64,000 nt of DNA from Platerodrilus igneus (lineage: Eukaryota > Arthropoda > Insecta > Coleoptera > Lycidae): positions 2,542,001 through 2,606,000 of the forward strand of contig JARFIW010000663.1 of NCBI GenBank assembly GCA_036346225.1, given 5' to 3'. Made by a program: the position numbers and the translations under genes. Each line of letters begins with the position of its first letter. Position 1 is the first letter of the stretch. The notes below the pieces were generated by a model. The model saw nothing but the letters and a program-made list of their open reading frames with translations. It had not been told where the DNA came from and ran no database searches. Positions 1 through 64,000 of the stretch are shown here, in pieces.

Positions 1-1315
1 TCTTCCATAACCTTAGGTAAAGTATCCGACCATCTATGACAGCATTGCAAGCAACATCTTCTCTACAACTTGTTTTTGATTGTTCTTAATAATCTTTCCC
101 AGAAGTTGAGTTTGATTGCGGAATACGTAGAATAATGGTTTATCTTTTATTCTATCGAGTTCAAGTATTCGAAAAAGCGCTCTGATAAAAATAAAAAATC
201 ATAAAATCGAAGCTGCTTTAATCATTTCCAGGTAATTTGGTAAATCATCGTGTAAATTGAAATCACCCTTTTCGTGAACAGGTTCATATAGGTTAGCAAA
301 TTGTACAGTCCAAACGTGTGACGATACTTTATGTAATTAATGTAATGTCGCCATTTTCTCGATTTATATCCAACTCTTTGTTTCCGAACACGAGTCGTGA
401 AAATGTGTTTGGGATATTTTCAGCCTGATTAACTAGATCCTAATCTTCTTTCGGATCTGCAGTATTTACTACCCTATTCTGTCGCATATCAAATCCCTGG
501 TAATCCGGTGTTAATTGAAATCCCCGACCTGCAGAACCTCGTTGCACCTCCACATTTTTGCAATCTGGACGTTTAAAGCAGTCAATAGACATTTTGAAAC
601 AGCAAATTTTTAGCGAGATTATTCTATTATATTTTTTACCCTTGACTCGATTTGGCATCTGTTTCTTGCATTTTATATACATAACTTAAATTATTGTAAT
701 TAGTTTTGCATTTGTCAAATTAAACAAGATATAAATATACTTTGGGAAATCTAGATGTTAAATTGGTTTAAAAATTCGATTAAATGGGTTTTTATTCTTT
801 ATAATACAATTACAAAGTTTCTCATATTTTTAGTAAACCTAAGATTTATAGAGATTAAAACCGAAGTTTTGGTTAAACTCCTTTGAAAATGGTCAAAGAA
901 ATCGTTATTAATTCTTGTAGAAATGTGAGAAAGTTTCTGTTGAAGGGCTAATGAATAAATGAGAAAGTCAAATGTGTTATAATCATCCTAGCACTTATTA
1001 AAATACTTTTGAGAATTTTCCATAAACAATATGATGCCATAGCGTTCTGTGAAAGGGTTTCAAATTTGGGGGTCAGGTTTTAGAACAGGATTTATGTTGA
1101 TTGGAAAAGATCTGAAGATTCATATAAACAGACCGGGTTTCTAGTTCAAATATCCGTTTCGACATTGCAGAATTCGAAACAAAATAGGTAAGCCTTTTTA
1201 GTTTAAAATATCGTTCCTGCATCAAAGCACTGAATTATATCTTTTTCAACATCTATATGACAGAGTTCACTCAAGACTGCGCACATTTAAAAAGCACATT
1301 TCAAACAACAATCAT
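1..1315. other. Left flank, no recognised gene
   Basis: This AT-rich stretch shows no protein family, RNA gene or repeat that I recognise. An 80-codon open frame on the minus strand (440-682) is present, but it has no motif I can assign and AT-rich non-coding DNA easily produces frames of this length. The last bases, up to 1326, are the target site of the foldback element that follows, so this segment is the original upstream flank of the ORF that now starts at 4228. Confidence 0.5.
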
Positions 1316-1328
1316 CTACAAAAATGAA

Positions 1329-2922
1329 GTGCGTGAAGTTAGCGGAATAGTGTCGGCAGGAATAATTTTAATAGGAGTAATTGTTAGTGCTTCGTTAGTG
1401 CTTTTTAGTGCCCAAATATGAAAGTCAGCGGACTATTCAAACAATAGTTATAAGCAGTTAAAGTTATTCCGCCAACTTCACGCCCGGCGGAAAAGTGTAA
1501 GCAGGAATAATTGTAGCAGGTGTAATGGTTAGTGCTTCGTTAGTACTCTTTAGTCCCTAAATAAGAATGCCAGCGGACAACTCCAAAAAAGTTATATGCA
1601 GTTAAAGTTATTCCGCCAACTTCACGCCCGGCGGAAAAGTGTAGGCAGGAATAATTGTAGCAGGTGCAATGGTTAGTGCTTTGTTAGTGCTCTTTAGTGC
1701 CCAAATAAGAATGCCAACTGACTACTCCAAAAAAAGCTATATGCAGTTAAAGTTATTCCGCCAACTTCACGCCTGGCGGAAAAGTGAAGGCAGGAATAAT
1801 TGTAGCAGGTGTAATGGTTAGTGCTTCGTTAGTGCTCGTTAGTGTCCAAATAAGAATGCCAGCGGACTACTCAAAATAGTTATACGCAGTTAAAGTTATT
1901 CCGCCAACTTCACGCCTGGCGGAAAAGTGTAGGCAGGAATAATTGTAGCAGGTGCAATGGTTAGTGCTTCGTTAGTGCTCGTTAGTGTCCAAATAAGAAT
2001 GCCAGCGGACTACTCAAAATAGTTATACGCAGTTAAAGTTATTCCGCCAACTTCACGCCTGGCGGAAAAGTGTAGGCAGGAATAATTGTAGCAGGTGCAA
2101 TGGTTAGTGCTTGGTTAGTGCTCTTTAGTGCACAAATAAGAATGCCAACTGACTACTCCAAAAAAAGTTATATGCAGCTTAAGTTATTCCGCCAACTTCA
2201 CGCCTGGCGGAAAAGTGAAGGCAGGAATAATTGTAGCAGGTGTAATGGTTAGTGCTTCGTTAGTGCTCTTTAGGGCCCAAATAAGAATGCCAGCGGACTA
2301 CTCAAAAAACAGTTGTATGCAGTTAAACCTATTCGGTTAACTTCACGCCTGGCGGAAAAGTGCAGGCAGGAATAATTCTAGCAGGTGTAATAGTTAGTGC
2401 TTCGTTAGTGCTCTTTAGTGCCCAAATATGAATATCAGCGGATTAAGCAAAAAATAGTTATATGCAGTTAAAGTTATTCCGCCAACTTCACGCCTGACAG
2501 AAAAGTGTTAACAGGAATGATTGTAGCAGGTGTAATTATTAGTGCTTTGTTAACACTTTTTAGTGCCCAAATATGAACGCCAGCGGACTACTCAAAAACA
2601 GTTATATGCAGTTAAAGTTATTCCGCCAACTTCACGTTTGGCGGAAAAGTGTCGGTGGGAATAATTGTAGCCGTGTATCTGTTAGTACTTTGTTAGTGCT
2701 TTTCATTAGTGCTTAAGGGTGCCCAAATATGAATGTCAGCAGACTACTCAAAAACTAGTTATATGCAGTTAATTTATTCTGCCAACTTCACGCCTGGCGG
2801 AAAAGTAAAGTGTCGGCAAGAATGATTGTAGCAGGTGTACTGGTTAGTGCTTTGTTAGTGCTTTTTAGTGCCCAAATATGAATGCCAGTGGACTACTCAA
2901 AAAATAGTTATATGCAGTTAAT
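1329..2922 (+). repeat. FB1 left arm, tandem ~145-bp repeat
   Basis: The marker ttccgccaacttcacgcc recurs near 1467, 1611, 1756, 1899, 2042, 2187, 2332, 2477, 2621 and 2777, a spacing of 143-145 bp except for one unit of 156. Each unit carries a small hairpin (arms ttccgcca and tggcggaa) and a doubled gttagtgcttcgttagtgct block. The outermost and innermost units are the most diverged, as expected if the centre is homogenised by unequal exchange. Confidence 0.92.
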
Positions 2923-3479
2923 GACACCGAATTCAATAACCATTGTATTACATAATAACATTCCTAGGTACCTGGCAGGCATAGCTTACGTGTTGATTAG
3001 GATTGTGCATCTCCTTATTCAAAAATTGCAATAGTGGTTAATACTAGATTAACAGGTGGAGATAAAATTTTGCATTGTAAGATTTCTAAAATAAAACAGT
3101 GACTATAATTTAAATCTCTTATATAGTATAGCAGATTTAAAACTCACAGAATTGCTGTGTGGGAACTTATTTATTTTGTGTTATACCTAATCGTATGATT
3201 AACCATATACATATATTCAACTTAAAATAGCAAAATTTCTTCTCAAATTGAAAAAAAATTAAATCTTAATACTACAAATTGGCTTGATATCAAGTACTAT
3301 AAAACAAATATTCGTTTCTCGCTACCTATAGGTACAAATATTTTAAACAATGGTTCCTACCACAACTTCCATCTACTATATATGGTTTATAGTTTACAGC
3401 AAAATGTCTTTAAATAGACCCTTGAGAATTGTTTTCAACACCTATTTGGGAAATTCGCTGGCGTTCATATACTTCATGT
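2923..3479. other. FB1 central loop
   Basis: This is about 560 bp of unique AT-rich sequence between the inverted arms. I see no ORF with a recognisable motif, no terminal repeats and no RNA gene. In autonomous foldback elements of other insects the loop may carry coding sequence; here nothing supports that. Confidence 0.6.
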
Positions 3480-4219
3480 AATCTGTACTAACATAGCACT
3501 AACCATTACGTCGGCTAAAATTATTCCTGCCCTCACTTTTTCGCCAGGCGTGAAGTAGGCGGAATAACTATAACTGCATATAACTATTTTTCGAGCAGTT
3601 CGCTGGCATTCATATTTCGGTACTTAAGAACAGTAACGAAGCACTAACCATTACACCTGCTACAATCATTCCTGCTGACACTTCACTTTTCCGCCAGGCG
3701 TGAAGTTGGCGGAATAACTTTAACTGCATATAACTATTTTTTGAGTAGTTCGCTGGCATTCATATTTGGACACTAAGGAGCACTAACGAAGCACTAACTA
3801 TTACACCTGCTAGAATTACTCCTGCCTACACTTTTCCGCCGGGCGTGAAGTTGGTGATTTAAATAAAATTAAATAATTAATTAATTTTATTTAAATCGTG
3901 CCACAGTGTTCCTATAGATTAGTGAAGTTGGTGGACTAACTTTTACTGCATATAACTATTTTTGGAGTAGTCCGCTGGCATTCTTATTTGGGCACTAAAG
4001 AGCACTAACGAAGCCCTAACCATTACACCTGCTACAATTATTCCTGCCTACACTTTTACGCCAGGCGTGAAGTTGGCGGAATAACTTTAACTGCTTATAA
4101 CTATTGTTTGAGTAGTCCGCTGATTTTCATATTTGGGCACTAAAAAGCACTAACGAAGAACTAACAATTACTCCAATTAAAATTATTCCTGCCGACATTA
4201 TTTCGCTAACTTCACGCAC
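3480..4219 (-). repeat. FB1 right arm, inverted tandem ~145-bp repeat
   Basis: The same unit as the left arm runs in the opposite direction, with ggcgtgaagttggcggaat marking units near 3550, 3695 and 4065. The unit around 3850-3930 is interrupted by a short palindromic insertion: 16-bp perfect arms beginning gatttaaataaaatta at about 3856 and closing at 3897, followed by unrelated bases. Confidence 0.88.
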
Positions 4220-4227
4220 CTACAAAA

Positions 4228-4660
4228 ATGTATTATATTCTGGACATCCAAGGATTCCAACACAAGAAAGGTGATTTTATGAGCAAAGAATTGGCTGTGA
4301 TACATTTGCAGAGTGGGAAATTGTGGCACGAAATTTTGGAAATGCCGTTGGATACTACCGATTTAAGCAATGCCTTCCAGAAGCAAAGCAATTTCAGCAC
4401 ACAATGCTTGCATGGTCGTAAATGGAATACCCCATCTACAAATGTATTATCCCCACAATGTTTAAGTTTATACTTGCAAGAGATGATTCCAGTGGACTCT
4501 ACTATTTATGTCAAGGGGTGAATAAAACAAAAATAATTGTTCAATACCTGCCTAATAACAACATCAAGAATCTAGAAGCATGGGGTATTCCAAGGTTGAA
4601 ACAATTAAGACAAAGTTGTGACACTTTAAACCGCTGTGTATTACATACCAACAACGCTCT
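4228..4660 (+). pseudogene. Conserved insect ORF (DIQGF...KEL family), frameshifted fragment
   Basis: The reading frame starts at the ATG retained in the FB1 target duplication and shows YILDIQGF, then SKELAVIHL, LWHEIL, a Q-x-L-H-G-R-K-W block, IPVDSTIYVKG and, after a frameshift near 4515, YLPNNNIKNLEAW and a Cys/His-containing tail. The minus-strand fragment at the right end of the window is clearly homologous (WHEI, LHGLHWDTPSTN, FVKGL, YLPGNNVQNL). I know this pattern as a multicopy, transposon-like insect protein of uncharacterised function; the D-x-Q-G and K-E blocks might suggest an RNase H or exonuclease-like fold, which is only a guess. FB1 separates the frame from its own upstream region. 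Confidence 0.6.
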
Positions 4661-4795
4661 TAATTGTGCTCGAAGTAATGTAGATTATACTATTGCACAC
4701 CGTGAAGGATATAGACTGCGGGAATTTCAGGGAAATGTGTAGGTTAGCTCAAAATAGGAAACAATGGAAGGACGCGTCCAACCAGTTCTAGGACT
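4661..4795 (+). mobile_element. LINE ORF2 C-terminal fragment
   Basis: One frame reads NFREMCRLAQNRKQWKDA, the type of basic Trp-containing tail that ends many non-LTR retrotransposon ORF2 proteins. The same DNA block occurs in reverse orientation at about 7058-7160 (there MCRLAQDRKQW), so this is a dispersed repeat and not part of the preceding ORF. It is fused directly to the DIQGF remnant. Confidence 0.55.
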
Positions 4796-4824
4796 GAAGA
4801 CCTATTGATTATGAACATATTATA

Positions 4825-5942
4825 CAGGGTGTTCCATGAGGAACCCGACAAACTTCTAAGGTGGTTTCCTCTCAAGAAAATAACGAAGAAAAAGTTCATA
4901 TTAACATGTCCGCAAATGCTTTGTTAGCGAGTTACGGCTAGCGAAATATTTCGCCCGATTTTCTGGGAAAGGACGAAAATATGGTGTTAAGTTAGGTGTT
5001 AAATTTATGGGATTGATCAACTGCCAGCTCTGCTTGAAGATGTACCACTTCAAAGCATACATCATATGATACTCCACCATGATGGAGCACCGGCACATTA
5101 TTTACAAAATGTTAGAGAGCACTTACAGATAAGTTTTCCGGTCAGATGGATTGGTCGAGTTGGACCAACTAATTGGCCTCCTAGGTCCCCCGATTTAAAT
5201 CCCTTGGATTATTACCTCTGGGGTCATTTAAAGCAACTTGTATACGCAGAACCAGTTAATTCCAAAGAAGAATTATTGAACTGAATTTTAAACGCTTGTG
5301 AACTACTTAAGAACGACCGAGATATTATCGGAAGGGCTACACGCGGTTTCATAAATTATCAAGGAAATCATTTCAAACATCATTTGTAAGGTATGGAAAT
5401 TGGAATAGAAGAATCAGCAATTAAAATGTTTTGTTTCTACGTAGAACGTTTATTTAATAAACAGATATTGCATTTTCTGTCTTATTTTTCGTATGTGTTG
5501 ATTAATTAAACATTAATTTTTTAAACTTTGTGTTTGTTTATTATTGGCCTATTTTACATCATTCTCTTCAGAATTAAATTCACTACAAGGTTTGTTTAAA
5601 AAGTTTGCGTGTTTATTACCCATTTAACGAAGTTAATGTAGTTTAAAGCTAAACGAAGCAAGGTTTTCGAGATCGAATTTTGCGTATTTTGTCTGATATG
5701 TCAGATATGGGTGATCCTAGAGGTCTGAGACATGTTTTATTCAATTTTTCAGTTCATTTAACATAAAATCAATAAATTTAACACCTAACTTAACGCAATT
5801 AAAAAATCAGTTTGGCTTTATTGCGCTAGCCGTAACTAGCTAACAAAGCATTTCCGGACATATGTTTAGATAAACTTTTTTCATTACTTTGATGAGAGGA
5901 AACCACTTTAGATGTTTGTCGGGTTTCTCGTGGACCACCCTG
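4825..5942 (+). mobile_element. IS630/mariner-type transposon with long inverted repeats
   Basis: The element is bounded by TA at 4823-4824 and 5943-5944 and begins cagggtg on both strands. The inverted repeats run about 165-185 bp (4825 to about 5010, and about 5776 to 5942), ending in the shared block gttaagttaggtgttaaattta. Only the C-terminal part of a transposase lies between them, so most of the coding region has been deleted and the copy is non-autonomous. Confidence 0.85.
5021..5389 (+). pseudogene. Mariner-type transposase, C-terminal fragment with premature stop
   Basis: The frame reads LPALLEDVPL, HHDGAPAH, RWIGRVGPTNWPPRSPDLNP and LDYYLWGHLK, the usual C-terminal catalytic block of insect IS630/Tc1/mariner DDE/D transposases. 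The Asp of DGAPAH and the Asp of SPDLNP, probably the second and third catalytic residues, are both kept; I count 36 residues between them. A TGA at 5282-5284 interrupts the frame, which then continues as ILNACELLKNDREIIGRATR to the natural-looking stop at 5387-5389. The N-terminal DNA-binding domain and first catalytic Asp are missing, replaced by the left inverted repeat. Confidence 0.82.
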
Positions 5943-6037
5943 TATAAATTACAATAGCAAGTAGGTGTATATTAAGATTTAAGTAAAATCATGGTAATAT
6001 TAATATTAGTGCCCCCCCCCCCTCCCCAATCCATTTA

Positions 6038-6232
6038 CAACCACACGCGCGCACACACACTTTCGCAAACCCATCGCATGTGCATACGCACGTTTATACA
6101 CATACGCACACACGCGTACACACACGCACACCCACACGCACACCCACTCACACACACACACACACACCCACACATACACACATGCACACACGCACACACG
6201 CACACACGCACGCACACACCCACACACACATA
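6038..6232. repeat. CA/CG-rich microsatellite
   Basis: About 195 bp of interrupted (CA)n with CG, CCCA and CATA variants, preceded by a short poly-C run near 6012-6022. All open frames across it on both strands are products of the simple repeat. Confidence 0.95.
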
Positions 6233-7015
6233 CAAATATGGTTATCTACATTTAAACTGGTTTTATAACATTATGTTGTAAAAGAAACCAGAAACATTTT
6301 CAAAAATTAAAACTCTGTATTATAATATGAAGAAATCGAACAACTACTACATAAAAAGCAAGACAAGGCTATTATAATAATCTAATTTCATCAAAACCGA
6401 ATAAAAAGCAACTGTAACAAATTGATTTTCTATTTTTCGTTCACACCTCATTGGTACGGCAAGCTTTGTTAATTTTTTACGAGTCCAATGAAGCAGAAAG
6501 TAATTCTATTATAAGGTTCATTCATTCAAGGAATAATGCATAGAATGTTGGCATAATTCAAACTGTATCGGAACTGATCTAAGAATTTTATTTGAATACA
6601 CATTCGCACCGTTCTAGATGCAAAATCCTATAAGGAGATTTATACAGTTACGTAGAGCGTTCTACATTCTAAAATAATGCAGACCAATTTTAAAATATCT
6701 TAAAGAAAAGAATAATATGGAATGTTGCGGATGATGAAATGATTACCGTACATCCGTTACTATTTATCTAGATAACCATATTTGTAATTTCAAGGCCAGT
6801 AAAGACCTTAGACGATACAGTTTCAATTGTCATACAATAAAAAAGTTGTTCACAAATTATAAAAAGTGTTTTGAAAGAATATTCCAGAATAATTTAAATT
6901 TAAGGTAACATTCAAGCGGATGACAGTAGCATAACTAAGATGAATTTTTCTACAGTTTACTGAATTCTTAAATAATCTATAAGACGTAATTTTCTATTAT
7001 ATTATATTACAAGCG
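6233..7015. other. AT-rich DNA without recognised features
   Basis: No open frame with a known motif, no inverted termini and no RNA gene were recognised between the CA microsatellite and the LINE tail. Confidence 0.5.
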
Positions 7016-7205
7016 ACAGAATAACTTGTAAAGTCATCATTAGATTGGATGCTACTCCATTGTTTCCTGTCCTGAGCCAATCTACACATTTCCTTAAAAT
7101 TCCCCTAGCCTTTCAATATCTGTGTGCAATACTTTAATCTAGTTCTACCTCGATCTTGTCTGCTTCTAAAATATTCCGCACTATTCTCATGCCATAGAAC
7201 ATGTC
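7016..7205 (-). mobile_element. LINE ORF2 C-terminal fragment
   Basis: Read on the minus strand, the block gives GRTRLKYCTQ, then NFKEMCRLAQDRKQW. A GR-rich segment followed by a basic Trp block is typical of the C-terminus of several insect non-LTR retrotransposons. It matches the plus-strand copy at 4661-4795 over more than 100 bp. Frames are disrupted, so this is an old fragment. Confidence 0.55.
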
Positions 7206-7312
7206 CTATCATCTTATATCTTCCATTTTTATTATTTTTTAGTGTTTTCCACAGATATCGTTCTTAACCTACCATTTTATAGTACCTCTTTGTTCTTAGC
7301 TTTGTCTGTCCA

Positions 7313-7313
<1 letters not shown>

Positions 7314-7359
<46 letters not shown>
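7314..7359. repeat. (AT)n microsatellite
   Basis: About 45 bp of uninterrupted alternating AT. It abuts the LTR-like start at 7363. Confidence 0.97.
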
Positions 7360-7360
<1 letters not shown>

Positions 7361-7362
7361 TC

Positions 7363-7425
7363 TGTTACGTTCATTTTCGGGAATAATTGGTTATCTTATT
7401 TACATAAATTCCTTTTCTAGTAATA
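7363..7425 (+). mobile_element. Gypsy-A-type LTR start
   Basis: The sequence tgttacgttcattttcgg is identical to the first 18 bases of the minus Gypsy-A 5' LTR at 28,748, and the following bases (ttggttat, then ttacat-aattcc) also follow that LTR. Similarity fades after about 60 bp. It may be the start of one long diverged LTR ending at 9535, which would then be about 2.17 kb and longer than other copies, or a truncated solo piece. Confidence 0.5.
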
Positions 7426-9429
7426 AATTCTCCAACAATACCCGATATTTTGTATCTGTTCAGATAAGCTCGCTTTACCATAATTTTCAATTCAAATTCC
7501 TTGTTAATTCATTATCCGTTCGTATAAATTCCATGTCTATTGTTAAATCTTTCCGCATAATTAATAATAAATACTCTTTCTAAAAATTTCTTAACGTAAA
7601 TCTAGTTGTTTTAAAACGACAAGTTTGTAACGTGCATTTTTGTAGTTGAACATTTTACGCTTTTTCCCAATTAGTAAATACATTTCGGTAACTACTATTT
7701 CTATATTTTATATTTATTAACTCCTTAGGCGAATGCGTCGTATTATAATGAGTGGATATTATTGATTTTCTAGTTATCGATAAGAGGTTGGACTAGCAAC
7801 GAGTGGAATAAACAGAGGAGCAGTTGTAGTTTGTTCTTTGTTCCTATATATTAATTACGGTAAAAATACTGTTTTCCTTTTTGCTTTGAAAATAGTGAGA
7901 ATTAATGCGGTATCAATTTTTCGAATTGTTCATGAACAAGCACGACACGATTTTAGATGTTTTTCTTGTGAAATAAAAGTTGTATATTAACTGTAGGCAG
8001 TGTAGTTCTAATTCCTTTTGAAGGAAGTATGCTTTATAGGCGAACGTGTTTGGTTGACCACACGTGCGGTTTAAGGTCATTGACGGACGGTTTTAGTGAT
8101 ACGAGTTGCTTTACTAATTGTGTTTTTTTGTTGATTTTCTGTTGGAAATAAAAGTGGTAGAACTTGTTGGACTCGACCTGCACGCCTGTTGTGCGGAGCA
8201 TTTGACGGACTTGCTTAGTGTTTGCACGTGCTTTATTGATTGTGTTTTTTTAGTTGATTTGTCTTTTTATATTTGAACTGTGTCTGCGATCTAGTTTTCG
8301 TGGTCCCTTTTTTTATCAGAGTAGTGCATACTTTGGATTATCCAAATACAGTTTTAAGCTTGAGTGTTTCTAAAAAAATGATGATACAGTTGAAGTAGGT
8401 TTAGTAGATGGGCTGGTTTGCATTAGTCGACGTGAAGATCAGATATCCAAAAAAAAATCTGGAAAAAAAAGGTTGCTTCTTATAAACATGTATCTCATTC
8501 ACATGTAAAGACAGTTGATACTGTAGTTTTTGAATTTTCTAACCCCAAAGAATCTAAAATAGATCATTGTTTGCGCAAATTTCGTTATTCAAAAGCATTA
8601 GATTTTTCTTTGTTACCATAGGTAACAAATAAAACACCTCACGTTACTGTTAGTTTAATGCATTACATCGTGCCTTGAAAGCCCGTGATTCTAAATTTTT
8701 ATTACCATTTTTTTTACGATTTGTGTTACAAAATATTTCGAAATTATTGTCTCAGGAAATAGAATTAACAAGATAGTTCCATACATAGTTCCATCAGCAT
8801 GATAATGTCTGCTGCTAACACCAGTGAAATACGTAGGTGTGATTAGTGTAAAGTGTAAAAAATTCCATCAACACCCTCACAGTCAAGGGTGAAGTGCTGC
8901 GTTAGTGCCGGACATCGTGAATCCCACACTTCAATTGCAAGGAAGCGTTACTGAAGGACCTTTTGTAAGTTGAACTATTTCCTACTTGTTACTACTTTAA
9001 ATATCTATCCGTTGTTTTGCCATATCTTTGTCGTTCTGATACCTTTTACCATAGACTTGCATGCTATAAAAAAAAAGAAGAATCAACAATACTAGATGAC
9101 TCATATCAATTGTGCTTACCTATTTATCTTTTGTTAAAATTTTGTCTGATTTATGTTTAATTGGTGTGTGAGGAAACGTTTCTGCTACTCCCCAATATTA
9201 CCTCACTTTGTACTAAAAATTTTTTGTATTGCTTTTACCGTTGTTATATTATATAGATTATCTAAACAGTTTTTTTTACATTCTACAAAGTACTGAACAA
9301 TCTATGCTCGATCAGCATGCTATGCTTTTTCTTTATTTTAGGTTTGCAGGACTAATTTTTTTTTATTGCAGGTTTACTATTCAAATTTTTTTTATTGCAG
9401 GTATTGTTACTAACTCCTTACAGCCGCGT
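7426..9429. other. Probable decayed LTR interior, not resolved
   Basis: No coding region is recognisable. If 7363 and 9535 are the two ends of one LTR, this stretch is its interior with extra inserted DNA. Two similar blocks around 8070-8130 and 8185-8260 (acgtgc...gacggac...ttagtg...tttattgattgtgttttttt) look like a diverged tandem duplication. Confidence 0.3.
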
Positions 9430-9535
9430 ACATAATATGTTGGTCTGCTTTCTACAACCCCCCCTAATCTCCGATTGAGCCCGGTCATTTCTTTGATTTT
9501 CTTGGTGTTACGCACGGCTACGAGCCAACGTAGCA
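9430..9535 (+). mobile_element. LTR 3' end of a Gypsy-A relative
   Basis: The block cgattgagcccggtcatt...gtagca matches the end of the minus Gypsy-A 5' LTR (27,507 onwards, read in reverse), including the final gtagca followed by the spacer taaat. The plus Gypsy-A LTR also ends in gtagca at 21,926. Confidence 0.7.
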
Positions 9536-9540
9536 TAAAT

Positions 9541-9558
9541 TTGGCGCCCAACGAGGCT
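9541..9558 (+). promoter_or_regulatory. Primer-binding site (tRNA-type)
   Basis: ttggcgcccaacgaggc follows the LTR end after a 5-base spacer (taaat). TGGCGCCCAACG is a classic reverse-transcription primer site of Ty3/Gypsy elements, of the lysine-tRNA kind as far as I remember. The minus Gypsy-A copy has a mutated version at the same spacing. Confidence 0.7.
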
Positions 9559-9599
9559 GCCTCGACAAACGTAACAAGTTTATGCTACAATTAATTAGT

Positions 9600-9745
9600 T
9601 AAGATCCTGTTTAGGTATCCGTGAGCGTGTAACACCTTCCGATAACGTATAATTGCGTTCTAGTGGGTTTCCCATCTAAAGATTTGTCAAAATAATATAT
9701 CCTACTATTCTCCGGTAAAACCGTGTTTTCCAGTTTCAATCGCGT
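9600..9745 (+). mobile_element. Internal LTR fragment, Gypsy-A relative
   Basis: Blocks ttccgataacgtataat, catctaaagatttgtcaaa, atcctactatt and cgtgttttccag match, in order, the reverse complement of the LTR at 12,716-13,432 and more loosely the Gypsy-A LTR middle. Its position just after a primer site suggests a rearranged or second inserted LTR. Confidence 0.5.
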
Positions 9746-11484
9746 TTCGATAACGCGGATGTTTGCTTTTTGAGTTTGTAACTAATTTTGTTGTTTTTTT
9801 TTGATGGGCGCTAGTGAAACTTAATTTTCTAAATGGGCGCCAGTGAACAAAAATCTTCCGACATAGCTAGGGGTCTATTCCTGGGTAGAGCAATAAGAAG
9901 TGGGGGGGTAATTCGAATTTTCTTTGCAAACCAAAGCTAAACTAAGTTAAATAGGCGCCACCAAGTCCTGAGATAATCACGATAAGAGCAAAGCACAATT
10001 CTAAGGGCGGACGTGGAAACCCAAAGATAAAACGATCGCCTTCGTAAACAAAAACCTGTCTTATAAAAATAAGACGCAGCTCCTGTAAGAAATTACAAAG
10101 ATTAAATAAAAAAAATGTAGAACACCATTTGTGTCCTATAAAAGTATTAAAAATAAAAAATGTATATCCAATATGATATTGGCACAAAATTATTACTCAA
10201 AAATTCTACCTTTTGTTATCAGATTTGATCGCATTTGACCAAAATAAAAGTCTCAAAGTTTAGCTAATTGTTGACTGAAGTAAAAAACTTTCTTTTAAAA
10301 ATTCATAACTTTTTAACATGTAAAAAAAATTCTCAACAATAACATTTATAACAAAGTCAAAATTTTGTCTTTGTAAAGCAAAAGACTGCTCTCTAAACAT
10401 AAGCTTGTTTTAAATATTTGATCAAAATAATTTGTAACCACAATGCATTGAACTAACATTTCTATCCTGGGCAGATCTTATCAGGTAGATTACAGTTTCA
10501 TAATTAGTACGCAGCGTGTATTTAAATTTTTATACTTAGTTTTTATAATTTATCTGTGAATAAAAGCTAACTTCAAGATTGAAGAATGTTTAATTTGAAT
10601 TTTAGGAAAGCTGCTCGAAACATCCGCTTTCACGGCAAACATCTGTCAAATGTTGCTACATCACAAAAAAGTATAACGTCGAAAATATACCTTGAAATTT
10701 ATCTGAAGTTCAAATGGAACAAAGCTTACAATTATATAAACCTAACCTGACAAAATTTTTTTCTACGGTTTGTAAAACCAGTTCAACAATAATCGAGAGT
10801 GAAACAGATCATATGTTCATAAACATGATAGCAAATTTCGTGTTTTTTGTATGACTATCTGTTTATCAAAGACTAACAACATTCTAAACACATCCAAAAA
10901 TTTCTTAAATGTAATAACGAACCAAACTGCATCTGGTTCTCCTAGACAGATCCAAACAGAAATTCCATCAGTTCCAAACAATACTATAAGCCATTTCAAA
11001 CTTAGTATAACAGCAATTACGACCTCATGTCTGCAATCTCAAGTCCTTTACAAAACCATACAACTTACAAAACCAAAATCTTCACTTGTCCTCCTCTATC
11101 GTTTTTCGGAGGCGCGCGTTAGTAGAAGTTACTGAAATTGATCCAAGTCTAGCATGACTTGAACCACTCACACAAATAATTCAACCGAAGATCGCATGCC
11201 TCTAGTCTGGAATACATCTTGGTGAATAGATAGCTAGGGTGCGAGTAACTTGACAAAGCGAGAAACGAACAATAGCGACGTTAGAGGTGGGGAAATACGA
11301 TAGAAGCAGGATTGCATAGAGGTGCTCGCCAAAATAACTTTATGTGACACAGATATTTTACTATAAGAAGATTATTAAATCGAAGCGTTCCGTTATGTAC
11401 TATATGGAACACTATTAAAGAATAAGGCACGCTTAGCGCATTATCCTCGTAATTCAATGCGAATAATTATTGATCAAATTAAAC
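9746..11484. other. Unassigned DNA, possible decayed retroelement interior
   Basis: No recognisable protein motif. Two gggcgc(c/t)agtgaa blocks near 9806 and 9837 form a short tandem duplication. Open frames at 9942-10,187 (minus) and 10,851-11,135 (plus) show no family signature. The phrase caccatttgtgtcct recurs at about 10,122 and 14,510, so the interior may share a repeat with the 14-kb region. Confidence 0.3.
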
Positions 11485-12602
11485 ATGTTACAAGTTCGTG
11501 TTATTTTGAACTCCTTTTAAACTTTGATTCTGCAGCTTGTGCGTTGATGCACTTGTAAAAACTACTCGTTCTGTTACTCCAAGAACGATGCACGTTTCTC
11601 CTCTATCAAATGTGTAGATTTGGTGTGTATCGGAAAGCGCTCCTGAGTTGTTAATATTAGTAAGATTTTCCTTTTTTTAGCTCTTAGCTGGAGGCTAAAT
11701 TGCTTGTTGCGTAGACCGATTATTCCTTGGCGTAGATCAACTGCTCTTGCATGTAGACCGCCGTTGCAATTACGGTAGTAGCATGGTTGTTGCTAACTAC
11801 CGCGGCGATGCTGTGTCATTTCGTTTCCGAGGGACTGACAAGATAAGTATCCCGACACATGTATGTGACTTGTTTTCCTTTTCTAACATACCCAGGGAAA
11901 AATCCAATTTGAAATTAGATACGCTAATGTTTGTTCTAGTAAAATCCTTACTAGAGAAGTTTCGAACTTTAATGCTTTTGCTTTTTGTACTTACCCATCT
12001 GCTTATACGAAAGTATCAGCAGTATTCTTTTTTTACGGATTAGAGTTATAACAAATGCTTCGTATGGTAAAATCCTTACTAGAAATTAGATACGCTAATG
12101 TTTGTTCTGGTAAAATCCTTACTAGAAAAGTTTCAAACTTTAATGCTTTTGCTTTTTGTACTTAACCCATCTGCTTATGCAAAAGTATCAACAGTATTCT
12201 TTTTTTACTGATTAGAGTTATAACAAATGCTTCGTATGGTAAAATCCTTAAGAGAAAAGTTCCTAAATTTAATGTTTTTTTAATTAACTCATCCGCTTAT
12301 ACGAAAGTATCAGCGTTATTCTTTCTGGTACTGATTAAATTTATTGCATGCTAGCTACGAACTGCGCACTTTGCGGAACAATTAGTGAATTTGTCCATAG
12401 AGTAAAATTGTTTTATTGAATAGTGCCCTCAGTTAATTTTGTTTCGCTATTGTGATAGGAATTTCTATATTTGTGTTTTTTATTGTAAATAGAAAATCGT
12501 TGGCGATGTATTATTTTTGTGTTGCTAGGAGCTCCTCCCCTCTCCGCATTGGTAGGTAACCTGTATATTTACGTTTTTTCCGGCTACGTCATGATACGTA
12601 GC
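11485..12602 (+). mobile_element. Putative LTR, plus orientation
   Basis: The right end (ccggctacgtcatgatacgtagca) resembles the LTR ends at 21,926 and 9535. A possible start is tgttacaagttcgtg at 11,485, but this start is weakly supported. The interior contains an internal tandem repeat. No primer site follows; the LTR end abuts a LINE fragment and then the inverted end of another LTR, so it is truncated or rearranged. Confidence 0.4.
11911..12340 (+). repeat. ~172-bp tandem repeat, about 2.4 copies
   Basis: The marker gaaattagatacgctaatg occurs at 11,911 and 12,082, and cgtatggtaaaatcctta at 12,061 and 12,233, giving periods of 171-172 bp. Units share catctgcttatacgaaagta and the run ttctttttttac. 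The repeat lies inside the putative LTR and may represent duplicated LTR enhancer-like sequence. Confidence 0.85.
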
Positions 12603-12613
12603 ACATTATACGT

Positions 12614-12709
12614 CTGTATCACCACATTTCAAAGGCTTCTATCTTTTTCCTGTCTCCTTATACTACCATCCACGTTTCACAGCCGTGCTTCACACATATG
12701 CTTTTAGTA
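12614..12709 (-). mobile_element. LINE ORF2 fragment
   Basis: Read on the minus strand it gives HGCETWM and DRKKIEAFEMW, the signature of the C-terminal region of reverse transcriptases from common insect LINEs. In such proteins this lies upstream of the GR-rich tail seen at 7016-7205, so both pieces may derive from one family. It sits between two LTR ends that face each other. Confidence 0.7.
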
Positions 12710-12715
12710 ACCTGG

Positions 12716-13432
12716 TACGTACCTAGACGTAGCCGGAAGAAACGTAAATACCAGGCTAACTACCAAACGTGGAGAGTGGGAGGATTCACTTAAATACCAA
12801 AAAAAAAACAAAAAAAAGCACGTCACCCACGATTATCTATTAACAATTAAAAATAAATAAAGGATTCTGTACAAACAAGCAAAAGCAATAAATTAAGCGT
12901 TACTATTTCAAAGCAAACAATTAGGTGATATGAACGATTTAGTACTTTAGATACAAAATGTGCATCTTGTATTTTACACAAAATAAAATTAATCAGTAGT
13001 AAATGAACCTGTAAGAGCTTTTGTCAAGCGTCTTTAAAATTACATCTAGTACTTTTGAAAAATAAACAAATCGGTAGGAAAGAATTAACGTGTGAGAGCT
13101 TTTGTCAAACATTCTTTTCAAATTGTACATAATACCGTTTGTAAAATAAACCAATCAGTAGAAAAGAACTGGAAAACGCGCTATCAAATAATAGTAGGAT
13201 CTAATATTTGGACAAGTCTTTAAATGGAAAACACAAGAGAAAGCCATTATACGTTATCGGAATGTTCAACAAAATACCGGATACCTACAACAAGGTATTG
13301 ACTATTTAATTTATCGAATAAATTTTCGTTTTAAAAGCAGAGTGGATTTTAGTTAAAATTATGTTAAGCCGGCTTATACTGAACAGGTACACTATATAGG
13401 TATTTAATTTAGGTAGAAAAATAAATGTAACA
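12716..13432 (-). mobile_element. LTR, minus orientation, Gypsy-A relative
   Basis: Read in reverse, it starts tgttacatttatttttctacc at 13,432 and ends in ggctacgtctaggtacgta near 12,716. The interior contains taaatagtcaataccttgtt and related blocks that line up with the Gypsy-A LTRs. With the plus-oriented LTR end at 12,545-12,602 it forms an inverted pair around the LINE piece. Confidence 0.6.
12990..13170. repeat. ~80-bp tandem repeat inside the minus LTR
   Basis: aatcagtagtaaatgaacc, aatcggtaggaaagaatta and aatcagtagaaaagaactgg recur at about 12,990, 13,069 and 13,153; gagcttttgtcaa also recurs once per unit. Confidence 0.75.
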
Positions 13433-16400
13433 AACCTATTCCTTGTTTTTTTAAAACTTTATTTCTTTTCACCTACCTATACAACCTGTAAGCTAAACTA
13501 TTTACCACAGGTCGTGTTTGGGCATATATAACTAATTTCTAACATAAAAGAGATACGGCTTTGGATACCTTACAAAAGTTAACCTAGTTGCCAAAACTAA
13601 CTTACGACTATTGGTTAAGATACTTGCTACTTACATGATCCCCGACCATCAGCAACAGGAAATCGGTTTCCCTAGTTGTAGCCTAAAACTAGCTGTGATG
13701 CTCCCGGCCATCGGCAGCCGGAAACCGGGATACAAACCACAGAACTTAAACTAAGACTAATTGTGTGTGTTAACTTTTTTCCAAAATTGCAAATTGTCGT
13801 ATGTTTATGTTGTATCCACTAGAGGTCAGATTCCACTATGAGATTCGCAACGTACGTCATTTTGAAACTATCACTTATATATTAAAATTAATATTTTTAT
13901 ACCACAAAAAAATACAATTACAACGAAAAATTAATCTTAGAACTATACCATTATAATAAAACTAACTTGTTTGACAAAACTTTATTGATAGCGAAGGATA
14001 ATTTGAGCGATTAGTCTACAGCAATGTAATAAATAATTTTCTTTAGTATTATTTTTTATTATTTTAATTTATCCTCGTTACTATCAGCTAATAAATTATA
14101 CCTTTAAATTTCCTAAACCCTAACCTGATATCACAAGGTCGAGAATTTCTTATTAACAATGAAAGCCCAAGGTAAAGTTGGATGGAAAATGGCTTGAGAA
14201 AAAGAAAAACTCTTAAGACATAAACGGCTAGTCGAGTGTTAGCTCTGGGTAGATCATGAGCTTGGGTCATGGGTTGTCAAAAGACCAAAAATATATTTAA
14301 TGAGCGCCACCGTATTTTTCAATACAATAACCAACAAAATTTAACTGTGCTTGTATTAGGGGAATGCGGAAACCTTATGTCAACACCACTAACATAGCCA
14401 TAAAACCTGAATTTCACTCTTTTAAACACACTTACCAAAACCTCAAACACCAGATGCCATACAGATGTCTCGGCTTGACCTGTGAACAAACAAAGGTACA
14501 ACATGGACACCATTTGTGTCCTCGAAAATATTTGCCAAAAATAAAATAATAGAATTTAGGTTTCTAAAATATACACCCAGGGAATTTGTTTTCATTACAC
14601 ACAATTTCTGATCAGGGATGACTTGTAATTTTTACTTGAATTTTAAATAATAAAAAGTCATGCAAAACAAAATAGATTCTATTTGAATAAATTTCTGGAT
14701 TCATGTTACTATAATATTTTCAATTCGCATTTCTATAATATTTTCAATTAATAATTTTTATTGAACATAAACATACTTATAAAGATTTGTATTCGATAAT
14801 ATGAAGATCTCTGAATGGATCTTTCTAAACAAAATTTTAAATGTAAGGATTTGAGTTTTCTTAATTATTCATATTACATATTTTCTTCAAACCATAGAAG
14901 TACTTCTTCGACCTTCACAATGAAATTTAATGACCTAAGTGCTGATAAACTAGCATGTATTTACCTAAAGTTAATTTTTACTTAACAGTTATAACGCGAA
15001 TTCCACATTTTGACTAAAAATCAAAGTTCATGACCTCAAAATATTTAAACATATTTTAAATTAACGTAAGATGACATGTGAGGTCTAAATAGGACAACTG
15101 AATCTATGTTTTTTATATCTGACAAAATGTCACTCACAACTGTTTAAATGTAAACTTTGTGTGCATGTGCAAACATTCTGACAAACAATAGATTTGTTAT
15201 TTAATTCTTCCTTTCCTTAAACGCTTTTTACGTTACAAAATTTCAATGTACTATTTTCTTATTGCAACTTAATTAATATTCAAAGTGATTAAATTCTAAG
15301 GAACACTCACGTGTAGTAATACTGCTCTGAACGAAAGAAATAGGACTTTGACCTCAGCTGTCGGAAATTTCCATAACCATCGATTATCTGCGACGCACAA
15401 ACAAGAACCATGTGAATACGAATTATATGAAACTGCATAACATGATATTACCATATACCATGTTGTATAAAATTTTATCATATCCGATATTGCATGTATT
15501 AATGATGAAGCGGGGCTTCCATCTCCTTAGGCCTGCAGGGATCAACTGAACCGCTCTAGGTGGAACTTATACAAAAATATCCTCACGCTACAGCTGCTAG
15601 GTTCAACCTCCAGACACGAAGATTCAATCAATTATCTATCTTTTGTCGGACTGTGTTACAGGCCACGTGTTTAGACACCACCATCTTGACTTCACTATCC
15701 TGCAGAGCAGCTTACCCGTTCGAACGCTGATAAAGAAGTGAACAAATTGACAACTCGACGAAGCTTAGTAACGAATCTTAGACCATAAAGGTAAAGAAGT
15801 CTATATGCTATTATTAATTTTATGTATTAATTTTTATTGAACGGAAATTTATAAATTAAATATTTTATATTATTGCTGTTTTATTTTATGTTAAAGAACG
15901 AAGTGTAACTAAGAAAAAAAATACGTTACAGCAACTCTCGTCTTCTGTTGCAGGAACTAAGCTGTTCATAGGAAGGTTAATGGTTAAACTAGCTGAATAA
16001 CAACTTCGGTCTCCACAGTCTCCATCGCCAAAAAGCAACGAAAATAATTTTGTCCATTCAACAAAAGCTGTTAAAAAAGGGTACATTCAGTCAATTTTAC
16101 CACGTTTATTTACAATGAAAATACAATATGCCTACTGCCAACTCAAGACCTAATCGAGAGAAAAAGAAAACAGACCGGAAGTGAATTAAAAAAAGATAGA
16201 AGTGACTGATGATAGCATTTACGAGTCTGCTTTCTTTAAATGATTCCGACCACTACGTATCCGGTAAAAGTTCTTCTGACGATGACGATAACCGTCCAAG
16301 AGAACTACACCTATTCTCCAGTAAATACACTTTTTCTTTGCATACGAAGAGATTCAGCAATGACAAAACACTTCCAAGCAGGAGCGTCGTGGACAGCCCG

Positions 16401-16479
16401 CGTGATTTTTAAGAAGACAGTGCACATAATAACAATAGACCTTGTAACATGGAACACATAAAAAACCTCAAATGTCAGT
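13433..16479. other. About 3 kb without recognised genes
   Basis: No protein family could be assigned. A diverged ~60-bp tandem duplication is visible at about 13,636-13,735 (ccgaccatcagcaacaggaaa and cggccatcggcagccggaaa). Open frames at 14,319-14,549, 15,296-15,481 and 15,886-16,086 lack signatures. An acidic frame at 16,209-16,412 may belong to the N-terminus of the DUF7869-type gene downstream, but this is unproven. Confidence 0.35.
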
Positions 16480-17084
16480 GTGCATAGTGTACAGGAAGAA
16501 GAACATACTTAAGAAGAGTTTGAAGCTCCCGAAGAAACCCAAAATCAAGGAAACGGCCAAATACAAGAAGTACTAGGAATACCTAAAAAAGGAAGAAATG
16601 AGAAAATGTTGATGGTAATAAGTGGTATCCCGACACGGCCGACTGCTTGAAAAATGGCAGTGAGCATTTTTCACAAAAATTACGCCCTCGTTCGGATGAG
16701 AGGTTAAATGGAGGTCCCGTGTGTGAGTGTTGTCATGCACGCTAGAGATCCCTACCTTGCCTAGAACGGCAAGGGTTCGGCAAAATTTTAAATTTCCAGG
16801 CAACAAAAAACTCGCCCCCTGGCCAATGTAGTACCTTCTGGTGGAGCATTGGAAATGTAAATGAACGGTAATAAGTGGTAAAGAAATGCCAATGTAACTT
16901 AACAGAGAATGGGTGAGAAGCACTGTGGAGTGAAGATACAAGACGATGGTACTTGTAAACCTGTAAACGAAAGAGCAAAAAGGAAACTGAAAAAGAGGTG
17001 CAGGTGCAGAAATTTACCAGTTTAATTGCGATAAAGTTTCAGGCGATGGCAGACAAAAGATTATTTAACAATTTCTAGACAGGC
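16480..17084 (+). pseudogene. DUF7869-type arthropod gene, N-terminal remnant
   Basis: Short blocks read IPKKGRNEKM before the SINE, and after it KRKLKKRCRC followed in another frame by FNCDKVSGDGRQKII and QFLDRL. In DUF7869-type proteins (name from memory) the N-terminal half has a basic KxCRxKC block followed by a segment resembling RQxIFxxFW, which these remains resemble. The frame is broken by the SINE, by several indels and then by a Gypsy insertion at 17,085. Downstream parts of the same gene lie at 21,931-22,492 and 28,749-29,500. Confidence 0.5.
16626..16866 (+). mobile_element. tRNA-derived SINE, 5'-truncated
   Basis: The copy begins inside the tRNA-like head (tatcccgacacgg, the end of a B-box region) and continues with the family body (gagcatttttcacaaaaatta, ctcgttcggatgagaggt, gttcggcaaaattt) to the tail aatgtagtacc...ggagcattggaaa. 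It is flanked by a perfect duplication ggtaataagtgg at 16,614-16,625 and 16,867-16,878, as produced by target-primed reverse transcription. It interrupts the DUF7869-type remnant. Confidence 0.85.
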
Positions 17085-17305
17085 TGTTACGTTCACTTTC
17101 GACGGTAAATTAAGACACACCCTTCTTTGTCTTAAATTATTCATTCACGTAGATTCTGTTTCAATACTTCAACATCCTGTATATTTTACCTTCCTACAAT
17201 AAGTGTTTCATAATAATTTTTCATTCTAAACCTATTTACTTCGAAACGAAAAGTTTACTCTATAATTTAAACAGTCGGTACCTTGTTTTCGGTGTCCGCC
17301 GGCTT
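17085..17305 (+). mobile_element. Gypsy-A plus copy, 5' LTR stump
   Basis: The first ~220 bp match the 3' LTR of the same element (20,575 onwards) nearly base for base: ttcattcacgtagattctgt, atattttaccttcctacaat, cttcgaaacgaaaagttta and cggtaccttgttttcggtgt. The match stops near ggcttgct, where the internal deletion begins. Confidence 0.85.
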
Positions 17306-17654
17306 GCTACGCTCTGGGTTTCCTAAACCACAGCAACCACTAGTACCTCCGCACTCACCACCACCTTCAGAACCGCGTGCTACAACTACTACACCCCTGT
17401 TATGCATGTGTTGCAGAAAACTACCCAAAAGAGGCAGACATTATTCTACTCTTATTCAGAACCTGAAGATGTATGTCGGCGAAATCTTAATGTTCTTGAC
17501 TTCAATGTTTTTCCTGCTGGCGACGCAAACGTCTTAAGCTCAATACCTAGTCCTCGCGCCCCCAAATTCTTATGTCGACGTTGCCCTCCTTAGGGCTTGC
17601 TTTCTGGACTTTCAGATTCTTATACTTACTTCCCTGTTTTGCTGGGTTTTCTTT

Positions 17655-17732
17655 CACCCGTATGGGTCCGGGGGTATAATAGCTCCATGGTACGATCTGC
17701 CTGTCGTAAGAGCCGACTTAAGTGGTCCAACA
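17655..17732 (+). repeat. Conserved ~78-bp block next to a CA microsatellite
   Basis: cacccgtatgggtccggg ... cctgtcgtaagagccgac ... gtggtccaacac is also present twice in the minus Gypsy-A copy (23,541-23,618 and 23,720-23,797), each time immediately followed, in its own orientation, by (CA)n. The block contains a small hairpin around gtcgtaagag-cgac. I remember similar sequence near microsatellites in several insects; its nature is unknown to me. Confidence 0.65.
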
Positions 17733-17800
17733 CATACACACACACTTCTTACACCCCCCACACACGCACACACACACGCACACACATACATAACTACACT
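17733..17800. repeat. CA-rich microsatellite
   Basis: Interrupted (CA)n directly after the conserved 78-bp block, inside the 3' internal region of the plus Gypsy-A copy. Confidence 0.9.
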
Positions 17801-18138
17801 GGGATTCTGTTTTATTTTCTTTTGTGCAATTCCTAGGGTTTTTTGGTTCTTGTACTTATTGCTTGGTGTTATACTTGTTGGTTTATCTTTTTTTTTCGTT
17901 GTTCCTTTCGTTCCACATTCCTCTCCTTTTTCCTGTGGCTGGTGTTATTTTCTGTCGGTCTTCGTGTTGACTTGGTAAAATTTTTTCGTCCACTTCCTGC
18001 GGTATGTGCTTCTAGACCATTTTTTATTTTCTTCGGAAACCACGACTTAGTCAACTTTAGGCCTAGTTAGCAGTTCTTTTCTTCGGTTTTTCGTTTCTTG
18101 CGATTATTGGGTTGTAACAGCTCGTTTTCCTTCCTCTA

Positions 18139-20061
18139 AAATAACGCATAAAAATTATGTGTTGTGTTATAAAAATTTTTAAATTTACTTTTATAATTCA
18201 ATATGAATCGTACATCTACAATTAATAAAAAATTAAAACAAGGTATCGTAATTTCGAAACACCCCAATGATTGTCCTTCTTTATTCTAATTATCTAGTAA
18301 ATAAAGCGTATAGTTAGAAATGTGCCAGTTTGTATTTTAAAACCATGCTAAAACTCGAACAAGCTATTCAGAAATTTTCATAAAGTATCTTCAAGGTAAT
18401 ACCAAATAACGTGCTTTTGCGCACCTGGTTGTTGAGGTCGTTGTTGTCGTCAAGTCGAACCAGTCGGCCCTTTATCATTCTAACGTCAACATGGAAAAAT
18501 TAATATCCAAGGATGACTTGCGAGTTGCAATTTAGTTTCAAACAATCCATCGATCTGTAGGTTTAGAAACTCATCATGGTTTGTAATTTCTATTTCTAAA
18601 TAATTCAAACTAATTTTTATTTGGTTTTCCTTAGCGCAACACTTAAGAACTGTACGAAACTGTTAATTTTACTGCGTATAAGATATATACGTTCCTCATG
18701 TTTCAACATGGAAACTTTGTTTTAATTCAGAAACAACACTTCAGAACTGATTAATAGTTATTAGAAGAAGTTAATTTATTTGCGTATAAAACATTTACGC
18801 ATTGGAAACTTACAATATGGTTCTAGTTTACGAGGCGTTGTTATAACAATGTAGACAACTGCTTTTTTCATGTGTTTGTTCAATGTTGGAAGTTCACATG
18901 TGGGTCGAGCTTGTTTGCATATTGGTTTGTAAGCAGCCATGCCCTGAGTTCAAGGTTGGTAAGTGATTTCCATTTGTTGAGACAATCATCTGTTCGACGT
19001 TTAACGTCATGTATAAACCGTAACCTTGATAGTTTGCACGCATGGAAACTAACATCTTAATGATAATATTTAATTATGAATTTAAATTTTCAAACTTTGC
19101 TTTAGATTAAAATTATGCTTTGTAAAATTGTTTATCTAACAAAATCCTTATGAATTTGCATTTATGAATAATATAGTCGTATACTTGTTTACACATGACA
19201 ACTATTTAACAAAGTTTAAGTTTACTAATTTAAAAGATCTTATTACAAAACTGATTTTGTAAATCTGTGAGTCGTTTAGTCAGTACTGAAAAGATGACAA
19301 AAAACCTTCATAATTGTGTTAATGATATTTATAGTGCCTATTTGCTTTAGAGGCCTTTTTTTAAATGACCAAGATTAGTAATATAAATACACAAAATTAA
19401 TGGACATTAAGAAAATTTATAGTAAATATCTGTCAAAATAAATCAGAAATATTTTTCGGTTAATATTTAAGAGCTTTGATTTCTTCATAAACTTAGAAAA
19501 GGTTAATTACACTCATAGAAGCACTTAAGAAATAGTGTTTATTCTATCTATACTTATCTTTGAATTCTATGAATTATATATAAACCAGAAGTGCATAAAT
19601 TTAATAAGTACAGTGTCTATACACTAACACACCAAAGAAAAATACCATAGATACACATCACATGTCTGATTTATTGATTTATTGATTTTTTATTTTGAGG
19701 CGCAAACTGCCGTCTCCAATTATATTTTATTGACGTTATTTTATTTCAGGATAAACGTAGTACCATCTAAAAATACAAAATCTTGTATTCCAATAACATA
19801 ATATATTCGTTGAGGTTCCTGCATTTTTCTTAGCGATATTTCTTATTTTTACACCATACCCAAGTACAGTGGCGCCCTACCCATGCGTATTTATTTAACG
19901 ACCCCCTGATAGTCTCTCTAAACCGCTGAAGATAGAGTTCAGAGCTAGTGCGGAAGTCTTCAAAAGTAAGTTGTGTTAATACGGATAAAACTACATCTTC
20001 TCCACGACTTTTGTGAGAAAAAATAAAGATCTTTTTAGAAAGTTGCACTAACGCCCAAGGC
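18139..20061. mobile_element. ~1.9-kb insertion of unknown type in Gypsy-A
   Basis: Compared with the minus Gypsy-A copy, the internal sequence breaks off near 18,138 and resumes near 20,062. A similar stretch (gggt-(a)-acagc...) occurs on both sides, which may be a partial duplication of Gypsy sequence. The insert is AT-rich with no terminal repeats I can recognise. A 72-codon minus frame (19,830-20,048) contains a plausible protein-like stretch (FRETIRGSLNKYAWVGRH) that I cannot assign. Confidence 0.45.
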
Positions 20062-20574
20062 GTGGGACAAGAAAAAGTTACAGGGTACCACAGCTTAAAG
20101 TATTTTGATTTTTTTCTCTATCCAGCATTCTTGTTGTTCCCCGGCTTACATTGAGGCTTGACACTTTTGGCGATTACTGTTGGTTTTCTTGTTCACTTCT
20201 TTTCGTTACTTTTGGTTTCCTGCAGGAAACCAATCGTCTTTTGAGGTTGAAGACAGTTTTGTTTCTTTGCTGAAGAAGCATCCGTCCTTTGACGACTTTG
20301 ACAATTTTGATGTCGTTCTATCTTTGCCCTGACTCATTGCTACTACCTACCTATCTTTCCCTGTTTTTCTCTTCAATTTTTTTTTACTTTATCCGGTACC
20401 TTGGTTGTTCCAGCCGGATGAAAATTCTTTTATTGCATTCTGAGTATTTTTTGTTTTTTTTTTGTTAATTTTCTTAAGCGAATTTTGTTTTGTTTTTGTT
20501 AGTACTATACTGCCTGCTTTGTTACTTTTGTTTTCCTACCCCAACCTTTTAATTTTGCTGGGGGTGTTTCTTAC
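20062..20574 (+). other. Gypsy-A plus copy, 3' internal region and polypurine tract
   Basis: Lines up with the minus copy at about 22,575-23,060 read in reverse (ttggttgttcgagccggatga, tttcctaccccaaccttttaa). It ends aattttgctgggg just before the LTR, equivalent to the poly-G polypurine tract gctggggggggg of the minus copy. Confidence 0.7.
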
Positions 20575-21926
20575 GTTCATTTTCGACGTTAAATTAAAGC
20601 ATCCCTTTTTTTGTCTTACATTATTCATTCACGTAGATTCTGTTTCAATACTCCAACAACATCCTGAATATTTTACCTTCCTACAATAAGTACGTTTCAT
20701 AATAATTTTTCATTTTAAACCTATTTACTTCGAAACGAAAAGTTTACCCTATAATAGTCGGTACCTTGTTTTCGGTGTCCGCTGGCTTGCTTGTAGCGTA
20801 CAATTATTTCTTATACTACTACGACCAAAACACTCGTTGAAGTAATGGATCGCACTTCTTCGATAAAAGGTTGTTTCTAAGTTTTATTTAACACCTAGAT
20901 ATGATAACGCGTGAATTGCATTGAATTCTTGCTAGAAAACGAATTCAGTTACTCGATTCTTTCTGTATGTATATGACAACGATTACTCGTCGTTAACTTT
21001 TTCTTTTTTTTGTTATCTTCACAATTTTGTGCACACACTGTGTGCTTCTTCCTTCGGTGGACTTAACGACCCGTTGGATTGCCGCTCCCTTTTGGTATGG
21101 GAGGACACCAACACTGCGTTATCCCGAGCCGCTCTGTTCCTCACTGTCATTGAGACCAACCCTACGCTGTGGACTCGAGAGTGAGTGTTTAGCCACCATT
21201 TTCTGATATGGGTTTTATGTACTTGATGAAACGGCCTATTTATAAGGTTCTTCTATTGCCGACTAAATTTTGTAGGGTAAAACGATTATCTTTATGTGAG
21301 ATGATATTTATTTATAATATTGTATTATATCCTGACCTTTTACTGTGATAATTTTATGTAATTAACTTTATTCTCACGATGGTGATTTACAGCTGTTGTT
21401 GCTGCTGTAATTGTAATTTTTTGTTAATTAAGACCTCGTAGCGAAAACCTTATAGATTTAATTTTATATTTACAATGAGAATTCAGAGCTGATGTTTTTA
21501 GAGTTGTAATTTTCTTTTGGGTAATAAACATAGGGGAGGGACCTAAAAACTACAGCTGAGTGACATTTTGGAGAGACATAACAGTGCATTATAACCAAAA
21601 ACCAAAAAAAAATCAATAACCACAATATTCACATATCCAATAGAACACAAAAATCACTCCTTAAAATGAAGGAGTGATTTTTGTGTTCTATCGGATATGT
21701 GAATATTGTGGTTTTTGTTTTTTTTCGGTTTTTGGTTATAATGCACTGTTATGTCTCTCCAAAATGTCACTCAGGTTAATTATAAGTATTGATAATCACT
21801 GTTGATTTCTTTTTTTATTTCAGACTTTCCTTTATTTCTTTCTTGTATTTGTAAGAACCCTTGTACTCACCAACGGAGCCCGAGCATTCTTTCGTTGTTC
21901 TGCCAGCTACGTCAATGTACGTAGCA
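20575..21926 (+). mobile_element. Gypsy-A plus copy, 3' LTR (1.35 kb)
   Basis: Starts tgtttcttacgttcattttcg and ends gtagca. It is colinear with the minus copy's 5' LTR (gtgcacacactgtgtgct, tttatgtgagatg, ggggagggacctaaaaactac) but about 110 bp longer. The excess is accounted for by an inverted duplication at 21,556-21,662. Aligning the two LTR families would show which parts evolve slowly. Confidence 0.85.
21556..21774. repeat. Long near-perfect palindrome in the LTR
   Basis: Left arm 21,556-21,662 and right arm 21,669-21,774 are inverted copies with only a few differences around a 6-base loop (aaaatg). The right arm, not the left, matches the normal LTR sequence of the minus Gypsy-A copy at the same place, so the left arm is an added inverted copy. 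Confidence 0.95.
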
Positions 21927-21930
21927 AGGC

Positions 21931-22492
21931 TTAGATGATTGGGAGTAAAAAAAAAGCAACAATTGTATCCTTGGTCAACGTCCACTCCAGTTTTTCGGCT
22001 TCGTACAAAGCATCTTCTGAATGTGATACTACACGTAAAAACGTTTTATTGAAATATAATTTAAAAGTGGTTGATGATAAAGTTAGAATTTGTAAAATTA
22101 TGCTTTTGAACACGTTTTTAGGTGAGAAACATGTTCGTGCATAGGTTTTAAACTTGCCCTTAGACAGGAAGTAAACATGGACGGTGGAATCAACAAAGAT
22201 GATGCATTGGTAAATGTTACTAGACTTAGGGATAAAGAGCAAGGTCACTCAAGCAAGGGAATTGAAATTAAAAACTTCTTAGATTCTTCTCCTAAAATGG
22301 AATTTCATTATTTCCGTTCAAAGACTAACATGAATTATTTCGAGCCTACTTGGGATAGTAAAATACAATTTTCTAGAGAGTATAAGCGTAATTACAAAAG
22401 AAAAAATACAGAACCAGCATAAAAAACACTGTTTTTTTTATTCCGAAAAAAAAACAGTGTGTAACTACTTGCATTAAGTACAAGTTTGGCTC
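21931..22492 (+). pseudogene. DUF7869-type arthropod gene, middle remnant
   Basis: The blocks VRICKIMLLNTFL, then IKNFLDSSPKMEFHYFRSKT, YFEPTWDSKIQF, and, in a shifted frame, TVFFIPKKKQCVTTCIKY are clear remains of this widespread arthropod protein (usually a VC..F..TL block, LPK..SHYCR, YLEP and a PKKDQCDTC Cys cluster). The Cys pair after PKKKQ is still visible. It lies between the two inverted Gypsy-A copies and is colinear with the N-terminal part at 16.5-17.1 kb and the C-terminal part beyond 28,749. I cannot state a function; the family behaves like a mobile-element gene with an RNase H-like C-terminal domain. Confidence 0.7.
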
Positions 22493-22561
22493 AGTATGAA
22501 AGAGTAGAAACGGAATCGATGTAAATAAAATAACCAAATACCGCCGAAAATGAACGTAGCA
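22493..22561 (-). mobile_element. Gypsy-A minus copy, 3' LTR stump
   Basis: gaaagagtagaaacggaatcg ... tgaacgtagca is the reverse complement of the first ~69 bp of the 5' LTR at 28,748 (tgttacgttcattttcgg). It is joined at 22,493 to the DUF7869-type remnant. The poly-C run 22,565-22,576 next to it is the complement of the polypurine tract. Confidence 0.85.
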
Positions 22562-23403
22562 AATCCCCCCCCCCCAGCAAAATTAAAAGGTCGGGGTAGG
22601 AAAGCAAAAGTACGGAAGTGGGCAGTGCCAAACAAAATAACCAAACAAACAAAAAAGTTCGCTTAAAAACTAAAAGAAAATTCGTTACGAAAACAAAAGA
22701 AACCATAAAAAAAGAACTCTCATCCGGCTCGAACAACCAAAGTCTAACCGAACTAAAAAAAAATTGAAGGGTAGACGGGTAATAAGCCATCCACGAGGAC
22801 TAAGATGGAACGGTATCGACACTGAAGAAAAGTCGTCGGAGGACAGATATTTCTAGTAAAGAAACAGTAAAGTCTTCATCATCACGAGAAGAAATTGGTT
22901 TCTTGCGAGAAAAAAAAACAAAGTAAGAAAAGGGACGAGGAAGAAAACCAACAGTACAAGCCAAAACAGGATCCGAAGGTCAAGCCTCAAATATGCAAAG
23001 ATGTGCAAGAGAGAACGAGAGAAAGAAAGGAAGAGCGCTGGTAAAAGAAACGATGTACTACAAACTGTGGTAACCAGGAATCGCAAGAACAGAAGAACCA
23101 AAGAAAACAAATGCTAACTAGTTCTAAAGTCGACTAAGTCGTGGTTTCCGAAAGAAAGAAAGAAATTGACTAGAAAGCACCTACCACAGGAGCGGATGGA
23201 CGAAACACAATCGGTATAAGGACCGATAGCAAAGAAGACCAGGAAAAGGATAGGGAAAGGAAAGTGGATCCAAAGTAACAGGGAAGTAAACTAAAGCAAA
23301 CAAAACCCATATTATAGCAGCATCAAAACTGCAAGAAGACAAACCCTATTTCCAAAATAAAACAAAACAAAGCAGTACAAAAGAAAGTCAAACCGAATCC
23401 CAG

Positions 23404-23540
23404 TGTAGTTATGTATGAGTATGTGTGTGCGTGTGCGCGCGTGTGTGTATGTGTGTGTGTTGATGTATGAGTATGTGAGTGTCTATGTGTGTGTATGTGT
23501 TGGACGTATGTGTATGTATATGCGCGCGCGCGTGTGTGTG
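23404..23540. repeat. GT-rich microsatellite
   Basis: Interrupted (GT)n with GC and TA variants; the open frames over it are simple-repeat artefacts. A second GT-rich stretch lies at about 23,660-23,719. Each abuts one conserved 78-bp block. Confidence 0.9.
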
Positions 23541-23797
23541 TGTTAGACCTCTTTTGTCGCCTCTTGCGACAGGCAGGTCGTACCATAGGGCTATTCTATT
23601 CCCGGACCCACACGGGTGTTGAGGTACAAGGAAAGAAGAAAGAAAAGGAGAATCAAACATAAATGTGTGGGTGTATGAAGTGTGTGTGTGTGTATATGTT
23701 GGACGTATGTGTATGTATGTGTTGGACCGCTTTAGTCGCCTCTTACGACAGGCAGGCCGTACCGTGGGACTCTTCTATTCCCGAACCCACACGGGTG
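23541..23797 (-). repeat. Two copies of the conserved 78-bp microsatellite-linked block
   Basis: Blocks at 23,541-23,618 and 23,720-23,797 share gtcgcctcttRcgacaggca, cgtacc, ctattcccg and acccacacgggtg, and repeat with a spacing of about 180 bp together with their GT microsatellites. In the plus Gypsy-A copy only one block is present, so the second may have arisen by local duplication. Confidence 0.7.
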
Positions 23798-23930
23798 AAA
23801 GCAAAAGAAAGAAAACCCAGTAAAACGGAATTAAAAGAAATCGTAACGTTCAGAAATCAAGCCAAAGAAGAGCAAAGTCGGCATAAGAATATGGGGCGTG
23901 AGGACTAGGTACTGAGCTTAAGACGTTTAC

Positions 23931-24960
23931 GCCGTCAGAAGGAAAACAGAGCGAGATCGGGGCATTAGGATAGTCCGGATCGGCAGGTTTCAGATCTTAA
24001 ACATGCCAAATGGATTTGTGACCGGAAGGATCAGTAAGTTCATAGGTCCAGGGAGAAACGACTTTAGAAATTTGAAAAGGACCAATGAATGTAGGAGCAA
24101 GTTTAGCGTTAAAATGACGTGAAGCGTCGGACAGAGCGAAATTACGGCGCTAAACAGAATTGCCTAGTTGTAAGAGACAGGACGACGGCGGAGATTATAG
24201 CGGCAGAAAGTGTTTTGAGAATGTGGGAACGGATACTTTTAAAGTGTTCAGGATTTGGTGAAGGATGCTCGGGATCAGGAATATACATGTTGTTTATTTC
24301 GGACAGCTGCCCGAAATAATCGCCGGAAAAGATACGCTCACGATCAAATAGAGCGAAGAACGGAGTGATTTCGTGTTTGGAGATGCGCATCGCACAAGAG
24401 ATTTTTGGGAGGTTCGCATCTCAATGACGTTGGTCGACGCGTACGTAGGATGCAAGCATGGTCTTAAGAAAGAGGTTAACACATTCAGCAGAATTGGCTT
24501 GGGAATGGTATCGGGCGATGAAAAAGATTTTGGAGTGATAACGGGCACACAAAGAGGCAAGATGATGTCTACGGGATTGTACACCCTTATCCGTGATAAC
24601 GTTTTGCGGGACACCGAAAATAAGGAAGATTTGATTTTCGAGGATTTTGGTGACGGCCTGTGTAGTGGCTGTACGCAGAGGAAAGAAAAGAAAGAACTTA
24701 GTAAAATAATCAACCACTACAAGGATATAGGAGTGACCACAAGTAGAACGAGAAAGAGGACCTACTATGTCGCAGGAAAGGATTTGCCAGGGATAGAATG
24801 GTTTGGCCCTAGAAGCAAATAAACTAGTAGGAGGTAACTGTTCAACTTTGTGAGCAGCACAAATCGGACAACGTCGGATGTAACAAGCGACGTCAGCTCT
24901 GAGACAGGGCTAGTAATATTTTTGAAGGAGATGAGCAGAAGTTTTGGTCACACCACAATG
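23931..24960 (-). pseudogene. Gypsy-A integrase, broken
   Basis: On the minus strand a zinc-binding region reads YFRHCGVTKT then CPICAAHK (the HHCC module), followed by CDIVGPLSRSTCGHSY and VVDYFTKFFLFFPL (around the first catalytic Asp) and IFGVPQNVITDKGVQ (the second Asp in ITDKG). The third catalytic region around RYHSQANSAECVN retains the Glu-equivalent block. Stops and frame changes occur near 24,780 and 24,420. The enzyme would insert the cDNA into the genome. Confidence 0.75.
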
Positions 24961-24991
24961 ACGGAAGTAGGAGGATCGTGATGGAAGGATA

Positions 24992-25500
24992 TCAGATTTT
25001 ACGCTGTTCGGAAGGTACAACGATTTTCCAATCGTCCAGAGAATCGGCAGCAATAAAAGTTTTATGACGACGGAAAAGGATATTGCCCACCACGGACCAG
25101 GAGGGATAACGTTTAGCGGAGTTAGCAGCTTTTCGGATCATGGTGTTGTACCAGGGATCAGGAGTAGGAAGAGTGATTTCGAGAGATGTAACCGTAGAAA
25201 TAGAAAATGTTTCAAGGACGGGAACAGAATGAGAAAGGGCATCAGGATCAACATGATCTTTGCTCTCACGGTGAATAATGGTAAAGTCATATTGCTGAAG
25301 GCGGAGGGACCAACGGGCTAGACGACCGGAAGGACTTTGGAGTTTATTAAGCCAAATGAGGGAATGATGATCAGTGATAACGGAAAAATGGGAACCCTCG
25401 ACGTAAGGACGAAACTTCTCAATCGCCCACATCACTGCCAAACACTCCTTCTCAGTAATTGAGTAGTTGCGCTCAGCTTGGTGAGTGAACGACTGATATA
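24992..25500 (-). pseudogene. Gypsy-A RNase H domain
   Basis: The minus frame shows AVMWAIEKFRPYVEG, VITDHHSLIWL and GRLARWSLRLQQYDF, then HRESKDHVDPDALSH: the usual end of a Ty3/Gypsy RNase H (E in the WAIEKFR helix, TDHHSL Asp, and the DALSH connection segment). The expected upstream DAS motif lies in a different frame around 25,530-25,590. Confidence 0.82.
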
Positions 25501-25625
25501 GCTTACGACCTTCTCGCTGTCGGGATGGGATTGGATAAAGATGGCACCTAAACCAAAGTGAGAGGCGTCAGTTGGGATGGTGAAGGGTGAGGTAAAGTCA
25601 GGGCAGGAAAGGATGGGGGCAGAAA

Positions 25626-26234
25626 TTAGGTGTTGTTTAAGGGAAATGTAGGCAGATTGACAATCGGGGGTCCAAAGGAAAGGGGCGTTTTTGCGGGACT
25701 AGTTAGAAAGCGGAGATGTGAGGGTGGCAAAATGCGGGATGAAACGACGGTACCCACTGGCCATGCCAATCGGTTGCCGGAATGCAGTAACGTAGAAGGG
25801 AGGAGGCCTTTTAAGGATTGCAGAAACTTTATCGGGGTCAACAAGGAGACGACTCCGGTTAACGATGTAACCAAGATAGCGGGGCTCAGGAAGGCATAAA
25901 TGACACTTATCTTGACGAAAAGTAAGGCCAGCATGTAAGAGACGAGAAAGAACTAGATCAAGAATTCGGAGGTGTTCTTCGAATGAAGGAGTGGCAATGA
26001 TGATATCATCGATGTAGGCGAAGCAGAATGGTTCCAGGTCAGAACCGATGCCCTGATCGATAAGACGTTGGAAGGTGGCAGGGGAATTATTGAGGCCGAA
26101 TGGCATACGACAGAATTGAAATAACCTCGATGAGGGACGGTGAAGGCAGTGAAGGGTTTGGATTCGGGCGACAGAGGGATTTGATAATAGGCGGAACGGA
26201 TATCTAGTGAGGAGGGCATCGCGGAGCCGATCAA
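25626..26234 (-). pseudogene. Gypsy-A reverse transcriptase
   Basis: The minus strand gives SLDIRSAYYQIPL (catalytic Asp), MPFGLNNSPATFQRL, CFAYIDDIIIATPSFEEHL (the YIDD active site) and PRYLGYIVNRSRL, the standard block order of a Ty3/Gypsy reverse transcriptase. A frameshift near 26,100 separates the first block from the rest; a second change near 25,730 leads to the RNase H. All catalytic Asp residues visible are retained, so decay is recent enough to keep motifs but not the frame. Confidence 0.88.
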
Positions 26235-26939
26235 GGATGGTAGAAATGTACGGAAGAGGATATGCGTCTTTTTGGGTGCCTTGGTTGAGATGTAGATGAG
26301 AACGTAAAGTGAGAAGCAGAAGAAATTAGGCCATTAGAGGTGAGGACAGTATTTGAAGTATGATTCGAAGACCTATTAGAAGTAGAATGACAGTTGAGAC
26401 AGTTGTGGCGAGTAACTGCCTTATGCCCGCAACCATAGCAATGAAGTACTTTAGAACGAGTACAACGTGTCGAAACATGACCAAGTTTGTCGCAATTAAA
26501 GCACACGACCTGACGAATAGAAGTAGAACTAGGAAGAAGAACAGTAGAACGTACGGAAGAAGTATCGGGTCTACCCGTATGGTAGGAGAAATCTTAACAA
26601 CTCGGCCATGTGAAGTACAAGTATTTTGCTCGATAGTAGTAACAAGACTTGGTTCAGCAGTAACAGTATGTTGTTCTTGACTAGGTGATACGGAATTATC
26701 GGCCAGAAACTTTGCCGGTTCTAATTTCAAACATTCGTCCTTTAACTCTTGTTAGGAGCGGACGGTAGGCAAACGGGCTCGATAGAATGGAGCGAGGTTA
26801 CAAAGCATAATGGACAATTGATCGTCCTCCTTGAAAGATCCATACCACTGGAACACATGAAATAATCAGTAATACCTTCTGATGACTCCTGCTGTCTATT
26901 GTAGATACCATCATACGGTCTTGTCGCTATATCAGTCAT
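26231..26939 (-). pseudogene. Gypsy-A gag with zinc knuckles
   Basis: Begins with an ATG-led frame (MTDIATRPYDG) at 26,939 and, after frame changes, reaches CFNCDKLGHVSTRC, a CX2CX4HX4C knuckle, then CYGCGHKAVTRHNC, a second Cys/His cluster typical of arthropod Gypsy gag. Gag packages the element RNA. At about 700 bp it is short for a gag, so part of the capsid region is deleted. It directly precedes the pol frames. Confidence 0.75.
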
Positions 26940-27483
26940 CTTGAATACGAATAAAAAAAAATTAGGAGAAAGTAACTAAATAAAGGTTACCCGTAACTCG
27001 ATAGAATCCAAAAATAAATTATTGCGAATACACGGCAATCTAAAACATACCCGACGGATAAACTTCAGAAACACCAATGGAAGCGAAACAACAAAATTAG
27101 AATAGGGCTGTAAAATAAAAGAAAAATCGGAGGAAAAAAGCAAACTCTAGATTTGACGGGGAGAACAATACGTACAGAGAGGGAAGGAACAAAATAAATT
27201 TGGACGCCAGCGTTTTCAAAGTGTCTAGGATTATTGGCAAAACACAAGTCCAATAATCTGAAATTAACCAACCAATAATATTGAGCGATTAGGAAAGAAG
27301 ACAAAACTAAAATTTAAGAAGACCGAACCCACACAAGAAATAACGAAAAGAAATAAATACCATTTCGGACGTAAGGAAAGAAAACATGAGTAGCATTAGG
27401 CTGAGAAATTAATCAAAACAAACTCGGTGCAGAGTAAACAAAACAGAATCGGAACAAAAGTTACACACAGCAAAATCGAAGCC

Positions 27484-27502
27484 CCACGCCAGGGCGTCAA
27501 AA
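27484..27502 (-). promoter_or_regulatory. Gypsy-A primer-binding site, mutated
   Basis: In the minus orientation, tttgacgccctggcgtggggc follows the LTR end gtagca after the spacer taaat, exactly as in the plus-strand site at 9541 (ttggcgcccaacg). Several bases differ from the TGGCGCCCAACGTGGGGC pattern expected for a perfect tRNA match. Confidence 0.65.
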
Positions 27503-27506
27503 TTTA

Positions 27507-28748
27507 TGCTACATACATCGACGTAATCTAACATAACGAAAACCAAAGAAAGAATGACCGGGCTCAATCGGTGAGTAGGCGGGGTATTACACATACAAAA
27601 AAAAATATCTAAAGGAATGCTTGAAATAAAGAAAGAAAATTAAAAAGATTTAGTACTAATTATAATTATTCTAAATGACATTCTGGCTCCAAAAAAACAA
27701 GAAGCAAATCAATAATCACAATACACTTATATCAAGAAGAACACACAAAAAAAATTACTTCTGAATATGGTGAGCTGTAGTTTTTAGGTCCCTCCCCAAA
27801 TGAATTATTCAAAGAAAAATTGCCAAAGTACAACTCTAAAAACCGCAGCTCTAAATCATCATTACAAATACCAAATTCGTTACATAAAAAATTGTCGCAA
27901 TAAATACAATCTTCTTACAAACACCATCTCACATAAAGGTAAGCAGTTTAAACCAGTTATACATTAATAAGTAGTATATTTTCTTTTTTTAGTTATTTAA
28001 AACAAATAGTACTGCATTCATAGCATGGTAATAAATACTCAAATAGTTCCAAAATTTTCCTATATGCGAATTAAATTTGTGCATGCATGAGCTTAAACCG
28101 TGTAGTCCAAATATATAGGGTCTCAACGTAAGCAGGGACGAAACACTCACCAGCGTGTCTATCTGTAAGGACAGCGCGAGACAGATGTGCTCGACATCAC
28201 ACCATGCGCGTGTCCTTCCGTACCAACATAAGCGGCGATTCAAACAGATCTTTCCAGTCCACCGGATGGAGCACACAGTGTGTGCACAAAATTTTGGAGA
28301 TAACACAAAAGGTAACGAAAAATAACATTAACGACGAGTAATTATTGTCGTATTCATATAGAAAAAATCGAGTAAAAATGAACTTGTTTAAATAACAAGA
28401 ATTCAGTGTAATCCTCCCGTTATCATACCATACCAACAGGTGATTAGAAAACTCGAGAACACGGTTTTATCGAATAGTTCAATACCTCATTTCAACGAGT
28501 CTTTAGATGGAAATCACATAAGAATCAATTATACGCGGTCGTAATGTATAACAAGTTAACGAATACCTAAAACAAGGTATTGACTATTTAATTTTAGCAT
28601 AAACTTTACGTTTCGAAATAAATAAGTTTAAAATGAAAATTAGTAGGAAGCCTATTTATTGTAAACAGGATGTTGTCGACGTATGAAAGAGTAGAAACGG
28701 AATCGATGTAAATGAAATAACCAAATGCAGCCGAAAATGAACGTAACA
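27507..28748 (-). mobile_element. Gypsy-A minus copy, 5' LTR (1.24 kb)
   Basis: Runs in reverse from tgttacgttcattttcgg at 28,748 to gtagca at 27,507. It is colinear with the plus LTR at 20,575-21,926 but lacks the inverted duplication. LTRs start TG and end CA. The bases next to it at 28,749 continue the DUF7869-type gene. Confidence 0.88.
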
Positions 28749-29500
28749 ATAGGAAAAAGAAGGTTAGAAAAAGACAGCGCTAGAATCAAATAAAGTGTCA
28801 GTGTATGCAGAAAACGTACATAAGGTACTTACATGCACAGACGTTAAAGTATTTACAGCTTACTATAAAACTAAATTAAAGGTTCATAACTGGTCAGTTT
28901 AGAACCTAGCCACAACTGATAAAACACTGCATCTGGCATGAAGGAAATGGTGACTTAGACAGCAATGTATTTGCAACAATGTTGGTTAGATTCCTGACTA
29001 AAGAAACTGAGATTAATCCAGGATTTGGTGATCTCGTCATTTGGAGTGATGGCTTTACATACCAAAGCAGGTATGAACTTGTCTCAAATGCCCTTCTATA
29101 CTTTGCCATAAAATCAAAAATTAATACGTATCAGGTGAGCCACACCCACATGAAGCTGAGCCATACCCACATGGAAGTGGACAGCTTGCACAATGCTATT
29201 GAGAAGAAACTAAGGAAACACGAACGCTTTGTGCCAGCAGAGAAAGTCAGATCCATTTAGGAGGTCCGAATACATCCTAAACCATATTTTGTGGAAAGCC
29301 TGACGTATAAAGACTGTTTGTTATTCTGATGGGTATTACAAGAGCATCCATACTGGCTCAAAAAAAAGTGACCCCATGTGTGACTGATTTGAGTTGTTTA
29401 AGTACAAGCCTGATGGTCACAATTTGTTCAAATTGAATTTCAAAGATGATTGGAAAGATTGTCCAAAAAGGAAAAATCAATTAAAGAAGTGAACGAATGG
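28749..29500 (+). pseudogene. DUF7869-type arthropod gene, C-terminal remnant
   Basis: Blocks in order: AYYKTKLKVHNW, FGDLVIWSDGFTYQSR, VSNALLYFAIKSK, SHTHMEVDSLHNAIEKKL, VRTHPKPYFVESL (in a shifted frame) and FKLNFKDDWKDCPKRK. These match the C-terminal domain of the same arthropod family (typically YYKTKLAVHN, SDGCTYQNR, HTQMEVDSVHSTIE). A small in-frame tandem duplication gives SHTHMKLSHTHME. Stops and indels are numerous. Its continuity with the part at 21,931-22,492 shows that the minus Gypsy-A landed inside this gene. Confidence 0.75.
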
Positions 29501-29829
29501 CTAAAACCACCTTTATAACAGCCCACTCCCTAATTTAATTAATTCAATCAACAATATGAAACATTCTAACATTGCCATCACCCAGGTTTCAAATAAATTG
29601 TTAAGTTTAAACAACATACTCTATCGAAATGAAAGACCTTAACAATAAATTTGAAAGTACCGATGCTGTAAATTATAGGCCGGGTTGTTTAACAGTTTCT
29701 TTTTAAAGTATGTGTTATTTCGACACTGACAGCTGTTTCCTGTTCGAAATATTGACAAGAACACAGTATCATACCTTCACAGTTCAAAATGAGAGCGCAT
29801 TAAATTTATCCTTGATTAACGTTGGGAAA
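29501..29829. other. No recognised gene
   Basis: AT-rich DNA between the DUF7869-type remnant and the mariner-type pseudogene. It could hold the left end of the transposon, but I find no matching inverted terminus. Confidence 0.4.
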
Positions 29830-30610
29830 TATTGGAAACTTATTTCCTAAGCGAGTGATATGTTACCGAAACTGCGAATTTTAAAAAGAAATTTCGGTTG
29901 AAATAAAGTACCAGCCGCGCCTACTGTACGCAAATTTGTGAAAAAAGTTCGTGAGACGGGCATGCTAGTGGCCCACAGAAGCAGCACCTGTGCTCGTACA
30001 GTACGTACAGTTGAGAATATTGCTGCTGAAGACGAAAGTGTGAGACACAATCGTAGAATATCAACGCGCCACAGGTCGTAGGAAGGCTGTACCAGCCTGA
30101 GGAGGGTCATACACAAAGATTTCGGACTATTCGCTACAAGGTGCAATTGACTCAAAAATTGAAGGCTAATCACCGCCCACTTTGATATTGTTTCTCCGTT
30201 TGGACAACTCAGCAGCTCCAGTTTGACGACGAAATTACTCGAAAAATCGTCTTTTCGGACGAGGGGCATTTCCACCTCACCCACTATGTAAACAGTTCTG
30301 TACGGTTTATAGAGTACCGGCATCATTGGCCTGTTTATCTTCGAAAATAATACTGGGAATAACGTTATAATCAATGAGCAGCGCTACAGAGCGATGATAA
30401 CCGATTTTTTGTGGTCAAAAGTTAAAGACATGGACTTACACAACCGGTGGTTTCAACAGGATGGAGCCATCAAACAATCGATCTTTTAGCACTAAATGCA
30501 GTAATTGTATAACTAGTCCTTTTCGTGATGTCCACAGGTCTCTGCGCAGATGCAGAAAAGCTGTAGGATATTTTCCGGCGGTTTACAATGCTTGAAGTAG
30601 AGCTTTCATA
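29830..30610 (+). pseudogene. Mariner-type transposase pseudogene
   Basis: The plus strand carries, in shifting frames, APTVRKFVKKVRETG (helix-turn-helix region), RTVRTVENIAAEDESV, VIHKDFGLF, RKIVFSDEGHFHLTHYVN (first catalytic Asp in FSDE), QRYRAMITDFLW and WFQQDGAI (second Asp). This order is that of the large insect IS630/mariner-type transposases. At least five frame changes or stops are present and the third catalytic block is not recognisable. It is a different subfamily from the element at 4.8-5.9 kb. Confidence 0.8.
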
Positions 30611-31300
30611 AAAAGTGCTAGATAACTGGCAAAGTGGAAGAAACGGTGGTGGAGACGAAAGAACGGATTAAATCTAACAGCACAAGCGCCGGAGCACTGA
30701 ATTCAGGTGTTACCACAGCACACCACAGTATTTAAGATTGTCGGGAAGAGTGAACAGGCGCCAAGGTGCAAAGTAAAACTAACCGCATTTGATGAAAAGT
30801 CACTTTGACAGAACTACTTCAAGCAATTTGAGACTACCGTGGGAGCGACTGGAAGGACGGTGTGAAGTGACAATCGTGATGAAGAACCGTTACTAAAAGA
30901 TAAACGAAAATTTCCACAAGTTTGAAGCAGATACTGATCTTTTGGTGAGATTAACCTACCCAACAGCACCGGACAGCTTCCTTCATTGGAGGGATACGCA
31001 ATAAGGATATCCAGCAAGCGCTACGGTTTGCTCAACCAAAGAACCTAGATGTTGCAATAGTTCATGTAGCAAGCTTCACATTGTGGCAGTGGCAAGGTAA
31101 GATACTGCTCCGCAAAGGAGGTGATTCGACGGGTACTTCGTGAATATCAACCAAAGAGGAAGGAACCCAAATGCTGGAATTGTGGCGAGTTTGGTGATAT
31201 ATAGTCTAAATATAAACAGACCAAGAAGGAACCCGAGAAGCCGGAAGATAAAAGGGGTCGACGTGAAAAGGCGAAAATCGATTTGCATGGATTCTGCCCC
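30611..31300 (+). pseudogene. Gypsy-M gag with zinc knuckle
   Basis: Recognisable blocks are APRCKVKLTAFDEKS then QNYFKQFETTVGATG (the start of a capsid domain in this Gypsy group), FHKFEADTDLLVRLTYPTAP, GIRNKDIQQALRFAQPK and CWNCGEFGDI, a zinc knuckle start. Several frameshifts and stops separate them. The middle of the capsid is deleted. No 5' LTR or primer site was found upstream, so the element is truncated at its 5' end. Confidence 0.7.
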
Positions 31301-31312
31301 GGAGATCATCAT

Positions 31313-31585
31313 CTCTACACTTGACTTTCTCATGCTCCACACGAAGATAGTACATTGGCTATAAAGCAAATTTTTTTAACTGGAAATTTTGAATTTTGGC
31401 GAACCATTACAGTTCTAAGCACTTACGCGCGCGCGCGCGCGACCTGCATTTTACTTCATCCAAACGAGAACGTATTTTTGTGAAAAATGCTCGCCTTACA
31501 TTTTCAAGTGGTTCATGTCGGAATCGAACCCGGGATATCGGTATTAGTAGTCATACACAAACCTATCTAACCCACGGCGCCGCCT
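31313..31585 (-). mobile_element. tRNA-derived SINE, minus, nearly full length
   Basis: On the minus strand the head reads ccgtgggttagataggt (A-box-like) and gggttcgattccgac (B box), followed by the family body and the tail ending ggagcatgagaaagtcaagtg. It is flanked by ggagatcatcat (31,301-31,312) and ggaaatcatcat (31,586-31,597), a 12-bp duplication with one difference. A (CG)n run near 31,429-31,442 has expanded within it. It separates gag from the protease region of Gypsy-M. Confidence 0.88.
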
Positions 31586-31597
31586 GGAAATCATCAT

Positions 31598-31860
31598 TCG
31601 TATCGCACGATCTAAACGTGCGGACAGTATTTACATATACGGATAGTTTAGCGAAAAAAACGCAGTTTTTAGTTAGCGGAGCCACTAAGACAATCGCTAA
31701 CCCGAATATAGTGCGCAACCGTGGTAAAGTGTCCTCCGCGACGGTGCGTCTTCGAATCGTAGCTGGTGAGGTAATTTCAAGACACGAAATGCTAAATGTA
31801 AAAATAGGAGTTGTAAGCAAAATATTTCACCATCAAGTAATAACGCTGCCAGGAAGCTGA
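31598..31860 (+). pseudogene. Gypsy-M protease region
   Basis: One open frame continues out of the SINE and reads SGATKTIANPNIV, GKVSSATVRLRIVAGEVI and HEMLNVKIG, the pattern of a Ty3/Gypsy aspartic protease around its active site. The residues at the catalytic position are VSG where DTG or DSG is expected, so the active-site Asp is lost. The frame ends shortly after, where SINE-like sequence begins. Confidence 0.6.
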
Positions 31861-31865
31861 TTTTC

Positions 31866-32366
31866 TTACCTAAAAAATTTTAAATTCTGCCAAACCCTTG
31901 CTGCTCCAAGCAAGTGCTTTACAACACTCACACATTGTGTGGTGTCCTTCAGTTGTTCACGTGGCGAGGTGTACTGATGTTGATAAAGAACCATCCACCA
32001 AAGAATGCTCCGCGAAGTTATACGAGCAGTTGACGAAACCATGCCAACATTTTGAATAACAACTGACAGAAAGACTTCATCCGACGGTACTCCGATGTGG
32101 CTGACACCGTGGATCAGACAGGTTCGCGTATGACTGCTGATTCCAAGGTGACCCTTGAAAAATGTTAGGCGACCATTTTCATAAAAATACACCCTCGTTC
32201 GGATGAGAGGTAAAATATAGGTCCCGTGTTAGAGTGCTGTCAAGCACGACAAAAATTTCTATCTCACTTGAAACAGCGAGGGTTCGGCAAGATTCAAAAT
32301 TTCTAGCTAAAAACTCGTTACCTGGTCTATGTAGTACCTACGGGTGCAGCATTGGAAAATCAAATG
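31866..32366. mobile_element. SINE composite: minus tail piece plus a plus-strand copy
   Basis: At 31,866-31,921 there is a minus-oriented piece of the SINE body (tctgccaaacccttg). At about 32,104-32,366 there is a plus copy: a degenerate tRNA-like head (accgtggatcagacaggtt) that lacks the B box, then ccctcgttcggatgagaggt, gagggttcggcaag and the tail atgtagtacc...gcattggaaaatc. The ~180 bp between them is unassigned. The plus copy ends at the exact point where the duplicated Gypsy-M segment starts. Confidence 0.65.
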
Positions 32367-32381
32367 TAGGAGTAGTCGGAT

Positions 32382-33130
32382 GTGTTGCCGGTCAATAGTG
32401 GTCGATTACGAAAAACCGGAGTAATCAAGCATGGAATCGATACAAGAGTTACCCGACTAATAAGGCAGCAGCCGAGAAGATTTCCACTGACCAAACACGC
32501 GGAGGCCAAGAAAATCATTGGAAATATGGAGGGGCAAGGAGTGATTAAGCACTTTGATATCCCTTGGGCATTGCCTGTTGCGTTTGTAAAAAAGGAAGAA
32601 CGGGTCAATAAGCTTTTGTGTAGACTAAATACGATTAAATAACGTTATCTAAAAGATAGATACCCACTTTTTGGTGTTAACGACACCCTAGATATACTTT
32701 CAGGGTCGCGATGATTATTGACCTTGGAATTACAGAGTGACTACTTGCAAATGGATATAAGACCAAAAAGATCTGGAAAAGACTGTTTTCACTATTGGTA
32801 CAGGCCTATGCAATTTATAGTCATGCCCTTTGGGCTCTGCAACGCTTGGACTACGTGATCGTAATGGGGAAGTCATTCGGAGAAGACTTAAGACATTTAA
32901 AAAAAGCGTTTCGAAGACTGAGAGAAGCCGCTCTGAAACTGAGTCCAAAAAAGTGTCACCTACCGGACGAAGAGGTAAAATACCTAGATAACGTAGTTTC
33001 ATGGAACGGAGTCAGGCCAGACCCAAAAAAGGTTAAGGTGATACAAGAGTGGCACACGTCTGAGGACAAACATCAGCCACGCAGCTTTCTGGGGTTGTGC
33101 ACATACTGTAAAATATTCGTTCCGGATTTT
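32382..33130 (+). pseudogene. Gypsy-M reverse transcriptase, unit 1
   Basis: Blocks: HGIDTRVTRLIRQQPRRFPL, GVIKHFDIPWALPVAFVKK, then after frame breaks LDYVIVMGKSFGEDL, LKLSPKKCHLPDEEVKYL and RSFLGLCTYCKIFVPDF. The order is that of a Ty3/Gypsy polymerase. The YxDD box is eroded to LDYV, so the enzyme cannot be active. A block around 32,650-32,780 (the first catalytic Asp region) has two frame changes. Confidence 0.8.
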
Positions 33131-33650
33131 TGAATATTGCCAAGCCGTTGGTCAGGTTGACTGAAAAAGGGCGTGATTACATTTGGGACAAAGATTTTCA
33201 AAATGCGTTTCAACAGTTAAGACATTTGTTGAAAACAGATCCGATGTTAAGTTACCAGCAGTCGGAAGGCAAATTCATCTTGGATACGGACGCAAGTAAT
33301 ATCACCGTCGGAAGTTTACTATCCCAGATGCAAAACTGGCAAGAGAGGGTCATTGGCTACTTTAGTAAGGTACTCTCGAAACCAAAACGGAATTACTGCA
33401 TTACAAACAGGAAACTATTGGCTATAGTGAAATACGTAAAGCACTTTTATAAGTGAAAATCAATCACGCAACCCTGAGATCAAGTCTTCAGATAGATAAA
33501 AAAACTGCAGGAGTATGATTTCGACACGAAACATCCTGCTGGTACTAGGTGGTGTCTTCCAAAAGCCGAGTGCAAAGGTTTTAGGATATATTACATAATA
33601 GAACCTCGAAATGGGAAACCGAAAAGCTACAACCTGCGAAGCTCCACTGA
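33130..33650 (+). pseudogene. Gypsy-M RNase H, unit 1
   Basis: MNIAKPLVRLTEKGRDYIW, FILDTDASNITVGSLLSQ and IGYFSKVLSKPKRNY give the RNase H tether and the DTDAS catalytic motif. After 33,456 the frame breaks; LQEYDFDTKHPAG, the usual end of the domain, follows in another frame. The integrase zinc-binding module that normally comes next is missing, so a deletion joins RNase H directly to the integrase core. Confidence 0.75.
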
Positions 33651-33654
33651 AAGA

Positions 33655-34500
33655 GTGGCGATCTATATTGCAGCTCCACTTCGTGAGACAGATTTCGGGA
33701 ATAAACACGTAGTGGTGGCTATCGATTATTTTACGAATAGTACACAGGCGTGTGCTACATTAAACCAAAAAGCTGTAATCATCGCTGACATGCTGTTGAA
33801 AGAACTGTTCTGCCTTTTTGAAGTTTCTATAAAGTGCACGTCGATTAGAGCAGAAAGTTTGAATCAGTGTTATTTCAAGAAGCGTTCCGGTTGCCGGGGA
33901 TAATAAAGAACTAGATAACACCATTACGCTCACTATCAGATGCAGTAGTAAAGCGCATGTACTGCACATGCTGCACATAGTTTTCCAAGGTGTTTTCCCA
34001 ATATCAGAAAGACTGGAACCAATACTTACATTTATTTTTATTGGTCTATCGATGGATAAACACTTGTATGTGCTGAGTTGCGACACATGATAAGTCTACC
34101 ACGTGACCTTGAGTTGGAGTGTAAGCCTGGAGGAGACATCGGGGTAAAATTACGCCGAGAAGCTCAAGCGCAAGATGAATGACATCCATCATGTGGTTAT
34201 GAATAATATTCGGATAGCCGGTGACTGGATGAAGATCAGATACGACATTAAAGTGCGGGAATCTGGTTTTCAAGAGGGTAACGGCATATGGTTATACCAT
34301 TCACGATGAAAGCGTGTACTGTCGCCAAAGAGACAAAGGCATTGGTATAGTCCATACGAAGTTGTGAAAAGGATCAACCACGTGCTATATCGGATTTGTA
34401 AGCTCCCACAAGGAAGAATAATAGTGGTGCACATTAAGCGATTATCACCCTACGATACTGATGACGCCGGTAATGCCGAAGATTGGCCAAGCAGTGAGAG
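33655..34500 (+). pseudogene. Gypsy-M integrase core and C-terminus, unit 1
   Basis: YIAAPLRETDFGNKHVVVAI then DYFTNSTQA match the first catalytic region; the second Asp region is unclear. Later, ISLPRDLELECKPGGD and, near 34,380-34,480, RICKLPQGRIIVVHIKRL and SPYDTDDAGN match the integrase C-terminus that ends such pol polyproteins. The frame stops about 40 bp before the ATG of the macro-domain ORF. Confidence 0.7.
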
Positions 34501-34559
34501 GAATAAACAGTTATGCTGATAAGAATGAACACGAGTCTGGATTCGACTACGAATGCTTC

Positions 34560-35037
34560 ATGTCTCTGTACAGCGGCACAAACAAAGTGAGATATGGGGT
34601 CATGTAAAAGACTTAAGATAATCTATTCGATGTGCAATCGGAGCACCCCCTGGCACACTGCGTAGCGGCGAACCTGCTCGAATTTGGTAATCTGGATCAA
34701 CTTCGCCGACAATAACCAAAAATTGGAAAATCCCCACGGTTTAACGAACGACATCGTGGCATCTATTACCTGGTGACTAAGCCATTACCATCTGGTAGAT
34801 CGAATTACCAGGATGTGGAGAATGCTAGTAGACCTCAAGGGACAGAGAATCAAATTCGAAAGCAAATAATTGGCCATACCTAAGATCGGTTGTGGTATCG
34901 ATAGATTGAACTAGAGGGTGGTACGAAATATGCTAAAGGTACTGTTCTAGAGAGCCAGGGTCCAGATCCTTGCGTGTGTTTACAATCCAAATGATACGGC
35001 GCCCGCACTGGGGTGCGTTGATTGCTACTTCCATTAA
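34560..35037 (+). pseudogene. Macro-domain ORF (TARG1/OARD1-like), Gypsy-M unit 1
   Basis: An ATG at 34,560 starts MSLYSGTNKVRYGVM; the frame then reads NLFDVQSEHPLAHCV, the typical N-terminal strand of TARG1-type macro domains. A ~30-bp deletion has removed the glycine-rich ligand loop. In other frames FNERHRGIYYLVTKPLPSG, LAIPKIGCGIDRLN and NPNDTAPAL follow, up to a TAA at 35,035. The Lys in YYLVTK and the Asp in GCGID occupy the positions of the catalytic pair known in human TARG1. Stops at 34,605 (TAA) and 34,948 (TAG) are shared with unit 2. Macro domains of this type remove ADP-ribose from proteins; a role in the element is inference. Confidence 0.75.
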
Positions 35038-35142
35038 CATGAAAACTGCAGAAATGGTTCCGACTGTCTTTGCTGCTACAGAGATTTCCAACGCCCCAGT
35101 CACTGAGTGTTTTGGTACAGAACCGCTTTAGAAGGAGAGCAG

Positions 35143-35396
35143 TGTAATGAGATGTCACATAGTTTTCTAAAAAAAAAAAAAGAAAAATGCTGCGTTCCAA
35201 AGGGTTTAAAACCAGGATTAAGAAAGTACGATGAGGAGAAGATATTTTCGAATCAGAGTTTTCTTAGACTGAAAGAAAAAATTACTAGACCGATAGTTAT
35301 ATCAATCTATGTATTTTTTTACTTTTATCAAAAATAATCTTCAAAACTGGTCAAAAGTAAACACGTGGTACGACTTAGGTTACCTTCCGCTGTTTG
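35143..35396 (+). mobile_element. Gypsy-M LTR start, unit 1 (truncated by the duplication)
   Basis: After a purine tract (gaaggagagcag) the sequence tgtaatgagatgtcacatag begins the 3' LTR. It matches unit 2 at 38,063 onward (tgtaatgaagtgtcacatag) through ttaccttccgctgtttg, where unit 2 starts. Short Gypsy LTRs often begin TGTAATG. The 3' end of the LTR is not defined because no 5' LTR remains. Confidence 0.6.
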
Positions 35397-35399
35397 TAG

Positions 35400-36480
35400 G
35401 AGTACTCGGATGTGTTTCCGGTCAATAGCGGTCGATTAGAAAAAACCTGAGTAATTAAGCATGGAATAGATACAAGAGATACCCGGCTAATAAGACAGCA
35501 GCCGAGAAGATTCCCACTGACCAAACATGAGGAGGCCAAGAATATAATTGGAAATATGGAGGAGCAAGGAATGATTAAGCACTCTGATATCCCTTGGGCA
35601 TTGCCTGTTGCGCTTGTAAAAAAGGAAGAACGGGTCAATAAGATTTTGTGTAGACTACATACGATTAAATAACTTGATCAAAAAAATAGGTTCCCGCTCT
35701 AGGTGTTGACGAACCGTAAATACACTTTCAGGATTGCGATGATTTTGACCTTGGAATTAAAGAGTGACTACTTGCAAATGGATATAGGACCCACAAGATC
35801 TGAAGAAGATTGCTTTCACTATTGGTTCACTATGCAATTTATACTCATGATATTAGGGTTCTGCAACGCTTGTGTCGTATACTTGGACAACGTAATCGTG
35901 ATTGGGAAGTCGTTCGGAGAAGAGTTAGGACGTTTAAAAAAAGTGTTTTGAAGACTGTGATAAGCCACTCTGAAGCAGAGTCCAAAAAAGTGTCACCTAC
36001 CGGACGAAGAGGTAAAATACCTAGGAATACGTAGTTTCTTGCAACAGAGTCAGGCCAGACCCAGAAAAAGCTAAGGTGATACAAGAGTGGCAGACTTCCG
36101 AGGACAAACATCAGCTACGCAACGTTCTGGGGTTGTGCACTTACTCTAAAATAAACGTTCCAGATTTGTGAATATTGTCAAGCCTTTGGCCAAGTTAACT
36201 GAAGAAGGGCATGATTACATTTGGGACAAAGATTTCCAAAATGCGTTTCAACACTTAAGACTTTTGTGGAAAACAGATCCGATCTTAAGTTACCCGCGGC
36301 CGGAAGGCAAATTTGTCTTGGGTACGGACTCAAGGAATATCACCGCCGGAAGTTTGCTATCCCAGATGCAAAACGGGCAAGAGAGGTCATTGATTACTCT
36401 AGTAAGGTACTTTCGAAACCGCAACGGAATTACTGGTACAAACAGGAAACTTTTGGCTACAGTGAAACCAATCACGCAAG
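35400..36480 (+). pseudogene. Gypsy-M reverse transcriptase and RNase H, unit 2
   Basis: Colinear with unit 1. The polymerase box reads CVVYLDNVIVIGKSFGEEL: the second Asp of YLDD is Asn, which would inactivate it. RNase H reads VKPLAKLTEEGHDYIWDKDF and LGTDSRNITAGSLLSQ, where the catalytic DAS is altered to DSR. Many frames are broken at positions different from unit 1, so the units have decayed independently since duplication. Confidence 0.75.
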
Positions 36481-36499
36481 CCTGAAGTGGCGTTACATA

Positions 36500-37400
36500 A
36501 TGTGACCTCGAAATGGGAAACGGAAAATCTTCAATGAGGCACTACAACGTACGAAGCTCCCCTGAAAGAGTGTCAATCTACATTGGCGGTCCATTTTGTG
36601 AGACAGATTTCGGGAATAAATACGAATTGGTGGTTATCGACTGTTTTACGAATATTACAGAGGCATATGCTATACCAAACCAAGAAGCCGTATCCATGGC
36701 TGAGGTGCTGTTGAAAGAACTGTTCTGCCTTTTTGAAGTCCCTATGAAGTGCAAGCCGATTAGGGCAGAAAGCTTGAGCCAGTATTATTTCAAGAAGTAT
36801 TCCGGTTGCCGGGGATAATAAAGAACCGGATAATACCATTACGTCCACTATCAGATGCAGTGGTAAAGCACATGTAACGCACATTCTGCACGTAGTTTTC
36901 CAAGGTGTTCTCCCAATATCAGAGAGACTGGAACCAATATTTACATTTATTTTTATTAACCTATCGATCTTCAGTTCATGAAATCACTGGATAAACATTT
37001 GGATGCGCTGTGCTGCGACACAAGATACGTCTACCACGTGACCTTGAGTTAGCGTGTAAACCCGGAGGAGACATAGTGGGCGTGCCCTTAGGAATAATAT
37101 CCAGATAACGGGCGATAGGATGAAGAACAGATTCGACATTAAGGCGCAGTAATCTGGTGTTCAAGAGGGCAACGGCATGTGGTTAAATAATTCCCAACGA
37201 AAGCGTGGACTGTCCCCAAAGATACAAGGACATTGGGAGAGTCCATACGAAGTTGTGAAAAGGATCAACTATGTGATATATCGGATTTGTAAGCTCTAAA
37301 AAGGTAGAATAATAGTGGTGCACATTAACCAGTTATCACCCTGCAACAGTGATAACGCCGGCAATGCCGAAGATGGCTAAGCAGTAAGAGGAGCAAACAA
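36500..37400 (+). pseudogene. Gypsy-M integrase, unit 2
   Basis: The frame at 36,513-36,818 reads RVSIYIGGPFCETDFGNKYE, LVVIDCFTNITEAYAIPNQE, ELFCLFEVPMKC, the first half of an integrase core without its zinc-binding module. The block corresponding to the second catalytic Asp is altered (RAESLSQYYF where an S/D-Q-G-x-N motif is usual). The C-terminal VVHIN and LSP pieces recur near 37,315-37,340. Confidence 0.7.
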
Positions 37401-37449
37401 TAATGCTGATAAGAATGAATACGAGTCTGGATTTAGCTACGATTGCACC

Positions 37450-37959
37450 ATGTCTCTGTATAGCGACACAAGCAAAGCGAGCTTTAGGGTTGTGTAAAAG
37501 ACTCAAGATGATCTATTCGATTTGTCATCGGAACACCCCCGGGCACACTGCGTGCTGCGAACCTTGGTATGTCGGGAGGATTTGCTCAAGAGTTTAAAAG
37601 TAAATTTGGTGGTCTGAATCAACATCTCCGACAACAGCCAGAGTTTAGACAAGCCATACGGTTTAACGACCGACATCGTCGCATCTATTACCTGGTGATT
37701 AAGCAACTACCATCTGGTAGATCGAATTACTAGGATGTGGAGGACGCTAGTAGACGCTAAGGACCATATAATCAAATTTGGAAGCAAGAAATTGGCCATA
37801 CCTAAGATTGGTTGTGGTTTTGATAGATTGGACTGGAGGGTGGTAAGAAATATGCTAGAGGTGCTGTTCTAGAGAGCCAGGATCCAGATCTTTGCGTGTG
37901 GTTACAATCCAAATGATACGGTGCCTGTACTGAGGTGCGTTAATTGCTATTTCCATTAA
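37450..37959 (+). pseudogene. Macro-domain ORF (TARG1/OARD1-like), Gypsy-M unit 2
   Basis: The best-preserved copy. From ATG 37,450: MSLYSDTSKASF, then after TAA (37,495) DDLFDLSSEHPRAHCVLRTL; a frame change leads to GMSGGFAQEFKSKFGG (ligand-binding glycine loop), AIRFNDRHRRIYYLVIKQ; after another frame change (about 37,731) KKLAIPKIGCGFDRLDW, VVRNMLEVLF, TAG (37,870), RARIQIFACGYNPND and a TAA at 37,957. About 170 codons span the whole unit, close to the ~150 residues of human TARG1. Both TARG1 catalytic positions (Lys after YYLV, Asp in GCGFD) are present. A bacterial or viral macro domain is less likely, since PKIGCGxDxLxW is the TARG1/Poa1-type signature. Confidence 0.82.
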
Positions 37960-38062
37960 CATGAGAACTGCAGAAATGGTTCCGACTGTCTTTGCTGCTA
38001 CAGGGATTTCCAACGCCCCATTGACCGAGTGTTCTGGGACAGAACAGCTTTAGGAGGGGTAG

Positions 38063-38326
38063 TGTAATGAAGTGTCACATAGTTCTCTAAAATTAAACAA
38101 GAAAAATGCTGCCTTCCAAACGGTTTAAAACCAGTATTAAGAAAGTGCGTTCAGGAGAAGATATTTTCGAATTGGAGTTTTCATACACTGGAAAAAATTA
38201 CTATACCCATAGTTGTATCAATCTATGTATTTTTTACAGTTGTCGAAAATATTCTTCAAAATTTGCCAAAAGAAAACACGTGGTAAGACTTGATTACCTT
38301 CCGCTGTTTGAAGTATAGGGTTAGAT
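38063..38326 (+). mobile_element. Gypsy-M LTR start, unit 2
   Basis: Preceded by the purine tract aggaggggtag, it begins tgtaatgaagtgtcacatag and is colinear with unit 1. The sequence continues past 38,326 without a partner, so the true LTR may extend further right. Confidence 0.55.
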
Positions 38327-39480
38327 CCTACGTACACTTTTTCAAATCATTTGATCACCGAAAATTTGTTCAAAGACTGTCTCATAGTCAAGTTGATTTA
38401 TTGAATCTTTGTAAATCGAGCCATACCTTACATAAGGATAATTAATACGTCTATCTTCGATAAATTTTAAGAAAAGTACAAAAATAAACGACAATTGCCT
38501 TTTTCTAGGCTAATTTAGAGATCAAATATTACTTGTGTATTATTGACCCAAGCGTGCCATTCTATAAAAAGTAAAACGTTATACCACTAACCTAATTTAT
38601 TCAAAGCACCATCAAAAGAACAAAAAGTAACCATATCAAACCGATTGTCTGGTGCTTTTTACACGCAAGTGGTTTCACACGATTCATTATCCTTTACGGG
38701 TCAATTCACAACTTATTTGACGGTTTCTTCCTTCACAAAATAATCCGTGACTCTCATAAAGATGGTCTATGAACTTTAACACACATTAGCAGAATTCTTA
38801 GAGACGCGAAGTCTTATAAGGGCATACTCACAGTTATATAACACAAAATATGTTATGCGCGTCCTACATTTTGAAATAAAATGTCAATTATCTCAATTAG
38901 CTTATGGAAACAAAATTATAACGTCTATTAAAGATCGGTTCACTGGACTTTATACTAGAAACAATATCTGCGTTTTATCGATAAAAAAAGTCCTCCAAAA
39001 TTTTCTAATGGTGTTGTTAGAATACCGCAGGGTAAAAAGGCATTTGCGTTTTATTGTGTCCAAGATGTGTAATAAGATGCCCTAAAATTAAACTTCTTGA
39101 TGTCGAAGCAAAGAGATTATAATAAAGTTAGTTAACTTTAACCTTACGCTGATCGACAAAGCGAATTAAATACTAACTTTTCAAAATTGCTTTTCGCAAT
39201 TCCGTTGCGACTAAAATACACCTTGATACACCCAAAAATTCAATCTATATCACAACTAAAGAATTAGACAAGAAGCTCAACACCAAGATAAACCGAATAT
39301 TATTCTGCTTATAATTTAGAATGCTTACTGAACGGGTGCAGTAACTTTTTGTGTATTGTTTATTGTTCAAATTTTTTTTGTAACGTATTCCTGTGCGTGT
39401 ATAGATGAGAATGAACAGGCCGAATTTTTGAAAATTCCCTTGGCAGCCAAAACATTGTCCTTTCATTAAAGAATGCTTTC
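38327..39480. other. Unassigned DNA
   Basis: May begin with the remainder of the Gypsy-M LTR. An open frame at 38,855-39,085 (76 codons) has no signature. No RNA gene or repeat recognised. Confidence 0.35.
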
Positions 39481-39654
39481 TTAAGGCCAGTTTACACGCA
39501 ACGGCTTATTGTACGTTTTATTGGACATTAAAAACGGACAAAATAACGTACATTTTATACAGTGTCTACACGTTCCGTGTATTTCTGTTTTACATCTCAG
39601 TTTCAACTGTATTTCTCTTCAGTTCAGTTTTTTTAGTGATTTTTGACGATAATG

Positions 39655-39843
39655 GAAGAAGCGCTGTTGTGGTTTTTTTAAACATAATATCCATAGTAAG
39701 GGTGCATCAGCTTATGAAGAAAAAAAAAGGTAAATAGAAGAAAATGGTCAAGGAAATAGCTTTTAAAAAGAAGTCAGTACTTCCATATCAATTTACTGAA
39801 AGAATTGAGTATTGATTCTATTATTAATGATAATAATGACTGG
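39655..39843 (+). pseudogene. Harbinger transposase N-terminus, left part
   Basis: Starts around MEEALLWFF and in one frame reads HINLLKELSIDSIINDNNDW up to the FB2 insertion. Combined with the right part beyond 43,769 the frame continues in phase (Trp, then RNYLRMD), which shows that FB2 landed inside an open reading frame. Two frame changes are present upstream. Confidence 0.65.
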
Positions 39844-41156
39844 CAGTAGGGTAAAATTGAGAATCCTGGGACCACATTTCCTCCAGCAACCTCATTATCT
39901 CACACATCTGGACCAAATAGTTTTCTTCGACTAGTCATTTCATCTTTCGAGATAAACCTATCTTGTTTGGTATCAATTAATATTAGATTTTTTTCAGCTA
40001 CCCGAATCTCTAGGAATTTTTTAGATAGGGAGCTGCCCCCATTTTAAGAATTTTTACCAACAGCGATTTCTGACCGTCCTTATAAATTTTTTTAACCTTC
40101 GACACATCAAATCAGTCTAGAGTTTTACGCAAAATCCGAATCTGTAAACAGATTTAAAATAGAATCATCCTTTGTCGTTTTACACACATACCCTCTAGCG
40201 AGCATATAAAAGATTATTTTTTGTTTCTTTCGAGATAAATGTACTTTGTTTGGTATCAACTAATATTAGATCTTTCTAGGGAACCCAAATCTGTAAATAG
40301 ATTTTAAATAGGACTACCCCTTACAAACTTACACCCCTATAAAAACCCGAACCTTCCAATTTTTTGTTTCTTTTCAGATAAATATATCTTGTTTGCTATC
40401 AATTAATATTAGATTCTTCTCAGCTACCTGAATTTCTAGGAATTTTTAATAGCATCATCCCCCAGCGTGCTACCCTCATTTTAAGAATTTTTACCAGCAG
40501 CGATTTCTAACCGTCCTTATAAATTTTTTAACCATGCGACACATCAAATTAGTCTAGAATGTTTGATATCAACTAATATTAGATCTATCTAGGGAACTCA
40601 AATCTGTAAATAGATTTTAAATAGGACCACCCCTTACAAAGTTACACCCCTATAAAAACCCAAACCTTCCAATTTTTTGTTTCTTTTAAGATAAATATAT
40701 CTTGTTTGGTATCAATTAATATTAGATTCTTCTCAGCTACCCGAATCTCTAGGAATTTTTTAGATAGCATCATCCCCCAGGGAGCTACCCCCATTTTAAG
40801 AATTTTTACCAACAGCGATTTCTGACCGTCCTTATAAATTTTTTTAACCTTCGACACATCAAATTAGTCTACAATTTTACGCAAAATCCGAATCTGTAAA
40901 CAGATTTAAAATAGAATCATCCCCTTGCCGTTTTACACACATACCCTCTTGCGAGCATATAAAAGATTATTTTTTGTTTCTTTCGAGATAAATGTACCTT
41001 GTTTGGTATCAACTGATATTAGATCTTTCTAGGAACCCAAATCTGTAAATAGATTTTAAATAGGACCACCCCTTACAAAGTTACGCCTTTTAAAGACCCA
41101 AAACTCTAATTTTTGCCCATCTATATTTAACTCCATCTTTAAAACCTTTTTTTCGC

Positions 41157-41383
41157 TACCCAAGACATATGTTTTAGCCGACCATTTCTCGAAAAATCTA
41201 AAACCGCTGAAATTTCTAAAATGCGCGGATTATAATTGTAGTACTTTTTCAAAATAAGCTTTAGCGCTTATAAGAGTTGATCTTATTTTGAAAAAGTACT
41301 AGAATTATAATCCGCCCATTTTAAAAATTCCAGCGGTTTTAGATTTTTCGGGAAATGGTCGGTTAGAGCATATGTCTTGGGTA
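41157..41383. repeat. 227-bp palindrome in the FB2 centre
   Basis: Arms 41,157-41,258 and 41,282-41,383, about 102 bp each, are close inverted copies (tacccaagacatatg at the ends, aaaataag/cttatttt at the loop) around a 23-base loop. It could be a small inverted-repeat transposon or a hairpin-forming inner part of the foldback. The left arm starts in the last bases of the FB2 left arm. Confidence 0.92.
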
Positions 41384-41745
41384 TCATAATTTGAATAAGG
41401 GCCACTATACTTGCGGCCACCTCCCCAATGCTCAACCCGACGGTACTATATTGGGTTTAAACGCGAAAATATAAACGTGCTTTAGATTTAATCTAACTTC
41501 AAAATTAATCGATCCTAAATAAAAATTTAACAAACTACAACAAAAATTAGAAAAAGGTTTGAATAATGGTATCCCTAGCGTTAATTTGGAGTGTGCGTTC
41601 AACAAGACACACGTGAAAGTAAAAGGGGAGGGATCCGTAATACCGGATTGCAGTCGCCAGCTCTGGTTACCGGTGCGACCTGAAGGGTCGTCTTAAAACT
41701 ATCAAAATCTAGCTAACTATAATTAAAAATGGATTCAAATTTCTA
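41384..41745 (-). mobile_element. Retroposon R, minus copy
   Basis: The reverse complement matches the copy in the BEL gag (54,199-54,547) along its length: agctagattttgatagtttta, ccggtattacggatccct, ctagggataccattatt, ttttcgcgtttaaaccca and the end gcattgggga-gtggccgcaagtatag. Its 3' end abuts the palindrome. A clear target duplication is not visible for this copy. Confidence 0.8.
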
Positions 41746-42709
41746 AGCATTCGCCAAATATTTTAATAGTGAATCCAGCTATTTTGTCTGCTCTATAAAT
41801 TTGCAAATTCGTCCTCCCTGATCTAAGTAATTTATTTTATCTTTAGCCTAAATCCATCCCTAACTTTCCCTACCATTCCCTAACTGATTTATATTATAGT
41901 TACATTCTTCACAATTACAATCTTCATTCCTATAAAAATGCTGCCACCAAAAATGGCGGCAGAACGTCAGACATAGCAAATCAAGCTCCAAAAATAAATG
42001 CAAAATAAATATAAAATGTAAATATAAATAAATATATTTATGTAAATAGATATCTAATAAGCATTAAGCATATAGGAGTGCACAAAAAAAAAGCAAAAAG
42101 CATTGCCCAATTTATCAGGTGCATTCGCATAAGCATTATGTCGGCTAGCGTCATTACTCACAAAAACCTGCTCATTAAATTATTTCAAATCTACTTATTA
42201 ATACAAATCAATGCTTATGCGGGTGCAGCCGTCACAATTTTTCTTCTTACCGATAATAATTCCTCCAGTATCCGATCTGGTCGTCTTCTTACTTCTATTA
42301 TATTATATCTTACAGCTAAGGGTAGATGGGTAAGCACAGCTAAAGTTCTGGTCGGTATGCACTAAACGTTCTGGGGGGGATCACAATCACTATCACTTTA
42401 AAGTTCAGGGGGGATGCGCGGTTTCACTCTATTTTATCTTCTTTATTTATCTACTGATTTAAATTAATGAGGGTTTTTGATTTAGTTTGTTATTATTTAC
42501 CTGTTTTGATTTATTCCCGATACTCCGCGCATTTATGGTTTGACAGAAACTGTTTTAGTGGTGTGTGGGTTTGTCGTGCATATTAGATTTTGGTTATAAT
42601 CATAATTAATTAATTATATTTTTTTAAATTTTTTATTATTATTTTTTTAATTTTTCTTTATTACTTTTTTTTATACAGGTTTTGGTTACACCATGCTCAT
42701 GTCTATGTG
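41746..42709. other. FB2 centre, unassigned
   Basis: AT-rich, with a small hairpin at about 41,941-41,962 (ctgccaccaaaaatggcggcag). A minus frame around 42,230-42,290 reads RPDRILEELLSVRRKIV, which is protein-like but unassigned. A plus frame of 95 codons (42,078-42,365) overlaps it. Confidence 0.35.
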
Positions 42710-43765
42710 TTGGGTAGTGAAAAAAAAAGGTTTTAAAGATGGAGTTAAATATAGATGGGCAAAAATTAGAAGTTTGAGTCTTTAAAAGGCGTAACTTTGT
42801 AAGGGGTGGTCCTATTTAAAATCTATTTACAGATTTGGGTTCCCTAGAAAGATCTAATATTAGTTGATACCAAACAAGGTACATTTATCTCGAAAGAAAC
42901 AAAAAATAATCTTTTATATGCTCGCTAGGGGGTATGTGTGTAAAACGGGAAGGGGTGATTTATTTAAAATCTGTTTACAGATTCGGATTCTGCATAAAAT
43001 TCTAGACTAATTTGATGTGTCGTATGGTTAAAAAAAATTATACGGATGGTCAGAAATCGCTGCTGGTAAAAAATCTTAAAATGAGGGTAGCACCCTGGGG
43101 GATGATGCTATTTAAAAAGTTCCTAGAAATTCAGGTAGCTGAGAAGCATCTAATATTAATTGATACTAAACAAGATATATTGATCTTAAGAGAAACAAAA
43201 AATAATCTTTTATTTGTTCGCTAAATAAACAAACAAAAAATTGGAAGGTTCGGGTTTTTATAGGGGTGTAACTTTGTAACGTGTGGTCCTATTTCAAATC
43301 TACAGATTTGGGTTCCCTAGAAAGATCTAATATTAGTTGATACCAAACAAGGTACATTTATCTCGAAAGAAACAAAAAATAATTTTTTATATGCTCGCTA
43401 GAGGGTATGTGTGTAATACGGCAAGGGGTGATCCTATTTTTAATCTGTTTACGGATTCGGATTCTGCGTAAAATTCTAGACTAACTTGATGTGTCGCATG
43501 GTTAAAAAAATTTATAAGGACAGTCAGAAATTGCTACTGGTAAAAATCTTAAAATGAGGGTAGCTCCCTGGGGGATGGTACAATCTGAAAAATTCCTATA
43601 AATTCAGTTAGCTGAGGAAAATCTAATATTAATTGACACCAAACAAGGTACATTTATCTCGAAAGATGAAATGACTAGTCGAAGAAAACTATTTGGTCCA
43701 GATGTGTGAGGAAACGTGGATGCTGGAGGAAATGTGGTCCCAGGATTCTCAATTTTACCCTACTG

Positions 43766-44017
43766 CTGGCGCAATTATTTGCGTATGGACGCTAAGACTT
43801 AAAATCGATTGTTGGAACTGGTAACGCCATACATAAAAAAATATGACACTTGTATGAGAAAAGCTATTTCACCGCACGGAAGGCTTTCGGCAACTTTAAG
43901 GTTCCTCGCTACAGGGAGAAGCTATAAAGACTTGGGAGTTTACGACCATTGTATCTAAATCAAGTTTGAGCAGAATAATTCTTGAAACATTAGGTTTTAA
44001 AAAAGGATTACTTAAAG
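43766..44017 (+). pseudogene. Harbinger transposase N-terminus, right part
   Basis: Reads RNYLRMDAKT, LLELVTPYIKKYDTCMRKAI, SPHGRLSATLRFLATGRSYK, and after a frame change SKSSLSRIILETLGF, the standard start of a Harbinger (HARBI1-like) transposase. The DDE catalytic region that should follow is deleted; the next sequence is the minus-strand second gene. Confidence 0.85.
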
Positions 44018-44186
44018 GTTAATAAATACTAAATATTTTATTCTTTAGAAGTATTAACCTTAATTTTTTTAAAAACAAATTGAAAACATACAAAATTAAT
44101 TACAAGTAAATTAGTTTTTGGTCAAAATGATACATTTTTATCAACAAAAAAAATACTTAGATGGTCGTATAATAGTAAGACAAATA

Positions 44187-44774
44187 TTACCTGACATTAT
44201 CATAACAAAAACGTAGTAGCATTAAGCATTTTCTCCTGAAAAAATGATTATACATTTTCCGCCAAGGCTGAACCAGAAGCAAGTGACGCTGGTGGTGTGT
44301 TAGTGACGGCTGATCCTGTTTCGAGATGGTTTGTAGTTTGTTGAAGTGCTCCAGTATGGAGATGTCCAAGTTACGAGAAAATTCAGTTTGTGGTTGTTGA
44401 TATTGAAGTGACTGAGGTACATTATACTGTGAAAACTGATACTGTTTAAATCGAGGTGGTAAAGCGTACTGTATAGATGGACGGGAGTGAGACTCTTTCT
44501 CCCCCATATCAACTACTTTGCAGTTTCTGTTAAGGCATTCCATTTCACCTTCAAATAAAACATCACCTATCAATTTTCGAATAAATCTTATTTGATTTGA
44601 ACTGATGTGTCTAAGTCGATCAGCGATGTGTTTGCCATATCGGTCAAATAAATCATCGGCAGTGATAGATTCTAATTGCTTCTCAGCCTTTGTCAACACA
44701 TCCTCCACTTTTTCATTAGTCGTACGTGCTTGCCTCTTTCGAGATGATCCCCGTGAATAATATGCACTGGACAA
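44187..44774 (-). CDS. Harbinger accessory protein with BESS-like segment
   Basis: A 195-codon uninterrupted minus frame, convergent with the transposase. It has a basic N-terminus (SRGSSRKRQARTTNEKVED) and a segment DLFDRYGKHIADRLRHISSN followed by IRFIRKLIGDVLFEGEM, which resembles the BESS motif (D-x-F-x-x-x-x-A-x-x-L-R ... I-x-x-x-L-F-E). The middle is Gln/Tyr-rich. In Harbinger elements the second protein is a Myb/MADF/BESS-type DNA-binding partner that helps the transposase reach the nucleus and bind the ends. It is the longest intact frame here, but the MADF half seems absent, so it is probably a truncated relic. Confidence 0.6.
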   Translation of the reverse strand: MSSAYYSRGSSRKRQARTTNEKVEDVLTKAEKQLESITADDLFDRYGKHIADRLRHISSNQIRFIRKLIGDVLFEGEMECLNRNCKVVDMGEKESHSRPSIQYALPPRFKQYQFSQYNVPQSLQYQQPQTEFSRNLDISILEHFNKLQTISKQDQPSLTHHQRHLLLVQPWRKMYNHFFRRKCLMLLRFCYDNVR

Positions 44775-44812
44775 CGACGTACTCCTGTTACTGCTTTTTA
44801 TTGTTTATCTTA

Positions 44813-45120
44813 TCATACATATAAGTTGCCCCGAAGCGGCCTCACCAAATCTAGGCAAGCAAGCTCGATAGGCCCCTGCGGTAATCTGAATATCGTCCCA
44901 AGACAACCTTCGCTTTGTTTGAATCTCTGACATATGTTGCAAAACGTTACTATTTTGCGAATAATTTTTGCGCATTTTCGACCAAAAATAAAACCAGGAT
45001 AACTACCCGCAGCACTCTGCCGCTCCAAAATGGCCGTTATTCCGATATTCTTTTAAAACTATAGGCAATATAAGATTCTTGGGTACACAAATCCTCGTGG
45101 TTCGCGCCACGACAGAATTT
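44813..45120 (-). pseudogene. Gypsy-B integrase zinc-binding region
   Basis: Minus-strand blocks RICVPKNLILPIVLKEYRN, GHFGA, then FGRKCAKIIRKIVTFCNICQ followed by RFKQSEGCLG and PIELACLDLV. The H and CxxC residues of the integrase HHCC module are partly retained, and LDLVRPL marks the first catalytic Asp region. The catalytic core beyond this is missing because the element is truncated. Confidence 0.65.
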
Positions 45121-45330
45121 TACTCACTTGTGTAACAAATATCACCCCCCGACACGCCTTTTAGATACTCCATGTAGTTCTAATTCAGCTCGAATTGACC
45201 TCAGAACGGGCCGTTTAAATGTCCATCCTAAATTTCCTTCATTCTCTTTTGCTAACTCATCTTATTTAACTGCCAAAATATGTATACCTCTCTATAAACT
45301 GGAGTTTGACGCGAAATATCCTTTTCGACA

Positions 45331-45617
45331 CCTACATGTGATTTTCCAATGCTCCGCTCGAAGGTACTACATTGGCCAGGAAGCGAATTTTTTTACCAGA
45401 AAAATTTTGAATTTTGCCAAACCCTTGTTGTACCAAGCAAGTTAGGGATCTTTAACGTGCGTGACAACACACACACGGCACCTCCATTTTGCCTCTCATC
45501 TGAACGAGGGTATATTTTTGTGAAAAATGCTCGCCTAATATTTTTCAAGTGAACCGTGTCGGGATTCGAACCCGAAACTTTGGGTGTAGTAGTCACACAC
45601 ATACCAACTACGCCATC
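45331..45617 (-). mobile_element. tRNA-derived SINE, full length
   Basis: The most complete copy of the family. On the minus strand: tggcgtagttgg (A box), cgggttcgaatcccgacacg (B box), then cttgaaaaatattaggcgag, ctcgttcagatgagagg, aagggtttggcaaaattc and the 3' part ccaatgtagtacctt...ggagcattgg. It interrupts the Gypsy-B polymerase/RNase H region. The tRNA-like head cannot be a functional tRNA because the acceptor and anticodon arms do not pair. Confidence 0.92.
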
Positions 45618-46500
45618 AGTACTAATATCAAATCTTTTATCATCATCCGAATGTACTTGTACAACCACGTTAGAAAAAGCCACCTTAATTTGCTCAAAAG
45701 CGTCTTACTCGTCTGACCCCAATGCCCATCTCACTTGTTTCTTTAACAGATGAAATAATGGATACATTAACTTTGAAAAAATTTCTACAAAACGATATTC
45801 GAAGTTGGTAAGGCCCAAAAACGTTCTTTATTCCTTCACATTCCTGGATACCCGGAAATCGCTAATCGCCTCGATTCCTGAGCTATTGATACGCACGCCC
45901 TGCAGGCTAAAAATATGCCCTAAAAAATGGACGTGGGCTCGCGCAAAATTACATTTTCAGAGTTTAAGAGATAAATCCGCTTCCTTGAATTTTTGAAAAA
46001 TAATCCTCAGATGAGTTAAGTGATCAGCCGCGTTCTTCGAAAATACCAACAAGTCGTCGACGTACATTATTATAAAATTTTCTATAACGTTTTCTAATAC
46101 TGTTTTAAGCCCCCTAATAAAACTGCCAACCGATGTGGACAATCCAAAAGGCAGGACATTGAAAACATAAGCGTCACCTTGGAATGAAAACCCGGTCTAT
46201 TTCCTACACTCCTTTTTAATAGGTACCTGCCAATAATCAGGCCTAAAGTCGAAAGTAATCCCACCACCAAATTGAAACAGAAAATCATTTGGAATTGCGG
46301 GCACCACGTGATCCCTCTCCATTTATATATTGAACAAGCGTGCATCTACGCAACCTCGCACTGATGAATCTTTCTTCCGTACCACAACCAAATGACTGAC
46401 GTATTCGATCGGTTTTTTCTAAATTACTTCAAAACTAAGCATTTTTCCGACCTGGACTTTGACTTCGCTTTGTACGCATGCGACACGGAATAACTTTTTA
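45618..46500 (-). pseudogene. Gypsy-B reverse transcriptase
   Basis: Minus-strand blocks include IIMYVDDLLVFSKNAADHL (intact YVDD), LRIIFQKFKEADLSL, and further 3' a connection region resembling FLGHIFSLQGVRINS and FLGLTNF. ORF pieces at 45,957-46,345 are in different frames. The SINE follows directly after HSDDDKRFDIST, which would lead into the RNase H DAS motif; RNase H is not recognisable beyond the SINE. Confidence 0.75.
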
Positions 46501-46673
46501 GAAAAAAAGACGTAATATCCCTCATAACAATCTCATGTTGATAACCCTTCATTAAACCAGGTTCTTGGAAAAAATTTCGTTGTATTCACATAGCAGCTCC
46601 AGCAGTTTCTCTTTCTGCGCTCCTTCGAACATCTTTGTGCCCCTAACAACACCCGCAGTATTCTCACGTGAGT

Positions 46674-47189
46674 TCACTTTTCTGCCAACCCCGTCCTGAA
46701 CACCATACTCAATCTAAACAAGAATATCGCATATGGCAACCCGGGTTGTTTTCCTTTTTGGTTTGTTTTTTCAAACGTTCCCTCCAACAAATATTTATCA
46801 AAATTAATTACAACAGCGAATCGGTCCATCCAGTCACATCCTAAAATTACATCTTTCATCAGATGTGGTACAGCAATTAACGGACAATCAAAATGCACAC
46901 TGCCCCTAACAACTTAAAAATATACTTGTTGTTTGACAGCCTGGCCTTTACCTTTTACAACACCAGAACCTGTTACGCCAGACGATGGTAATGATGAGAG
47001 AATGTCCCGATTAGTGACTACAGCTTTATCATAAAAGCCCTGACTGATACAACTCATAACCAATCCAGTATCGATTACGATATCCACGCCTATACTCTCT
47101 ACCATCGCCCTTCTCAACGGAACCTTATTCGCCAGAGTACTTTCGGGTTGATTCTCCCCTAACTGATCATCATAATTGTTGCTGAACAA
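46674..47189 (-). pseudogene. Gypsy-B protease region
   Basis: VDIVIDTGLVMSCISQGFYD has a DTG aspartic-protease motif; downstream, PLIAVPHLMKDVILGCDWMD matches the end of Gypsy proteases (ILGxDWL). Two frames, broken near 46,905. Confidence 0.7.
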
Positions 47190-47261
47190 ATTAGAAAGTA
47201 AAAGATCATTCGCACGATCCGCATGTGGTCATGTTGGTTATAGCGCTCTCTTTCGTTTCCG

Positions 47262-47931
47262 TTACTTGATTAGGGGCCCTATTATTGACACTGTCCTCCT
47301 GAAAATTCCGACCACCAACCCCTGAATTATCTCTACCAGCACCGCCTCTCCTATTAGAATACGGAAATAACTAGCGTTCATCCGTACCATCAACCCGTCG
47401 TGAATATCGCTCAAACTCATCAATAGTTTTAATCCCAGAATTAATAATTCCCTTGTGTATCTCGTCATCAAAATGGCCAGCCAAAATGTAGATAATTTCC
47501 TCCTCACGGGGAGCCGCCTCTAAATAACTCACCTCTTTGCATTTAAAAAAATAATCCGCACACGACCCCGTACCGTAATTGAATTCATTGAAATATGACC
47601 GTTGCGTCCGAGAATCCCAATAACGATTCAAGAACAATTTTTTGAAACTATTGAAATCTATGCAGTTTCTCCCCTTAATTTCACCCTAGTCAGCCGCTGA
47701 ATCCGCAAAACGCAGCTAATTGTTTATGCTGCGGTATTTCCACTTCGTTAAATAATGCCTCCAATTTATCGATAAACTTAATGGGGTATATACGACCATC
47801 CTTTCTGAAAATGACGAGCTTCCCTCCAATTCCCTCCAAACTCTTAAATATTGGGAGCCACTTATTCCCGGGGCGTTGATTAATTGACCATCATTTACTT
47901 TCCAATGGGGCTGTTCGCTAATGGCCTCCAA
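47262..47931 (-). pseudogene. Gypsy-B gag
   Basis: MFLNRYWDSRTQRSYFNEFN, then DYFFKCKEVSYLEAAPREEE, IIYILAGHFDDEIHKGI, resembles the capsid C-terminal half of arthropod Gypsy gag (a fixed W, then a Y-F-K-K-like helix and I-x-x-L-x-x-H-F). Upstream pieces at 47,716-47,931 are in another frame. No zinc knuckle is apparent. Confidence 0.55.
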
Positions 47932-48262
47932 ATTAGTCTGAATCTTATCAGTACCTTCAAATTAATTTTTAAAAGTTTCAGATTTGACTAAACATCTCCA
48001 ATATCACTCATTTAATTTTCTACTATTGTGGGCTAGTAGGGCAAAATTTGCGTTCAATATTTCATTGTTGGCTTTCAGATTTGAATTAATCTCCTTCATA
48101 AGCATAGTTAAGTTTATCAATGCCTCGTCCCTATTAGCACTCGAATTTCGCTCTTCTGCCTTCGTCTTTTTGTTTGCGCCCTGTCATTGTTTACAGTAAA
48201 ATGCAATTATATTCTAATTTAGAGCGCAGAACAGGCATTATAAAATTATTATCCCCTAATTT

Positions 48263-48285
48263 CACGTCCCACTGTTGCGCGCCAA
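48263..48285 (-). promoter_or_regulatory. Gypsy-B primer-binding site
   Basis: On the minus strand, tttggcgcgcaacagtggga lies just after the presumed LTR end and before a gag leader. TGGCGC at the start of the site is common in retroelements; the tRNA partner is not identified. Confidence 0.5.
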
Positions 48286-48286
48286 A

Positions 48287-49093
48287 AAAGACATCCCTCA
48301 AACACAGGTAAGAAAAAAAAGGTTCTTTTAGGTGAATGAAATAGAATGAATAATAACAGTCACGCTTCTGTATAATCCTTTAATGCAATAATTTATAGTC
48401 AATGTATAAAAGAAATAATGAAACAAACTCGTATGACTAATTACTAAAGTCGGCCCTACACCACTTAAGGAAACTAATGATAGCTGGTTGATATTAATAA
48501 TAATTGTCCTTAAATAAACTAAGTTCGAATATCTACATAACATAAATTAATTCCTGTACTAGAATATACTAACCCCTACAGCCGGTTCATTACTTTCCTT
48601 GTAAACGTGAGATAGGTTTTGGGCCTCTTGAAGCGGCTTTTTAAAAAAGCTTCTTCAAAAAACTCTTCTATCAATTTATTTTACACAGAAATTACAATAT
48701 TGATTTTAATTGCAAATACGTTATATACAGTAACGTGTGGAAATCGAAATAATTCTAAGTTGACTTTCACTAATTAAAATAAACTAAAATTACGGTGAGT
48801 AGCTGAACTATCAACAATGTTAAATTTGTGAAGCTCTGAACTGACTGGCCATCTTGGGCTCTCGAGGATATTTATGCTATCCCCGCCCCTCACATTGCTT
48901 ATTTCTTTATACAATGCAATACAATACTTCTTAGTAATCTTAATTCTAATAATTGCTGTCTTATAACCTACTGTGACCTGCACTACAGTATCATGTTGCG
49001 TCTGAAATACAATGTCTGTTTCCGTTCTCATGTCTGGCTTGTGAACTTCCATTAACCTTTTGTAATATGTCCTTCAATTTATACATTGTAACA
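48287..49093 (-). mobile_element. Gypsy-B putative 5' LTR
   Basis: Inferred from the primer site at 48,263 and a possible start tgttacaatgtataaattg at 49,093 on the minus strand. No second LTR is available for confirmation. A 92-codon minus frame (48,774-49,052, start MEVHKPDMRTETDIVF) lies inside it and is unassigned. Confidence 0.35.
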
Positions 49094-49934
49094 ATCTTAA
49101 CTTAAGGTTTAACAATTCTGTTTGATTACCTATATATTCTAATTTGGGGAGTATGTAACTCGTGCACTCTCTGAAATGATAAAAGTTCGGCTATTCATGC
49201 GACGGAGCGCGACCCCTACTTCACACAAACCACAGATATCTATCGGTGCGGTTAAGTATACCTTAATATTTCGAATGATGTCGGCGTGCACTCATAACAA
49301 TGATAATAATAAGGATCGACCTTACCTTAAATAGTAGACAAATTGCCCTTCGGGGAAGATTCAGGAAGCTTCACCACTAGACTAGCTTGCTAAAACACAA
49401 ATTCAGTCTCCACTTGCATTATTAATACGCACATGCTTACTGTTTAGTCGTGCTCCTCTCACTACACTGCTAATGTTACGCTTCGAGGTCCCCCTTCTTC
49501 CACCACCCTCGCTTAGCGTCATCTTATAATTCCTAACGATACTTGCAGAGCTTTTGGGAATAGATTAAAACAGGTTACTACTATTGTACTACACATACCT
49601 TATAGTTACACGCAACTAGATTAAACCCAGTGGCGGTGCGTCAGACTAAGCAAGAACGGTTCCAAACTAATATTAAAAGGAATATTAAAATACGACAACT
49701 ACTGGATTGGTACAATGGTAAGTGTTAATGTAAAGTAGAATTTTTAATTATAAACATTGATATTGATCATTTTTGTATTTCTTTATTGTTCTTTATATTC
49801 ATTTTTCATTTGTCCATCGAAACCCCGCACCATTGCAGTTAACCGACATCCCCTTTTATTGTTACGGTCCCCGCTCCTTCAGGGTAAATCTAAATTTAAA
49901 TTGTTTTAAACGCCTATTTCACCCGTAGCAGTAA
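49094..49934. other. No recognised gene
   Basis: Sequence between the presumed Gypsy-B LTR and the minisatellite. No coding or repeat structure recognised. Confidence 0.4.
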
Positions 49935-50663
49935 ATATTTCACGCGTAACCCCGTGCTCTAATTACGAAAGGTCAACTGATTCTTTTAAGCAAGAGATAA
50001 TCAGATCTCTAGCTACGAAAGATCAATGAATCTTTTTAGGAAAAAGGTTACCAGATCCCCCTATTACAAAAGACCTACGGGACTTTTTGAAAATAAAATA
50101 ACAGATAAACGAACCTTTTTAGAGAAGAGATCAACATTATTTTAGGCAAGAGATCATCAAATCTCAAGTTACGAAGGATCAATGTATCTTTTTAGGAAAG
50201 ACATTACCAGATTCCGTAACTACGAAAAACCTACGGGACTTTTTTGAACATAAAACTACAGATAAACGAACCTTTTTAGAGAAGAGATCAACGGCGCTCA
50301 AATCACGAAAGATTAACGGATCGTTTTAGATAAGTGATCAACGGATGTCTTTAGAGAAGAGTCCAACAAATCCATAATTACGAAAGGTCGGCCGATCTTT
50401 TGAGAAACGATCAACGGATTACTAATAACAAGAGGGTCACGCACCTTCTTTGGGCAGAGTTCAACTATCTCTTGTTACGAAAAATCAACAGATTCATGAG
50501 AAGAGATTAACAAATTTCTAATTACGATAGATCAATGGATCTTTTAGGGAAAGAGATCAGCAGATCCCCAATTACAAAAGACCTACGGATCTTTTTGAAT
50601 GATGGACAACGAATCTCACGCCACGAAATATAAACGAATATTTTTAAAGAAGAGATCAACGGA
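49935..50663. repeat. Degenerate minisatellite, gatcaacggatct-type
   Basis: Variants of attacgaaagatcaacgga and ctttttagagaagagatcaac recur irregularly across about 730 bp. A ~200-bp higher-order repeat is visible: the series ending acctacgggacttttt, acagataaacgaacc, tttttagagaagagatcaac occurs near 50,070 and again near 50,230. It runs without a gap into the reverse transcriptase remnant. Confidence 0.8.
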
Positions 50664-52408
50664 TCAAAGGTTCCTTAAGATCGATTTCGCAAATGCCTTC
50701 AACACGATCGACAGAGAGCAAATGTTACGTCAGATAAAGGCTAAGACTTCATCAATTTGCTACATCATGCAACAGTGCTATGCAAAGCCATCACATTTAT
50801 TTTACAGAGACAGCTTAATTTCCTCTGCAACCGGATGCCAACAAGGAGATCCTTGTTATACCCGTGGCCTTATGCCTGTCTGTTTATCCAATTGTTGAAA
50901 GTCTTTCGACAGAGCTCAACCTTTGGTACTTAGACGATACCACTCTAGGTGGAGATCCAGAAGAAGTTTATGAAAATTTAAAAAAGATAATCGATCTGAC
51001 GGATGACATCGGTTTGAGGATTAACTCGAACAAATGTAAACTATTTTTCTGTTCTGATGAAGTGGACCCCGAAACAGAAAGCCGCTTTAACACTTTGTCG
51101 CCAGGCATTCGAATTCAAAGAAAAGATTCACTTGAAATTCTTGGATCTCCTGTTTTTGAACATGCATTTAAAACCTTATTTGAAAAGAAGATAAAGAAGC
51201 TTGCTTTGCTAAAGCAGCGACTAGAAAATTAAAAGACTCACACCGCATAGTTCCCACTTAAAAATTGTCTATTTATTCCAAAGATGACATACTTTTTACG
51301 TACATTTCCATTTTTCCAATTCCCTGATGAAATGAAAAAGATGGATGAACTTCCACACGAATGTTTGGAGAAAATCTTCAATCTTCTACTGACAGATAAA
51401 CAATGGATACAGGCGACATTACCCGTGAAATATGGAGGTATTGGAATAAGAACAATTTCACATATTGCTCTTCCTGCCCTTCTGGCTTCTGTCTACGGAC
51501 GCAATGACCTCGTCTCACGTTGTCTCAAAAATATGGACGTAACGGTCAATATGCGTTTCTTGGAAGAAGTTTTACTGCTGTGGAAAGAGCAACAAGATGA
51601 CATCGTTACGCCTATTCCCCATGTTCAGAAGAACTGGGACAATATCATACTTACCAAAACAATCAGAGAAAAATTAACTTTTACATAATCAACGGACAAT
51701 GCCAGGTCCATTGCTTTAGGAGTAAGAGAATCAGGAGCTTGGCTATAAACTTTTCCTTCCGCAAATGTGAGAACACTACTAGATGACCAGACTTTCCAAA
51801 TTTGCGTTGGTCTAAGATTGGGTTGTAAATTTCCAGAGTCACATGTGCAGCTGTGGCATCTTGGTTGAAAAAGAAGTAGTGCATGGCTTATCATGCGGGA
51901 AAAGTAAAGGACCCTGGACACGACATAATGAACTTAACCAAATTGTCCAACGTGCTTTGTCTACCGCTCATATTCATTCCACATTAGAACCAACAGGACT
52001 TTTTCGAGATGACGGCAAAAGACCGGATGGAGTGACATTCGTTCCGTGGTCAAAAGACAAACGTTTAGTGTGTCCACACCCTTGCAAGGACACACCACAG
52101 ACATCAGTGACACCTGGATTTGCAGCCGAGACAGCATGCCAGCATAAACCCGTCAAATACAGAAACCTGAAAACATACAATTTTATTTTCAAAGGACTAG
52201 CTTTCGAGACCTTAGGACCATGGTGCCAAGCATCAAAGTTATTGTTAGATGAATTAGGCTCAATATTGGCTAAGGAATCAGAAGACCCCAATACGAAGTA
52301 CTATTTATTCCAAAGGATTTGACTAGCAATACAACGTGAAAATGCAGCTAGCATCCTAAGGACTTTACCTGAGTTAAAAATTACCATGGAAGAAATATTT
52401 ATTTTATA
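50664..52408 (+). pseudogene. Non-LTR-like reverse transcriptase with C-terminal RPDG domain
   Basis: Blocks: LKIDFANAFNTIDREQML (RT motif with Asp), SATGCQQGDP, NLWYLDDTTLGG (YLDD active site), LRINSNKCKLFF, LEILGSPVFEHAF, then LPVKYGGIGIRTISHIALPA, and a C-terminal part with MCSCGILVEKEVVHGLSCGK, RHNELNQIVQRAL, DGKRPDGVTFVPWSKDK and FETLGPWCQAS. I recognise this as a multicopy invertebrate RT protein. The RPDG-x-PW block may be a restriction-like nuclease site (inference). Lesions: a frameshift near 50,860; stops at 51,230, 51,248 and 51,686; a frame change near 51,830; TGA at 52,320. Confidence 0.78.
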
Positions 52409-52549
52409 GTTTCAATATTTAGCTTGTGATCTGTTTTTTATTATATTTATATCCTGTAAAAAAATTTATGTTGCAAAATAAAATTAAGTTAATTATATAT
52501 ACCACTTCTAATATTTGTAATTAAAGTATTTTAAATAAAGATTGTATCT

Positions 52550-52931
52550 TGTTCGGTCTCTTTGTTGAACGTTGTCGTGTTTAATTTTAAGTCGTAAATT
52601 CTTAGTTGTAAATCAAATAGTAAAACTGTCAGCCCTTGGTCCGTTATATCCTGTCATAAAACCTCCTTTGTGCTTGTAGAAATTAAGTTGGACTAAGGAT
52701 AGTGATAAAAACACTCTCATCGATATCGGAGCGAAACGGTCGTTCGTTCGGTACGTGAGTTAGTCATTAGTGCCGTTGAATGTAAATTTATAGATAAACC
52801 TCTAAAAAACACAGTGAAAGTGCAAAAGTAACACGTACTATAATTCGCATACAGTCCACTTAGTTGAAGAATGGGAACGACACTTAGAACAATAAAACAA
52901 CGCCGAGGTAAATCCATATACAAATTTATAA
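52550..52931 (+). mobile_element. BEL 5' LTR
   Basis: tgttcggtctctttgttgaac to atatacaaatttataa. It aligns with the 3' LTR with scattered substitutions and a few small indels. It contains ataaaacctcctttgtgctt and two aataaaa-like stretches. A region gacgccccgcgc directly after it may hold the primer site. Confidence 0.88.
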
Positions 52932-53450
52932 GACGCCCCGCGCATTAAAGATGGCCTTCGTACGCCGGATTAATTAATTAATTAATTAGTTCCTATTCCA
53001 TTCGATCCTTATTTATACTTTGGTTTGATAATTGTCGTAGTTTTTGATTACGTTTGAGCGTGTTACACAGAGATTAACATCGTGCTTACACATTTAATGG
53101 TAGAAACATTTGGTCATAACGGTAGATTTTACAATATATCCCTTGTCCTTCGTCGCAAAGATTAGTGGTCGGTCGGTTTTCTTTATGTAAACTAAATTTA
53201 TGAGGGTTATTGTAGTTTTAAATCCTTACCTTACTTTTCGTCGTCAGGTTTGAAAAGCACTCGGGTTCATCTAACTTAATATAACAAAGGGGTTGGAATG
53301 TATGGGAAACGTTTTTGTCGGGCGAGCACTGTAATTAGTTGCATTTATCCATTAATAATTTAATTTCGTAAAATAATTAGTTGTAGCGTATTTGAGTTCG
53401 CATTGTTTTTACATTAATTTTTATTGTCGTTCATTAATGATTAATCAGAT

Positions 53451-54681
53451 ATGGTTATATCAATTGATAAAGCTTTTCTTGAAGCTAGATTTGTAGTTAA
53501 AAGGTTGGATCATATATACAGTAAGATTAATCAACCGGAAAATGTATCGATTGTTTTAATTAGAGAATCGATTAAAAGTATCGAGCAAATTGAAACTCAT
53601 TTCAAGTCTTTTTGCAAGGATATTTTCTTTGATGAAGAGAGTGAACAATTGGATGAATTCTCAGCCTTTAGGGTGAAAATCGATGATTATCTATTAGATA
53701 TTCGTATTATCGCTAAACAATGCAAATTAGATCGAGTAGAAAATAAGTCGCAGGTGGATAATATGAATAATTCTTTGTCGCTAAATAGTGGGTTTCGCTT
53801 GAAACACCTTTCTGCCCGCGATTCTCGGGACGCATTTCGGATTTTAAGAGTTATCATGCAATTTATAAGCGATTGATTCATGATAATGTCGGTTTGTCCC
53901 CTATAGAAAAATTTTGCTATCTCGCTGATACACTAGATGAGTCGTCGCGTGCGTTAATAAAACATTTGCCATTAAACGATTGTGCATACGATAAAGCCTA
54001 TAAAATCATTACTAATCATTTTCAGTCCAAGAGGTTATTACTTTCAACATATTTTAATGCTCTCTAAAAATGCCTTAAGGTAAGTTCCTCAGACTCGCAC
54101 ACGGAACTCCAGCAATTAATTAGTTGTTTTAATGAAAATATATTCGCGTTAAAGCAGATGGAAATAGATTCATTAGATTTCATGTTGTTTAATCTGTTGC
54201 TAGCTAGATTTGGATAGTTTTAAGTCGACCCTTCAGGCCGCACTGGTAAGCAGAGCCGGCGTCTTCTATCCGGTATTACGGATCCCTCCTCTCTCATTTT
54301 TGCTTGTGTCTTGTTGATCGGGCACACTCCAAAGTCAACGCTAGGGATACCATTATTTAAACCCTGTTTTTAGTTTTTATTTTAATTTGTTAGATTTTTA
54401 GTTAGATTTTTATTTAGGGTGGATTAATTATGAAGTTAGAATTAATAAGAAGCACGTTCATTTTTCGCGTTAAAACCCAATGTAGTACCTCCGGGTGGAG
54501 CATTGGGGACGTGGCCGCAAGTATAGCGGCCCTAATTCAAATTATAATGTTTAATCTGTTATCAAAAAAATTAGATACAAATATTTTAAAGCGTTTCGAA
54601 TTAGCAAATAGTGACGAGATTCCTTCGTTTAAAAATTTAAGGTCGTACATTGAAAAACGATGTAGTGTTGGAAATAAATGA
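53451..54681 (+). pseudogene. BEL gag, interrupted by retroposon R
   Basis: An ATG at 53,451 opens a frame with a coiled N-terminal half (EARFVVKRLDHIYSKINQ); after a frame change near 53,870 the BEL gag signature LSPIEKFCYLADTL, SSRALIKHLPLNDCAYDKA appears. A TAA at 54,065 follows, then further coding-like sequence (HTELQQLISCFNENIFALKQ) up to LFNLL, where R is inserted; the frame resumes as LLSKKLDTNILKRFE and ends at 54,681. Gag would form the particle. Confidence 0.8.
54199..54547 (+). mobile_element. Retroposon R in BEL gag, 349 bp
   Basis: Flanked by perfect 13-bp duplications tgtttaatctgtt (54,186-54,198 and 54,548-54,560). The element starts gctagctagatttggatag and ends ttcaaattataa. 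The length of the duplication points to target-primed retroposition of a SINE-like RNA. Near its 3' end it shares aatgtagtacctccgggtgg and agcattgg with the tRNA-derived SINE family, but its 5' part is different and no convincing tRNA A/B boxes are seen. Confidence 0.9.
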
Positions 54682-54794
54682 CATTGCTTCAGGAACATGC
54701 TTAAATTCTCGAGATTCCGTGAAATAAAAGGGAAAATTCGTTAGCACTTCGGCTAAAACTTCTTTAGTTGGTACCACCAATGATTGTAAAAATT

Positions 54795-55914
54795 GTAGTT
54801 TATGTCAAGCTGTGCATCCTATTTATAGATGTAAGCAGTTTCTCGATAAAACCTCTCAAGAAAAATTTGAGGTGGTAAAAGTTAAAAACCTTTGTATTAA
54901 ATGTTTAAATACTTCACATTCGATGAAAAGTTGTAAGTTAGATTGGTCGTGTAGAAAATGTCAACAGCCGCACAATTCGTTACTTCACTTCGATAAACGG
55001 TGTCTCCACGCAGACAAACTCATCGTCAAAAGTCAGCGTCTCCTCGGAGAGCGGCGCCTAAACTTACTTCTACTAGTAGACCCAGTGAAGGCAATCTGTC
55101 GTCGGCGGGTGTGCATGAACAACCTGCCACTAGCTCGTTAATTTCGACGTCATTAGAACATACAACCATGCTATTAGCTACGGCAATGGTGTCGGTGCTA
55201 GATTATACAGGAAAATTGCAACCTGTTCGTGTTATTTTAGATAACGGATCAATGAAAAGTTTTATGACTGAAAGGTGCGGTCAGAAATTAGGTTTAAAGA
55301 AACGGAGAGCCAATGTCACTGTTCAAGGACTTGGCTTGAATTCGTCGTTGATGTCTGGTACACAAACGTATGTAGTCAGCCCCTCGGGAGCAAGGTCTCC
55401 AGCATATGAAACTGATTGTTATATTTTACCTAACATTTGTAATCAACTACCTTCGTCGTCTATAGGGGCCAAGGAATGGTCGCATACTCGAGATTTGGCC
55501 TTAGCTGATCCTAATTTTAATATTCCTGGTAAGATTGACATGCTGTTCGAAACGCAAATCTTTGCTCAGGTTTTGTTGAACGAGTCTCGTTGTGGTGTCG
55601 CTAACGAGCCAGTTGCTATTAAAACAACCTTTGGTTGGGTTTTAACGGGAAAGGTCGTTTCCCCGAATAATTCTATTACGTCGTTGTGTACTTTCGTTGA
55701 GCCCTTAGACAGCGACATTTGTCGATTTTGGGAATTAGAAAATATTCCCTTCAAGAAACACATTTCTCCTGACGAAGAAAAGTGTGAAAAAGAATTTGTG
55801 AAAAATTATAGACGTAACAAGGACGGTCGTTTTGTAGTGTCCTTGCCCTTTAAAATTTCTGAACCCTCATTCGTGGGTACGAGATCGATTTGTGTTAAAA
55901 GATTTTTGTCTTAA
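54795..55914 (+). pseudogene. BEL zinc-finger and aspartic protease
   Basis: Cys/His clusters HPIYRCKQF, NLCIKCLNTSHSMKSC and WSCRKCQQPHNSLLH are the CCHC-type region between gag and protease. After a frame change, PVRVILDNGSMKSFMTERC takes the place of the protease active site, where a D-S/T-G is usual: the second residue is Asn. GAKEWSHTRDLALADPNFN, IDMLFE and TTFGWVLTGK follow, the typical post-protease spacer of BEL elements. Confidence 0.85.
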
Positions 55915-55923
55915 GAACGTCGT

Positions 55924-56957
55924 TTGCTAAAAAATCCTGAAATGTATTCGGGTTATAAAAAATTTATGGAGGATTATTTGAAAAGCGGTCACATGGTTCA
56001 AGTGGAATATCCTGAAAATTCGTCGGTTCATGAGAAAATGTATTACATTCCCCATCATGCTGTACATAGGCGTGATAGCACTACCACCAAATTGCGTGTG
56101 GTTTTCGATGCTTCGTGTCCGGATCAATCTGGAAATTCCTTAAATGATAGCTTGGCTATTGGCCCTCCTCTGCAAAAGACATTGCAGTTTTGTTACTGCA
56201 TTTACGTGTGCATCTTATCGTAATTACAGCTGATATTAAACAAATGTATCGGCAGATTTTGGTTAAAGATACTCATCGTGATTATCAACATATCGTCTGG
56301 AGATTTTCTCCGTCAGATCCTATTATGGACTTTAAATTAAATACTGTGACTTATGGAGTTTCGTCGTCGCGTTTTTTGGCCTTGCGTACTGTTCAAGAAC
56401 TGGCAAGGTTAGAATCGATTAATTTCCCTTTCGCGTCATCGGTATTGGCGAGCGATACCTATGTTGATGACTTAGTCACTGGATGCAATTCGATTGAAGC
56501 TGCTAATCAATTAATTTGGTGAATTGAATAGTATTTGCTCTAGTGGTGGTTTTCAATTAAGAAAATGGAATAGTAATTGCCCGGAAGTGTGATGTCTAAC
56601 TTGAAGGAGTCGCGGTTCAGTTCGGAAGCAATTACATTTCAAGATAAAGATAGTGGTTCAATAAAAATTTTGGACTTTTCGTGGCACGCTCTTACAGATG
56701 TATTTTTATACAACTTAGACGTCGAAGAGCGCACTTGCACTAAGCGTAATATATTGTCAGATATCGCAAAATTTTTTGATCCTCTCGGTTTGATAGCGCC
56801 TTTAATACTTTTCGTTAAACGTTTAGTTCAAGATCTTTGGCTTTTAGGCCTCGGTTGGGACCAAGAACCTCCATGCAAGTCGTACAAAAATGGAAACATT
56901 TTTTGGGTGAATTGCCCGCTGTTTCGAATATTGAATTTCGCGTCGCATCGTATGTAA
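55924..56957 (+). pseudogene. BEL reverse transcriptase
   Basis: YYIPHHAVHRRDSTTTKLRV, VFDAS, SLNDSLAIGPPLQ; then, after a frame change near 56,190, ADIKQMYRQILVKDTHRDYQ, VTYGVSSSRFLALRTVQELA and SDTYVDDLVTGCNSIEAANQ, with an intact YVDD. A stop at 56,520 and another frame change follow before FFDPLGLIAPLILFVKRLVQ, the BEL thumb/connection region. Confidence 0.9.
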
Positions 56958-56970
56958 TAATTTTAAAAAT

Positions 56971-57573
56971 GTGAAGTTGCATGGATTCTGTGATGCTTCT
57001 GAAGCCGGGTATGCAGCTGTCGTCTACTTTCGTTCGTTCGATTTAGAAGGTAATATTACCATATCATTAGTATGCGCAAAATCGAAGGTTGCTCCTACTA
57101 ATCGCGTTTCATTGCACCGTCTCAAATTGTATGCTGCCGTACTCTTGGCAGATTTAGTAGATTTCGTCAAAAATACTTATACAGATAGTTTATCATTTAG
57201 TAATATTTTCGCGTGGTCAGATTCTGCTGTTGTTTTGTCTTGGATTCGGTCTTCCTCGCATAAGTGGAAGACATTTGTTAGCAATCGCATTTCGCATATT
57301 CAAGAACGTATTCCTCCATCTTCGTGGTTTCATATTAAGCCCCAGGATAACCCTGCGGATTGTGCCTCACGTGGACCTTTGGCTTCAGAGTTGGTTCATC
57401 ATCCATTATGGTGGACAGGGCCTTCCTGGTTAGTGCGTCGTAGCGAAGAATGGCCAAAAACGTCGCTGCCAAAACTTATCGACTCATCTCAGATGGACGT
57501 CGAATATCGTACTTTGTCGTTAACAGTCGTTATGATTGAGAATTTCTTAGATTTGTTGTTGGATAAATTTTAA
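56971..57573 (+). pseudogene. BEL RNase H
   Basis: LHGFCDASEAGYAAVVYFR contains the first catalytic Asp (CDAS). In the next block BEL elements usually have an LELC Glu; here the sequence reads SLHRLKLYAAVLLADL, so the catalytic Glu is Lys. FAWSDSAVVLSWI gives the third site and HIKPQDNPADCASRG the fourth. The 200-codon frame is open throughout. Confidence 0.85.
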
Positions 57574-57589
57574 AAACTGCAGAAAATTT

Positions 57590-58990
57590 GTAGGATTATT
57601 ACATGTATTCGTCATTTCATTCGTAATGTTCAATGTCCGGTAGATTTTCGTTCAAAATATTCTGATGGTTTGTCTCTAGCTCAGCAGCAAGAGGATATAC
57701 ATTTATTGATTAAAAGAGTTCAAACAAATGTTTTTGCCCAAGACATTGCAAATATTAAAACTGGAAGGCTTGTTAGTAAACAACTTCGTAGCCTTAGTCC
57801 GTTTCTAGATAGTCGTGATTTGTTGAGGGTGGGCGGTCGCCTGCGTAATTCTGAGTTGTCACATGATTTACAATTTTGCTTCCTCGGTTGCATCGGTTGA
57901 CTGAAATTATTATATTAAATTGTCATGAAAGACATTTACATCCTGGAAATCAAACAACTCAATTTTTATTAACTCAAAATTATTAGATCTTGTCCGCAAA
58001 GAGGGCTATTCGGCAATGTTTGAAATCCTGTATTCGTTGTTTTCGTGTAAACCCCGTGGCTTTATGCCCTCCTATGGGGGATTTACCAGCTTCTAGGTTA
58101 ACTCCAGGTAAGGCGTTTTTACATATGGGAGTCGACTTTGGTGGACCGTTCTCTGTCACGATGAATCGATGTCGTGGCGCAAAATCATTGAAAGAGTACA
58201 TTTGCTTATTTATTTATTTCAGCACTAAAGCTATCCATTTGGAATTAGTGTCTAACTTGTCGACAGACGCTTTCTTGGGTGCTTTACGTCGATTTATTGC
58301 TCGGAGAGGCAAATGTATTCAAATCCATTGTGACAATGGCACTAATTTCGTTGGCCCTCTCGTGAAATATCTCAATTGATACTCCATTCGGCAGGCGTTG
58401 AGGGAATCGAATTTGTGTTTAATCCTCCTGCTGCTCCTCATTTCGGTGGGTTGTGGGAGGCCGGGATTAAATCAGTAAAATCCCATTTAAAAAGAATTAT
58501 CGGTGAACAAATTTTGTCGTTTGAAGAATTCTCGACGGTACTGATTCAAATCGAAGCGATTCTCAACTCACGACCACTATGCGCACTGAGTTGCGAACCG
58601 CATGACTTTTCGTATTTAACGCCGGAAGTTTTTCTTAATGTTGAACCAGTTTCGGTGTTACCAGACCCGGATTTGCTGTCCATAAACCCCTCTCGTTTAA
58701 ATCGCTGGCAACTGTTGCGGCAAATGCAACAAGGGGTTTGAAAAAGATAGAGTACTGAATATCCGCACACGTTGAAACAAAAATGTAAGTGGTCGAGGAA
58801 TTGCGCTACCCTGCCTATTGATTCGCTTGTCCTCTTAAAGGAAGAAAATAACCCCCCTCTACAGTGGCGTTTAGGAAGAGTAGTGGATGTTCATCCTGGT
58901 AGGGATGGTACCGTTCGTGTAGCTACAGTCTAGACAGTCCAAGGGTTAGTTAAACGTTCTCTGGTGAAACTATATTTACTGCCAGTTACT
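57590..58990 (+). pseudogene. BEL integrase with DUF5641-like tail
   Basis: LRVGGRLRNSELSHDL begins the integrase; a zinc-binding module follows in a broken frame. The core has HMGVDFGGPFSV (Asp), IQIHCDNGTNFVG (Asp) and, after a frame change at about 58,376, GLWEAGIKSVKSHLKRII (Glu), so the DDE triad is complete. A tail PPLQWRLGRVVDVHPGRDGT and KRSLVKLYLLP resembles DUF5641. Stops occur near 57,898 and 58,741. Confidence 0.88.
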
Positions 58991-59112
58991 TTATAATGGC
59001 ATATATACATATATTCACTTATATAAATTGTCGGTCTAGGTTTCTTAGTTAATAGTTCTAATTATTTTTAAATATAAAATAAGTTAGTTCATACTTATTT
59101 TGGTGGGCGGGA

Positions 59113-59487
59113 TGTTCGGTCTCTTTGTCGCACGTTGTCGTGTTTAATTTTAGGTCGTAAATTCTTAGTTGTAAATCAAATAGTAAAGCTGTCAGTCCTT
59201 GTCTCGATATATCCTGCCATAAAACCTCATTTGTGCATGTGCAAATAAGTGGGACTAAGGGTAGTGACAAAAAACTCTCTCATCGATATCGGAGAGAAAC
59301 GGTCGTTCGTTCAATTCGTGAGTGAGTCATTAGTGCTTCTGAATGTAAATTTGTCGATAAACCCCTAAAAAACACAGTAAAAGTAACACCTACTATAAAT
59401 CGCACACAATTCACTTAGTTGAAGAGTAAGGAACTACACCTTAGAGCAATAAAACAACACCGAGGTAAGTCGATATACAAATTATAA
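59113..59487 (+). mobile_element. BEL 3' LTR
   Basis: tgttcggtctctttgtcgcac to atatacaaattataa. It is colinear with the 5' LTR. The purine-rich stretch tggtgggcgggatg right before it is the likely polypurine tract. Confidence 0.88.
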
Positions 59488-61525
59488 ACAGTGTCAATGT
59501 TACATTTCGTTAGTGTTTTGAATAGATTGGTTTCTAAAACGAATATTTCTAAAACACAAATTATATCTCTTCTTAAGAAGTGCTAAAGGCACTAACGATT
59601 AACCGAAAATCGTCATTAGTGCTTTCATTTGCAAGCCATTTTTACGAATTTATTGTTTTATGCATGTGAGTAGCGTTATTATTGTAAGGTTGGTTGAACT
59701 TCAGATTCAGAGTCATTAACTACACATTTCTAATCTGCATATGTATATTGTATGTACCTTAGAGTCACGCCTACTACATAAAAACCCTACAACTGGTGCG
59801 TAATTATAAACTCTTCCTTTTCTTAAAACTCTGCTATCTTTTCACAAAACAAACGATGCTATAGCATAAAATATCGGTGAACTACTGAATTTATTTAAAA
59901 TGTAGATTATTCAAGAGTGCTCTGCTCGTAAAGCACCGGAAGTAACGATGTGGAAGATTACTAATACGCCAGAAGATAAAACGTGTTGATTACATGCAAA
60001 AGCGGAAGAGCAGCTAATGAATTATGCAAATAGACTTACTCTTCTTATTAGAAGTCTCTCGCCTTTTAAAAAAATCTTTTTAAATAAGAGTGGATTGAAA
60101 CAAAGTTAATTGCAGTTTAACGGGAAGTATTCTGAAAAATAAACAAAGGTGAAGTTGGCAGACAGTTCAGAATTATGGAGACACCCAAAGGGGTAGAGCA
60201 ATTATTGTAAAATAACTATTTTTATAATCTCATTATGATGCCGAAAACAAAGCGCCGACTCAGACGAACTTGAGACATTGCATTTTGTAGCGTCCTAAAA
60301 TTACTTTGATTAAAAGCACAAAAGTATAAAGGAAAAGTTCATTGGTGCTAATTGAAAGCTTTGAACCAAACTAATTAGAGTGGAAAGTTTTCTACAATTT
60401 ATTTATCCCTTTCGATGCACACAAACTGCTCCCAAAGCTGATCCCTAAAATTTTAATCAATACCACAACAAAAAAAATTAATTTAGCCAAATGCAATCTA
60501 CCTAGCATCAAGGATGTTGAAATATTAAGTTTTTAATGCATAAAATTCGCCCTAATACTCCCAAAAATACGAAGTGTTAATATTACAACAGAAAAATTAT
60601 GAATTATTTAAATAGGCAGTCGATAACCTTATGCTCAAATTAGTACCAACCGAAGTAAACTATTAAATTTTCACTGAAATCTTAATGTTCTTTTGACGCA
60701 TCCAAATTGCACCGAAAAGAGCCTTACAATCTAAATCAACAGCAACAAAACGAGAAGATAATCAAATTAAATTAATATCAGCCTTTCACTTTGTAACCTG
60801 CTAAAAATCATTTAGCTCTACTTAGACCGTTCCGTATTATTTTTTTAAGTTCACCGATCTATTGTTTCTCACAGTCTATTTGTCCTCGAGTGTCTATGCT
60901 ATTAAGAGAATCAATTCCTTCATTTCTTTGTGTTCTGTCATAATAGATGATGCAAAAATAGTTTGAACAAGTTCGTGTGTGTGCGAGTAAATAGTACCCC
61001 TAGCGCCTAGCATCACTTTGTGACAGACCAGTGAATGGTACGGATGTCAGAGTAGTGTGGTCGTAAACAAAACGCGACCTCCAGCGTAGTGTGTTACCAC
61101 CGTGTGCAACGTAATTTCATCACATCAATAATAACAAAGATTAGTACTAGTTGCTCACCGACTATTTATTTGATTTATAATGTTCAACTTGTTGATATGT
61201 ACTAACTTTAACTATATAATTAAACCTTTGTCCAGTCCTTGACTGGTGGTCCTTTTAGCATCTTTAACTAACTAAACACTTCGCGTTGACCAATCACAGG
61301 TCTGAATTTTTCTATATTTTTAAAACTGTCGGTTGGGAATCCGTGGTTGGAGTGGTATACTCTAGCCAAAATTGATTTTAACGTTCTATTGACAAGGTTT
61401 TGCCGTAAAAATAGTACGGTTTCTGTTTGATCACTTATATCAGCTATGTTTTGAAAAAAATATGTTTTGTTTTGCTCACGACATGAGATAAAGACACCCC
61501 CTACTAGAACAATTTTCCAAGGATT
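59488..61525. other. About 2 kb without recognised genes
   Basis: AT-rich. A minus frame overlapping 61,268-61,530 reads protein-like (ETVLFLRQNLVNRTLKSILA, GFPTDSFKNIEKF) but is unassigned and runs into the FB3 repeat, which could have inserted into it. A short inverted pair at 59,577-59,600 (gtgct/ggcact) is minor. Confidence 0.35.
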
Positions 61526-62297
61526 TTGGAGAAAAATTCCAGAAACTTTGTCAGATTTTTGTGCTATGTTAGTGCTATTTTCTGCCGGTAACTCCGAGTT
61601 TTGTGCTGCTTCCCAAGCACAGATATTGTGGGAGGGGCTGAAGAAAATGGGAGCCCCGCCCACTTACAATTCTAAACAGAAACTTTGTCAGAATTTTGTA
61701 CCACATTATTGCTTTTTCGTGCCGGCAACCCCCAGTTTTGTGCTGCTTCCAAAGCAGAGATAATATGGGTGGGTGAAGAAACGGGAACCCCGCCCATTAC
61801 AATTCTGCACAGAATCTTTGTCATAATTTTGTGCCACGTTAGTGCTATTTTGTGCCTGTAACCCCGAGTTGTGTGCTGCTTTCAAAGCAGAGACATTGGA
61901 GAAGTTTCTGTCCAGAACTGTAAGTGGGCGGGATCCCGTTTTTTCAGTGCTTCCCCACAATATCTCTGCTTGGGAAGCAGCACAAAACTCGGGGTTACCG
62001 GCACAAAATAGCACTAACGTAGCACAAAATTCTAACAAAGCTTCTGTCCAGAATTGTAGGAGGGCGGGGTTCCCGTTTCTTCAGCCCCTCCCACAATATC
62101 TCTGCCTGGAAAACAGCACAAACCTCGAGATTACCTGTACAAAACAGCACTAACATGGCACAAAATTCTGACCAAGTTTCTGTCCAGAAATGTGAGCGGG
62201 GCTCCCGTTTTCTCAGCCCCTCCCACAATATCTCTGCTTGGAAGGCAGCACAAAACTCGGTGTTACAGGCATAAAATAGCACTAACGCGGCACAGAA
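61526..62297. mobile_element. Small foldback element FB3
   Basis: About 2.6 tandem units of ~150 bp in plus orientation (61,526 to about 61,900) face about 2.6 units in minus orientation (about 61,901-62,297) with almost no loop. Unit markers: gttttgtgctgcttcc, gagatattgtgggaggggct and gcactaac/gttagtgc. All open frames here are repeat translations. A target duplication was not resolved. Confidence 0.75.
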
Positions 62298-62513
62298 CTA
62301 AAAAATACTCTAGATTAAAAAATTTGAAATGGTGGTGAGGGGGCAAGGAATTGGAGCTTAATCGATCGCCTGTCTCTTAGTCAGATTTATATTGTGCGTG
62401 CGAAATCATCTACTTCTTTTTCTTTCAACGTCGTATAGAGTCTTTTCCCCAAACGACTGGTAACTGACAACTGAAAGGTTCTATCGTTATAGTAGAGATT
62501 TATAGGGAGCACA

Positions 62514-62652
62514 GGTCAAGTAAACTACATCTTGGTTTAGTACTGGTCAAATGATTCACATCCTGGAATAGCACCAGTCAAGTGATGAACATTGTTTTAG
62601 CATCGGTTATATGAAGTACATCACGCAAACCACAGGTCCAGTGAAATTGCAC
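62514..62652. repeat. 29-31-bp minisatellite, about 4.5 copies
   Basis: Variants of (g/a)gtcaagtgaa-acatc--ggtttagcac begin at 62,514, 62,545, 62,576, 62,605 and 62,635. Confidence 0.7.
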
Positions 62653-62956
62653 TCAGCATGAGCTCTGGTGTGTAGATTTCCATCCCTAATTACTACGGCA
62701 TGGGATTACCACTTCAGTTCGCCTATCGCCAGCTGATGCCCCTTTCATTCAAGGACAAGAAGGCGGAACGTAATTTGTGTGGTCCTGCATTGTACTAACA
62801 TCTAAGTAGCACGATTCAGAAATTCCGTTAGCCATACGCACGTTTGTTATCTGTATCCGCATATTGAATTCAAAAAGTAGCAAGTTATCCTATGGTGTGT
62901 GAATTTAGCCGTGATTTTGTAAGCACTAATGTTTTTATAAGTGTCGAAAGTTAGTG

Positions 62957-62986
62957 CTTCGTTAGTGTTCTTTAGCGATTTATAAA
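62957..62986 (+). repeat. FB1-unit core fragment
   Basis: gttagtgcttcgttagtgtt followed by ctttag is nearly identical to the central core of the FB1 145-bp unit (1820-1850 and elsewhere). The rest of the unit is not recognisable, so this is a fragment or a very diverged copy. Confidence 0.55.
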
Positions 62987-63599
62987 AGAAGTTGCCGAAT
63001 AATCGTCCCGTCCAAAATGGCAATTTATTTTTAATTCTGTACTAGGCCGCCCCTATAATAAGAGGGAGAAGTAGCCGTGAGGGTGAAGATTCCGATAGGT
63101 AGCGGGGAGTCGAGTTGAAGCGCGCAAGGGGTGCGTGTCGGTTGCTTAGAATTTATAGTTAATTTGTGAACTTTGCGTTGAAAATTATAAAGTGACCCGT
63201 AGGAGTGTGTCAAAGGATGCTAATGTTTGATGAGCAGTTGGATTGTATTTTACAGATAAGTTATAGCGTAGTAATTGTTCTTTGTTGTTTCTTTAACCGC
63301 AGTGTAATTACGGTATATGCTGCAAATTGCTATTTAGCTGTGTTTGTTTTCTATGTAATAATATTGGTTACAAGTCATTAAACTACGTAAATCCATCTAC
63401 GAGTTATTATTAAATATTCACAGGTTGTAACAGGTAAAACTAAAAAGGATCACGACAATACAGCATGCGAGGGGTGCCGCTAGTCCGGGCAGACATCAAG
63501 GGCATCCACTCGTGTCCACGCCTCCTGGAAGGGAGCTTTCTGTATGAGCATAGTGCAATTCTAGCCGCGGTTTGTTTCAATTTTAAAAAACTTTTACAG

Positions 63600-63645
63600 A
63601 GGAAGGGTAGTGTTTCGTTAGTGCTTCTTAGTGCTTATTATCTTG
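63600..63645 (+). repeat. FB1-unit core fragment next to the DIQGF ORF
   Basis: gtgtttcgttagtgcttcttagtgctta resembles the same core, and ggcggtgta follows. It lies immediately against the minus-strand DIQGF remnant, echoing the FB1-ORF arrangement at 4.2 kb. Confidence 0.45.
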
Positions 63646-64000
63646 GCGGTGTACGGCTGCTAATAAACCTCTCGATGCAAGCAGCATTGTAGTAATCTTT
63701 TAGATTTTGCACATTGTTTCCAGGTAGGTAGTGACAAATCAGTTTTTGCTTCTGTAGACCTTTTACGAATATCATGGTCTCGACAGGTACCAGTTCTGGT
63801 AAAAATAGACTTAAAAATTGTGTTGAAAATCCATTTGTTGAAGGCGTATCCCAGTGTAGTCCATGCAAATTTTTAGTGACCCTCTCGTTATGCTTCTGAA
63901 AGTCTTTGCTCAGCTGTGCAGCAGCCAAATGCATATCGAAAATCTCGTGCCACACACAAGTCGCAGTTGTCTACATTGAGTACAGCAATTTCTTTCACAA
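63646..64000 (-). pseudogene. Conserved insect ORF (DIQGF...KEL family), second fragment
   Basis: From the window edge on the minus strand: VKEIAVLNVDNCDLC, then a frame change, WHEIFDMHLAAAQLSKDFQK, NLHGLHWDTPSTNGFSTQ, SLFLPELVPVETMIFVKGLQ and YLPGNNVQNL, homologous to 4228-4600 over its length. The start lies outside the window. After NLKDY the similarity ends where the repeat-unit fragment begins. Confidence 0.65.

What the first reader, a model, noticed from the sequence alone, without database searches (positions are those of the whole stretch)
34560..37959. A TARG1/OARD1-like macro domain carried by a Gypsy retrotransposon
Between the integrase C-terminus and the LTR, in the position of an env or accessory gene, both tandem units of Gypsy-M contain an ORF relic with the full macro-domain layout: DLFD...SEHPRAHCV, GMSGGFAQEFKSKFGG, YYLVIKQ, PKIGCGFDRLDW. 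The ORF has its own ATG after the pol frame ends. TARG1-type enzymes remove ADP-ribose from acidic residues, and the two residues that act in human TARG1 (Lys and Asp) have counterparts here. Host ADP-ribosylation is an antiviral and anti-transposon layer, so an element that encodes an eraser would be a plausible counter-defence; that role is inference. I do not recall a described Gypsy lineage with such a gene.
Basis: partly seen in the sequence, partly recalled or inferred. Interest (0 to 1): 0.88.

Follow-up and report, generated by a model that had tools for sequence, protein, structure and literature searches.

The report
Macro-domain relic in dead Gypsy retrotransposon
A dead, twice-copied piece of a retrotransposon carries the remains of a gene for an enzyme that removes ADP-ribose tags, which may be an accessory gene the element once used, but whether other copies carry it could not be checked.

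Summary
The macro-domain relic is real. Two separate pieces of the downstream unit hit human TARG1/OARD1 by sequence (E 4.6e-4 and 8.5e-7), well above 500 shuffles, and both units keep counterparts of the two catalytic residues. It lies between the pol end and a purine run followed by an LTR-like start. (2) Gag, protease and a proven LTR pair are absent. (3) The 'own ATG' is followed in frame by a stop in both units and the frame is open upstream, so a Pol-macro fusion is as likely as a separate gene. (4) ADP-ribose-handling domains in retroelements have precedents: macro ORFs in fish endogenous retroviruses, NADAR in an Ectocarpus Gypsy lineage. The decisive test, other copies in the same genome, was asked 29 times and never answered. 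Most likely: an animal-type OARD1 acquired by a Ty3/Gypsy lineage before this copy died (0.55). Counter-defence is inference.

The parts
32374..35394 (+). Unit 1 of the tandem: 5'-truncated Ty3/Gypsy remnant (pol from just before RT, macro relic, LTR-like tail)
   Evidence: 80% and 87% identical to unit 2 in two blastn blocks
35395..38313 (+). Unit 2 of the tandem, head-to-tail with unit 1
32741..33133 (+). Unit 1, C-terminal part of reverse transcriptase (decayed)
   Evidence: RVT_1 E 0.0048, below cut-off
33112..33456 (+). Unit 1, RNase H domain of pol
   Evidence: RT_RNaseH_2 E 8e-25
36150..36485 (+). Unit 2, RNase H domain of pol
   Evidence: RT_RNaseH_2 E 8.4e-9
36501..36818 (+). Unit 2, integrase core (decayed)
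   Evidence: rve E 0.0033, below cut-off
37300..37377 (+). Unit 2, end of pol (VVHINQLSP), a typical Ty3 integrase C-terminus by recall
   Evidence: label recalled, no tool hit
37381..37494 (+). Unit 2, spacer and leader between pol and macro; same frame as the pol end, with stops at 37378 and 37495; holds the in-frame ATG at 37450
37498..37554 (+). Unit 2 macro piece A (DLFD...AHCV)
   Evidence: weak alone: best 22.3 bits
37569..37715 (+). Unit 2 macro piece B (MSGGFAQEFKSKFGG...YYLVIK), in another frame than A
   Evidence: human OARD1 E 4.6e-4; 35.4 bits
37741..37869 (+). Unit 2 macro piece C (AIPKIGCGFDRLDW...)
   Evidence: human OARD1 E 8.5e-7; 43.5 bits
37873..37956 (+). Unit 2 macro piece D (last-strand-like IQIFACGYNPND), after a stop shared by both units at 37870/34948
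   Evidence: similarity judged by eye
34560..34604 (+).
34617..34667 (+). Unit 1 macro piece A
   Evidence: judged by eye
34680..34781 (+). Unit 1 macro piece B, without the glycine-loop stretch
   Evidence: 25.8 bits; (32-base gap)
34870..34947 (+). Unit 1 macro piece C
   Evidence: 29.3 bits
38052..38313 (+). Unit 2 purine run and LTR-like tail starting TGTAATG at 38063
   Evidence: LTR reading inferred from the run and TG start
35130..35394 (+). Unit 1 purine run and LTR-like tail starting TGTAATG at 35143
   Evidence: 86% identical to the unit 2 tail

Best explanation
A Ty3/Gypsy element lineage acquired an animal-type OARD1/TARG1 macro domain between the integrase end and the 3' LTR. One copy died, lost gag and its 5' part, and was duplicated head-to-tail; both halves have since decayed. 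While alive, the domain would have been made either as a C-terminal extension of Pol or from its own start. By TARG1 chemistry (recalled) it would have removed ADP-ribose from acidic side chains, and possibly from DNA bases, on host factors or on the element's particle or cDNA, easing host ADP-ribosylation-based restriction or assisting integration. Shown: family identity, position, counterparts of both catalytic residues, shared lesions and the duplication. Inferred: that the element lineage carried it, that it was active, and what it acted on.
For: Two TARG1 hits from separate pieces in collinear order; shuffles far lower. The macro lies inside the duplicated unit between the pol end and a purine run plus TG start, a place where LTR elements carry extra genes (recalled). 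In unit 2 the pol end, spacer, leader and piece A share one frame, and in unit 1 the spacer frame is open for 60 codons (41 open codons occur at 2482 of 20000 random places of this window). Piece B is animal-type: all 120 listed OARD1 homologues hit (median 33.7 bits) against 12 of 80 viral ones (median 20.0). Precedents: macro ORFs in teleost ERVs (passage) and NADAR in an Ectocarpus Gypsy lineage (passage).
Against: Only one independent case: shared stops in pol and macro and no significant codon-position bias between units. No intact or second-locus copy was seen, because the genome could not be searched. Searches with relic pieces or readings found nothing. No gag, protease or proven LTR pair. 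In unit 1 the spacer lies in another frame than the pol end. An open spacer of that size is luck at about 12% of places, and sharing a frame about one in three. Pieces A and C do not favour an animal over a viral source.
Confidence: 0.55

Rival explanations
1. One-time capture: a host OARD1 copy (read-through, recombination or retrocopy) was joined to this one Gypsy copy and never spread; it has decayed with it.
For: Only one independent locus is known; both units come from one ancestor that carried shared stops. Piece B is animal-type, as a host gene would be.
Against: The relic sits just between the pol end and the LTR-like start, with an open spacer in the pol frame in unit 2. The top animal matches of unit 2 are only 33-50% identical, whereas even a limpet OARD1 is 67% identical to the human core; that suits a long separate history, though decay alone may explain it. 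Insertion scars (poly-A, target-site repeats) were not tested.
Confidence: 0.28
2. Host locus with nearby Gypsy debris: the macro belonged to a host gene next to a truncated Gypsy, and a segmental tandem duplication copied both, making them look like one element.
For: The units are a local tandem duplication that does not begin at an LTR, abutted on the left by a dispersed repeat.
Against: An LTR-like start with a purine run follows the macro, so element-like sequence encloses it on both sides, if that tail is an LTR. No other OARD1-core-like piece is in the window.
Confidence: 0.12
3. Element gene with a housekeeping rather than anti-defence role (a rival on function, not on origin): the macro domain helps integration or cDNA repair by clearing PARP1-made ADP-ribose at nicks.
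For: Its place next to integrase, possibly in one reading frame with it.
Against: No functional data; it cannot be separated from counter-defence by sequence.
Confidence: 0.2

Closest known systems
Animal OARD1/TARG1 (C6orf130), ADP-ribose glycohydrolase
   Same: Sequence family; catalytic Lys and Asp counterparts; KFGG and YYL signatures
   Different: Broken by stops and frame shifts; altered glycine loop (MSGGFA for MGAGIA); sits in a retrotransposon remnant
Teleost Epsilon-like endogenous retroviruses with macro-domain ORFs (Basta et al. 2009, as cited in PMC4977317)
   Same: A retroelement with an extra macro-domain ORF (passage)
   Different: Retroviruses of fish, not Ty3/Gypsy; class of macro domain not seen by me (original paper not held)
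Ectocarpus Gypsy lineage with NADAR domain in Pol (PMC12477816)
   Same: Ty3/Gypsy with a built-in ADP-ribose-handling domain, found in all families of one lineage (passage)
   Different: [quoted passage not shown] the paper suggests possible horizontal acquisition, hits being almost only bacterial; brown alga
TARG1-type macro ORFs in viral contigs of IMG/VR (80 loci kept of 92), DarG-like by recall
   Same: Same macro subfamily, small ORFs in contigs classed as viral
   Different: No RNase H like the window's at E 1 or better, RT and IN only at chance level; piece B differs from theirs

Membership tests
TARG1/OARD1-type macro domain | Sequence similarity to TARG1 above chance | tested here: met
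TARG1/OARD1-type macro domain | Catalytic Lys (K84) and Asp (D125) counterparts (numbering recalled) | tested here: met
   Present in both units in the alignments
TARG1/OARD1-type macro domain | Intact coding sequence | tested here: not met
   Stops and frame shifts
TARG1/OARD1-type macro domain | ADP-ribose hydrolase activity | not testable with these tools
   No assay; the copy is broken
Ty3/Gypsy LTR retrotransposon | RT-RNase H-integrase order with Ty3-type domains | tested here: met
   RNase H strong, RT and IN below cut-off
Ty3/Gypsy LTR retrotransposon | Pair of LTRs, primer site, gag | tested here: not met
   units start in pol, one LTR-like tail each; the two tails (86% identical) might be a pair around unit 2, unproven
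Gypsy lineage with a macro gene | Several independent copies with the macro at the same place | not tested
   The genome search unanswered in 29 tries; the two units are not independent
Gypsy lineage with a macro gene | Purifying selection on the macro reading frame | tested here: inconclusive
   differences between units by codon position 1,2,3 are 4,2,2 (A), 14,10,7 (B), 6,6,9 (C), 2,1,0 (D): no sign of selection since duplication; earlier selection not testable

The most novel reading that the evidence does not exclude
An animal Ty3/Gypsy lineage carries a TARG1-type ADP-ribose eraser, fused to or following Pol, captured from a host OARD1 and used against ADP-ribosylation-based restriction, parallel to but independent of NADAR in brown-algal Gypsy and macro ORFs in fish ERVs.
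Probability: 0.3. Interest if true: 0.75.

Novelty: new variant of a known kind. Interest (0 to 1): 0.48.

Why it matters
If the macro is a stable gene of the lineage, ADP-ribose-handling domains would have been recruited at least three times by reverse-transcribing elements (fish ERVs, brown-algal Gypsy, and this one). That would point to ADP-ribosylation as a recurrent obstacle or need in the life of retroelements, which is testable with intact copies. If it is a single capture, it is a curiosity.

Tried and rejected
Rejected: chance match (500 shuffles of the unit 2 macro stretch). Rejected: the two units as independent support. Doubted: the ATG at 34560/37450 as the gene's start (stop after 15 codons in both units). 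Thought less likely: a viral or bacterial TARG1 as the source, by piece B. Caveats: the two sets were collected by different queries (human core fragments; piece C patterns), pieces A and C do not separate them, and piece C has its best match among the viral ORFs (51.6 against 48.9 bits). Led nowhere: viral-contig scans with the RNase H piece, pieces C and B, the RNase H alignment and the B alignment; protein searches with single-frame readings; Rfam and tRNA scans of the window; literature searches, whose listings gave only the two precedents named. Listings were partial for (20 of 359 papers; 10 of 19).

Full report
What is there. The window (37% G+C; no Rfam family at gathering score and no tRNA found) is rich in retroelement debris. 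At 32374-38313 lie two head-to-tail units of about 3 kb that are 87% and 80% identical in two blastn blocks. Each starts just before the reverse transcriptase (by eye) and runs through RNase H and integrase to a macro-domain relic and an LTR-like tail. Pfam finds Ty3-type RNase H in both (8e-25 and 8.4e-9). RT (0.0048, unit 1 piece) and integrase core (0.0033, unit 2 piece) are below their cut-offs, and the RT N-terminal piece gave no family.

The macro relic. In unit 2, piece B (37569-37715) hits five solved chains, all human OARD1/C6orf130 (best E 4.6e-4). Piece C (37741-37869) hits the same five (best E 8.5e-7), then a macro-domain protein at 0.024 and an RNase III inhibitor at 1.6. tblastn of the OARD1 core against the whole window gives 35.4 and 43.5 bits in unit 2 and 25.8 and 29.3 bits in unit 1, against at most 19.6 and 20.8 bits in 500 dinucleotide shuffles of the unit 2 macro stretch and 20.8 bits elsewhere in the window. 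The two catalytic residues of TARG1 (K84 and D125, numbering recalled) have counterparts in both units. Unit 1 has lost the glycine-loop stretch (32-base gap). The Pfam Macro model reaches only 13.5 bits on piece C (cut-off 22) and nothing on the other four macro pieces tried, as may be expected for fragments.

One case, not two. Of 22 stop positions listed in the pol frames of either unit, 6 are shared (32640/35670, 32712/35740, 33131/36169, 33475/36483, 33901/36816, 33904/36819; frames were set by the homologous pieces, so some may follow a shared frame shift). Of 7 distinct stop positions in the macro stretch 3 are shared (34605/37495, 34948/37870, and 35035/37957, which may be the natural end). 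Differences between the units at codon positions 1, 2, 3 are 4, 2, 2 (macro A), 14, 10, 7 (B), 6, 6, 9 (C), 2, 1, 0 (D); in pol 6, 5, 10 (RT-N), 10, 9, 14 (RT-C), 8, 14, 12 (RNase H), 13, 14, 13 (integrase core), 9, 12, 9 and 14, 13, 17 (two further integrase stretches). The RT pieces lean to position 3, but the pol total (60, 67, 75, my sum) is not far from even. The duplication therefore most likely copied an element that was already dead, and nothing here measures selection while it lived. A defective family that was moved by others could share stops too; this was not tested.

Position and reading frame. The macro follows the end of pol and precedes a purine run (38052-38059; 35130-35139) and TGTAATG (38063; 35143), which look like a polypurine tract and LTR start (this reading rests on recalled features). 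There is no gag or protease in the units by eye and no proven LTR pair. The tails of the two units match to within a few bases of the point where unit 1 runs directly into the pol of unit 2, so the tails (86% identical) might be the two LTRs of unit 2 with the stretch between LTR and RT deleted; this is unproven. The left end of unit 1 abuts a dispersed repeat with copies at 16646, 45328 and 31315. In unit 2 the pol end, the spacer, this leader and piece A lie in one frame, interrupted by stops. In unit 1 the spacer frame is open for 60 codons, but it is not the frame of the pol end. 41 open codons occur by chance at 2482 of 20000 random places in the window, so the hint of a Pol-macro fusion is modest.

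Relatives. Of 385 candidates in the protein database 355 were homologues of the human core; 120 are listed, and those with a name are mammals, reptiles, birds, amphibians, fishes and a limpet. Piece B hits all 120 of these (median 33.7 bits) and 12 of 80 viral TARG1-type ORFs (median 20.0). Piece C hits 112 of 120 (median 41.6, best 48.9) and 80 of 80 viral (median 39.1, best 51.6). Piece A hits 104 of 120 (median 17.7) and 53 of 80 (median 18.9). I read this as an animal origin on the strength of piece B alone, with the caveat that the two sets were collected by different queries. The viral ORFs come from 80 loci kept of 92 found in IMG/VR. None of the 80 loci shows RNase H like the window's at E 1 or better; the RT and IN pieces had 2 and 3 matches at E 0.16 or worse. 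Scans with relic pieces and with alignments of RNase H and piece B found no related element in viral contigs. Protein searches with single-frame relic readings found nothing (11 candidates, none scoring; no candidate). They need three exact five-residue words and exclude long Pol fusions by length, so they are weak evidence of absence.

Literature. Seven searches (listings only, partial) gave no Gypsy element with an OARD1 or macro gene. Two precedents turned up, of which I read passages only. PMC4977317 states that some teleost Epsilon-like endogenous retroviruses include extra ORFs, for example for CNPase or macro-domain proteins, citing Basta et al. 2009, which is not held. PMC12477816 reports a highly conserved NADAR domain in Pol of one Ectocarpus Gypsy lineage. 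For counter-defence against ADP-ribosylation in general, PMC11481870 (passages) describes DarG macrodomains reversing DarT; the phage antitoxin mimic there works by binding DarT, so it is no example of an eraser.

Judgement. The relic is a true TARG1-type macro domain inside Gypsy remnant sequence. That the Gypsy lineage owned it is the best reading (0.55) because of its place between pol and an LTR-like start. A one-time capture (0.28) and a host locus beside debris (0.12) remain open. The rival about a repair role concerns function, not origin, and overlaps with the first. The test that would decide, other copies in the same genome, was requested 29 times and not answered.

Noticed in passing
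54997-57573 (+): BEL/Pao-type element remnant: Pao retrotransposon peptidase A17 at 56935-57573 (E 5.5e-24) and an aspartyl protease piece at 54997-55914 (E 3.9e-5).
   Followed up: partly
24421-26593 (-): A second Ty3-type element on the minus strand: integrase core (1.9e-10), RNase H (7.2e-25) and a borderline zinc knuckle.
   Followed up: partly
32150-32374: Dispersed repeat of about 220 bases that ends within about 10 bases of where unit 1 of the tandem begins; further copies at 16646-16863, 45328-45549 (minus) and, partial, 31315-31405 (minus). Why it coincides with the unit boundary is unexplained.
   Followed up: partly
39843-43766: Large inverted repeat structure of about 3.9 kb whose arms hold several repeated families; 21 arm pairs listed, 74-98% complementary.
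   Followed up: no
L001-L080: TARG1-type macro ORFs (140-185 aa from stop to stop among the 30 printed) are common in viral contigs (92 stretches found, 80 kept).
   Followed up: partly
28910-29260 (+): ORF with a weak DUF7869 match (E 0.0015, below cut-off).
   Followed up: no
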